A stretch of DNA of 64,000 bases from Arabidopsis thaliana. Its lineage: Eukaryota; Streptophyta; Magnoliopsida; Brassicales; Brassicaceae. The stretch lies in NCBI RefSeq assembly GCF_000001735.4, contig NC_003070.9, positions 24,847,971 through 24,911,970 on the forward strand. Direction: 5' to 3'. Position numbers and translations under genes: made by a program. A model generated the notes under the pieces. The model saw nothing but the letters and a program-made list of their open reading frames with translations, searched no databases and was not told where the DNA came from. This document shows, piece after piece, positions 1 through 64,000 of the stretch (positions within the stretch are counted from its first letter, which is position 1; each line of letters begins with the position of its first letter).

Positions 1-435
1 AAGACAAGTCTACTTTTTATAGTTTGATTTATTTATTGTGACACTAAATCCTCTCATAGTCTCATCTCCCTACTTGTCTTTGTCTTTTTCTTTCTCTTAT
101 CTCTGTCCCTTGATCATGGCCCATGTTCTTTCGTCATGACATAAAGAAACAACATAAGACATTTATGGAAGGACTAAAAAATGGATTTGCATTAGACTGA
201 GAAACTATGAATACCGAAAGTGATTATATTTTATGTAGGGCCGAAGTGGGAAAGGATCTGGAGAAAAAAAGAGAATTGTGGACTAAGTTTAAGATTTTAA
301 AAACATTTTCGAGCTAGGGAACTTTCAAATATTGAAGTTTCCACGCTATAAACTTAAAAAATTGGTGTCCACTAGAGAACTTTTTTTTGTATATATAGTA
401 AGAACCAAACAAGATTTCAGAATCTAAACCAGAAA
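1..435 (+). promoter_or_regulatory. Upstream region of WRKY63
   Basis: This AT-rich stretch lies 5' of the WRKY63 start codon. A TATATATA run near 390-397 sits about 40 bases before the ATG and is the likeliest TATA box, so the 5' UTR would be very short. I see no other coding signal here. Confidence 0.45.
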
Positions 436-1365
436 ATGTTTTCAAACATCGATCACAAGGCTGTGGCAGCACTCCTTCATGGCCAGGGATGCGCTAACAT
501 CCTCAAGACGGTCCTCGACAACTGTAAAGTTAGCTCTGTTTCAACAGAACCTCTCATTAACACCATTCTTGATTCCTTTTCACTAGCTCTATCTTCTGTG
601 AATTCTCCTAATCGTCAACCACACCATGAGTCTTCTTCTCGAGACATGGCAGGTCTTGTGCCTCAAAGATCATCAAAGAAGTAAGTTACCATTTACCAAC
701 AAAAAGCTAAACACTCGGTGCGTATGTTATAAACAAAGTTCATGAGTTTATACTACAACATCGCAGGAAGATTTGCGGAGTAAAAGGTTTAGAGATTTAC
801 AGAGATGATTCCCCCAATCCCCGCCTTGATGACGGCTTCACCTGGAGGAAATATGGACAAAAAACCATCAAAACCTCTTTGTACCAAAGGTTAGTCAATT
901 AGGTAGACTACAAAAACAGAGCAAATGGCATGTACATAAAAAAACAGAGTCAATGCTCTTCTCTGTTCTATGGAAAGACATGTAATTACAAGTGTGATAA
1001 TTTACAGGTGTTACTATCGTTGTGCCTATGCAAAAGACCAAAACTGCTATGCTACAAAGCGGGTGCAGATGATCCAAGACAGTCCTCCAGTTTACAGAAC
1101 CACTTATTTGGGACAACATACATGTAAAGCCTTTGGGGTGCATGATAATACGTATGGCTCTGAAATGATAAACTTCGACCAAGTTGTATCTGAATCGGTT
1201 ATGCGTCAACTTGCAACAATTGGTGAACAAGCTGTTCTCATGGAGGACGAAGCTAACCATATCATGAACCAAGAATATGATATTAATGATTATTTGGTGG
1301 ATGATGAAGTCTTTTGGGGGAATGAATTTCCTCTATTTTCATCGGAAGACCTGATGTTGTTTTGA
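436..1365 (+). CDS. WRKY63: WRKY transcription factor, group III (WRKY63/ABO3)
   Basis: Three exons, 436-680, 767-889 and 1008-1365, with GT-AG introns, encode 241 aa. The WRKYGQK heptad is at W108-K114. It is followed by a C-X7-C-X23-H-X-C zinc ligand set (C128, C136, H160, C162), which defines group III. The first intron lies N-terminal to the domain. The second splits the codon just after the heptad, as is usual for WRKY genes. The C-terminal part is acidic. Family knowledge: the protein binds W-box DNA (TTGAC) in the nucleus, and WRKY63/ABO3 has been linked to ABA and drought responses. An AATAAA-like signal lies near 1409. A broken paralogue lies at 3699-4244. The identification rests on my recognition of the protein and its length. 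Confidence 0.93.
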
Positions 1366-1745
1366 AAACGTTGATGCTTTTGATTAGAAACCTTTCCAGG
1401 TTTTAAACAATAAAGCTATTAAGCTTTTTATGTTATCATGGTGGAGATTGATTACCTGAAACATTCAGAGATGGGAAAGACAACAACATAGTATAAACTT
1501 CTTGAATCATTTTCGACATCAACGAGTTTTCCTTAGACTAGCAAAAACGTTCTCACCAAATATGAATATCATCAGAGAAAGTTAGAAGAATCAAACCTAG
1601 TCCTTCAGAAGGACTATAACCTTCATTACAGAACAACCTCACAACATGGAACAAAACTAAGCAAAAAGGACAACAAAAGAGAGACTGAGAACTTCGGCAG
1701 GTTAGTGATATGAAATACATTAGAAGGATATGATCATTCCTCCTC
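1366..1745. other. Convergent 3' intergenic region
   Basis: This stretch lies between the convergent 3' ends of WRKY63 and SINL1. It contains probable UTR sequence. I see no other gene. Confidence 0.5.
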
Positions 1746-3480
1746 TTAGTCTTCATTGTCTTCTTCTTCTTCTTCTTCTTCTTCTAGGCTGCGGATACAA
1801 ATATAAGTACCCTTATACAAACCCATCGGACACAAGATATATTCAGGAATAAACATGAAGTCCTTCTCCGGAGTTTGGAAGCTCACTTTCTGAATCCGAT
1901 TCATCTCCGACGATCTAAACGTCAAAGTGTTACCTGCCGTCGAGTAGGATAGCTCATAGGAGAACTTTCCAACTCCTGGAGCAGAAGGTGCTATACAATT
2001 CACAGTCCAAAACAATCCTTGTGGTGGTTCCTTGAAACACTGAAGCACAACCAATGGACCATCTGAATATTGCTGAAGTACCAAACTTTTCGACTCGAAG
2101 TCCATGCATACATGCATGGAATAGCCACAACTGAAACGTGTCCATAATTTTTTGTGGTTAGCAGCGTAGTGACTGTAGAGATCCTTGTACACACCCGCGT
2201 AGTTGCAGTTTGGTGCAGGACAATAGCACAGAGCGAAGCTGCATTTCTTCTCATGGACTAACTCGTTGCCATAAGAGAATGTCTCGGTGCAGCCATTTTG
2301 GCGTTTGGCAAGGAACAATGATTGCTTTGACAACTTTCTCCATTATTATGCATCGGTAGTTACCAATAGGCAGAGAGCAGGATGGGCATTTGTACCTCAG
2401 TTCAATACAGCAAGAAGAGCAAGCTACATGTCCATTGTCACACTGAAAAGCAAGTCACACAGAGTTAGTAACTCGGACTACAGGCATATGAAACTAGAAC
2501 CAAATACAAGCTTACACAAATCTAAACTGGTAACGCTCACACATAACCACATGACTACATTCTTCATTTCCTTCAATTATCATCTTCCTAATGCAACCAC
2601 AAAGTTTTAGAATTCTGAATCATCTAATTACTCTAAGGCAATTTACATTTGTAAGGCATGAGTTTCTAGCTAATCAGCGTGATCCTAAAATCATAACAGT
2701 TTTCAAAACTCCAAATCAACCAGGAAGAAGAGAAGTAGTAACAAGACCTGAAAGATACTAATCTTGAGTGCTTTACTGCAAACAGGACAATCGAGAAGAT
2801 CTAGCTGGGACAACGTCCCAGATGGCACAACCACATCTCTTCCACCATTCTCGCCGTTTTCTTCATCAATGGAGGGAACTCGTAGCCTCTTTTGGCGGCT
2901 ACTCGACGCTTCTCCAGCAACAATGGGACATCGGACAATGAATGCTTCAACAACTCTCTCCATTATTCTAGACCGATAGTTACCAATTGCCAAAGAGCAG
3001 TAAGGGCATTTGTTACTTACATTAGTACAGCAAGAAGAACAAGCTATATGTCCTTTGTCACACTGAGACACAAAAAACTCACAATACTTAGTTATTCAGA
3101 TACAAACAACATTTTCCCCAAAATCATCCAACTACTGTAATGAAATTGAAATTTGTAAAGCATGAATTTTTAGTTAAGTCACTGTAATCACCAAAAGCAA
3201 ACAACATTTTCCCCAAAATCATAAACCACAACAAATATTCAAAACTCTGAGTGGTGAAGTAAGAAGAGAAGACCTGAAAGATAGGAATGGTGAGTGCGTT
3301 ACAACAAATAGGACAATCGAGAAGATCTAGCTCGAACAACGTCCCAGATCGTACTACCACATCTCCTCCACCATTTTCGCCTTCTTCTTCAACAATGGAA
3401 GGAACTCTTTGTCTTTTTGGACGGCTGCTCGAAGCTTCTTCTCTGGCGAGGGCTTGCTCGGCGTTCGTGCCTTTCACCAT
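1746..3480 (-). CDS. SINL1: SINA-like E3 ubiquitin ligase, fused tandem copy (SINL1)
   Basis: Minus-strand exons 3480-3274, 3062-2748 and 2324-1746 give an open frame of 366 aa. Exons 1-2 encode a complete C3HC4 RING split by the intron conserved in all paralogues. Exon 2 does not continue into the SIAH zinc finger. It runs directly into a second copy of the exon-1 sequence (basic and acidic N-terminus plus a RING first half ending ISIFQ). The next RING second half, at 2442-2330, is still readable (CDNGHVACSSCC), but relative to SINL2 it has a net two-base loss near 2290-2312. The open model therefore skips it, using an AG at 2326-2325. The rest of exon 3 supplies most of the zinc finger, the TRAF-like C-domain and a poly-Glu tail. 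Role by family: substrate-recognising ubiquitin ligase. The catalytic state of this fused form is uncertain. Confidence 0.8.
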
Positions 3481-3584
3481 GGCTATTGGAATTTTTGGAA
3501 GGGGTTAAGTCTGGAATCCAAAGAGTCTCGCTTCGCAATGTATATAAAGAAAAGGTGCGTTAGCCCTAGTTACCTTCTCTTATT

Positions 3585-3592
3585 TTTCCCGC
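3585..3592 (+). promoter_or_regulatory. E2F-like site upstream of SINL1
   Basis: The sequence TTTCCCGC lies about 105 bases upstream of the SINL1 start codon. It matches the E2F consensus WTTSSCSS. The paralogous position upstream of SINL2 also carries such a site. A TATATA run at about 3541-3546 lies between this site and the ATG. The motif match is direct; binding is inference. Confidence 0.4.
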
Positions 3593-3698
3593 TGAAACGT
3601 TTCCAGAGTTTGGAATATCAAACGTTTCCTTTCTACTACAATAATGACATGCAGCATAAAATTAAAATGAGACACATAACTCAAAGACTAACAAAAAA

Positions 3699-4244
3699 AT
3701 GTTTTCCAACATTGAATACAAGGCTGTCGCATCACTCCTCCTCGAAAACCTCGAAATAAGCTTAGTTTCAACAGAACCAATTATGAGCACCATTGTTGAT
3801 TCGTTCTCACTTGCTCTATCTTTTGTTAATTCTCCTAGTCCTCCAAAAAACCATGAGCCTTCTTGTCAAAACATGCCAGGTCCTGAGATCATCAAAGAAG
3901 TGAGTTACTAGCAAAAAGCTAAACTCTCATTGACTCGTTCCATATGTAATAAACAAAGTTCATGAGTTTCTAACTCAAAAATCAAGTGTGAAGTAGCACG
4001 ATATCTTTTTATACGTTACTTCAGGCCATCTAATACATACATGTAAACCTGCAGCTTTTGCAGTTGGTGATGAATTGATGACACAAACGGTTCCAAAAAT
4101 GATTCAATTAGACCAAACTGTGTCTGAATCGTTTATGCCTCATCTCGCAAGTCGCAACAATTGACCAACAAGCACTTACCATGGAGGACAAACAACACAG
4201 ACCTTAACATGAACGAAGAATTTGATATGAACGATGCTTTTTGA
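3699..4244 (+). pseudogene. WRKY63-like pseudogene lacking the WRKY motif
   Basis: The segment from 3699 reads as a close copy of WRKY63 exon 1 (MFSNI start, conserved VSTEP and DSFSLAL blocks, then IIKE before a GT). The region that should hold exon 2 with WRKYGQK and the first half of exon 3 is absent. Homology resumes near 4024 with sequence matching the end of the zinc finger (HTCKAF-like) and continues with frame disruptions through the acidic C-terminus to about 4244. No DNA-binding domain can be made. It stands head-to-head with SINL1, which suggests a duplicated WRKY plus SINA module. Confidence 0.85.
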
Positions 4245-4835
4245 CAGCAAGTACTTTTGATCTATAAAGCTTTTTATGCTCCTTCTTTTCAGGTCCATGT
4301 TTGTAATTTAGATTCTTATACGTTACCTATTCTGCTTCAAGTTTAGCTCATTGTCACTATGTAAAAATAAACATAGCTGAAAGAACTTGAATATGCATGA
4401 AAATGCTAGACTGTCTTATACACTAAAAATATACAAGTAGAAAAAAAATAGATATCTTGGAACATATTGATAACCTCATTAGCAGAGGACAATAGTTGGT
4501 TCCTAACTTTATTAGCAATGAGTAATGTAACCAAATCTCTATTATCAATGCAGAGATCCTCAAAATCATGGATCATCAGAAAAACACATTGTGCAAAGTA
4601 TAGCATCTAAATTATCTAATGAAACTCCAAAAACAGAGTTAAGGTTTTAAAAGCTGAGAAATTATTCTTGCAGAATCAAATAAAGCCCTGTAAAATTCTC
4701 AGAGCAATGAAACTTATTCGTTTAGAGTGCATAGATGACAAACTAAAGTAGCTGCAGAAAAACATCAGAAATGTATTTAAAGGGTAGATGAAGTTATGAA
4801 CAGAACGACCTACAATGGATATGATATGATGATTA
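4245..4835. other. Intergenic between pseudo-WRKY and SINL2
   Basis: AT-rich sequence containing the probable SINL2 3' UTR. I see no supported gene; short reading frames here are low-complexity. Confidence 0.5.
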
Positions 4836-4862
4836 TTACTCTTCTTCATCAGCATCTTCTTC

Positions 4863-4895
<33 letters not shown>

Positions 4896-6074
4896 TTCTT
4901 CTTCTTCAGATTCTTCATCTTCATCAGCTTCTTCTTCATCTTTTTTTAACTTGCGTATGCAAATTTCCATCTTCAATGTAGAGAAATCACCCAAGAAATA
5001 ATAAGGAACTAACATGAAGTCCTTCTCCGGAGTTTGGAAACTCACTTTCTGAATCCTATTCATCTCCTCTGACTTAAACATCATAGTGCTGTTACCTCCC
5101 ATCGGCATCTTGTACGAGAGCTCAAAGGATAACTCCCCAACTCCTGGAGCACAAGGTGCTATACAGTTCACAGTCACATACATTCCTTGTGTCTCCTTGA
5201 AACACTGAACCGCAATCAAGGGACCCTGTCCATATTGAAGGACCAAAATCTTCTCACTGATACGTAGCCATGCACCAGCGAAATTGCCACACCCGATTTG
5301 ATTCCATGTGTCATAGTGGTTAACGTAGAAGTGACTGTAGAGATCCTTATACACCCCCGAATAGTTGCAGTTTGGTGCAGGACAGTAGCACAAAGCGAAC
5401 CTGCAATCCTTCTCATGGATCAACTCTTTCCCATAAGAAAACTTCTCAGTGCAACCATGTTTCACATTTGGGCATGTGACCATGACTGCTTCAACAACTC
5501 TCTCCATTATCCTAGATCGAAAGTTACCAATCGGCAAAGCGCAAGAAGGGCATTTGTTCCTCAGTTTAGTACAACAAGAAGAACAAGCTATATGTCCATT
5601 GTCACACTGATACACACAAAAACTCACAATACTCAGTTATTCAGATTACAAGTCTCTGAAACTATAACCAAATACTGGTAAGTCATATACAGACTCATTC
5701 TCCAACATTTCAGTGACTATAACGAAATTAAACATCTTTAAGGCATGGATTTAAAGCTAATTACGGTAATCCTAAAAGTCTAACACATATGCAACATTCT
5801 CATCAAAATCATACATAAACCCAAAATCACAACAGTTTTCAAAATTCTCAAACAAACCCAAAGAAGGAAGAGTGAGTGATGAGGAAGAGGTAAGAAACAA
5901 TACCTGGAAGATAGGAGACGTGAGTGCGTGACAACAAATGGGACAATCGAGTAGATCTAGCTCGAACAATGTCCCAGATCGCGCCACCGCATCGCCTCCG
6001 CCATTTTCTACGGATTCAACACTGGAAGGAACACGTTGCCTCTTACGGCGGCTGGTCGAAGCTTCTCCGGACAT
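4836..6074 (-). CDS. SINL2: SINA-like RING E3 ubiquitin ligase (SINL2)
   Basis: Two exons, 6074-5904 and 5606-4836, encode 313 aa. The single intron splits the RING finger after IFQ, as in every paralogue here. RING ligands are C44, C47, C58, H62, C65, C68, C76 and C79. A SIAH-type zinc finger follows at about 102-160 and a TRAF-like beta domain at about 160-265. The protein ends in an unusual acidic tail of about 50 residues including ten consecutive Asp, encoded by TCT/ATC-type triplet repeats at about 4845-4940. Family role: RING E3 ligase that recruits substrates through the C-terminal domain for proteasomal degradation. The specific substrate is unknown. Confidence 0.92.
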
Positions 6075-6150
6075 GGCTATCGGATTTCGATGGGATTAGC
6101 TTCGCTACAATGTCAATAGATGAGTATATACCCTAATCGCCTTTTTCTAT

Positions 6151-6159
6151 TTTCCCGCC
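6151..6159 (+). promoter_or_regulatory. E2F-like site upstream of SINL2
   Basis: TTTCCCGCC, a canonical E2F site, lies 77 bases upstream of the SINL2 start codon. It aligns with the SINL1 promoter site. The homologous stretch upstream of SINL3 (around 8830-8850) has lost the CCCGC core. Function is inferred from the motif only. Confidence 0.45.
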
Positions 6160-6164
6160 GGAAT

Positions 6165-7508
6165 GGTTTTTCAGAAAGGTTTCAGAATCTCTGTGGGTGT
6201 CATAGCAATTAAATAAAAATAACTAAAATAAATATAATATATTATTATATAATGGTATTAAAACACCATAATTATATTATTATGATAAAATCTATCAAAA
6301 ATTAGTCAAAAACATGATTGATAATTAAGAACTATGAATAAAGTTCCAAACATGTATTCAAAAATTATAAAATTATAGTAAAATGTTTATTACTTTAATA
6401 AATAAATAAATAAAAATCATACTAAGAATAAACAAATAAAGTTTGCTTTTGTTAAAATAAACATAGAAAACTATGAAATTAGTTAGAATATTGTTTTTTT
6501 TTTTGTTAAAAGATATAATTTTTTTTGATTAGTGTGAGATATTTAATCAAACAAGTTTTGCGCAAAAATTAAAAATTAGAACTAGGAAACACACAAACCC
6601 AACAATAAACCCTAGCACTTAGGAAGACTCTTGATGAAATCTTGCCAAATCCAATCCTATTGTTGGTGCTATTGAATCCTTGATGAAGCTCTAGTCATAA
6701 TTACATTTCTCCCAACCATGTTTAGGTAGCTTCCAATATCGAATCCTAGCTAGATTGATATATTGTGCTATAGAAGATATTTCCTAATTTTCTAGTTGAT
6801 CCCTCTGTTAATTTTTGTCATTTGGAAGTGTCAAGTCTTTTACATTTGCTTCGTTATGTACATAATGGATGTATTTATTAATTCGGGAGTGAGTGAATTG
6901 AAGGCATTTCGGGTAATTATTTTGACAATTTCAAATCATAAAGTTTAATAAACCAAGAAACTAGTTGACGAAAAAAAACAAACAAGAGATAACAACATCT
7001 ACCACTAATCTGTGCATAGTTTGCAAAAATACAAGAATTCTTTGCTCTTATAAAAAACAATTACTTTTTTTTTGTTGTTGGTCAACAAATTATAATTTAT
7101 TCCTAAAACCGTTAAGGACATAGCCAAACAAAGGAAAGAAGTTCTAATTTAGCCAAAGAATCCGACTATACATGGTAGTTCTATCAACAATATATAGAAA
7201 TTAAAATTACATTTTGGAGGACTAAATTCAAAGACGTATAAGTGTAATCAATGGTTAGAGAAAGAAACAACATTGTCATCGGAAAAAAAAGAAAAAGAGA
7301 GAAAGAAACAACATTAAGTAAACGATAAGCAATATTTAAAATATGAGTTTAGCTTTCATAGATGAAAGCAGCTACAACAACAACAACAACAAAAGACAAA
7401 CATCATTTAATACATTACTAGCTAGGCCACTGATGTATGAACCTAATAACCTACTACAAGAGATATGATATGATAATTATGATCCTCTTCATCATCATCA
7501 TCAGCTTC
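6165..7508. other. Gene-free AT-rich spacer between SINL2 and SINL3
   Basis: About 1.3 kb with very low GC, especially 6210-6560, and scattered homopolymers. The right end holds the SINL3 3' UTR with CAA and ATC triplet runs near 7375-7390 and 7488-7503. I see no gene or recognisable transposon. Confidence 0.5.
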
Positions 7509-8744
7509 TTATACTTCTTCTCCTGATCGGCGAATGCAAATTTGCATCTTCAATATAGAGGCTTCATCAAGTAAATAGTAAGGAATCGACATGAAATTAG
7601 AGGCTTCACCACGTAAATAGTAAGGAATCGGCTTGTAATTCGCCACATGATTTTCAGGGCTCACTTTTTGAATCTTATTCATCTTCTTGGATTCAAACGT
7701 AATCTTTTCACTTCCGTTCCGGTAGATGAGATGGCAAGAGAATTCTCCAACTCCTGGAGCACAAGGTGCTATACAGTTCACAGTCACACATATTCCATGA
7801 GACTCCATCGAACATTGAACAACAACCAATGGACCATCTTCATATTCTTGAAGGACTAAAAAGCTTAATTTTTCACCGGTGACGTGTAACCACGCGTTAT
7901 TGTACTCGCCACACTTGAACCATGAGTGATCAGTCTTGTGTTCAGCATGGTAATGACGGTAGAGATCTGTGTACACGCCGGTGTACTTGCACTCTGGTTC
8001 AGGGCAGTAGCAAAGAGTGAACTCGCATACCCTCTCATGGGCTGATTCTGATTCATTGTCATATGGAATCTTCTCGGTGCAGCCATATTTGGCGTTTGGG
8101 CATGAGACAACGACTGCTTCTACAATTTTTTCCAGTATTCTAGATCGAAAAAAACCAATCCGCAAACTACAGTAAGGGCATTTGTACTTCACCTTTTTAC
8201 AGCAAGAAGAACATGCTATATGTCCATTGTCACACTGAAATTCAAAACTCAGACTTAGTTAATTATCAAAGTTTTATGAACTAGTCTAGTGTAACTTATA
8301 AAAATATCTAATCAAAAAAATGAAAAAGAATAACATCTTATCAACTCAATGTGGCAGTCAAGATTACATTTGAGAAATCGAGAAATTCGTAAATTCATCA
8401 AAGTAACATTTGAAATACATGAATTTCAAGCAAATTGATGATGTTATTCTAAAAGTCTCATATCAACAAAAATCATCTTTTAAGGACTCGTCAGTGCCAC
8501 TAATTGTTTTTAATTTCCATCAAAAGAAAGTTATAAACCAGGAAAGGAAGAGAGAGACCTGATAGATAGGAGCCCCAAGTTTGTGGTAGCAGATGGGACA
8601 GTCCAGAAGATCAAGCTCCAACAGTGTTGCTGATCGTGCCACCTCACTTCCACTCGCCGTTCCTCCAACATTCTCCATGGAGACAGGTCTTTGCCTCTTT
8701 GGACGGTCGAGGGATCGCTCGGAGTTATTCGTGATGTTTTCCAT
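7509..8744 (-). CDS. SINL3: SINA-like RING E3 ubiquitin ligase (SINL3)
   Basis: Exons 8744-8559 and 8234-7509 encode 303 aa. The RING first half (LLDCPIC) is in exon 1 and the second half (CDNGHIACSSCC, then KCPYC) begins exon 2. A SIAH zinc finger and TRAF-like C-domain follow. A short internal duplication near the C-terminus (two copies of a segment containing PYYL and GEAS or DEAS) distinguishes it from SINL2. It lacks the long acidic tail. Family role is ubiquitin ligase; the substrate is unknown. The promoter is related to those of SINL1 and SINL2 but without the E2F-like core. Confidence 0.9.
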
Positions 8745-9467
8745 CTCTATCGAAGGATAAGAGATGAGGTACGGTGTCTTAAGACTTCGCTACTTATAGA
8801 TAGAACGATGCCAATAGACCCTACTTTCCTTATACTTCCTGTTGAACGTTTTTTAAAAGTTTTCATTAGATTTGAGAATCCTTATGTGGGTGACGCTATG
8901 TTAGCTTATTTACAGGTACATCTTATAGAAGAAAATCTAGCCTCTTTAATATTTGAATTTGTTTCTCCTTTTTGAATGTAAAATTAAATTTTTCTTTCTT
9001 AATTTCTTTTATAATAGGATAACTAAGAGTCTAAAGACTTTACTGCAAACAAGAAAGAAAAAAAAAAGGTTCAGATATATTTCAGGGATCCTTTGTTCTT
9101 TTTGAACATTACGATAAAATACATTCGAAAATACAAATTCACGGATGAAAGTTTACTGCAACAGAAAACTGTCTTTACGATACAATACATTCAATTTTTT
9201 TTAGTTTTATTGATTACATATGTTCCAAGATAATTATTAGATAAAACAGATGTTAAAAATAAATATGTTTAGTAAAATTATTAAAAATACTATTTTGCCA
9301 TTTAAAAATATAGTCAAGAATCTGAGATATTTTAAAACGTTAACGGCGTTTTGGTTCTCCGTTATCTTTCTTAGAAGCCGTTAAAGTGGAACTGTTAGGT
9401 TTAGGTTTAATAGTTATCGTTTCATTTTCATCTAGTCTTGCCGCTTTCTTCGCAATTTTGAAGGTAC
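8745..9467. other. Divergent intergenic region between SINL3 and the F-box gene
   Basis: Shared upstream region of two divergently transcribed genes. It is AT-rich. I see no additional coding sequence. Confidence 0.5.
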
Positions 9468-11041
9468 ATGGACGAAGACGGAGAGAAACATGTTCTTACC
9501 AAACGATCATCTTCTCCTGAGTTATCCGACAAAAGATCTGGTGATGAAGGTGATTGGGTACGAAGAGATTTGCGAGAATCGTTGTTCTTTCAAGTTCTCC
9601 TGAATCTCTCGACAAAAGAAATGGTTAAGACTAGCGTCGTATCCCCGAATGGAGACATCTATGGAAGTATGTTCCTAGATTAGATTTGGATGAAGCTGAT
9701 TTCACACAATTCGATACTCTTGTGAGTTTTATCGATAGCTTTCTGAGTGTCAACCGTGAGTCATCCTTAAACAAGTTTAAGTTAAGAATCTATTGCAATC
9801 ATGATCGTGATAAGGAGACTAATAATGCTCATATGGCGCGGTGGATCAGCGCAATCTTTGAGCAGAACGTTCAGCATGTCGATCGTACATGGCTTCCAGT
9901 GGAGGTACCTCCTATACTCTACTTATGTGAGAGTTTGGTAACTTTAAGGCTTTGTGGCGTAGTCTTGGCAAATCTTGAGTTTATGTACTTACCGCTTGTC
10001 AAAGTCCTCGCTCTAGAATGGGTTATATTTGCAAATGAATTGGCTTTGGAAAAGCTTATCTCAGGTTGTCTAGTTCTCGAAAGCTTAAGTTTTTGCAAAT
10101 GTTCATTAGACAATGTAAACGTTTTACGTGTGAGATCTCAGTCTCTATTGAGCTTCAACTATTATGGCCCTAGTTCCCGTGATCTTCATTTTAAAGATCT
10201 AGTGGTTACTATTGATGCCCCAAAGCTTGAGATCCTCAAGCTCTCTCATCAAGTAACTTCAAGTTTCATAATAAAGAAATTGAGTTCCCTTGTAGAGGCA
10301 AATATCAAGGTTGAGTTTAACTTTTGTGTGGGGAAAAAGTTTAATCCGAATGATCTGTCAAAGAGAAAAATGATTCTTCATTTTCTTGTCGCCATCTCTC
10401 GTGTCAAAAATATGACCATCGCTGCATCTACTCTTGAGGTAACGTTTGTTGAATTTGCTATATTTATTGTTTTACTTTATCCTCTATAAGTTTATTTTAT
10501 CCTGATACTTTTCTTGTTTTTGGTGGTTGTTGTAGATCATTTATGATTACTCAAGATGTGAACCGGTTCCCTTATTTCGTGACATATCTTTGCTGCGTGT
10601 TGAATTCTATCAGGACAGATGGGAAATATTGCCATTTTTTCTTGAGAGCTGCCCGAATGTGAAATCTCTTGTCGTGGTAAATTTACTTAAAACTTAAGTA
10701 CTTTCTTTGGTATAACAATGCAAATGGGGAAAGTATCATAATTACTCCAACTTGTTTCGTTCACTTGGTTGTAATATCAGGAATCTGATTATTATACAAA
10801 GGAGAGAACTAGTATCTTATCTCGACCTCGGCGTCTCCTATCATCTCTCGAGTATGTTAAGATAAAATCGTCATGGGACAAGTTGGAGATGAAATTAGTG
10901 AGTTACTTCATTGAGAACTCACCAATCCTCAAGAAAGTCACTCTATGTTTGGATGGTTGTTCCAGAAAGGAATCTGTCATCCTCAGAGAACTGCTTACCA
11001 TTCCTAGACTCTCTAGCTCATGCCAAGTTGTCGTCCTCTGA
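9468..11041 (+). CDS. F-box/LRR/FBD protein with a frameshift in the F-box (At1g66640-like)
   Basis: Coding blocks are 9468-10438, 10536-10676 and 10781-11041 with clean GT-AG introns. The N-terminus is F-box-like ([23 protein letters not shown]). A one-base deletion at about 9648 then throws the frame to a stop at 9681. In the next frame the expected continuation [15 protein letters not shown] is intact and runs on into leucine-rich repeats and a C-terminal FBD-like region ending at 11041. Family role: substrate receptor of SCF ubiquitin ligases, binding SKP1 through the F-box. As read here, the F-box and the LRR part are not in one frame. Either this is a young pseudogene or an alternative intron removes the lesion. 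All downstream splice sites look functional. Confidence 0.7.
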
Positions 11042-12142
11042 TCCTCCTTGACGAACATACAAGGTTGTATTGCTGTACTTTTGTTAATGTGAACTCTGTG
11101 GTTTCCTTCTCTATTATGGTGACTTTGTTGTATTGTAGATCTGTAAGAAGATCATATATGTTTGTCTGAAATGTTTCAACTGAACCAAAAATGTAATAAG
11201 GCTCGTGTAAGAGACAAGGATTAAAGTTTCCAGAAACTCTTTATTAATGTGAACTATGTACTTTCTTCTTCATTGTGGTGACTTTGTTGTCTTGTAGATC
11301 TAAAGGAGATCTTATGTTATGCCTTAATGTGTAATGTCACTTCTTTTGACTCGAGGTCATGTTTTTGCTAATCAATAATTCTGACGTTGAGTAGAAAATA
11401 TATAATGTAGAACAAAAAATAAAAAAAATAAAACACAAGATTCTTCAGTTTAACCAAAAATGGTATAAGATCTGTGTAAGCCCGAATGATTAAAGCTATC
11501 TCCTGGAAACTAAACTATACTAAACTAAATTACAAAACTCCTGTAAAAATAAGGTTTATCTCTAGTCATAGTAATACTATATAAGTTTTCTATTTAGTCA
11601 TGCCAATCATTTTTAAATATGTTGCATCAAGAAGCAAAATAAGCGCCAGTGGCCCATTGCAAAACTGTGAACACAAAAAGAGGAAAGTGGAAACATATGA
11701 TGACTTATCTTACGTACTACTACATATGCTAATATGCTATATATTTTATCAAAATGTAACAATTTATAATGTGGAAAGTGGAAACTATTACATGTTAATT
11801 AACAATACAGCTGATGATCTGATATGCTTCGAGCACACCTTCAAAGTTACGAGAATATAAGCGCATATGCAAATCTCTTAAATTTGGCAACATGTTTATA
11901 TGTATTATGATAAGATCCTACGACTGATCGACTTCTCTTTTTATTTGACTGTAAAACTATTTAGTTTAGGGCTAACAATAAGGAAAGTTACATGATGATC
12001 ATTGCGTTTCAACAGATTTGGAATTCTCCAAAAAAAAAAAGAAAAATTTCAATATTGGAAAACTCTACTAGAGTCCCAATGATATGATCTAACGACAAAA
12101 CTAAACTTCTAACTCCATCTACTTCTACTGACCTAACATATC
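11042..12142. other. Intergenic region between the F-box gene and SINL4
   Basis: It holds the 3' UTR of the F-box gene, including an imperfect duplicated segment (listed separately), and the SINL4 3' UTR. A short reading frame at 11600-11860 has no recognisable domain and I do not support it as a gene. Confidence 0.5.
11070..11340. repeat. Imperfect direct repeat in 3' flank
   Basis: Two related segments, about 11086-11165 and 11246-11325, share blocks such as TATGGTGACTTTGTTGT versus TGTGGTGACTTTGTTGT, followed by TTGTAGATCT. The pattern suggests a local tandem duplication in the 3' UTR of the F-box gene. Confidence 0.5.
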
Positions 12143-13851
12143 TCAGATATGAGTATAGTCATTTTTATCGCCAATGGAAATCTCCATCTTCATGTGATCA
12201 CCATTCACCATATAAGATGGAATCAACAAGAAGTCCTCCTGAGGCTGCTCTTCTTGAGATCTCAATTTCTGTATATTCTTCACCTCCAATCCAAGTCTTA
12301 GTGTGCTATACGGTCTGAGTCTAGCTAGACTGCAGGAGAATTTGCGCACTTCGGGAACCATAGGTGCAATATGGCTGACCGTCGCATACACCCCGTGTGA
12401 TCCGATGAAACCTTGAACTACAAACAGATTCCCTTGTTTCTCTTCTACAAAAATGACCATCTTATCACTGCTGTCCAGATCCAAGCCAAAGATTACAGGA
12501 CGGTCGAACACAAACGAGTTGATATCACCCGGACTCACTTTGTGTGTAGCGCGAAAGTGGTTGATGAGATCCTTGTAGAAGCCAATGTAGTTACAATCTT
12601 TTATGGGACATGAACATGGCGCAAAAACACAAACTTTCTCATGGCTTTGCAGTTGATTTCCATACGTGGTGCTCTGTTTACACCCGTATATTGCATTTGA
12701 ACATGAGACTAACCCTGCTTTTATAACCTTCTCCATGGCTCTGCATCGAACATCCCCTATAGGCAATTTGCAGAACGAGCATCTCTTCTTCAATTTGATG
12801 CAGCACAAGAAACACGCTAGATGCCCATTATTACACTATACGCAATCAAACAAAGAGTTAGCTAACCAAATCAATACTCATTGACCAAAACTAGACTTAC
12901 CCCAATAACACAAACCAAAAAGATTCGATTTTTCCACTTTCTAGTGAAACTCATTGACCTAAAAACATTTGTAACAAAGAAAAACCAACACTAGAGAACA
13001 AACCATGGAAATTTCTGTAACTAAATTCATAGAAGGATACAAAAACTGTGACCTTTCAACTTAACTCAACCAATTGGAGATAAAGTTAACTTAGCTTAGC
13101 CAATTAGAGATAAAGTTGTGACCTTATAACTTAGCTTAACCAATTTGGAGGTAAATTTGGGACCTTTATGTAACTTAGCTTAAACCAATTCAAGATAAAG
13201 TTGTGACCTTTTTTTTAACTTAAGCTAAGCATCTTCTCATTTGCAATTTCACTAAACCCTAATTGAAAGAATCGATTTTTCTGAAACTCGTTGACCTAAA
13301 AACATTTGTAACAAATGAACAAACAACACTAGAGAACAAACCAACATGGAATATCTGTAGCTTAATTCATAAAAGGATACAGAAACTGTAACCTTTTAAC
13401 TTAAGCTCAACCAATTAGAGATAAAGTTATGACCTTTTTAACTTGGCTTAACCAATTGGAGATAAAGTTGTGACCTTTATTATACTTGAGCGAAAAACTT
13501 CTCATTTGCAATTTCACTAAACCCTAATGGAAAGAAGAAGAAGAAGAACAGAACCTGAAAGATTGGTTTTTTCAATGGGTCGAAGCAATTGGGACATTCA
13601 AGAACATTCGAATTCGGGAGAGTTACGGATTTGGGTGATGAAACCCTCCGTTTTCTGCATGTTCGAAGAACATCTCCGAGCGGTTTATCATCCTCCTCAG
13701 AATCGCTATCATCGGTAAGCACCACAAGGGTTTTCTCTTCTTCTTCCCCGGGACTAGGGTCGTCGACGGAAACAGAAGTACGCCGTTGCCTCTTCGTTGA
13801 GCTACGGTGGCTTTTTCCTCCTCCGTCGTTGCGTCTTCCCAATTTCGTCAT
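12143..13851 (-). CDS. SINL4: SINA-like RING E3 ubiquitin ligase (SINL4)
   Basis: Exons 13851-13555 and 12835-12143 encode 329 aa. Exon 1 has a basic and acidic N-terminus of about 80 residues, then the RING first half (LECPNC). Exon 2 opens with the RING second half, CNNGHLACFLCC, in which the usual SS between cysteines is FL, and CSFC. It continues into a SIAH zinc finger with HEKVC and a TRAF-like C-domain. With SINL5 it forms a subgroup distinct from SINL1-3 (different C-domain, no acidic tail). The intron is unusually long and carries an internal duplication. Family role is ubiquitin ligase; the substrate is unknown. Confidence 0.9.
12922..13540. repeat. Direct duplication inside the SINL4 intron
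   Basis: Sequence from about 12922 (GATTCGATTTTTC) repeats from about 13268 (GAATCGATTTTTC). The shared stretch covers the TTGACCTAAAAACATTTG block and continues for more than 200 bases. Within each copy a shorter motif containing GAGATAAAGTT followed by GACCTT recurs several times. The second copy reaches the end of exon 1. This explains the long intron. Confidence 0.7.
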
Positions 13852-14085
13852 CTCTCCCTCTCCCTCTCTCTCTCGGCCACTACTTAATGAGACATATTGA
13901 AGTGTATTAAGTTTGAGTTCAAGTCGGTACCAACTAAATCAGTCGAACCCGGACCAATACAATTAACATTTTATCTCTAAAAAAGAATTTTCACATAACA
14001 CATGAAGCAGGGTTTATGATCCAACGACCGTCTACTTCTAAGTTATAAGAGCAGAGCAAAAGAATTGAGACTTTGAGAGGATTCT

Positions 14086-15362
14086 TCAGATGTGAATAAA
14101 TTTATATCCATAGGCAATGCAAATCTGCATCTTCCAGTGGTCACCGCTCAACATTTTAGGCGGTATCCACATCAAGTCATCTTCAAGATGCATTTTCTCT
14201 CTCACTTTCTGAATTTTCTTCACCAACGATCCACTCCTTAGTGTGCTATACTCGTTGAGCTTAGCCAAACTACATGACAAGTCACGTATTCCCGGAGCCA
14301 TATGTGCAATACGGTTGACAGTCACATAAACACCTTCCAATCCCTTGAAAGCCTGAACAACAATCAAATCACCCTCTTTCTCTTCCTTAAATACAACCGT
14401 CTTCTTCCTACCAAGGTTCATGTTAAAAATTCTAGGACGGTCAATCACTAACTGGAAGTGGATGTCGTCTTCACCCCAAACGTGTGCAGTACTACAAGCA
14501 TGGCTTTTGAGATTCGAGTATGAACTCACGTAGTTGCAGTTCGATACAGGGCAAGAACATCGGACAAACTTGCAAACCTTCTCATGGCTTGACTGATTAC
14601 AATACGTGGTGGTTTCTTTACACCCGTGTTTCGCATTTGGACACGGGACTATAGATGCTTCGATAACCTTCTCCATCGCTCTGCATCGTATATCCCCGAT
14701 GTTACATCTACAGAACGAGCATTTCTTGTTCAATTTTTGGCAGCATGACGAACAAGCTAGATGCCCATTACTACACTGTGCACACAATAAAAACACCATA
14801 GACTTAGCCATAAATCATCAACCACCAAAACAGTCTTACTACACAACAACCACCAGAGAGTTAGCCAAAACCTTTAACACCAATTAGCTAAATATATTAT
14901 AAGCTGTGACCTAAATGTTCTTATTCTGCAATTCCATTAACCTAATAAGCTATGAATCTACAAATTGATTATACAAATATGAAGATTATGAATCAAAGAA
15001 GAAACCTGATAGATTGGTCTCTTGAGTGGTTCACAACAAGTAGGACAATCGAGAACATCTGAGCTCTGAAGCTTCACCGGTTGGGATGATTTAGGACTTC
15101 CAGATTGTTCATCAGTAGTAACGTTTTCTTCTTCTTCTTCTTCTTCGTCTTCTTCCTCTTCTAATTCTTCTTCTTCTTCTTCGAATTCTTCTTCATCTTC
15201 TTCGAATTCTCCATCTTCGTATCCTTCTAAATTACTTGGCTCTTCGAACAACTCTGGGTCTAATTCCTCTTCAGATTCATCGGGAGAAGGAGGAAGTCGT
15301 TGCCTCTTCGAGAGACGACTGTCGCCGGCTCTATGTCCGTCGTTTCCTCCAGATCTTGCCAT
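14086..15362 (-). CDS. SINL5: SINA-like RING E3 ubiquitin ligase (SINL5)
   Basis: Exons 15362-15006 and 14775-14086 encode 348 aa. The N-terminus is dominated by a Glu-rich block at about residues 40-80 encoded by TCT-type triplet repeats (15121-15210). The RING is split at the conserved position: CPTC in exon 1, then CSNGHLACSSCC and CSFC in exon 2. A SIAH zinc finger (CPNAKHGC, then HEKVC) and TRAF-like C-domain follow. It is closest to SINL4, and a broken copy of its C-terminal half lies just upstream at 15512-15852. Family role is ubiquitin ligase. The position of the acidic run (N-terminal) is the reverse of SINL2 (C-terminal). Confidence 0.9.
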
Positions 15363-15431
15363 TCCTAAATCTCCTCCGATGGGGTTTTCGCCGGCTCTAT
15401 GCTGATCTTATGGGCCTTTCGTTTTAATATG

Positions 15432-15512
15432 GGGGTTTTGAGTAGCCGAACCAAACTTAACCAAACGGAACTAAGATTTTTGGTTCGGTTTGGTTCGGCT
15501 ACTCAAAACCCC
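15432..15512. repeat. Perfect 25-bp inverted repeat (potential hairpin)
   Basis: Left arm 15432-15456 and right arm 15488-15512 are exact reverse complements of 25 bases, separated by 31 bases. The arms contain AGTAGCCGAACCAAAC and its complement. The repeat lies 70 bases upstream of the SINL5 start and abuts the first base of homology of the SINA pseudogene. Confidence 0.85.
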
Positions 15513-15852
15513 AAGCTGGTTGAGTTCTGCTAGACTGCATGAGAGGTTGCGTACTTCCGAAGCCATAGGTGCAATACAGCTCAGACACGCCCTCGAGTCC
15601 TTTGAAAGCCTGAACTACAATCAAATCATCCTCATTGTCTTCCAGAAAAACAACCATCTTCTTCTTACCAACATTAAAGGATTAAAGATTAAAGGACGAT
15701 CAAACACAAACATGATGAGATGATCCTCGTTCCAAGAGTGTTCATAATGAGCATGGCTTTTGGGATCCGTGTAAGAGCCAACGTATTTGCAGTTTAGTAC
15801 AGGGCAAGAACATTGGGCGAAAACAAAAAGCTTCTCATGGCTTGATGATTCA
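15512..15852 (-). pseudogene. Truncated SINA-like pseudogene (C-terminal part only)
   Basis: The minus strand reads as the zinc-finger and TRAF-like part of a SINL5-like gene. It contains readable blocks such as SSHEK, CSCPV.NCKYVGSYTD and VQAFKGLEGV, but with frame changes and a deletion around the VTVNRIA block. The RING exon and the C-terminal end are missing. It follows SINL5 in the same orientation and is best read as a decayed sixth member of the array. Confidence 0.85.
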
Positions 15853-16024
15853 ATTTAATCATTAAATTTTGTAGCTTCTTCTACAACAAATAATCTATCT
15901 TTTGCCTTCAAATTATTCCAAAAATCTATCAGAGAAATGGTACAAACACAGGAAATGCAACGTTATATGGTTACAGGTACCACCAGAATAACATATAAAA
16001 GGCGTAAACGCTGCAACAACAGTT

Positions 16025-17676
16025 CTATTCAATGGCGGCATAACCATTCTGTGTCATGGAGCGCTCAGATGGCAAGTTAGTGTTGTCTTTCTTGGTTCCT
16101 TCGACTTTCCAAAGATCCCAGACTTTGGTTTTAGGAGGAGGAGTACCATCTCCAATTGGAGCGATTAGTCCCGGTTTCCCATCATCGATTACAGCGTCGA
16201 TCAAACCATATTCTTTCGCCTCCCATGGATTCAAGAAGTTATCACGGTCTGTGTCACTTTCGATCTGCAAAGAAGGATATCATAAGGTTGTAATGAAAAG
16301 ACTCATGTAGAAGAAAACCAATGGAAAGATATGCAAATACATACCTCTGATTCAGGCTTCCCAGTGATTCTAGAGAAGATTTTGTTAAGTTTAATCTTGT
16401 GGTACATCATTTCTCTTATACGTATGCTCATTTCCGTTGCCTGAAAAGTACGACGGTTACTGTTATCTTACACTTTTTAACAGCAGAAAAGAAAAACCAT
16501 AAGAGAAGCATATGAAACAGATCAAAGAATCGTACTTTGCCTCCAGCAGTACCAAGTGGCTGATGGATCATAACTTTAGAGTTAGGCATACAATACCGTT
16601 TCCCTTTTGAACCAGAAGCAAGAAGAAACGCACCCATAGATGCAGCTAACCCTAAGCAAACAGTAGATACATCCGCCTTACATTGTTTCATTGCATCATA
16701 TATTCCCATCCCTGCAAAAAAAACATTTCAGAATCTGAAAACTCGATATCCACACCGAAAATGTCCAAATGGGAACGAACATACCAGCAGTAATAGATCC
16801 ACCGGGTGAATTGATAAAAAGCGTAATGTCTCTTTCTGAGTCCTCAGCATCTAGTAACAATAGCTGACTTATAACCAAATCCGCCGTCATATCATCAACC
16901 TAAAGAAATATCAAATTCAACAAAAGCTGTGTCACGGTAGAACTAAGAATATATCGAATTGATCGAAAAATTTATCCGAGTTGATGAAATGCTAGAAACA
17001 AGCTTAAACTAACATCAAATGCTCAATTAATCATTCCAATAACCACAAAACCTCAAATTCAAGAGAGCTGAATCGAAGTAACACAAAATCTCTACTCTCT
17101 CTGACTCTCATCAAACAATAAAACAGCTTAAACTACATCAAATCCTCCATGCATAAATCATTCTAATCAACCAAAAAACAGTTCTTTCAGAATCAAGAAC
17201 TTCAATGAAACAAGTTCATGGTTTTACAAGATCAATCTCTATAGATGCTTTGATTACACAAGACTAAAGCAAATTCAATTTCATTGTGATATCACCAATT
17301 TGATTATCTATGAAGAACCAATTCTAACATAACACAGGATTTGAAGAGAAAGGGGAAATTTTTGAGAAGAAACCTGAGAACCCAAAAAGACGATTCTTTG
17401 ACGGAGCAACATGTTGGTGGTATCGAGTTCTTCGAAACTTGGGAGTCTTGAAGGAGATTGAGCAACGGAATCAATGGAGAAGCTAGATACATCCCAGTTA
17501 CTAGATAAGGTTTGTCTGGGTGGTTTAGACAAGCTCATTGAAGACCTAACGCAAAAGGGTTTCGAAGTTTTAGGGATTCTATGGTTTCGGATTGGGAAAT
17601 TAAGGTTTTTTCCAGGGTTTAGTAGACAAATTGGGTTTGAGGTTGAAGATGAAGCGAGACGCAAACTCATCTCCAT
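16025..17676 (-). CDS. CLPP3: Plastid ATP-dependent Clp protease proteolytic subunit 3
   Basis: Five exons, 17676-17374, 16899-16785, 16711-16536, 16440-16345 and 16264-16025, encode 309 aa. The first about 70 residues are Ser/Arg-rich and poor in acidic residues, as expected for a chloroplast transit peptide. The mature part has the ClpP signature and catalytic triad: S164 in LAASMGAF, H189 in KVMIHQPLG and D238 in DRDNF. The oxyanion region [10 protein letters not shown] is at 131-140. A C-terminal extension of about 45 residues follows the fold, typical of CLPP3. It acts in the stroma in the ClpP ring of the ClpPR core, which degrades proteins delivered by ClpC. I chose the ATG at 17676 because it gives the usual length; an upstream in-frame start at 17745 looks like UTR. 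Confidence 0.97.
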
Positions 17677-18381
17677 TGTCTTTGGTGTTGGATGTTTTTT
17701 TTTTGAGTTCTGAGATTTTTTGCTAAAGAGGATGAAGAAAAGCAACTGATGGGACTGTTTCTGGATGTTTTTTTTTCCTTAGATTCAAAACGCTGTCGTT
17801 TTTTCGTCCATGGAAATGTACAATTTTGTGTCTAACGTGTATGATTTTTCTACTCTTTTATAAGATTTACACATTACAAGTTTCAATCTTAAACATCAAA
17901 CTCAAGTACTAACTTCCAATTCTAACAATTTTGGATTTTATGCTTCAACTTGTTTAATTCGTTATCTAATAACTAAGAAAATGTAAGAGTGTTTCAATCC
18001 AAAAAAATCCGAGTTTATCCGAAACAAAATCGAATAATCTAATCTAATATGGAGTAGACTGCAGATTAAATGTGGTTCGGTTCTAATAGTAATCTTTCTT
18101 TTTGTCGGTTTTATTCTTTTTTCAAGGAACAAGTGAATCCACTCATTTTGTTTTCAAATTACTAATTTCTTTGATTTTTGAATTAGTCTATGACACATAC
18201 TTTAACATCAAAAAAGAAAGAAAAAAAACACTGACATATGACCAAATCAGTTTTCTCTTAAAAGAACTTTAGAGGTTATTAAGAACTCCCAAAAGCACAT
18301 CAACAGTCTTGCTTGACACCAACATAAAAAGAAGAGAAAAGGTCTGGGCATTATGTTAAAACAAATCCAACAGGTTTGTTC
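17677..18381. other. Intergenic between CLPP3 and AR401
   Basis: This is the CLPP3 promoter side plus the AR401 3' region. It is AT-rich. I see no further gene. Confidence 0.5.
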
Positions 18382-20918
18382 TCACTTCCGCAGAAAAGCA
18401 ACCGTTGCCACACGCGATCCTACAGACCCACTGAACATGAACGTCGGGTATGTCCTAACATGGCTGAGATACTCAAACGGAGGTTGATCAATTCTGCTTG
18501 CAGCTTCAGAGCCAGAGGAAAGTACATTGTTTGCGTCATTTCCATCTCCTCTACATAAGTTGGATTTTCTGATGTTGAAATTCTCTACTTCTTCCACCAG
18601 TTCGTCCTTTGTGTGGTTACACGATGTGATCACCTTTAACAGAAGCAGAAAGAAATTGAGATTAGACATAGATGCAGTTGTTTAAGGTGTTCTATAGCAA
18701 GCAAAACGGGAAACAAGAGCCTTTGGTTTCTTTCTAACAGCTTAAACTTATGTGCTTTAGCTGCTTATAACCTAAATCTTATTCAGGAGTCGAGATGCTC
18801 TTACCAATATTCCACCAGGAGCAACCAGCTTGGACACTGAATCCCAGTACATGACTCTGAAACAGACAAATGGGATTGTTATTGGTAACCAAACCTAATT
18901 GTGTGCTAGGTAACAGAAAGAAAGTGCGGTAATTTACTATAAAGGATAGCAATCTAAGGAGGAGGTACCTTTTGACAGGGCCATCAGGATGCAAACCAAT
19001 AGCATCTAAAGTTCCTTTGTCCATTACCAGCTTGAACTGCTGTTCCAATTTTGTGTCAAGGATATCATCAACCTATGAGAGCCAACCGTTAGTTCCACAA
19101 CGTAGAGCACCTTAGATCTATATTTCCCAAAAAACAATTTGCTACTGATGCTCATTACAGTAAGGATTACTAGTTCATAGAGAAGATTTCTGTGTCCTGT
19201 ACTACTAGATGTTAATTTCATGTAACGTACGTATCCCATTGCTTGATCAAGGTAAGTAACCATTTTCAAGAAAGAAGAGACAGCATTTAGACTTTTGTGG
19301 AGGCAGACTTTTTGTAGTTGGGTTCTGTAACTCTTTTTTATATTGAAGCTAACAAATTCATACCATGAAACGGATATTTGGAAAGCCATCACGTTGGGAA
19401 AGATGTTGAGCGAGTTCTACAGCCCCGTCACTGTAATCAGTTCCGGTTAAATCAGAGAACCTAAGCCAGAAAAGTGCAAGGATGATGAGATTAGTAATGT
19501 CAAAACAAGAGTAGAGTCTAAACATAAGATTCTGGTTAGAAATGTGTTGGTGTGTAATTGTTCTACATAACTAACAATTATCAGTGATAAAGTTTAATAG
19601 CAATACCACATTCAGGACAGTTTGGCTTTCATAACACTGACGAAACAAGCACGAAATGCCTTAGGTATAAAGATATAGTAACATTTTTGTATCACTGCAT
19701 AGGGGACTTACGCCTCAGAGAGAGGCTGACTTCTGAATTTCTACATTATTTTCTATGGAATTTTTCTTTATCGTGACAAACAATGGTTCAGAACCTATAA
19801 TCATCAAAGTTCACTGTGGCCGTTATATTCCCAAAAGGCTAGTGATACACGGCCACCATCTAGGGATCCTCTATAAACAAGAAATTCAATAGAAGTTCTA
19901 GGAAGCAGACAAAAACCAGTACATTATGATAGCTTGTTTACTATAAATGCTACATGATTCTAAACTTCTCATACTAACCGAGTGGTAATCAGGCTAGTGA
20001 AAATTAACAAATAGCATTATCCATAGTCCATAGAGCTTCTTCGATTGAAACAACAAAGTTAAGCATTTAAAGCCAGAGCATGAGAAAATGTTTAGAAAAC
20101 TCACCCTTCCTTAGCAAGTTGATGAAGGAGTAAGCCATTTCCAGTACCAAGATCAAGCACATTCCAACTAGACAAATACTTATCAGCCTGATCATTCACC
20201 TCTGTCGTAACATCGTTTTCAGAAACAGACATGTTTCTTTGAGAAATCTCAACGCATAAGTCTTTAGTCCAAGAAGTAACAATCTCCATCACATCATCTC
20301 CAAACCTAAAATTGCGAAAAGAAAAAAATAAATCAATAGCTAGGATCTTCTCTCTTAAGTTCCATAGTGAGATCTGAAGAAAGTTACCAAACTTCACCAG
20401 CATGACCATGCTCTCTGAAATTAGTAAGCTCATCGGAATACGCTGCATCCCAATAGCTTTGAAGACCAAGCATTGATTGACCTCCTCCATCAGCATCTGG
20501 CTCTTCCTTATCAGAACTATACACACCAATCCAATTCATCAATTACTCGATAGATTCGACTTTAACAAGCGCCTAACGTATTTTAGAACATCAACATAAA
20601 ACCCTAAGATCCCCAATTTCTCAATCTAATCCATAACTCTATACAATTCTCCCCCATTGTAGCAGAAATACGAAACCTGTAATCGGAAGAGACACGGAAG
20701 TTAGCGGACGAGAGAGCCTCGGCGGCATCGGCGTGACGTTGATCGTCATCGAGAGTGCTTCCATACTCACTTTTGATCGACCACGAATCCGCCGCGATAG
20801 ATCGATCGTCATCGGAAGCCAAACTATCCGTTGTTGTCGTTGTCACCGCGGCGGCGGCTCTGGCTTGTTGTTGAGGAGTCGTCTCAGGTTCTTCCGGTAG
20901 CAATCTGATTCCCGCCAT
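18382..20918 (-). CDS. AR401: AR401, EFM4/METTL10-like protein-lysine methyltransferase
   Basis: Seven exons, 20918-20677, 20516-20388, 20305-20105, 19460-19364, 19072-18969, 18856-18805 and 18633-18382, encode 358 aa. The first about 80 residues are low-complexity (Ala/Thr/Ser/Asp). A seven-beta-strand SAM methyltransferase core follows. Motif I VLDLGTGNG ends exon 3, and a later acidic motif is DKGTLDAIGL. The SYWDAAYSDEL block and the late SCNHTKDELVEE segment are typical of the EFM4/METTL10 (EEF1AKMT2) branch. Members of that branch methylate lysine on translation elongation factor 1A. Activity of the plant protein on eEF1A is inference from family. AR401 is the name I associate with this Arabidopsis locus. 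Confidence 0.88.
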
Positions 20919-21583
20919 CGCAGATTCAACGCCACAGAGAATAAACAGTACGGTTCCTTTTTTTTTTTTGACGCAGTCGAAGCTGAAAATGAAACCCCTA
21001 CTCGTGATAATCCTTCACTTGTATTGTATATATATAACAAATCTTCTCTTTTCTTTATTACTTTGAGACATAAATATTAATGTTTCTAGGAAAAAGTATT
21101 TTAACACAAAAAAATATTTTGGTAAGTTTTTTTTTTCTTGATTATTTGTTAATTATTGTTATGAATCATTTTTATTACAAAATATAATTAAAATTATACT
21201 AGAAAGAAATCATTAAACTATTTTGGTCAAAGTTATTATACTTGCGAAAGGTCTTATGATTTTAGACATTTAGTGTAGACTGTAGACATTTATCTGATAA
21301 GCTCAAAGAAAATACTATTCGCAAGAAAACAGAAGTGTTTGTAAAAAATGTCTAGTCAAAGTAGGCAAACTTTTTATTTAGCTCTTATGGAATAACGTTA
21401 TACGATCCATATACATCATTCATCAACAATACTCGTTATACGTATAAGCATAAAGTGAAGTTTTATTCATTTGTAGGATAGTGGAGAATATTACAAAACA
21501 ACAAGAAGAAAAGACGACAAAGCACCATAAGATCGACGAAAGAAGAGAATCAACAATGAAATCATATTAACAATATATTTGGA
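20919..21583. other. Intergenic between AR401 and the SABATH cluster
   Basis: This holds the AR401 upstream region and the 3' flank of the first SABATH gene. The segment from about 21240 to 21583 is closely repeated at about 25120-25489 downstream of PXMT1, so the duplication that made the two genes included this flank. Confidence 0.6.
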
Positions 21584-22828
21584 TCAGTTCTTGCGAAGCA
21601 CGATGAGGTATTGCATCCCGGGTTTGACCTTATGGAGGCGAGAAATCTGTTCGCGTGCCTTGACCTCAACAAGCTCAAAGGCTTTCCTCATGACTTCGAT
21701 TCCAAAATGTGCGGATATAAAAGCACCATATAAGGCCTTGAAGGAGATGGCCAATGTCTTGGGGTCTAGCGGAAACTCATTCTTAGAGTGAATGATATCC
21801 TCGAAAGCCTCGATTGTGAACTTCCCATTCTCCTCAATGATTTGCCTTATCTCGCCTTGTTCTGCAAAGTAGATTGAGGTTTTGAAAGTGTCCACCTTTT
21901 CCTGTTCGGTGACACCCTTTTTATATTAAAAAGAGATAATGTTAGTTCGTACTTACTTCATATGCAATTGTAGGTAATACTTTAAAAATCACATTACGTA
22001 CCTTTTGAGCAAGGTCATTAAGAGATTCTCCAATAAAATCCATTACTGTTCCTTTAAGGGTCTCGGACATCTTAACTCCGTCTCTCATACACGATCCTAA
22101 AAGCAACATCAATCCCCCGGGCATGAGCTCCTCAGCTCTAGCATCCAAAAGGTTTTTGGTGTCAATAGAGTACTGCTCAAGATAGGCTTTCTTCACAGCG
22201 GGGTTGAACCCGGTGCACTGCATGTCTTTGTTCCACAACGGAGAGTCGCGGTCCATGATCCCTTTGGGGATTTTGGAGGTGAAAAGGAATGCGTAACTCA
22301 TGACTGCGATGTGGAAACTCTGCTTAGGAAGAACACGGTTGAAGAAGGAACCAGGAACCCCGGCGCTAAAGTATCTTCTCCCCGGAGGGAGTGTCTGGAA
22401 GAGAGTGTTGAAGTCATTGATTCTTAAGTCGTTGAAGAGGACTTGGAACTCGATGTTATCCTCCGGGTTTTGTCCGGTTTCTCTAAGATACTTCTCTTCC
22501 ACGGCATCTATTATGTTTTGGACTGCCACAAAAGTGTTAGGTCCACTTGCACAACCGAAATCCGCTACAATGAAGCGATTCGAAATCAAGTCTAGGTCGA
22601 GGTTGGCGGAGATCGCCTCGGTCATCTTGTCCTTTGCCGCTTCCAACAAAGCTCTCTTTATATAGAGGAGACTCAGTTAAATACATACATCTTTGGAGTT
22701 AAGAACCTTGCTAGCTAGTTATGAAAATTTGCAAATCATATAAATGTATGAACCTGATACGATGACTGTTGGTTGTAACTTTCAGGGCCATATCCACCAA
22801 TCATGATCCAATCTTGAGTAGTAGTCAT
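21584..22828 (-). CDS. SABATH-family SAM-dependent carboxyl/N-methyltransferase (At1g66690-like)
   Basis: Exons 22828-22754, 22655-22002 and 21916-21584 encode 353 aa. Exon 1 carries the SABATH N-terminus ([15 protein letters not shown]). Exon 2 has the SAM-binding motif [11 protein letters not shown] and the LLLLGSC strand. Exon 3 encodes the C-terminal helical cap ending YLIVLRKN. Family role: methyl transfer from S-adenosylmethionine to carboxyl groups or ring nitrogens of small metabolites in the cytosol. The substrate is unknown. It is very similar to PXMT1 about 4 kb away with identical exon lengths (75, 654, 333), which indicates recent tandem duplication. A TATATATA run at about 22920-22930 is a plausible TATA box. 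Confidence 0.92.
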
Positions 22829-23878
22829 TATATATCTCTCTGTTTTATCTCAAACTTCTTTTCTTGTTTAACTTTAGTTTATGATGAGAGTAGTGAGTCC
22901 ATAGACCTCTCTCTATGCTTATATATATAGTGCTTGAAAGGCAATATACTGAGAACTAATTAAACATGTGCATGGGAAACTCGTCAAAAGAAAACAACAG
23001 CTTATTTATTATAGGAACTTGAATGCGTTCAACATAACGTTCCATATATGACATAATCAATTAGACTATGATATGTGTTAAATAGTTATATGGAAATTGA
23101 AACACAAATAAGGTTTAGAAATTGAAGTAAGAAATGTTTCAGTAGAATTTTAACAATTTAATAAATTCAGGATTATGGTATTTTAGTGATATATAAATTG
23201 TCGAAAACTTAATTTAGAACCAAAAGAAATGTTTTGATTTATCGCAATTAAATAACATTAGTTTGTAAAATTATCTGTAATCATGTACTTCTAGCAGATT
23301 TGTCAATGTAGATCATAGCCTTCAAAGAAGCCATGGATGGCCAATTGTTTGAGAAGAAAGAGTCCAAATTTTTATAATATTTGTTTACTTCTTTTTTTTT
23401 TCTCAAAGTTGTATTATTAATAAGGACCAGTAGTCCAGTACCCATATAAGTACACACCAAAATATTTGTTTACTTCAAAAAACAAAATTTACAATTTTAT
23501 TGAATAAAAACAAAGATTACACGTGATGTAACACGGGTTATGATCTACATAGAAAGTGAAGTACAGTAAAACCTCTATAAATTAATAATGTTGGGACTGC
23601 AAAATTTTTTAATTTAAAGAGGTTTTAATTTATCGATAAATTAATATTTATTAATTTATAGAGAGATTCTCCTAATTTGGTAATTTTTAAAAAATTCCAT
23701 AAGACTTTTTTCACTATACAAAATGTCTTTCTAGAATCAATTACAAATAAAAAATAATGTGTCTAGAAAACAACACTAAATTTTTTTGAGACCGTTACAT
23801 ATTATAACTAAATTTCAAATAAGAATAAATACAAATTTAAGCAAAAAAAAATTATAAATATATTTCAAAACAATTTCT

Positions 23879-23920
<42 letters not shown>

Positions 23921-25489
23921 GATACATTTATGTAGTTATTAATTTATGATATTGATGGGACCATATATTTACATAGAACTTTCAAAAAAGTTATTATCTT
24001 ATTAATTTATCGATTTCTGTCATTATTTACACTAGCCCCAACTCGGATCGGAAAAATTTATAAATTTACAGAGATTATTAATTTATCAAATATTAATTTA
24101 TGCAAGTTACACTGTATTAGTAGATTTGTCCAAGTAACTAGCAAAATCTTAGCCGTCAAAGAAGAATGTTCAACATTGGATAATTTTATATTGTTTGAAC
24201 AAGATGAGAAATTCGATCGGTGGTTGCGATGTAAGGTACTATATATGCATATATAATTTGTGTTATACATGAAGATAGCCCTTTTTTTTAATTAATAATG
24301 GAGTATATAGTTAGTTGAATAATTATTATAAGTTTAGTATCCCATCTGAAAACTGTTTTTGTCAGTTACTATACACAACAATTATAATACTATAATAAAC
24401 ATTTGCTTCTAATTTGAAAGTTGGACGATAAACTTAACTAACAAATATTTTTGGAATTATAGCTATTCAAATTTAAATAAATATTATATATTTGGTTTTG
24501 TGTTTGACAATCTCAAGAAAAAAACAGAGTTTGGACACCTATGTACGGATCGAATTTCTATCAATAGCAACGGTGAGTTATGTGTATACATAGAAAAAGT
24601 TTGTTTTTTGTAGAAGTTTTTTAATTTTCGGTGGCTTATACACAATTAACTCTTACAATAATAGAGAAAGAGCTATAAATCTAATCTAAATACTATAAGA
24701 AAATACACAAAATGACGCTAGAATAAAAGAAAATTTCTAGTCTAAAAGAACATTTAAACAGATGACTAGTATTTTTAAAAGTCAATTTTATATTACTAAA
24801 ATATACTAACACAAAGAACTAATCGTAAAACAAACAAAAATCATGCTCTCAATTTTTTGATGTAATTATTTGTTATTTTCTAACTAAACAATGGAATTTT
24901 AACCAACATCAATATATATATATATATCTCATATGCAATCAGGCTCTTTTCAATGGATTCCAATGGATATCTGACAAATTATTAGTAATTGTATTTTATA
25001 ATCTGGATAACTATATTCAAATATAGAATTGTATAATGAAAACTGTACTAGATAAATCATTAAAAACTATACTAGTAAAAGTTATTATTCTTTCCAATTA
25101 CCCAATAAATGAAGTATCCAAATTGTATGTCTTATGCTTTTAGACTTTTAGTGTAGATTGTGGACTCTGATCTGATATGCTCAAAGAAAATCAATGTTTG
25201 TCAAAGAAAATATGTTTCGCAAGAAAACAGAAGTGTTTCTATATATAGTATTATTGATGATACTATGGAAGCTTGTTTGTTATCAAACCATATACATATG
25301 ATTCAACAACAATACTCGTTATACATATAAGCGTAAAGTGAAGTTTTATTCATTTGTAGGATAGGGGAGAATACAAAGACGTTAAGACAAAACAACAAGA
25401 AGAAGAGACGACAAAGCACCATAAGATAGACGAAAGAAGAGAAGCAACAATGGAGGAAATCACATATAACAATATATTTGGATCACGGT
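22829..25489. other. Gene-free spacer within the SABATH cluster
   Basis: About 2.7 kb of AT-rich sequence. It holds a TIR-type element (23562-24116, listed separately) with an internal (AT)n microsatellite, and the PXMT1 3' flank at its right end. No gene is recognised. Confidence 0.5.
23562..24116. mobile_element. Short non-autonomous TIR DNA transposon relic
   Basis: The left end reads TACAGTAAAACCTCTATAAA and the reverse complement of the right end reads TACAGTGTAACTTGCATAAA. Both then continue into TTAAT. The interior is rich in ATTAATTTAT motifs in both orientations and carries an (AT)n run at about 23882-23918. There is no transposase. The ends begin and end in TA, which fits a TA-targeting (Tc1/mariner-like) element, but the superfamily is inference. 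Confidence 0.6.
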
Positions 25490-26720
25490 TTAGTTCTTGC
25501 GAAGCACGATGAGGTACTGCATTCCGGGTTTGGAGTTATGGAGGCGAGAAATCTGTTCGCGTGCCTTGACCTCAACAAGCTCAAAGGCTTTCCTCATGAC
25601 TTCGACTCCAAAATGTGCGGAAATGAAAGCACCATAGAAGGCCTTGAAAGAGATGGCCAATGTCTTGGGGTCAAAAGGAAACTCGTTTTTAGCGTGAATG
25701 ATATCTTCAAAAGCCTCGATTGTGAACTTCCCATTCTCCTCAATGATTTGCCTTATCTCACCTTGTTCTGCAAAGTAAATTGAGGTTCTGAAAGTGTCCA
25801 CCTTCTCTTGCTCGGTGACACCCTTTTTTATATCATAAAAAAAAAGAAGAAAATGTTAGTTAGTACTTATGCAGTTGTATAATACTATAACGATCAAATT
25901 ATGTACCTGTTTAGCAAGATCGCTAAGAGATTCTCCAATAAAATCCATTACAGTTCCTTTAGGGGTCTCGGACATCTTAACTCCGTCTCTTAGACACGAT
26001 CCTAAAAGCAACATCAACCCCCCGGGCACGAGCTCTTCAGCTCTAGCATCTAAAAGAATTTTGGTGTCGATAGAGTACTGGTCAAGATACGCTTTCTTGA
26101 CAGCGGGGTTGAACCCCGTGCACTGCATGTCTTTGTTCCACAAGGGAGAGTCGCGGTCCATAATCCCTTTGGGGATTTTGGAGGTGAAATGGAACGCGTA
26201 ACTCATGACTCCGATGTGGAAACTCTCCTTAGGAAGAACACGTTCGAAGAAGGAACCAGGAACTCCAGCGCTGAAGTATCTTCTTCCGGGTGGAAGTGTC
26301 TGGAAGAGAGTGTTGAAATCATTGAGGCTGAAATCATTGAAGAGGACTTGGAACTCGATGTTATCTGCCGGGTTTTGTCCGGTTTCTCTACGGTACTTTT
26401 CTTCTACCGCATCTATTATGTTTTGAACTGCCACAAAAGTGTTAGGTCCACTTGCACAACCGAAATCCGCTACAATGAAGCGATTCGAAATCAAGTCTAG
26501 GTCGAGATTGGCTGAGATCGCCTTGGTCATCTTGTCCTTTGTCGCTTCCAACAATGCTCTCTGTATATAGAGAAGATATTAAATATATACATCATAGGAA
26601 TTAAGAACATAGATAACTAGGAATGCAAATCATTTATATTTGAACCTGATACGAGGATTGTTGGTTATAACTCTCAGGACCGTCTCCTCCAATCATGATC
26701 CAATCTGGAGTAGTAGTCAT
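25490..26720 (-). CDS. PXMT1: SABATH methyltransferase, paraxanthine methyltransferase PXMT1
   Basis: Exons 26720-26646, 26560-25907 and 25822-25490 encode 353 aa. Motifs are as in its paralogue: [15 protein letters not shown], then the SAM motif [11 protein letters not shown], the aromatic/hydrophobic pocket block ([14 protein letters not shown]) and a C-terminal cap ending LIVLRKN. By locus this is the gene named 1,7-paraxanthine methyltransferase 1, a SABATH N-methyltransferase reported to methylate xanthine derivatives. The natural plant substrate may differ. Exon lengths equal those of the gene at 21584-22828. A TATATATA run at about 26815 gives a likely TATA box. Confidence 0.9.
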
Positions 26721-27714
26721 GATATCTCTCTCTCTTTTTTCTCAAAAATCTTTTATTGTTTGATACTTTGGTTTATGATGAGAGTAGTGATAATCCATGG
26801 ACCTCTCGATGCTTATATATAGTAATATTCCGTGTTCTTAAAAAACAATTTACTGTAATGAGAATAAATTAAATATATGGAACGTCGTCCAATTAAAAAA
26901 AGGCAGCTTCTTACTATATGAAGCTGAATGCGGTCAACAAACGTTGCTTATATGACAAATTATAAGTGACGGCATTGCGACAGGTGTAATTTAAAATAAT
27001 TATATGACCACATAGATCTTTAAAGTTAAAACATTAAATATAGTTTGGAAAATGAAGTATAAGATTAAGTATGAAACTGAAGTATAAGGTGAAGTATGAA
27101 ATGTTTCAGTAAATTTTTAATAAATTAATAAACTAAACTATGATATTTTTATTAATTTATAGAATTATTAATTTAGTGATATATACTCGAAAATTAATTT
27201 AGAACCGGAAAAAGGTTTTAAGAATTAGAATCTTGGAGATATGTCAATGTAACAGGCGAGATGAAATAGTTCACAACTTCAAATTGAGAAGCGCTGATGT
27301 GTTTGTGATGGCGAGAGATTCGGCGAAGGCCGATTGTTTGAAATAGTCCAACTAAAAAATTATATATAATTAGTTAACTATTTATTCGGTGAATAATACG
27401 TTTCTAGTATTTTTCAAAGTTTTTATTAACTAAAGTTTACTATTTCATGTCTGAAAACTACTTTTGTGAGTTAACAGTGTTAAATGCAAAAAGAAATATT
27501 GTTATTAACATACTCTTTTTGAAACTATTGATTGAATAGAGAAAGTGGATCAAGCATAGCGGATCAAATGTATTCAATGGATCAAGCGTAACAAGTGTAG
27601 ATCAAAATAATTTTTTGACGGTCTAAATATATGTTTGAATAGTAAAAGTCGATCAAATAATGTGAATCAAATAGAAAATATATAATTTAAATAAAATATC
27701 TTAAAGAATAGATA
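26721..27714. other. Upstream region of PXMT1
   Basis: AT-rich sequence. The first 300 bases resemble the corresponding upstream region of the paralogue at 22829-23130. I see no gene. Confidence 0.5.
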
Positions 27715-28337
27715 AATTCCCATAAATAGCACACTATTAAGTTTTTTGGACAAAAATAGCATTAAAAAGTTTTTTAGACATAAATAGCACTCAATTCATT
27801 ATTTGAGAAATTAGTAACACTAAAACAAGTTTTATGGACAATAATAATACCATAATTTTATCTAAAATCTATTCAACCAAAATAAATTAGAAATAAATTT
27901 AAAATATTATATTTGGGTTTTCTATTTCAATTTAGAGTATATATTTCAACTATTTAAAAGAAATTTTGATTCATTTTAATATTAATTTATGGTATTATAT
28001 TTGGGTTTCCTATTTCCAATTTAGAATATATATTTTCACCATTTAAAAGAGATTTTTTATTTTAAAATTAGTTTTTAGTATTATATTTGGGTTTTTTATT
28101 TCCAATTTAGGATATATATTTTCACTATTTAAAAGTTTTTTGATTCAATTTAATATTAGATTAGTGTTTGCTCTCATTTTTATTTGGAGGATTGATAGAA
28201 ATGGTAATAAAAACACTTTATTATTTATTTAATTATCGAGGATTAAAAACTTTAAATGCTATTTTTGGAAGTTTCAAAAAATGGTGATATTTTTGGAATA
28301 ATAAAGTTTTTTTGTGCTATTTGTGTCAATCACCCAT
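27715..28337. mobile_element. Probable non-autonomous DNA element with AAATAGCA-containing ends
   Basis: The left end (AAATTCCCATAAATAGCAC) and the reverse complement of the right end (GGGTGATTGACACAAATAGCAC) share CAAATAGCA/TAAATAGCA blocks. These recur with AAAAATAGCAT further in on both sides, which gives imperfect terminal inversions of roughly 80 bases. The middle holds three 86-88-base tandem units. There is no coding capacity. The class is uncertain, possibly a Mutator-like derivative. Confidence 0.5.
27905..28160. repeat. Three-copy tandem repeat, 86-88 bp unit
   Basis: Units start at about 27905, 27993 and 28079 with TATTATATTTGGGTTT or a near variant. Each continues through a TTTAGA(or G)ATATATATTTTCA block and a TTTAAAAG block. 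The array sits inside the element at 27715-28337. Confidence 0.75.
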
Positions 28338-30987
28338 TAATATATTAGAATATAAAAGGTTAATAACTACAAAAAAAATTCTGTATTTACAAAATATGTT
28401 ATTTTGTATTTATGTAAAAACTTTTATAAGTGTATGCAATATTTTCAGAATTAGAAGGCATTTTTAATCATAACTTAAAAATGTAAAAAAAGATGTTTTA
28501 ATATAAAAGGAAAAAAACATTAACTATAGGTGGAACACATATAATGGGATGAATTCATAAACGTTTCTACCGTACAAATCATCCCATATATACTTTAATG
28601 GTTCAGATTATTATTTTGTTAATACAAAAAAGCAGAACCACTTGTTACTCATATACATGCGATTGATGTGAATGGCAACATATAAAGCCATCGTTATTCA
28701 ACTTTAAAATAGATATTATATATAGTGTTGGGAGGGAAGTTGATGTTGATGTTGTGTTTAATATATATATTTTCTTTCTTTCTTGTTTGCTCGATCATTC
28801 CAGATCATGAATGTTATATATTTGGACAGTGAACCTAAATATTTTTTAGGCCATCAGATCAGATCATCAGGTTAACCGGGTTTGACCATAAGTCAATAGA
28901 TTAAAATTTGTTTAATATATTTGATATTTATACAAATTTATAAATATAAAAATAAAAATAATTGTACTATGTTTAACAAAATAACAATAATAATAGAAAG
29001 ATTAAAAACTTAAATCTAACTAAAACCATAATAGAATAGTGATATGAATAACCAAATATTTTTCTAAATTAACTGAATATTGAATACACTAAAAGTTTGA
29101 AATCCTAAATTTTATGTTAAAATCATCGGGTCGTAGGTTCATGGTGGGTTTTTGTCGAGTTTTCTGGTTTTGAAATTATCAAATATTAGCATAAACCCAA
29201 ACCGAGGAAGTGTCTGAGTCGCAGTTTAACAGTCAAACTAGATGATTTAGGTAGAAAACATATATCTATTTTAGAAAGTCTCTATAGTAAAAAAATGTAA
29301 TTATTGTGATAGTTTTGAAATATTTAAAAATTGAAAAGACTGAAAGTCTGAAAGTTTCTCATTTTGAGAGTTTAACACATAAAAAGTATTTTTTTTTAAC
29401 AACCGATAATAACTAGAACTCAAAAGAATCATTTTTTAAGAATGTTCTTACATATGTATCTCATAAGAAGTTTGAAATTTCTGATTTCAAAGTCTCTAGT
29501 CTCTTATAGCTTATAAATAATTAATACTCTATAAGGTAGGCTATTCCTATAAGAGATTTGTCCCTTTCAGTGACTTAAAAGTAAAAAAATATGTGTCTTG
29601 GCGTAGTTAAACCGATGTAATAGACCGGGTACTTTATTAACCCCGTTGTTACGTTCACGTGACGCTTCCTTATTGCAATAGAATTCTTTGTATGCATCAA
29701 CGATTATGGACATTATCGCTTACTTCTTTTTGCTAAAGAATTATCGCTTACTTCTTCCTTTTGTTATTTATACGAATAGCCATCACGTAATCTTGCATTT
29801 TTCGCATAATTTTTCTAAGATATTATCCGAGAAGAATCAGCATTAGACTGCACTGAGAAGGAAGAAGATAGTACTATGATGGGGATTTTGGGTCAGCAAT
29901 GCTTGCTATACTTGAGTTTTTCCAAAGCAAAGAAGAAAAGTCAAATCTTTTGTCTTTTTTGGTCAATTATAATTTAGGAAAACTAATTAATTACTCTTTT
30001 GGCATTAACGTCTACATCATTTTCCTCCCACGACTTTTCAGCATATCTTCTTTGCTTCCCTTTCATATCTTCTCATCAGTCATGCATGAATTGTATTCTT
30101 CTTAAAGAATATATAATTGATAACTATTCAGTTTTTGATTAATTTGTATAGTTCAAAGCGATCAGAAAATTGATTGTTAACAAAACAATTTCAGAGATTT
30201 CAACACGAAAAAAGTAAAGTGTAAAACAAGGACCAAAAATAATGAGAAAATATGAATTTGTGAAATCTTTGAAATAGAGTTAGTCGTGAAAATCAGGCTG
30301 GCTTTGTCGATGATTTAAGCTCTTGCTTCACTTCCGAAAATCATCTCAAATATTTATTTATTTATTTATTTATTATCATTATTATTATTATTATTTTATC
30401 TCAAATATTTACTTCATACAAATAACTTTGAAGACATATAGACATATTGTGAAATATATTTCAGTAATTTATATGTTTTTAAGGGAAATGTTTTATCTAA
30501 AACTCTACAGATTCAAGCAATATAAATTTATTTGGATAATTTGTCTTTCTTTTTTATTAAAGATCATTTTTGTTTCTGATTTATGTTTATTGCAATTTTT
30601 GTTTAGAAAGAAGTTAGTATAATTTTATTATTTTATATATGAGTTTGTTTCTACCGGCATTATTTGTATAAATTCTAACGTTAAGATTTTATTTTTTGGC
30701 GGTTGGACATTAAAAAAGAAAAATAAATAATTAGTAAGCTATAAGCTCAGTGTCGAGTTGTCATATTGTGTTAACAAAATGATGCCGTTTTAATCGTTGA
30801 GATTTTTTTTAATGAATAAAAATCTCAATAAGAACATATAATGTAAGAAAATATGAAAATCATCGTAAAGGTATAAGTGTAAAGTGAAGTTATTATTAAT
30901 TTGAAGGATAGGGGAGAGTACAAAGACGCTAAAGACGAGAACTGAAGAAATTAAACACATAACTTAACAACATATTTGGATCATGGA
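28338..30987. other. Gene-free spacer
   Basis: About 2.6 kb of AT-rich sequence. It includes an (ATTT)n/(ATT)n microsatellite at about 30352-30397. Reading frames at 29899-30105 and 30323-30622 are low-complexity with no domain, so I do not call them genes. Confidence 0.5.
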
Positions 30988-32143
30988 TCAGTTCTTGCGA
31001 ATCACAATGAGGTACTGCATTCCGGGTTTGGCATTCTGGAGGGGAGAAGGCCTTGAAGGAGACGGGCAATATCTTGAGGTCTAACGGAAACTCATTGTTA
31101 GAGTGAATGATATCCTCAATAGTGAACTTCACATTCTCCTCAATGATTTGCCTAATCTCGCCGAGTTCTGCAAAGTAAAATGAGGTTTTGAAAGAGTCCA
31201 GCTTGCCTTGGTCGATTTTACCCTATTTTTAATAAAAACTCTATTAAAAAAAAAGATAATGTTAGTTAGTACTTAATTATAGAATTGTAGGTAATCTTTA
31301 AATTTCAAATTATGTACCGTTTGAGCAAGATCACTAAGAGGTTCTCCGATAAAGTCCATTACGATTCCTTTAGGGGTCTCGGACATCTTAATTAACTTCG
31401 TCTCTAAGACACAATCCTAAAAGCAACATCAATCCTCCGGGCACGAGCTCTTCAGCTCTAGCATCCATAGATTCTTGGTGTCGATAGAGTATTGATCAAG
31501 ACACGCATTCTTTACCGCTTGGTTGAACGCGATGCACTGCATGTCTTTGTTCCACAAGGGAGAGTCGCGGTCCATGATCGCTTTGGGTATTTTCGAGGTG
31601 AAGTGGAATGTGTAACTCATGACTCCTATGTTAGAAACTTTCCTTAGGAAGAACACGGTCGAAGAAGGAACCAGGAACTCCAGCGCTATAGTATCTTCTC
31701 TCTAGAGAAAGTGTTTGAAAGAGAGTGTTGAAATCATTGATGCTAAAGTCGTTGAAGAGAACATGGAAATCGATGTGTACGTATGTCGGGGTTTTGTCCG
31801 TCTCTCTATGGTATTTTTCTTCTACCAAGTATGTTTTGGACTGACACAAAAGTGTTAGGTCCACTCGCAAAAATCGAAGTCTGCTATACCGAACCGGTTC
31901 GAAAGGAAATCGAGGCTGAGGTTCGCTGAGTTCGCCTTGGTCATCTTGTCCTTCACCACTTCTAGCAATGCTCTCTGTATAAAGAGGAGAATTCTAAATA
32001 CATAGATCATCGGAATTAAGAACCTAGCTAACTAGGAGACCAAATCATTTATATCTAACATAAACCTGATACGAATTAAAGATTGTTGGTTATATCTCTC
32101 AGGACCTTCTCCTCCAATCATGATCAATCTGGAGTAGTAGTGA
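30988..32143 (-). pseudogene. SABATH methyltransferase pseudogene (At1g66710-like)
   Basis: The minus strand has the full SABATH gene plan, including the three-exon layout, but with many lesions. The start codon position reads GTC instead of ATG (plus strand GAC at about 32141-32143). The SAM motif region is altered. Insertions and deletions occur near 31390, 31465 and 31790. About 90 bases are missing from exon 3 between the FKAF block and the final LIV block (around 31043). The closest relatives are PXMT1 and its neighbour. Homologous 3' flank (30870-30960) is also retained. It cannot encode an intact enzyme. Confidence 0.92.
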
Positions 32144-33265
32144 CGATATCTCTCTCCCTTGGTTTCAAACTTATTGAAGAATTTTGGGGGCCACAATCAA
32201 ATGCTTTTCATGAATTCTTTTCCTTCGACGAATGCTTTTTAGTTTGGTTTTATCTTCAACAACTATATACTAGACGATATCTCATGCTTATATGCAATGA
32301 TAACAAAATAAAATAAAAATTGCTAAATTAATTTTCTCGACAATTATTGAAAATTTTATAAATACATATCATAATTGTTATCATATTTAAGAAGATTATT
32401 ATCACTATAAACTGTATTAGACTGTTTATGATAATGTCTTAAAGTAAATCCAAAGTTATGTTTATGGATGGTAGAAATCTAGTATAAATTTGTCTACCAA
32501 AAATACCTTTACCCTATTTTTCAAACCTAAGATTTTAGTAGATTCTCCGATGAAAATTCATATGAACTTCCAATGACTGATCAAATGTTATTTTTTACTA
32601 AATCTCCCATTTTAGTAGACGTAGTTCTATCTTTTAATACTCCAACTTTGAGATAACAAGCAAAAATAGAGTTGCCTCCATGGTGAGACAAATATAAAAG
32701 ATATTTCGAAGCTTTATGAAATTAAGTATATATTTGTTAAAATTTACTAACTTCCAATTTTGAGAAATGTTAGATTACATACATCTGTGCTTTTTTTTAT
32801 CTTTCATCTTTAAAACAAAATTGAACATTCATTTTTATCCTTTTCATCAGAAAAACAAGAAATAACTTTTTTAAGAAAGAGAAAAACATGAAGAGTGTTT
32901 AAAAAGACTCGTTTTCAATCTTTTGACAGATTTGTTTTGTTTTTCAAATAATATTAAAACATAAAACTATAGAAGACGAAAAACAAGAAAAGAGTCCACC
33001 ATAGACATCCATGATATTCAAACATCAAACTATATTCTCCCTTGTGTGCACCATCGACTTTGTAAATCCTTTAATCGTTTCATATCTTACATTTTAACTT
33101 CTTGGCAAAACTAGTTTAAGGTACAGTGTAATTAAGAGAAGAGATTTCAAATGAAAAATTAGTATAAACAAGCATAGAGGCGTCCATAGATCATCACAAT
33201 TCTCATAACAAAGTAAAGTATCAAACAAGAAAAGAAAAGTGAGAAAAAAGAAAGCGAGCGAAATA
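32144..33265. other. Divergent spacer between the SABATH pseudogene and At1g66720-like gene
   Basis: AT-rich sequence. The last 130 bases (about 33138-33265) are the At1g66720-like promoter/5' UTR and are duplicated at about 35910-36028. I see no other gene. Confidence 0.5.
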
Positions 33266-34510
33266 ATGTCACCTACTCCAGAATGGGTCATGGTTGGAGG
33301 AGAAGGTCCTGAGAGTTACAAGCAGCATTCTTCGTATCAGGTTTATACATAACAATTGATTTTTAAATTCTTAGCTAGAATATGAATTCCTAAGATGTAT
33401 TTACAGGCTTCTCTTTGATTGGGGTTTTATAGAGAGATTTGCTGAAAGCAGCAAAGGATAAAATAAACGCGGTGATTTCAACGAACCTCAGCCTCAATTT
33501 GATTTCGAATCGGTTCAGTGTTGCGGATTTCGGTTGTGCAAGTGGACCTAACACTTTTGTCGCAGTCCAAAACATAATAGATGCCGTGGAAGAGAAGTAT
33601 CTTAGAGAAACCGGACAAAACCCGGACGATAACATCGAGTTCCAGGTCCTCTTCAACGACTTAAGCAATAACGATTTCAACACTCTCTTCCAGGGACTTC
33701 CTTCTGGCAGGAGATACTATAGTGCTGCCATTCCTGGTTCCTTCTTTGACCGTGTTCTTCCTAAGCATAGTATCCACATAGGAGTCATGAATTATGCTTT
33801 TCAATTCACCTCCAAAATCCCCAAAGGGATCTCAGACCGCAACTCTCCCCTCTGGAACAGAGACATGCATTGCACCGGATTTAACAACAAGGTCAAGAAA
33901 GCGTATCTTGATCAGTTCTCGCTCGACTCCAAGAATATATTGGATGCTCGAGCTGAAGAGCTTGTGCCCGAGGGATTAATGTTGCTTTTAGGATCGTGTC
34001 TAAGAGACGGTATCAAGATGTCGGAAACATATAGAGGAATAGTGTTGGACTTAATCGGAGCCTCTTTAAATGATCTTGCTCAGCAGGTATATAAATAACG
34101 TTATCTTTTAATCTTTAACAAACCATCTACAATGAAAAAACTAACATTATCTTCTTTAACCTTTTTTTTATAACAAAAAGGGTGTCATTGAGAAAGACAA
34201 GGTGGAGTCTTTCAACATCACACTCTACATTGCAGAAGAAGGCGAGTTGAGGCAAATCATAGAAGAGAACGGGAAGTTCACAATTGAGGCATTCGAGGAT
34301 ATCATTCAGCCAAACGGGGAGTCGCTTGACCCCAAAATCTTGGCTGTCTCCTTGAAGTCTGCCTTTGGAGGTATCCTCTCCGCACATTTTGGAGCCGAAG
34401 CGATGATGAAAGCCTTTGAGCTCGTCGAGGCCAAGGCACACCAAGAATTTTCTCGTCTCCAGAATGCCAAACCCACAATGCAATACCTCATCGTACTTCG
34501 CAAGAACTGA
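33266..34510 (+). CDS. SABATH-family methyltransferase (At1g66720-like)
   Basis: Exons 33266-33340, 33433-34086 and 34181-34510 encode 352 aa. It has the SABATH N-terminus ([15 protein letters not shown]), the SAM-binding motif [11 protein letters not shown], the LLLLGSC strand and a cap ending YLIVLRKN. Exons 1 and 2 have the same lengths as the two minus-strand paralogues, and exon 3 is one codon shorter. It is the only intact plus-strand member, so the cluster includes an inversion. Small-molecule methyltransferase in the cytosol by family; the substrate is unknown. Confidence 0.9.
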
Positions 34511-35909
34511 TGAGATCATCCAAATATATCGTGAATCTTTGTTTCCTCCATGCATTGTTGCTTCTCTTCTTTCCTCTAGTGGCTTTTGTCGTCTTCTTCT
34601 TGTTGTTGATGTTTTCTTAGCGTCTTTGTATTCTCCACTATCCCACAAATAAATTATGTTTATGGTTTATGATTACACTTATACATATATGCAAGTGATG
34701 TTGACAAATGATATGGAACTGTTATATCATGATCTCTTCTGAGAGAAAAAATCACAAGACTTCTAGTGCGGAAGTTTTCAACTCCGACCTATTAGAAATG
34801 GATCGAATGTTTTGATATTATGATAAGTTATTACAAGATTGGGGTGAACTCTTTGTTTTGAGTTATTAATACAATACCTTAATATCTGTTCAGCCTAATT
34901 AGAAAATGATATAAAGAAATATGAATAAGTAAATATTCTAAACGTTTTCTAAATCTTACATTAATAATCCTGTTATCGCAATGACCATGGGATTCCCAAA
35001 GCCGTCCATTTAAAGTGAAAAAGAAGACAATGATGATGGTGACGTGAAACAAAGTGTGGACATATCCACATAAAATTGGAAAGTTAATGGATTTCGTGTT
35101 TCATTCTAAGTTTATGTTTCGATTCTTATTAGATAAAAGACTTTTTTCTGCCGCATTTATATTTCTTGTGATGGTGTTGGTAAAGACGGTGGAGCAGCAG
35201 ATGCTGAAGATAACGTTCAGAAAAGTGTGTTACTTATGCATATATTGTCTATTTCTTTTTCTTTAACGTTGGGGCTTTGACATTTTCTGAAGGTATTTTA
35301 ATTAGTTTAAATAATTGTAAGATTAGTTTAGAGCTTATCTAGGGTTTTGTGACTTAGCTCACCATTTCATAAAATGACAATATGCATCTAATAATTTGTA
35401 TCGAAATAACATCATTTAAAAGCCTGTTATATTTTTATATATTGAATATGATGTATAATTAATGCATAAATAATAGTAGAACCCTCTTTTATTTATACTT
35501 ATACTTGATCATATACTTTACATAATATAAACAACAAATAGGTAATCAATTTTGTTCGTGTGTGGTGTAGACAGTTAGGATTTAACAAGATCAAATAAAA
35601 AAGACCTTTTCAAATCAAGCCGAGACCCACGACAACGACACACTACCCCAATAATTGTTTACACAATCATAAATACCCAACGACCGGCCAATGCGTATCC
35701 ACTAGTGAATTGATACTTTTAAGGTTAAGAGAAAATGAGGTTTATTTTCGTACACGTCATTTGGTGTACTGTCTCGACCACATTCACATGTTTTCTGAGG
35801 TCGAGAAACTATTTTAACTAACACGGCACTTAAAATTCAACTGCAAGATTTTTTGAATGGAAGACTTATTAGTTATTACCAAATCAAAAGTCTTCTGATC
35901 ATCAAAGGA
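34511..35909. other. Intergenic downstream of the At1g66720-like gene
   Basis: AT-rich sequence with the 3' UTR of the upstream gene. A short reading frame at 35054-35266 has no recognisable domain. I support no gene here. Confidence 0.5.
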
Positions 35910-36211
35910 AAATTAGTATAAATAAGCATAGAGGCGTCCATGGATTATCACAGTTCTCATCAAATATTTGAAAGTATCAAACAAAAAAAGGAGAGTGAGA
36001 AAAATAAAGAGAGAGATAGAGAGAGATCATGTCCACTACTCAAGAGCATAGGTCTTGATTGGTGGAAGACAAGTACCTTAGATAAACCGACCAAAACCCG
36101 GTGGATAAAATCGAGTTCCAACCTCTTCAACGACAACGATTTCAACACTCTCTTCCAGGAACAACTTCCTCCAGGCAGATGATACTAAAGTGCTGGAGTT
36201 CCCGGTTCCTG
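35910..36211 (+). pseudogene. SABATH gene fragment, plus strand
   Basis: The stretch 35910-36028 copies the promoter and 5' UTR of the gene at 33266. An ATG at 36029 is followed after a few codons by a stop. Sequence from about 36060 matches the exon 2 block running from [13 protein letters not shown] through FNDL and DFNTLFQ to the GRRYYSA region. Most of exons 1-2 and everything downstream are missing. Confidence 0.8.
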
Positions 36212-36229
36212 AGAGTGAGTCCATATCAA

Positions 36230-36447
36230 AATGCGCATTCGTTATCACTTGGTTGAACCCATTTGGGGATTTAAATTTGGAGGTGAAATGGAACGCGTAA
36301 TTGATGACTCCTACGTGGAACCTCTTCTTAGGAAGAGCACGGTCGAAGAAGTAACTGCGCAGTGCTTAAATCGTAGATGCTAAAGTCGTTGAAGAGGACT
36401 TGGAACTTCGATATTATCCCCCGTGTTTTGTCCAGTTTCTCTATAGG
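36230..36447 (-). pseudogene. SABATH gene fragment, minus strand
   Basis: The minus strand reads as a SABATH exon 2 piece from RETGQN through [10 protein letters not shown] to the PKEEVPR and FHF blocks, with frame breaks. It faces the fragment at 35910-36211. Part of the two fragments covers the same exon region, so they form an imperfect inverted repeat. Confidence 0.75.
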
Positions 36448-37020
36448 TTGTGCCTGAAAATATGGGTTTCTAGGTTTAATTGATGAAAAGAGATAACGTA
36501 AGTCATGCACATGTAATTAAATTCATGCCCCTAACTATTAATTCTTGCAAGTAATTAAAAAATAAAACGTACACAAAATATATTTATGATCACTAATCCT
36601 TTTTAACTACTAACATTAACGATTTGATCTATCAATGTCTAATGATTTCAGGGAAATTTTTTGTTTCCTCATGTTTACACGTGTCAACATCCTCCGAAGG
36701 AATGCAAATGGTTGTGGAAAAAAAAAAAAAAAAAAGAATGCAAATGGTTGAGCTCGTGTTGGGCTTTGTTTTCTTATTTTGTTTTTTAAGGGCTTTAGTG
36801 GCCCATGTAAGTTATGTTTCATCAATAAAACTCCACTTATAAGAAAGAAAAAAAATGGTTACAACCGAAGTCCAAAAAACCAAAATAGTGACGTAAAAAC
36901 TGTTGCTTAAACAATCTGAAGTCTGGACGCTTGATTTGATTCCTTCCGTTTTCTCCAAAACCAGACGAAGGCAATCCCTAAACCGTCACATTTTTGGCGC
37001 CAAATTTCATCTTCCTCATC
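36448..37020. other. LIG6 upstream region
   Basis: AT-rich promoter with a poly-A run at 36719-36734. It ends in the E2F site listed separately. No gene is seen. Confidence 0.5.
36993..37004. promoter_or_regulatory. Palindromic E2F site at the LIG6 start
   Basis: TTTGGCGCCAAA is a perfect palindrome that satisfies the E2F consensus on both strands. It ends 16 bases before the LIG6 ATG at 37021, so it lies in the 5' UTR or at the transcription start. This fits S-phase expression of a DNA ligase. Binding is not shown by sequence alone. Confidence 0.6.
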
Positions 37021-40000
37021 ATGGCCTCTGATTCCGCCGGAGCCACAATCTCCGGCAACTTCTCAAACTCCGACAACTCAGAAACCCTAAATCTCAACAC
37101 TACGAAACTCTACTCATCAGCAATTTCCTCTATCTCTCCACAATTCCCCTCACCGAAACCAACATCTTCATGTCCTTCAATCCCTAATTCAAAACGAATC
37201 CCTAATACTAACTTCATCGTCGATCTCTTCCGCCTCCCACACCAATCATCCTCCGTCGCTTTCTTCCTCTCACATTTCCACTCCGATCACTACTCCGGTC
37301 TCTCCTCTTCCTGGTCCAAAGGAATAATCTACTGCTCACACAAAACCGCTCGTCTCGTTGCAGAAATCCTTCAAGTTCCTTCACAATTCGTTTTCGCTTT
37401 ACCTATGAACCAAATGGTTAAGATCGATGGCTCTGAAGTTGTGTTGATTGAAGCTAATCATTGTCCAGGAGCGGTACAGTTTTTGTTTAAAGTCAAATTA
37501 GAGAGCAGTGGATTTGAAAAGTATGTTCATACTGGAGATTTTAGATTCTGTGATGAGATGAGATTTGATCCGTTTCTTAATGGTTTTGTTGGTTGTGATG
37601 GTGTTTTTCTCGATACTACTTATTGTAATCCTAAGTTTGTTTTTCCGAGTCAAGAAGAGTCTGTTGGTTATGTTGTTAGTGTGATAGATAAGATTAGTGA
37701 GGAGAAGGTTTTGTTTCTTGTAGCTACTTATGTTGTTGGTAAAGAGAAGATTTTGGTTGAGATTGCTAGGAGATGTAAGAGGAAAATCGTTGTCGATGCG
37801 AGAAAGATGTCGATGTTGTCGGTTTTGGGGTGTGGTGAGGAGGGAATGTTTACTGAAGATGAGAATGAGAGTGATGTTCATGTTGTGGGGTGGAATGTGT
37901 TGGGTGAGACTTGGCCGTATTTTAGGCCGAATTTTGTGAAGATGAATGAGATTATGGTTGAGAAAGGGTATGATAAGGTTGTAGGTTTTGTGCCTACAGG
38001 GTGGACTTATGAAGTGAAGCGGAATAAGTTTGCGGTTAGGTTTAAAGATTCGATGGAGATTCATCTTGTACCGTATAGTGAGCATTCGAATTATGATGAA
38101 CTTAGAGAGTTTATAAAGTTCCTGAAACCTAAAAGAGTTATTCCTACTGTTGGAGTTGATATTGAGAAGTTTGATTGCAAGGAGGTTAATAAGATGCAGA
38201 AGCATTTCTCTGGATTGGTTGATGAGATGGCAAACAAGAAAGATTTTTTATTGGGTTTCTATCGTCAGTCTTACCAGAAGAATGAGAAAAGTGATGTAGA
38301 TGTTGTGTCACACAGTGCTGAGGTTTACGAAGAGGAAGAGAAAAATGCATGTGAAGACGGTGGAGAGAATGTTCCATCATCTAGAGGACCCATATTGCAT
38401 GATACAACTCCAAGTAGTGATTCAAGATTGCTGATAAAACTACGTGATTCTTTGCCTGCTTGGGTCACTGAAGAGCAGATGTTAGATCTGATTAAGAAGC
38501 ATGCTGGTAATCCCGTGGATATAGTAAGTAACTTTTATGAATATGAAGCAGAGCTTTACAAGCAAGCCTCTCTTCCCACGCCTTCCTTGAATAATCAGGC
38601 TGTTTTGTTTGATGACGATGTAACCGACCTCCAACCTAATCCTGTGAAAGGCATTTGTCCAGATGTTCAAGCAATTCAAAAAGGTTTTGACTTACCAAGA
38701 AAAATGAATTTAACAAAGGGTACTATTTCTCCTGGGAAGAGAGGCAAAAGCTCGGGCAGTAAGTCAAACAAGAAGGCCAAGAAAGATCCAAAATCAAAAC
38801 CAGTTGGTCCAGGGCAGCCAACACTTTTTAAGTTTTTCAATAAGGTCTTAGATGGTGGATCTAATTCTGTTAGTGTTGGTTCAGAGACTGAAGAATGCAA
38901 TACAGATAAAAAGATGGTCCACATTGATGCTTCAGAAGCATACAAAGAAGTGACAGATCAATTTATTGATATTGTTAACGGTTCTGAATCTTTAAGAGAT
39001 TATGCTGCTTCCATCATTGATGAGGCTAAAGGAGATATAAGTAGGGCACTGAACATCTATTATAGCAAACCCCGTGAAATACCTGGTGACCATGCAGGTG
39101 AGAGAGGACTCTCTAGCAAAACAATTCAGTATCCGAAATGTTCAGAAGCATGCTCCTCTCAGGAGGACAAAAAGGCTTCAGAAAATTCAGGACATGCAGT
39201 CAACATATGCGTGCAGACATCAGCAGAGGAAAGTGTAGACAAGAATTATGTATCTCTACCTCCTGAAAAATATCAACCTAAAGAGCACGGTTGGTGTATT
39301 TATATGCACAATCTTATAAATTTTATACCATAATCAGTTAAACTTTCCTTAAATTAGAGAGAATTTGTTTGCAGCAAATTATTTGCGGTGTAGTAGGAAT
39401 ATTTAGTCAACCAGCTGCAATATTTCTGTGCATCTACACCAATATGTGTTTTGGTAAAATGCAGCTTGTTGGAGGGAGGGACAGCCTGCTCCATATATCC
39501 ACCTTGTCCGAACATTTGCTTCTGTTGAAAGTGAAAAGGGAAAGATCAAAGCTATGTCTATGCTTTGCAACATGTTTAGAAGGTTGCCTACTCTCTTTCT
39601 TTCTCGTTCACTCTATTGAATAAGATGCAGCAATGATAATTGGTACTTAAATTTGTGTAAATTCATCCATCAGCTTGTTTGCTCTCTCTCCAGAAGATGT
39701 TCTGCCCGCTGTTTATCTTTGCACAAATAAGATTGCCGCTGACCATGAGAATATTGTCAGTTTACGTTTTATCTCTTCTTCCTTCTCTTTTTTTTTAAGT
39801 AAACCTTTAAGATTTTTCTGATCATGTATCAATTGGACAGGAGCTTAACATTGGTGGAAGTCTAATCTCTTCTGCATTGGAAGAAGCATGTGGAATAAGT
39901 CGGTCTACTGTGAGAGATATGTATAATAGCTTGGGGGATCTTGGTAAAGGCAATTCTGTGCCATCACAGTTAACTTTTACCCTTTTAGGTGTTATTCCTT

Positions 40001-43000
40001 ACTGTACACCCTGCTGAAACGGGCTTCAAATATCAAAATTCTCAGGGGATGTTGCTCAGCTATGTCGACAAACGCAAAAGCTACTGGTTCCTCCACCTCC
40101 ACTTCTAGTTAGAGATGTGTTTTCAACTCTACGAAAGATAAGGTAAAGAGCTTAACTGGTAATAAATTAAATGATTGTCTATGGTCTCCAGATAGCTATT
40201 CGGGGTCTTGAAAGTAAGTGGGGCTATCTTTAAATGGTAAATGTTATAGATAGACTTTCTACTTGAGCAGACTCGTATGTGATTTCTGTCTGGTAATTCG
40301 TTAAAGCTTTCTTTCAACGAAAGCACACTTTCATTGTTAGTGGATCATTATAATGATCTTTGTTCTCTACCTCTCATGTTTTTACTAACATGAGGTCATT
40401 CCAGAAAGCTCCTAACAGTTTTTCTCAGTGTGCAGACAGGTACTGGAAGTACTAGGCTAAAGAAAAATCTCATCGTGAAGCTAATGCGCTCTTGTAGAGA
40501 GAAAGAGATCAAATTTCTTGTTAGAACATTGGTAAGAGTTTCTCACAAATATTTTTTCATCATATTGTTCACAAGTTCCGTGTTGTAAGCAGTGATGTCC
40601 CTGTTCAGGCCCGTAATTTAAGGATTGGCGCTATGTTGAGAACTGTTCTACCTGCACTTGGGCGAGCAATCGTTATGAATTCTTTCTGGAATGACCATAA
40701 TAAAGAACTATCAGAAAGCTGTTTCAGGGAGAAACTTGAGGTTTGATTTTATTTTCTTTCTTAGTTCAGACAAAGTCTTTTCTTGTCACTTATCAAGTCA
40801 AGTGTGTATAAAAGTTTATCTTCAAGCGTATACGTTGTTAAGAGGAAGCTTCAAAATTTCAGGGTGTTTCTGCTGCAGTAGTTGAGGCTTACAACATTCT
40901 TCCATCTCTGGTGAGCTTTAATTGTCAACCTTTACCTTCCCGGCCTCTTTTTGCTTTGCCATTTTTCACGCGAAATTACATTATTTAATTGTTTGCATTA
41001 ACTTCTGATTATGCGGTTAACAATTTTAGGGTGACTTGATCAAGAATTAGTGAAAAAATTAAGAAACTATTTCTTCTTAATTATTTGTTTTCTGAAAAAA
41101 ATGGATTCCACATGTTTATAGCATTCAAATTGTTTGTTCTTTGACTTACTCCGTTATAGCAAAGTTTTCTAATATAGACATCAAGCTCAATACATTATAT
41201 GTTTTCAATATGTTTTCAAACAGGACGTGGTTGTTCCTTCTCTCATGGACAAAGACATTGAGTTTTCAACGTCAACTCTGTCAATGGTCCCAGGGATACC
41301 TATAAAACCCATGCTTGCAAAGTAATTGTGCAGATACTCACGACATCTTTGTTTGCAAGATAACGATTAGAACTGCTGATCGCATGCCTTTATTGCTGCT
41401 TTTCATTGCAGAATTGCTAAGGGGGTTCAAGAATTTTTTAACCTCTCCCAAGAAAAGGCCTTTACTTGTGAATACAAGTAAGTTTGTCTCAAGAACTTCT
41501 ATTAAACTACTACTTGAAACTGATAAATTTCTGATTATTAACGGAATGTCTGTTTCTTTCAACTCACAACCCTTGAATCTTCTTTGCATTCTGTAGATGT
41601 CATTAAATGTTATGATAGAGTTGATATTGTTTCCATGAGTTGTATTTGCACTCTATTGATCTCCACTAATCTTCTCTGTTTCCTGATATACCTTAATATT
41701 ATGCCTAAATATGACTTTCAGATATGATGGCCAGCGCGCCCAGATCCATAAGTTACTTGATGGTACTGTGTGTATCTTTTCTCGGAATGGGGACGAAACA
41801 ACGTCCAGATTTCCGGATCTGGTTGATGTCATAAAACAGTTTTCTTGCCCTGCCGCTGAGACATTCATGTTGGACGCAGAGGTAGGAGAATTTTCATATA
41901 ATTCACTTTATGCATCTTTATCTATTCAAACCCACATCTAGCTATGCACAGGAAAACGAGGGAAGGGACCTTTTTCCGGTTTTCAAATTCAACCTGTAAT
42001 TGCTCATCATAAATTCTCTTGGTCATACGTGGTGTATGGTCTTTTTATGGTTTTAGGTGGTTGCCACTGATAGAATAAATGGAAACAAACTCATGTCATT
42101 CCAAGAGTTATCAACAAGAGAGAGAGGGAGCAAAGATGCTTTGATAACTACAGAAAGTATTAAGGTATTGAACACAATATCTATACAACCCAATTGAATG
42201 TTAGTATGGAAGTTCCACATCGTTTTACAATGAGATTTATTTTTCTCAGTATATTCGACGAAAGTTTTCCTTTTCATCCTATTGTATCCTTTGAATACAA
42301 AATTCTTAGTCCATTGTCATTTTTGTAGTTTTCAATATGTTCTTCTAGATGTATTTCTTTTCTTCTAATGGCTTTCTGCAGGTTGAAGTCTGCGTCTTCG
42401 TGTTTGATATTATGTTTGTCAATGGAGAACAGTATGAGTCTTTTACTCACTATTTATATTTTCATTTGCATATATCCAAATACTTATATGTTGAGTTGTA
42501 ATTTACTTAGCGTATCAATGCAGGCTGTTGGCTCTTCCCCTCCGTGAGAGACGAAGACGTGATTCCCATCATTTTCTTTTTTCCTTAACTTGATGCATTC
42601 ATTTTCTCTACCAGGTTCATATATGTCCACTCTTATCTTACTTGGTTTTGCTTGAACTTACAGGTCTAAAGGAGGTCTTCCCTGAGACTAGGCCAGGTTA
42701 TCTTGAGTATGCTAAGGAAATAACTGTAAGTGCTACGGTAGTTTCTCACCTAGAAGTTATAGGCTATAGCCTTCTTCTGTATCTAAGTGTTTTGGTATTT
42801 TCATTGAACTGATCATTGTTTGATTTTTATAGGTGGGAGCAGAAGAAGCGTCTCTGAATAATCATGACACATTGAGTAGGATAAATGCTTTTCTTGAAGA
42901 AGCATTTCAGTCATCTTGTGAAGGAATCATGGTCAAGTCTTTAGATGTAAATGCTGGATACTGCCCCACAAAGCGCTCTGATTCATGGCTCAAGGTCTCT

Positions 43001-43853
43001 TTGCTGTAAATTATCTTACTAAAACATAATGTGATGGAAATGGATTAAATAATGCTTTTCTTTTCTGGCTCAGGTTAAGCGAGATTATGTAGATGGATTG
43101 GGCGATACATTGGATTTAGTTCCTATTGGTGCTTGGTATGGCAATGGGAGAAAAGCAGGATGGTAGTAAAAACATATTTTCCAACTTTCTCTTTTTTTTT
43201 TTCTGAAAAGCAGAATTGTAATCATAAGTTTACTGGTAATTTCTCAAATGCATCTTGATGAATTCTGATGTTTTTTATATATTTTGTGTGTAGGTATAGT
43301 CCATTCCTTATGGCCTGCTTCAACCCTGAGACTGAAGAATTCCAGAGTGTCTGCCGTGTCATGTCTGGTTTTTCTGATGCCTTTTACATCGAGGTAATGA
43401 AAAGCTCAACTCTAACGTTGTTGTTTAATGATGAAACAGATGGGGTAGTAAATACGTTGGGTTTGGTCTATACTTGGACTCCTAATTGTCACGTGAGAAC
43501 CATTTCAAGCTTGATTCTACTTTCTTATTTTGCTTATCTTGCAGATGAAAGAATTCTACTCGGAGGATAAGATCCTTGCGAAAAAGCCGCCTTACTACAG
43601 AACAGGGGAGACACCTGACATGTGGTTTTCCGCAGAGGTAGTTTGGGAAATCAGAGGTGCTGATTTCACAGTCTCGCCTGTTCACAGTGCCAGTTTAGGT
43701 CTCGTCCATCCATCGCGAGGCATCTCTGTTAGGTTTCCGAGATTTATCAGTAAAGTGACAGATAGAAATCCTGAAGAATGTAGTACGGCTACAGATATCG
43801 CAGAGATGTTTCATGCTCAAACCAGAAAAATGAACATCACTTCTCAACATTAA
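37021..43853 (+). CDS. LIG6: DNA ligase 6: SNM1/Artemis-like nuclease domain fused to ATP-dependent DNA ligase
   Basis: Nineteen coding exons: 37021-39289, 39465-39582, 39674-39755, 39841-39943, 40046-40142, 40429-40531, 40609-40740, 40863-40910, 41224-41321, 41412-41477, 41722-41881, 42057-42164, 42382-42431, 42524-42558, 42664-42725, 42833-42994, 43074-43162, 43294-43393 and 43545-43853, for 1396 aa. The first large exon encodes a metallo-beta-lactamase/beta-CASP nuclease domain (HFHSDH at 85-90, DRMBL-like YSEHSNY block), then UBA-like segments and a PIP-box-like QPTLFKFF at 599-606. The later exons encode an ATP-dependent ligase: N-terminal DNA-binding region, adenylation motif EYKYDGQR with nucleophile K1039, then the OB-fold. 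Family knowledge: the plant-specific ligase LIG6 is linked to DNA repair and seed vigour. I used the ATG at 37021; an upstream in-frame extension begins with a non-ATG codon. Confidence 0.96.
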
Positions 43854-44615
43854 CACGCTTCCTATCTGCTTTTGGTTCGTTTAGACTTTTTTTTTTTTTT
43901 TTTTTTTTGCTATCAAGCACTTGCAAAGTTGCAAGGGTGTTTAAATAGGAACCTAACTCACAAAATATTTTTTGTGGTTTTTAATCTGTAGGTAGAATGT
44001 GTAAATATTTCTACCTAGAACTATGTGAATATTTAACCCATCTGTATATATTATCTATGTGCGTCACTTTTTCTTTTTTGATGTCGTAAACACAAATGGT
44101 AACACTGGTAACAAAATATTGAAAGATAGAAAAAAAAAAAAGTATATAGGATATGATTGGTAATCTCTTATTTGTGTCACTAATCGATTGAATTCTATAT
44201 TTTTTTCGTATTTATGTGTTGGACACTAAAATTATCAAATATTTAGCAAATTTCCCTGCTGCATTTCGTGAGTTAAAGTATTCCTCCCGCCAATTCAACT
44301 TAACCGGTAGTAGCCGGTCACCATTCCAACGACAACCGGTTATAAGAAAGCCATCCCCAAAATTGAAAACATTTTCATCGTCTTCTTAATCAAAAAAAAA
44401 AAAAAAAAAAAACTCTGAAGCTTCTTCTTTGATTAATTCTCTCCTGGGGAAAAAAAACCCTAGCTCTTCCTTCTTCTCTCTTCTCTTGAATTATCTGCTT
44501 TCGAATTTTTTGAAAAGGGAGAAACTTTTTCATCTGGGTCTCTCTCTCTCCCGAGTTTGGATGAAGTTTATTGAAACCTAGGGTTTTTCTCCGACTTGGT
44601 TGTTGATTAGAGATA
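43854..44615. other. Intergenic between LIG6 and ASF1A
   Basis: Contains the LIG6 3' UTR with a poly-T run at about 43887-43909, and the ASF1A promoter/5' UTR with a poly-A run at about 44391-44411. Several AACCGGT/ACCGGT-type motifs occur at 44302-44342. I see no gene. Confidence 0.5.
44287..44294 (-). promoter_or_regulatory. E2F-like site upstream of ASF1A
   Basis: CCGCCAAT on the plus strand reads ATTGGCGG on the minus strand, which matches WTTSSCSS. It is about 320 bases upstream of the ASF1A ATG. Arabidopsis ASF1 genes have been reported as E2F targets, which fits, but this exact site is my inference. Confidence 0.45.
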
Positions 44616-45578
44616 ATGAGTGCAATCAAAATCACCAACGTCGCTGTATTGCATAATCCTGCTCCTTTTGTTAGCCCTTTTCAGTTCGAGATTTCTTACG
44701 AGTGTTTGAATTCTCTCAAAGACGGTAAAAATCTCCTCTTTCTCCTTCCCCTGAATTGTAATTCATCTCGACTTTATTTAGGTTTTAGTCTCTGCTGATT
44801 CTTATGGATTGTTTTCAACACCAATTTGTTGCTGCTGATTGTAATTGGAACATATTGTTACCTAATTGCTTTGTCAGAGTCATGCTCTAATGGTTTGTTT
44901 TCTAATTGATAATCTAGAGTCTTGTTGTCTATTAGTTGGATTTATCTATGCACAAGTTCTTGGTTAACATTGTTATAGGGTGAGGATAACTTAGATAGAC
45001 CCGTGCTTTTGCTTGTGGTACAGATTTGGAATGGAAGCTTATCTATGTAGGCTCAGCAGAAGATGAGACTTATGATCAACTTCTAGAGAGTGTGCTTGTA
45101 GGGCCTGTTAATGTTGGCAACTACCGCTTTGTATTTCAGGTAACATATGCACTACTACCTCTTCCAAGCACCAACAAAGTCTTGGTCTAACTCTCTATTA
45201 CTACTGTTACAGGCTGATCCTCCGGATCCATCAAAGATTCAGGAGGAAGACATCATCGGTGTTACTGTGCTATTGTTGACATGTTCTTACATGGGTCAAG
45301 AGTTCTTGAGAGTTGGATATTACGTGAACAATGATTATGAGGATGAGCAACTCAAGGAAGAGCCTCCAACTAAGGTTTTGATTGATAAAGTTCAGAGGAA
45401 CATACTTTCCGACAAACCTAGAGTTACTAAATTTCCTATAGATTTTCATCCAGAAGAAGAGCAGACTGCTGCTACTGCCGCTCCTCCTGAACAATCTGAT
45501 GAACAACAACCTAATGTCAATGGTGAAGCTCAGGTTTTACCTGATCAGTCAGTAGAACCAAAACCTGAGGAATCATGA
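44616..45578 (+). CDS. ASF1A: Histone H3-H4 chaperone ASF1A (SGA2)
   Basis: Exons 44616-44724, 45024-45139 and 45213-45578 encode 196 aa. Residues 1 to about 155 are the conserved ASF1 immunoglobulin-like core, from the MSAIKITNV start through PFQFEISYEC, DLEWKLIYVGSAE, VLLLTCSY and FLRVGYYVNN. The remaining tail is rich in Glu, Gln and Pro. Family role: nuclear chaperone that binds an H3-H4 dimer and hands it to CAF-1 or HIRA during replication-coupled and replication-independent nucleosome assembly. Its neighbours LIG6 and CDKD;2 also act in genome duplication and the cell cycle. In plants, neighbourhood alone is weak evidence of coupling. Confidence 0.96.
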
Positions 45579-46804
45579 TCCTTATACCAAGTCTAGTTGA
45601 AGAAAAGTGGATGAGAATTGAGAACTATTGTCTCCACAGATGTTGCGCTTTGCTTTTCTGTCTTTCAAAAGCATTATATGCTGTTTGTTGTACTTAATTC
45701 TAGAGGCTTTAGGGAAGTGATTCTTGACATTTTTGTATGTTTATGTTTTGGGCAAAGGTTTTTTAAATCGAAGCAAAGCCAACAGTTGCCAAACAAGATT
45801 CTGAGTTCTGATGGTTGGAATTTGGTAATAGGTGTAGAATAACTTCCCTAGATTTTCTCAAGGTACAAAGCGACATTTGATCTTCATCATTTGTTGAAAA
45901 AAGTGCCGTTAAATGGTCATAGTTAGCATTGATGATGATGATTATCATCATCATCAACCATAATTCTTTCACCAAAAAAACATGAGTCCGTGATTTTTTT
46001 AGGACCGTTTCACAGTTGTTCTGCCAAAAATATGAGTCCGCATTTATTCACCAAAAAAAAAAAAAAAAAAAAAGTAGTACACATTACAATTTCTCGCCTA
46101 ACGATTTTACTCTGTGGTAAACCGAAAGATAGTTAAAAACGGCTCCATTTCGATTACTTTGAAAAAAAAAAAATGTTTGTTTTGTTAAAAGAAAATATCT
46201 TTTAAAATATTAAAAAATATTTTATTCAAACTTTTATTAATACAGATCTAATTACTAAACTCAATAACATTATAAAAGCCGTGTTCGGCTAAGCCCAGTA
46301 AGCCCTATATGTTTTGAATAAATACGATATTTTATAATAAACAGATTGTTGTTTTTAAATACCTAATAATACATAATATATTCCTATACTTGACAATAAC
46401 GAATAAGAATTATATTACCTATTATTTTGGATTTCGTAAAATTATTTTATATTTTTTTTAGGTAAATGGTAAATTTGTAAAAAATAGCTACTTTGATATT
46501 TATATTGTGTATTATTTTCTACTCGATAAGATTAATCATCAATAGTTCGAGGTGGAGGGTTAAATTATCTAGGGTCTGATGATCATGTAGAATCACTTCC
46601 TGCAAACAAATCACGAGTGTTAGCATATTTATGCTATCCACAGTATCATATGGCTGTTTCTGATTATTTCATAAATATAAGGTTCGTTTCATAAAACACA
46701 AAATCTTACGGGTATAAAATTGAAACCAAAGAATTCAATTTCTTAAAAGTGTTTCACTAGGAGCCCTCGTACTTCCTCGAAGTGTACCGGAGAATCTAAA
46801 CCCA
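45579..46804. other. Intergenic between ASF1A and CDKD;2
   Basis: The first 300 bases are probable ASF1A 3' UTR. A short near-perfect palindrome lies at 45929-45957 and a poly-A run at about 46049-46072. The last 200 bases are the CDKD;2 promoter/5' UTR. I see no other gene. Confidence 0.5.
45929..45957. repeat. Triplet-based palindrome
   Basis: Fourteen-base arms (TTGATGATGATGAT and its complement) surround a single T. The palindrome lies about 350 bases after the ASF1A stop and could form a hairpin in a long 3' UTR. It is not followed by a terminator-like T-run. Confidence 0.6.
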
Positions 46805-49045
<2,241 letters not shown>

Positions 49046-49403
49046 GAAGATGATGTTTCATTTCTTTTGGAAAATATCAATGGATATGCCCAGAAGATTT
49101 CAAAATTAGATTTTTACCATTGATAATTCAATATTAGTTAACTATCAAAGAGAAAAAATTTAAAGCCATAAATGTCCTTCTTAGTTCTTACTTTGTTTAA
49201 TTTACCAAATATGTCATGTATCAACTATTGTTATAATTTCACTATATATCAACTATCTTACCATATTAATATAAATATTATTCAGATATTTAATATGTTA
49301 GCACGTTATATTCAGTATAACATGTTATTATAAAGTTAAATTGATTATTTCATATTAATTTGTATGATATGGTAAATGGTTTAATACGATATATAAAAAT
49401 TTA

Positions 49404-49495
49404 TCGTGATACTATACTAGTTAACATATTAATCAAATAGTTATATATATTTAGCACGATACTATACTAGTTAACATGTTAATCAAATAGTTATC
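49404..49495. repeat. Two-copy direct repeat
   Basis: The block GATACTATACTAGTTAACAT followed by a TTAATCAAATAGTTAT block occurs twice with a 50-base period. Confidence 0.75.
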
Positions 49496-50341
49496 CACAT
49501 AAATCATAAATATTTTATGCAATCCAATGATAAATACGACAGTGTCGTAAATTTCGGATGAATAGTGTCTTCAGGCAGTTGATGAACAGTATCATGTCTA
49601 AAATATCCGGTAATAAATAGTGTTTTGAGACAATGACATATTTAGTAAATTAAACAAAATGAAAAAGGAAATTTATGATTTTAATTTTTTTCTCTTTCAT
49701 ACTTACCTAATATTAAACTATCTATAATAGATATCTAATTTTCAAGTCTTCCAGGCATATACATTAATATAGCTCTTTCCTTTTTTCCTTTCCTTGACTA
49801 TAATCACTAATGGAGAGGTATATACAGTAATGACTTTAATTTCTAGAATTGCGTTTCGTAATGCTTTTCTACAAAGTAGTTACCATAAAAAAATATCAAA
49901 CGAGAAGCCATCTTTTGACCTCATCCATGTCTAATATCTATTGACGTTAAATTCCTTCGAACCTTAAACTGATAAAAAAAAATTATCTTCAATAAACTTA
50001 AATTTATGATATAACACTGACCGAAGAAAAAACTAATTTTTCTAAAGAAAACACATTTAATGTTTAATTATAATTGCACTAAATTCTCACTCTAAACATT
50101 TTTCCATGACTATGAACCAATAATAATTCAAATATATGTACACGTGAGTGTCTTAATCAGTGGTTGATCATATTCATATTGTCAATTTGTGATTAATATT
50201 CATTGGGAAGCAGTGATCTTGTTGTATAGGGACTAGGCTTTCACAATATCTGCAATTTCCACTCCTATTGGCGATCCATACATATTTCATTGGCCCACTA
50301 AAAAAATAAATTCCAAAACAATTGGCATTACTACAAATACT

Positions 50342-50504
50342 TACTCTTTCGGTTTCATAAAGAATGTTTTTCTATAATTTTATATTTGTTCATAAAGACT
50401 TCTAAAACTAATCACTTATTAAATATGGACTCATGTATATATATATATTTTTTTTAATTTGTATGAAATGTGTCAAAATGATATTTTTTCAAGCCGATGA
50501 AGTA
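50342..50504. mobile_element. Short MITE, Stowaway-like ends
   Basis: The left end TACTCTTTCGGTTT and the reverse complement of the right end TACTTCATCGGCTT are related. They resemble the TACTCCCTCCGTTTC ends of Stowaway-type MITEs that insert at TA. The length is 163 bases and there is no coding sequence. It is degraded, so the call is tentative. Confidence 0.45.
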
Positions 50505-51767
50505 CTAAACAATCTCTATTTGGTGCGGTTTGGTTTTTGAAGTTATGATTCTTTTGACTCACTCTTACGATCAGGAACTCACAGTTTGGACTTTGGACAT
50601 AGACCGTGACCGGCCCATGAGAGACACGAGTTAAACTTTGAATTTAGAAGAAAAGAGTATTAAAAAAATGACCTTTGTGGTTACCCCACTGCAAAACGAC
50701 CTCACTCAGATGAGGGCTAACAAATTGGAATTGGAGGCAGCAATTATGCCACTTGGCTAAGTAGTTGAGGCAGTGACGCGGCGATATTATCCATGTATAT
50801 AATGTGTGAAGCCAAAAACGATTGTAACATTTTTCTCTGATCTTAGGTATTAATACGAGAATTCAATTTTTTCCGACAATTTGTTGAAAGCTTTCTCTGT
50901 CAACAATAAAATGAACGTGCATTAAATACCAAGGTTGGCTCTATCTAAGAAGCCAATTCGGTTAACCAAAGTATTTCTAGAGGGTTACCTAAATTAACCA
51001 AAAGAAATCCGGGTTCGGTTTTGGTTAGTGTAAAACTATTTGTTTTTGTACATTTTCTCATGAAATTGCTTATTAGTACCATATCTCCGTACCAATTTTT
51101 TTTTTTATTATTACTTTAAGAGTCTCACTAAGCAATTACCCATGAGATAACATGGTGTACCGCAATAATACAACGTTACCTATGAAACTTCGAGTAGTTA
51201 GAAAGTTTTGACAACACCTTTAATTTGATTTGAAGCATGCAATCACCAAATCTCTAGTAACTACTGTTCAAAGGTTGCTTATAGTGTGGCCGAGAGGTAT
51301 GCCATCATCGACTTCACTATTCTTCGCGGAAACAACTCTTTTGCGATAGATCTCAACTTCACCAATCGGATCTCTTTCATCGATTAGATTGATAAAGTTA
51401 TTCCATGTCAAAGGAAAAAAACAAAGAGATAGTTGGATTATCAAGATGCATGAAGTATGTGGAGTGCTTTTTTAAACCAAGTGAACGTAAATATGAATTT
51501 GTATACATAATACATGTGATTAGAGTTAGTTTAACATAAGTAAAAAAGAAAGTTGAAACTATCAAAATGCTCTGTGTAAGTATTAATTATTTCTTCCAAC
51601 ACACGATGTCAGAAGTCAGAACCGATTATTAATACTTTTCTCAACAACTTCTGTTTCTTTATTTATTTTTGATAACTTCGACGAGGATAAGTAAGAAAAT
51701 GGCTTCCTCTTTTTCAGTGTGTATAATGCAGTTCTTGACTGGACTACTCTCAATTGGATATCACGGA

Positions 51768-52292
51768 TTGTGAATACATATTCTCGGTTATAACTTTTAA
51801 CTTTATAAGTTATACTTTTATTTAGTTTCACAATAAGTGTGGTTTAATTCTTACAAGTTTGTATCAAAATAGGTATTGTTTTATATTTTGAATGTAGTTA
51901 CAGTATTTGGTGAAATTGCAATTCTATTCTTACTATTTTAATGTATTGACCAATAAAAAAAAGTTGTATAATATATTAATAAGAGATAAACAAAAAAAAT
52001 GTTTTTACTATATGTGAAGAACCTGTAAATGACATTGTGAATACATATATTCTCGGTTATAACTTTTAACTTTATAAGTTATACATTTCTTTCTTTTCAC
52101 AATAAGTGTCGTTTTAGTGTTAAAATTTTATTTCAAAATAAGTATTGTTATTATTTTTAGTGTAGATATTTGGTAAATATTCAATTTTAATGTATTGACC
52201 AATTATAAAAAATTGTATAATATATTAATAAGCGATAGACAAAAAAATCTAATTGTTTTTTTACTATATGTGAAGAACCTGTAAATGACATT
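51768..52292. repeat. Tandem duplication of about 270 bp
   Basis: Copy 1 starts at about 51768 and copy 2 at about 52038. Both begin GTGAATACATAT and TTCTCGGTTATAACTTTT. Both share an internal TTTTAATGTATTGACCAAT block and both end with ACTATATGTGAAGAACCTGT and AAATGACATT. Divergence is mostly in A/T runs. Confidence 0.85.
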
Positions 52293-54139
52293 TATACTAA
52301 AACGTAAAAAGTATGTATGATATATTGAATCAAAAATAATACTAGTAATCAGTAGTTAAGTTACATCTATTTTGTTAACGAAATAGTAAAAAAAAATGTC
52401 ATTAAGAGACGGATTTATTATTGATATCAAGTAGAGCAAAATTTGTTTGTTTAGAAACACAAACAAAATCTTAACTTTGGCGGTTTAGTCTGACTAATTT
52501 CAAATTTATGTTGTGGAGTATATAAAGTCGATAGTACTTTTTAACAATGATTTTGAAAACTAAAACTTTATGTTATTGGAGTATTATCATGGATTGGAGT
52601 TTTTGTCAATGAATTAACATGGAGATGTGGATTAGGTTAGGTTCATCGAGATATGTATTTAAAGTTGAAACATGTGTTTTATTATTATTCTTTTCATTTA
52701 TTTATTTTTTTCTTTCTGTCGGTCAGTATTGAAACATGTGTTTAGTTTCATTTGTCCTCTCAGGCCTCAGCATGTCTAGTCTAGGAGTATTCTTTATGTT
52801 TCAAAATATAAGAGGTTTTAGTTAAATATGCAGATTAAGAAATATCCATTTTTAAAAAAATTCAACCATTCATAAAAATATCATATAATATAAATAATTA
52901 TAAAATATTAAATTAATCTATAGTTATGTTACACAATTTACATAAATCACGCTGTCATGAGTAGTCTTTTTCATATATCATCTATTGACAAAATAACAAT
53001 TTATCTTGTTGTTCTTTTGAAAACTAGCTATTACTACATATATTATACATTTTTTTTCTCATAAGTGGTTTAACGCTGACAAAAAAAATCTATTGTAAGA
53101 TGGTAACCACTGAAAGCCATCTTAGGTTCAATACTTAAATAAATGATATGATATTAAAAATATTGATCATGGACCGATGTTTATCGATTTGAGCCAATGC
53201 AATCAATACGAAGAGAGACTTTTATTCCTTATTCTTTAGAAATGTATATCTCATTTTATGACTAATTAAATAATAACTGATGATCAGTATGTGGTTCTAT
53301 ACATTTAAAAATCTTCTAATTCAGTTTTTTTTTTTTTTTTGGTATCGATGTTAAGTATTTATACCGTTTTCAAGTTTGAGACAGAATACAGAGTAAACAA
53401 TAGAAGCAAAAAAAAAAAAAAAAAAAAAAAAAGGGAGAAAGACTACGACTAAAGGAACTACGAATACAAGAGATAACACGATAAGAAACACAAAGCGAAG
53501 CAACTAGTAAAGGCTTGAAGAGGAAACACCGATTCTAATTCAGTTTTCATATCTGTTTGATACTCTTAAGGTATTATATTGTTCTGTGTTCCAGTTCTAT
53601 CTCATGCTAATCAAAAATATTGTTAATACCACTCTTGCCTTTTTCAAGAACCGACATGATTTTTAAGTTTTAACCACAAATGTATTTGATTGGTAAAAGG
53701 TTCTAAAAAGTTTCAACAACTCACAAAGCCTTAAAACTGAACCATTCATGTTTTACTTTTCTTTTTAAGGCTATACAACCAAAACAAACTTTATGTTGTC
53801 TAATTAATTTCTCTGGCATAAAAAAAAAAAAAGACTCCACAACTAAAATCTTTTAAGTACAAACTACAAATAGGAACCAATTATTAGTTACTAGTTAGGA
53901 TGCATCTTCTTCTTACACGTGCTGAATTCTATCTTTTGACTTAAATGAGTGAGATGATAAAAGTCGAAAACGATTTCGCTTTTATACGCGGAAGCGGAAA
54001 CGTGTTTATTTTCTTTTCTTCGAGTCGCGACGTCGCATATATTATTTATCAAAATACAAATTTTATTATATCAAAATCATAAAGCTAAATAAATACGACA
54101 CAACTTCCAACATTTTCTCTAACCAGAAAGAAAAAAAAA

Positions 54140-56243
54140 ATGAAGAAGAGTATCGAAACTCCGTTATTGTTGAACACCAAACAATCACAAGACGAAGATA
54201 AAGAAAAAATAAGATGGGAGAAGATGAAGAAAGTTGCTTCAATGGCTGCTCCAATGGTCGCCGTGAACATGTCTCAATACCTTCTTCAAGCAACTTCTAC
54301 AATGATCGTCGGTCACCGGAGCGAACTCGCTCTCGCCGGAATCGCTCTAGGAAGCTCCTTTGCTAATGTTACCGGCTTTGGTGTTCTTGTAAGCAAGTAT
54401 ATGAACCTTTATATATATATATGTATTGGATTAATTTGTTTCTAATTATTGTTGTATACTATATAGTTTGGACTTTCAGGTTCATTGGAAACACTATGTG
54501 GTCAAGCATATGGAGCAAAACAATATCACAAGCTTGGATCTTACACTTTCACTTCAATAGTTTTCCTTTTGATTATCTCTGTTCCGATTTCGATTCTTTG
54601 GATGTTCATGAACCAGATCTTGCTGTTGCTTCATCAAGATCCTCAAATAGCAGAGTTAGCTGGTGTGTACTGTCTCTGGCTGGTACCAGCTTTATTCGGT
54701 TACTCTGTTCTCGAGTCGTTGGTTCGATATTTTCAGTCACAAAGCTTGATTTATCCAATGGTCTTGAGCTCTCTAGCTGCTCTGTCTTTCCATGTTCCTC
54801 TCTGTTGGCTAATGGTTCATAAATTTGATTTTGGAGCCAAAGGAGCGGCTGCGTCTATCGGTATCTCTTACTGGCTCAACGCGGTTTTTCTTTGGGTTTA
54901 TATGAAACGCTCTAGTCGTTGTGTCGAAACGCGGATTTATATGTCCAAGGATGTTTTTGTTCATACAAATATCTTCTTTCAATTTGCCATTCCTTCTGCA
55001 ATGATGTGTTGGTAAGTATGTACAACTTTATTAAAAATCCATATAGAATTAACCAAGTGATGGTAGTCTAGTGGTGGTCATTGTTTTGTGGATAGGTGAA
55101 AGATTTAAAATCTTAGGTTACATAAATAAATGTGTAATGGATTTTTTTTCCCTTCACTAATATTCTATTGACACTTATTTTCTTATTGCTCTTGCTTCCT
55201 TCAATAGCCTTGAGTGGTTAGCTTTCGAGGTCATTACTTTGCTGTCTGGTCTTCTACCCAACTCAAAGCTCGAAACATCGGTTATTTCGATTTGGTAATG
55301 TATCGAACCGCAAAACTATATAATCTGTGATACTTATATTTTCTTTCATTTTCTAAGCCTTAATTTTTGGGATTGAGCAGCCTCACGACCTCTTCATTGC
55401 ATTACAATCTAGTAAATGGAATTGGTGATGCAGCAAGGTTTGTTCTTACTTTAATACTCTTACATCGAATTTTCACTTCATTTTATTTTCGAAGAATTAA
55501 TGTTTCATTTTTTTTTGTTTCGTTGGTTAGCACCAATGTGGCTAATGAGCTAGGAGCTGGGAATCCGCGAGGGGCTCGTGATTCTGCTGCGGCTGCAATC
55601 ATAATTGCAGCTGTTGAGTCAGTTATTGTGAGCTCTAGTCTGTTCTTGTCTCGCAGTGTGTGGCCTTATGCATATAGCAATGTGGAGGAAGTAATTAGTT
55701 ATGTGACTGATATCACTCCTATTCTTTGTATCTCAATCCTCATGGACAGCTTCTTGACCGTCCTCTCCGGTTAGCCTTTCTTAACACGCATCTCCGGTTT
55801 TGCAACCATGTTATTATTTTTTTGTGAACGTGAACCGAATATATGTTTTGTTTTGTTTAGGGATTGTGAGAGGAACAGGGTGGCAAAAAATTGGAGCTTA
55901 TGTGAACATAACCTCTTATTATGTCATTGGTATTCCTGTTGGACTTCTATTGTGTTTTCATCTTCACTTCAATGGGAAAGGACTTTGGGCTGGTTTAGTC
56001 ACAGGATCAACATTACAAACTCTAATCCTATTTCTTGTTATTGGATTTACCAATTGGAGCAAAGAGGTGATTGTAACCGCGTAACTCGCTTTTTTCTGTT
56101 TCTAATCCATCATTCGATTTTTCGAGAAATCGAGCTAATATTTGTTTACACATTTTTTCTTCAATGAAATTTTGCAGGCAATTAAGGCTAGGGAGAGAAT
56201 TGGTGATGAGAAAGTTTGGAGACATGACTCATTGCTTAATTGA
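54140..56243 (+). CDS. DTX9: MATE-family transporter DETOXIFICATION 9
   Basis: Seven exons, 54140-54388, 54467-55011, 55208-55294, 55381-55437, 55531-55769, 55861-56066 and 56178-56243, encode 482 aa. A charged cytosolic N-terminus of about 30 residues is followed by about twelve hydrophobic membrane segments. Plant MATE signatures include the AAPMVAVNMSQYLLQ block in helix 1, [13 protein letters not shown] in helix 2, [14 protein letters not shown] in the middle and VANELGAGNPRGAR at the start of the second half. Family role: cation-coupled (H+ or Na+) efflux of small organic molecules across the plasma or vacuolar membrane. The substrate is unknown. Exon phases and the lengths of exons 2-6 are the same as in DTX8 at 61243. 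The gene symbol is from recall of the locus. Confidence 0.9.
55045..55140 (+). other. Possible SINE-like (tRNA-related) remnant in a DTX9 intron
   Basis: Within intron 2, TAGTCTAGTGGT resembles a Pol III A box. About 40 bases further on there is a degraded B-box-like region (GATTTAAAATCTTAGGTT versus GGTTCGAATCC). No cloverleaf can be drawn, so this is not a tRNA gene. Confidence 0.3.
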
Positions 56244-57715
56244 AGAAAAAAAGAAATACAAACTTTTGGGGGATTTTGATTGCTTCTTTTTTTGTGTGTG
56301 TTTGTGCAATAACCTTCAGTTGATTGTAATTTATATTGAAAGTACATTATAGTCTTTCATATGATATTAGAGTGTAAGAAAGTTTGAAAATATATCTCAG
56401 TTAAAAAATGATCTGGTATATAATAGATGAATTAAAGAGTGACCAAAGTTGATTGGTTCAAGCTTAAAACTTCTATACTATAAAGTCTATAATACAACTT
56501 TACGTGGCCAAAAAACAAATAATGAACCAAAGAGAGAGTATCTTGAAAGGATATACTCAAAGAATTAAAGAAGTCAAAAAGCAAATTTGAATACTTTCTC
56601 CGACAAGAGATGCTCATAAGAGTCAAGGTGAGTAGGTAATTGTTATGGCAGAAAACACGTGGAAGCAACGACACGTCATACATAATATTGAAGATTAACA
56701 AAAAGTTAAATTAAATCAACATCAATCCAAGAAACAAAAATGTATGGACTTGCAAAATCAGTTATACAATGAGGTGAATCCAGCCTCGCAGAAGTCCATG
56801 TTCAAGTCCAGTTTTGCACCAATATAGTATATTGGTTTCATGGACGTAAGAGTCTTGTCAAATGAATCCAGCCGCGCATCAGTCCATGTTCAAGTCCAGT
56901 TTTGCACCAGTAAATTGGTTTCACGAACGTGAGAGTCTTGTTAAATGAATCTAGCCTCGCTTCAGTCCATGTTCAAGTTCAGTTTTGCATCAAGATATTG
57001 ATTTCATGAACGTAAGAGTCTTGTCATGGAACTCCTAACAATAAATAGATTGACCCATATCATTTTTATATTACGTTCTCGGTTACATCACACTTTTAAT
57101 GTTGGATTCCTGATACGCCTGCTCAAGAGGAGGGGTTTTCAATTATATTTCAATTGAACCTCATTCTAAAACTAGCAATAAACCCAACTTGGTATTGAAA
57201 CTTAAATTTTGGGATGTTACGTTGGACATTTTTCCGAAAACTAATTTTCGGCAAATTTGTCACTCGAAACTACATTGAGAACGTTGGATTCATCTAATCT
57301 ACAAGCACTATCTTTGTAGTTTGTAGATTGTAGTGTATACTCAAACGTAAAATTTGAGGTTTGTTTCTGAGTGAGAAATGGATATCCAAAGTTGGGTATA
57401 TGAAATACACAAAATGGATAAAGTGGTTTTTGTACATATTGGAAGTTGGAGAAAAAAATCTGCTAGTATATAAGGTGAAGGTTTCATGTCCAAGGCTTGT
57501 GGCCTTCTTTATTTTTTTTTTGCTTTTTCTTTTTTCAAAAGGCTTGTGGCCTTGTGTCACCATATTTGTGTAAGTAGGGGAAGGAGCTAATTCTCTTGAT
57601 GCTTGGACGGGTGGGTTAGGTTGGGTCATTAGATGGGCTTGGGACTAAATTTTCTTTACTTAGATTCATTTTGTATTTGCTTCTCTCAATCTGAACTTTT
57701 TATATTTAACTTCTC
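56244..57715. other. Intergenic after DTX9, with decayed SWEET6 5' flank
   Basis: About 56530-56700 is similar to the region just upstream of SWEET6 (about 59277-59450). Shared blocks include AAAAAGCAAATTTGA, GTCA(T/A)GGTGAGTAG and ACACGTGGAA. A three-copy tandem repeat follows at 56775-57030. The rest is AT-rich with no gene. Confidence 0.55.
56775..57030. repeat. Three-copy tandem repeat, 83-89 bp unit
   Basis: Units begin near 56775, 56864 and 56947 with GAATCCAGCC or GAATCTAGCC. They share CAGTCCATGTTCAAGTCCAG or a close variant, then TTTTGCA, and end with a block close to TAAGAGTCTTGTCA. Confidence 0.85.
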
Positions 57716-58201
57716 AATCCTTATGGAGAGCTTCTTGACTGCACTCTCCGGTAGCCTTTCTTAACCATCCTCTCCGGTTTAGGAGCCATGTTTTTAATTT
57801 TCTTGGCCATGAACAATATGCCTCATTGTGTTTAGGTAGTGTGAGAAAATTGGAGCTTATGTGAACAAAACTTCTTATTATTTCAGTGGTATTCCCTATT
57901 GGACTACTTTTGTTTTTTTCATCTTTCCACTTACACTTTAATGGGAATGGGCTATGGGCTGATTTAGTCTCATGTTCAACACTACAAGCCCTAATCCTAA
58001 TTCTTGTTATGAAATTCACCAAAATATTTGGACCAAAGAGCTGATCAAACCAAGTTTGTATCTGTTTCTAATCCTTTACTCGGTTCTAGGGAAATCGAGT
58101 TAATATTTGTTTCTATTTATTTGGGAAACTTTTCAGGCAATCAAGTCTAGGGAGAGAATTCTTGTTGATAAATTTTGGATAAATGACTCATTGATTAATT
58201 G
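57716..58201 (+). pseudogene. MATE transporter pseudogene (3' part only)
   Basis: The sequence copies the end of DTX9. A piece of the exon 5 end (57718-57751, MESFLTALSG-like) is followed by damaged exon 6 sequence with the GAYVNKTSYY block at about 57835-58020. Exon 7 then continues with AIKSRERI at about 58137 to the TGA at about 58199-58201. Frameshifts and a missing RGTGWQ block make it non-coding. It marks a tandem copy of the DTX9 3' end. Confidence 0.85.
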
Positions 58202-58480
58202 AAGAATAAGTACAAACTATGGGTTAACATTAGTTGCATTTTTAGTGAATTTGTTCAAGAAACATCAACGACTTTTTCTCAATTTTCACTCTTGAAGAAA
58301 TGGTCCTCAAACAAAAAAAAATGACCAAAGAGAGAAGTCATATTTTTAAAAGAGTCTACGGCTTCTGAGAACTATGGACAACGAAATTTGACTTATTCGC
58401 ATATTACAGTCCTAAAAATATAAAAAAAATCCTAGATGATTATATAATAAACTTACAGTGAATAACATGAAAAGACCAAA

Positions 58481-59266
58481 TCAAACGCCGCTAACTCTTT
58501 TGTTTAAATATGGGATGTTCTCGGGTTCAGTTTGAGCGATCGCATTGGATAATCCGACTTCACCAACGTAACCGAGTCGGTTCTTCCTTTCCTCCATTAT
58601 CCCTTTGGTAGATTTGTAGTAGGTACCATACAATATTAACTGTACTAGTCCAAAAACACACCCAATCCCATTTGGTATAGCCAGGAATGGATCAAAAGGC
58701 ACAAAGCCATAAATTGTCCAAACACCTGCGTTTAGAAAACCAACTACCGATAACAAAAACGGCATGAACTCCAAACTTTTTGTTTTTATTACCATTTTCA
58801 TGACAGACAATGGAGAAGCATACATCATAGCGTTGAAAACGCAAGATACAATCCCAACGCTTATCGTCCGTTGATCGGTAGTGTGTTCGAGAGTTAAGAC
58901 CAAAACCGCAAGGGTAGCCACAAACACAACTTGAACGGTTAAAACAGCGGATATTACCAACCGATGTTGTTGACGACCACAAAATACAAAAAAGATTGTA
59001 AGGAAAACGATTTCGATCGTGATTCCTATACCGCTTATTGTAACGAGCAAGGTGCTATCAGGATGAACCATAGGAAGTCCATAAAGAGCACGAACCAAAC
59101 AGTTTAGGAGAGTCGCTAAATATGGCAATGGTGAGTATTTTTCCACTGACTTCTTTTTCACTATGTGTATAAACGTTGGCGTTGGCGATAGAAACAAACA
59201 TAGAGAGATGAAGTTTCCTAATATACCAACAATCTTCCGAATAAGATTCAACTGTTCATGCACCAT
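58481..59266 (-). CDS. SWEET6: SWEET sugar transporter 6, intronless
   Basis: A single uninterrupted reading frame of 261 aa from the ATG at 59266 to the TGA at 58481-58483. It has seven hydrophobic segments arranged as two MtN3/saliva triple-helix repeats. Blocks include [20 protein letters not shown] at the N-terminus, [20 protein letters not shown], and in the second repeat [15 protein letters not shown] and [20 protein letters not shown]. Family role: bidirectional uniporter of mono- or disaccharides in the plasma or vacuolar membrane. SWEET genes usually have several introns and this one has none. An upstream in-frame extension to 59431 exists but lacks SWEET homology, so I use the internal ATG. 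Confidence 0.93.
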
Positions 59267-59576
59267 ATTGTTATGATGAAGGGTAGTTATCTTGAAAGAA
59301 ATATAAAAAGACAAAATAGAAGAAGAAGGCAAAAAGCAAATTTGAGTAAGATTGCTCGATAGAGTCATGGTGAGTAGTTCATTTTCATAGCGGACAACAC
59401 GTGGAAACATTTTCCACGGGAGGAACAACACATGGATATATCAGAAGAAGTTAAACACACACACAAAAAAAGTCCAAACACATCGATCCACTACCAAGAA
59501 CAAAAAACGTTGGACAATGGATATGAAAAATTTGGGTTGCGTAAAATATCTATAATATTCAATTTAATAGTATGCT
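59267..59576. other. SWEET6 upstream region and hAT target site
   Basis: This is the SWEET6 5' flank on the minus strand, related to 56530-56700. It ends with the left target duplication AGTATGCT at 59569-59576. Confidence 0.55.
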
Positions 59577-60638
59577 TAGGGATATCAAAATGGGTAACCC
59601 AACTCAACTTAACTCATAATCAAATGAGTTTAAATGAGTTGGGTCAACCCATAACTCATTTAATTTAATGGGCTGAGTTGTTAAATGGATTAACCCATTT
59701 AAGTAATAATTTAATTAATTATTATTATAAAATAATAATAAATAATTATCATTATTAATTCATTATCATCAAACTTAGGATATTTACGGATTCCACTTTT
59801 TATTGGTTTACGTTTTTGGCGGGAAAATCACGGGTTTACGTTTTTGGCGGAAAAATTATAGGTTTACGTTTTTGGCGGAAAAATTATAGGTTTACGTTTT
59901 TGGCGGGAAAATTACCGCTTTACGTTTTTGGCGGGAAAATTACGGATTTACGTTTTTGACGGGAAATTCACGGGTTTACGTTTTTGGCGGGAAAATCACG
60001 GATTTACATTTTTGGCGGGAAAATCACGGGTTTATGTTTTTGGCGGGAAAATCACGGATTTACGTTTTTGGCGAGATAATCACGGGTTTACGTTTTTGGC
60101 GGGCAAAACACGGGTTTACGTTTTTGGCGGGAAAATCACGGGTTTACGTTTTTGGCGGGAAAATCACGGGTTTATGTTTTTGGCGGGAAAATCACGGATT
60201 TACGTTTTTGGCGGGAAAATCATGGGTTTACGTTTCTGGCGGGAAAATCACGGATTTATGTTTTTTGGTGAAAAAATTACGAGTTTACTTTTTCTCAATT
60301 TCATCGCTTGTATATTTAAGAAATTTGGAAAAATATTAATTTTATTAAATTGGTTTAGATGTGTTGGTTAAACTTAAATTGGCATTGATTTAGAGATTTT
60401 AGTTGGTTTAATTCAATTTTACAAAACTTGATAGTTTAATTGGGTAACCCATTGAAACCATTAACCATTACAACCCAACTCATTTTACTCATCAAACCAA
60501 TTGACTCATCAAACCAATTGACTCATCAACTCATTTGACCAATCAACTCATTTGAGTCAAAAATTTTAACTCATTAGGGTTCATGGGTTGAGTTGAGTTG
60601 AGTTGACCCATGAATTTTGACCCATTTTGACACCTCTA
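59577..60638. mobile_element. Non-autonomous hAT-type DNA transposon carrying an E2F-site array
   Basis: The element is 1062 bp and flanked by a perfect 8-bp target duplication, AGTATGCT (59569-59576 and 60639-60646), the hallmark size of hAT elements. The terminal repeats are 19 bp: TAGGGATATCAAAATGGGT on the left and TAGAGGTGTCAAAATGGGT as the reverse complement of the right, 16 of 19 identical. Subterminal zones hold many AACTCATTTGA and CCCAACTCA-type motifs in both orientations, as expected for hAT transposase binding. The centre is a 28-bp tandem array. There is no transposase reading frame. The repetitive frames of 127-147 codons in the array are a by-product of the repeat. Confidence 0.88.
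59806..60282 (+). repeat. 17-copy, 28-bp tandem array of E2F-type sites
   Basis: Units of 27-29 bases (mode 28) carry the core at about 59812, 59840, 59868, 59897, 59925, 59952, 59980, 60007, 60036, 60063, 60091, 60119, 60147, 60175, 60204, 60232 and 60259. The consensus is GTTTTTGGCGGGAAAATCAC followed by GGGTTTAC. Ten units contain the intact palindrome-like E2F site TTTGGCGGGAAA, and one more has TGGCGGGAAA. The others differ by one or two bases. All units have the same orientation. Confidence 0.95.
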
Positions 60639-60646
60639 AGTATGCT

Positions 60647-61242
60647 ATTCATTTAGACTGGAGTCAGAAAATTCGAATAATCATAAATTTATGGAACATA
60701 TATAATATTCTTAGTACAATATTCATTATTTTTGGGTGGATACTGATAACAAAATGAGAATTACCCAAAAATATTACATTCTTAATTAAATTTTTAGTCT
60801 AAAAGTATTATTACTAATTTATTTTTCCAATTATACCAAAACAAAATTGTATTTCCAACCAAAATAAATTACAAATTACAAATAAAATTAAAATTTCTAT
60901 TTAGGTTCTTTCTGAAATTTCCATTAGTTTCTGTCAGTTCCACCAGCTTCATTCTCTTTTATCTATTCAACAACTAACTAGTCAACGTTTAAAAAAAAAA
61001 TCTAGTCAACGTTTTGTATTAACTTCCTCGACAAGTTCCCATAACTCTACCTACTCAACTTTTATGGAGACCACGTCTTCGCGTCATTGTTTAATTCATT
61101 TCACAAGGTCAACGCATATATTTCCCTATTTTTTAGTCTAATTCAACGAAGAGTTCTTTATCGTTCCCCAAGTTTTTTTCATTTGGATCCATTCAATCTT
61201 ATTGATTGTAGCGCTTCTCTAAAAACAGTTTTGATCAAGACA
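60647..61242. other. Intergenic and DTX8 upstream region
   Basis: AT-rich sequence after the hAT element. A short repeat of the block CTAGTCAACGTTT lies at about 60977-61015. The last 160 bases are probable 5' UTR. I see no gene. Confidence 0.5.
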
Positions 61243-63515
61243 ATGGAAAATGGTTTCTCGTTGGTGCCCAAAGAAGAGGAAGAAGAAGAAGATTATAGTA
61301 ATGAGAAATCTGAAGATCAGACGAGTTATTATTTGTCAACAGAGATGATGAAGAAGGTAAGCTTCATGGCTGCACCAATGGTGGCTGTGGCTGCTTCTCA
61401 ATACCTCCTTCAAGTTATCTCCATTGTTATGGCTGGTCACTTGGACGAGCTTTCTCTCTCAGCCGTTGCTATTGCCACTTCTCTTACCAATGTCACCGGC
61501 TTCAGCCTCATCGTAAATTCCTCCTCCTCCTCCTCCTCCTTCTCTCTCGACTTATAGACCTGTCCAAAGGACAAACATGCTAAGCAAAAAATTAGGGTCG
61601 CCAAATTTTTTTTATTTTTAAATATTAATGCAACTTCACTTTTTTTAGTAGTTATATCTTTAGGACTACCAATTTTTTGTTTTGATAGAAACTTACACCT
61701 TTTCAAAGTTATGGGAGTGTACACATTTCTTGTTTCATAACTAGGACCACTATTTTTATTGGACCGACTTTGCTGACTTAGATCGTTAGTTTGGATTGGC
61801 AGGTGCGTTAGAGACACTGTGTGGTCAAGCTTTTGGAGCTGGGCAATTTAGGAATATCAGTGCATACACTTACGGCTCAATGCTATGTCTTCTCTTGGTC
61901 TGTTTCCCAATCTCACTTTTGTGGGTTTTTATGGACAAACTCTTGGAGCTTTTCCATCAAGATCCTCTTATCTCTCAATTAGCTTGTAGATACTCAATCT
62001 GGCTCATACCGGCTTTATTCGGATACTCTGTTCTTCAATCTATGACTCGATTTTTCCAGTCACAAGGATTGGTTCTACCTCTCTTCTTGAGCTCTCTTGG
62101 AGCTCTCTTTTTTCACGTTCCCTTTTCGTGGCTTCTTGTCTATAAACTGAGATTCGGAATCGTCGGCGCCGCTTTGTCCATAGGTTTTTCGTATTGGCTC
62201 AACGTAGGTTTGCTTTGGGCTTTCATGAGAGACTCTGCTCTCTATCGAAAAAACTGGAATCTTCGGGCACAAGAAATCTTTTTGAGCATGAAGCAGTTCA
62301 TTACCCTAGCAATTCCCACTGCAATGATGACTTGGTAACAAAATCCTCTAAATTTTTTAAATTTGTTTGTTTTGATTTTCAATGGATCCCTGTCATTAGG
62401 GCTTCTTGATCTTTGGTCGTCATTGGATCTTTGATTCTATATTTTATGTTTTTTGGGCGTATGTAAAGCCTGGAATGGTGGTCGTTTGAGCTTCTTATAC
62501 TAATGTCAGGACTCTTACCAAACTCAAAGCTCGAAACATCGGTCCTATCCATTTGGTATTGTACAGATATCACTTTCTACAAATTTTAGTATAACATTTT
62601 TTCATTCAAACAAGCTTTTGACCTCTCAGTCTTTATTCTTTGAACAGCCTAACAATGTCGTCTCTGCATTACGTTATCGTGAATGCCATAGGAGCAGCAG
62701 CGAGGTTTTATAGTTTCCCAACTGTTCATAACAATCTATCATATCTATTTGTTCTTGAAACATTTCTCTGAACCATTGTTTTTGTCATATAATAGCACAC
62801 ATGTCTCAAACAAGCTAGGAGCTGGAAATCCAAAGGCAGCTCGATCTGCGGCTAATTCTGCGATTTTTCTTGGCATGATTGATGCAGCCATAGTAAGCAT
62901 CAGTCTCTACAGCTACAGAAGAAATTGGGCTTATATATTCAGTAATGAGAGTGAAGTCGCTGACTATGTCACTCAAATCACACCCTTTCTCTGTCTATCA
63001 ATTGGTGTTGACAGCTTTCTCGCCGTACTCTCAGGTAAACAGTTCACATCAAAATCGAAAGTCTGTATACATTAGAATGTACAGATCGAAGCCTTTGCAG
63101 CTGTTACTTGACCACCAAGAAAGCTAAATGTTCTTGTTCTTAGAAACCCTAAAATTCTTGCTTCTTCAGGAGTTGCTAGAGGAACAGGGTGGCAACATAT
63201 AGGAGCTTATGCAAACATAGGATCGTATTATCTAGTCGGGATCCCGGTAGGTTCAATCTTGTGTTTTGTAGTGAAATTGAGAGGGAAAGGACTTTGGATC
63301 GGTATATTGGTAGGTTCCACTCTACAAACGATTGTTCTTGCTCTTGTCACTTTCTTCACCAATTGGGAACAAGAGGTATATATACCTTTGCCTTTTTTAT
63401 ATTGTATTTTTCCTCTTCTGTTTTGCTAGAGTTTTGAATCTTGTTCTGATTTGGGTTTTAGGTAGCGAAGGCTAGAGACAGAGTAATCGAGATGATACCA
63501 CAAGAAATCATATGA
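61243..63515 (+). CDS. DTX8: MATE-family transporter DETOXIFICATION 8
   Basis: Seven exons, 61243-61512, 61790-62334, 62469-62555, 62648-62704, 62796-63034, 63170-63375 and 63462-63515, encode 485 aa. The N-terminus has a run of six Glu before the first membrane helix. MATE signatures are [47 protein letters not shown] and [14 protein letters not shown], with about twelve membrane segments. Exons 2-6 have the same lengths as DTX9 (545, 87, 57, 239, 206), which confirms tandem duplication. Family role: cation-coupled efflux of small organic compounds; the substrate is unknown. The ATG at 61243 is preferred over the upstream in-frame 61087 because it aligns with DTX9. Confidence 0.9.
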
Positions 63516-64000
63516 AAAGAAGATGTACAACTTTTATTCAAGGATATTTCAGAAAATGTGTAAAATACTAAACTTTAAGTAAAGTATGGTCCGGTTTCTT
63601 TTATTTGTCAAATTTAACGGATGTTGATTAGCAACTGAAACTACTGGATTCGTTGAATGCACACAAGTTGAGAAATTGAGAGCCAAACACACATCTTGAA
63701 TTTTGATTATAGGGAGTTCTTCACAAAGTTTTGGTGAATTAATTATTTTCTATTTATGGAAATAATTTTTCTTTTTTACACTTTCTTAAATTTTCTTTCT
63801 GTAAATACGTTGACTATTTTAACCTTCTGTACAACGAAGGGAAACACAAAATCACATGCACAAGTTGTTTAATCTGATGCGGATTCGTGTGGACATATAT
63901 AAATTCACATTCGTGTATGACCATATTTTTGTTTTGATATTCATTTATACAATTTTGTTTTAATATATATCGTCAGAGTGAAAAGGCATATGGGCTATAT
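63516..64000. other. 3' flank of DTX8
   Basis: Probable 3' UTR followed by AT-rich sequence to the window end. No gene is seen. Confidence 0.5.

Follow-up and report, generated by a model that had tools for sequence, protein, structure and literature searches.

An old hAT-type MITE with an array of predicted E2F sites and its transposase-bearing relatives in Arabidopsis thaliana

The element and its neighbours

The window, by which we mean the whole 64-kb stretch of Arabidopsis thaliana DNA that was analysed (C1:24847971-24911970 of a genome of 119.66 Mb in seven contigs), contains a short repetitive element flanked by two transporter genes in divergent orientation. The features of the locus, in window coordinates, are listed below.

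58481..59431, minus strand: ORF of a SWEET-type sugar transporter (PF03083; likely ATG at 59266, 311 bp from the element)
59569..59576, unstranded: left 8-bp target-site duplication AGTATGCT, identical to the right one
59577..60638, plus strand: non-autonomous hAT element of 1,062 bp (genome family search, target-site duplication, ends)
59577..59595, plus strand: left terminal inverted repeat, 16/19 against the right repeat
59805..60293, plus strand: 28-bp tandem array, 17.5 copies, consensus GGTTTACGTTTTTGGCGGGAAAATCACG (Tandem Repeats Finder)
60310..60638, plus strand: 3' portion common to transposase-bearing relatives (sequence matches)
60476..60559, plus strand: 17-bp subterminal tandem repeats CAACTCATTTGACTCAT, 4.9 copies (Tandem Repeats Finder)
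60620..60638, minus strand: right terminal inverted repeat, 16/19 against the left repeat
60639..60646, unstranded: right 8-bp target-site duplication AGTATGCT, identical to the left one
61243..62338, plus strand: first two ORF pieces of a MATE transporter (PF01554; likely ATG at 61243, 605 bp from the element)

Taken singly, the first MATE ORF scores 22.7 bits, slightly below the Pfam cut-off of 24.9; the next lies well over it. The initial annotation had described, between SWEET6 and DTX8, a transposon with a perfect 8-bp duplication, terminal repeats that match at 16 of 19 positions and a one-orientation array of 17 tandem 28-bp units, at least ten of which contain an E2F-type 12-mer. The SWEET and MATE domains of the neighbouring ORFs agree with this placement at the level of gene type, the same AGTATGCT stands on either side of the element, and comparison of its ends, TAGGGATATCAAAATGGGT and TAGAGGTGTCAAAATGGGT, reproduced the 16 matching positions. 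The array, whose units show 88% matches, holds to its single orientation, with 10 exact copies of the 12-mer TTTGGCGGGAAA in the element, all on the plus strand and none elsewhere in the 64-kb window. The figure of 17 units agrees with the 17.5 copies reported by Tandem Repeats Finder; the seventeenth unit is degenerate, and 16 are recognized when up to 9 mismatches are allowed. TTTSSCGS is the consensus of E2F sites. The claimed match to it is borne out by the ten exact 12-mers, which fit the consensus, and by a total of 13 forward TTTSSCGS sites in the element.

The 8-bp duplication, terminal inverted repeats held in common with a hAT-transposase element (L054), presence in multiple copies and lack of a transposase of its own mark the element as a hAT MITE. 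Judged by these sequence characters, it is a non-autonomous hAT copy with an array of predicted E2F sites.

A family dispersed through the genome

A search with the whole element, of the kind proposed in the initial annotation, found further copies and brought the family to at least 40 distinct places with the window copy counted; from 203 first-look candidates, 40 went on to scoring, so that this number is a lower bound. When one mismatch at most was allowed, the end pattern was found at 74 places and its reversed control at 0, some of the 74 being the two ends of one element. Among these places are paired-end copies at C2:8554836, C1:19026884, and C5:10681264, which were left out of the sequences fetched. 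In 30 loci (L009-L038, including the window copy, L009), the 8-bp duplication is perfect in 20 and carries one mismatch in 4, the best end pair per locus having been kept by a ranking that took in the duplication match. The remaining 6 have at least two mismatches or no matching end pair.

With a rule of at most 9 mismatches per 28-bp unit, 40 copies yielded 756 units, or 7-33 per copy with a median of 18.5. The copy with the fewest units, L049, is one in which no end pair was found. L062 and L063, two additional copies, have both ends and contain 9 and 7 units, respectively, under a looser rule. When 45 sequences of the 3' end were placed in a tree, the terminal branch of the window copy was 0.025 substitutions per site long; at a substitution rate of 7e-9 per year, its age would be a few million years.

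The family is probably SIMPLEHAT2 of the Arabidopsis annotation, a hAT family by its name. Published descriptions portray SIMPLEHAT2 elements as producing siRNAs, as controlled by RdDM, or as silenced.

Transposase-bearing relatives and deletion breakpoints

L054 (contig C4) has the same ends and subterminal sequence as the MITE in the window. Across three ORFs it encodes a hAT dimerisation domain, a hAT RNase-H-like domain, and a BED zinc finger (Pfam matches PF05699, PF14372, and PF02892), and it contains an array of five units at 319-460, one of which has the exact core. Two further relatives, L055 (C5) and L061 (C2), retain parts of the transposase only; the rule applied to L054 gives four units in each of them. 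The array is thus part of the hAT lineage, since transposase-bearing relatives with the same ends carry 4-5 units. The initial annotation had named an array separate from the hAT ends as grounds for refutation; for the family of the window element, these arrays led us to reject that possibility. They also suggest that the array here was not captured by the MITE itself.

In L054, the array is situated 3' of the transposase ORFs; outside it, no TTTSSCGS was found. A role of the array in the transposase promoter is therefore disfavoured.

The array is longer in the deletion derivatives than in the transposase-bearing relatives. Alignment to L054 revealed where the derivatives break. The MITE, L062, and L063 match up to 443-445 and resume at 3806-3808, whereas the alignment of L055 skips from 446 to 1342 and that of L061 from 433 to 2613. 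All three deletion types examined (3/3, by alignment) thus break at L054 433-446, in the last two array units; alignments of tandem units can slide by one unit, so that the MITE break is placed only in the array or at its end. Compared with L054, L055 and L061 have additional breaks elsewhere. In the 3'-end tree (midpoint root, no support values), L054 groups with L061 and then with L055, the three forming one group that is set within the MITEs but distinct from them. This grouping favours separate deletion events; the common left breakpoint could instead reflect inheritance through successive deletions rather than a hotspot. Because the tree sets L054, L055, and L061 within the MITEs, growth from short to long arrays is deduced rather than proved. 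Repair or replication of the array may be prone to strand switching, which would generate both deletions and expansions.

One stretch of L055, from ~1873 to 4566 (reverse complement), comprises ~2.7 kb that does not align to L054 and lies between the transposase remnant and the 3' end.

Mutation spectrum of the array units

The units comprise 399 distinct sequences. Private changes were taken from 118 units, each seen once and a single step away from one of the 22 common units. Of these changes, 43 fell in TTTGGCGG and 55 in the 12-mer, compared with 33.7 and 50.6, respectively, if changes were uniform. The core has a higher G+C content, and comparison of CG sites guards against its influence: among the three CG sites of the unit, the one in the core had 16 private changes and each of the two in the spacer had 12. 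Private mutations therefore strike the core as often as the spacer, and we see no sign that the core has been maintained after insertion. Constraint on the E2F core was likewise sought by comparing private with shared variants in this family sample; Fisher p values ranged from 0.12 to 0.48, none of the eight settings being significant, and constraint after insertion was rejected as a candidate. Of the 756 units, 606 retain an intact core CG, whereas the two spacer CGs are retained in 540 and 546; units are not independent within or between copies. This modest excess could be at most a weak sign of constraint on the core while the element spread.

E2F-type arrays in other repeat families

On both strands of the genome, the exact TTTGGCGGGAAA occurs 1,561 times, compared with 3 for the reversed pattern, which excludes a chance origin of its abundance. 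Sites 1-100 of the listing, which extend to 8.28 Mb on C1, were fetched in 15 stretches and grouped by repeat; as the listing follows chromosome order, they represent one region and not a random sample. All 100 lie in repeats: 63 in the family of the window element (family A), 17 in family B (L039, L048), 12 in family D (L042, L044, L046, L051), and 8 in L040/L041 (family E) together with the second array of L053 (family C). Other repeat families also contain E2F-type arrays, in which the spacers differ. With probes from B, C, and D, many additional matching places were found in the genome.

Families A and E are hAT-like, and B probably is too, whereas C and D have a different appearance; the superfamily assignments of B, C, and D are tentative. 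The two copies of family E that were seen are 95.7% identical, and the 8-bp duplication in L041 coincides in its bounds with the match to L040. Nine loci from the other families were put through a generic scan for terminal repeats and duplications, and L041 alone yielded a clear 8-bp result. The ends of family C agree at 11/15 positions and are accompanied by a TAA duplication, as judged by eye. One match of the family B end probe lies next to a hAT transposase, in L064, a transposase-bearing relative of this family that is 74.5-83% alike in the longer matches. No TTTSSCGS was found in the 4,461 bp of L064. To judge from these sequences, family B may have gained its array separately, or a closer parent may exist.

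In L064, the 5' region of the transposase occupies the place that the array has in the family B MITE.

A possible common origin of the arrays was examined by comparing spacers between families beyond the core; only the A-E and C-E pairs passed correction for six tests, the family E consensus being drawn from 2.9 copies. The spacers of the possibly Harbinger-like L053:2790-4260 and of the hAT-like L040 and L041 (the C-E pair) are alike beyond the E2F core with a shuffle P of 0.0001.

The four family D loci (L042, L044, L046, L051) are AT-rich elements built from TTTTAAAA/TTGTAAATC repeats, with E2F-type sites close to both ends that are frequently in opposite orientation. The end probe of this family matches at least 40 places (40 scored of 157 candidates).

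Origin and role of the array

Amplification of E2F sites by Brassicaceae transposons, which the initial annotation had given as reported, is already known from published work as presented in reviews. These describe E2F sites that are amplified in hAT, PIF/Harbinger, and MULE MITEs as well as in Helitrons and are bound by E2Fa (Henaff et al. 2014, Plant J 77:852, via PMC12595863, PMC4110626); capture of the E2F motif by MITEs is placed, likely, early in Brassicaceae (PMC13317346). Of the E2F consensus sites of Arabidopsis, 73% are assigned to transposable elements in one account (PMC7956360) and up to 85% in another (PMC4110626). Like the window element, the transposons of Henaff et al. include hAT MITEs with an amplified E2F consensus, in Arabidopsis among other species; our comparison with that study runs through the citing reviews. 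The parental array, the breakpoints, the mutation spectrum, and the link to DUF321 come from the present analysis.

We consider it likely that the window element is an old, parasitic hAT MITE, an internal-deletion form of a short-array, transposase-bearing hAT whose array grew by slippage and now serves as a passive target of E2F/RBR. Relative to L054, the MITE lacks the sequence that separates the array from the 3' end. Deletion and array growth may have arisen by slippage or template switching, in gap repair or during replication, and copies would have been mobilised by transposase supplied in trans. By analogy with published work on such elements, the sites would bind E2Fa and attract RBR, and each copy would be bound passively instead of being retained by the host as a regulator. 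The sponge, cell-cycle-timed enhancer, replication-linked chromatin mark, and S-phase-assisted mobility suggested in the initial annotation are candidate roles for the copy in the window.

An unlikely alternative holds that selection acts at the level of the element. Binding of E2F/RBR would aid spread through open chromatin or the timing of excision in S phase, and arrays would be built and kept while the family is active. The spread of exact 12-mers over five repeat groups, as seen in the first 100 listed sites, may mean that the sites help elements, four kinds of transposable elements are described as having E2F sites (PMC12595863), and the core CG is kept slightly more often than the spacer CGs. 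Against this, the non-significant comparison of private with shared variants gives no support to such selection, the transposase-bearing relative of family B lacks TTTSSCGS, and L054 has a single exact 12-mer and no TTTSSCGS on the promoter side of its transposase.

Rather improbable, too, is that the array is a target for silencing, in which bound E2F-RBR recruits repressive chromatin and the sites act as the host's tag for transposons. In the account of PMC7956360, transposable elements hold about one-third of the RBR that is associated with chromatin in Arabidopsis, most of these element sequences have an E2F motif, and loss of RBR leads to mis-expression of some elements; binding of MITEs by RBR is also described (PMC7404004). 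PMC7956360 nonetheless treats the role of E2F in bringing RBR to transposable elements as not directly established.

It is tempting to speculate further that E2F-type minisatellites recur at internal deletion breakpoints of plant DNA transposons and that their occupancy by E2F/RBR in S phase gives the derivatives an advantage in transposition or re-replication, so that the arrays would constitute a convergent module of hAT and other, possibly Harbinger-like, families; we regard this as very improbable. Co-option by the host, with the array as an E2F-responsive element of the divergent SWEET/MATE promoter region, is scarcely credible: the element does lie 311 and 605 bp from the two likely ATGs, but the family sample shows no sign of constraint after insertion and SIMPLEHAT2 elements, if the name applies, are described as producing siRNAs, as controlled by RdDM, or as silenced.

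The passive-target reading and its alternatives have different consequences. If the arrays help these transposons, mobility draws on the machinery of the cell cycle, and a ready dose series exists in the natural copies, with 7-33 units in the 40 that were read. If they give no help, many and perhaps most perfect E2F sites are passive transposon debris, and E2F/RBR binding maps would need careful handling of such sites in the genome studied. The short-array, transposase-bearing relative renders the origin of the array testable.

DUF321 as, mostly, a translated array

Three ORFs of at least 60 amino acids overlap the element. The longest (147 amino acids) has a Pfam match to DUF321 (one ORF of three scanned).

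59928..60371, plus strand: spurious ORF over the array, PF03778 (DUF321), E 4.6e-59, judged no gene

The window array matches DUF321 in all three forward frames, and since three forward frames of one array all match, we judge that DUF321 is not a protein. The family is entered in Pfam as a protein family, whereas the match in the window is the translation of an array. No DUF321 was found in 14 control genomes, and a literature search for DUF321 together with Arabidopsis returned a single paper, on a fennel lipid transfer protein. DUF321 merits review as a protein family. In the genome studied, a search revealed at least 154 matches (150 of 2,129 candidates scored). Of the 150 listed, 138 lie within located copies of the window element's family, about 10 of these copies having guessed outer bounds, and 12 lie outside; DUF321 in this genome is mostly a translated transposon array.
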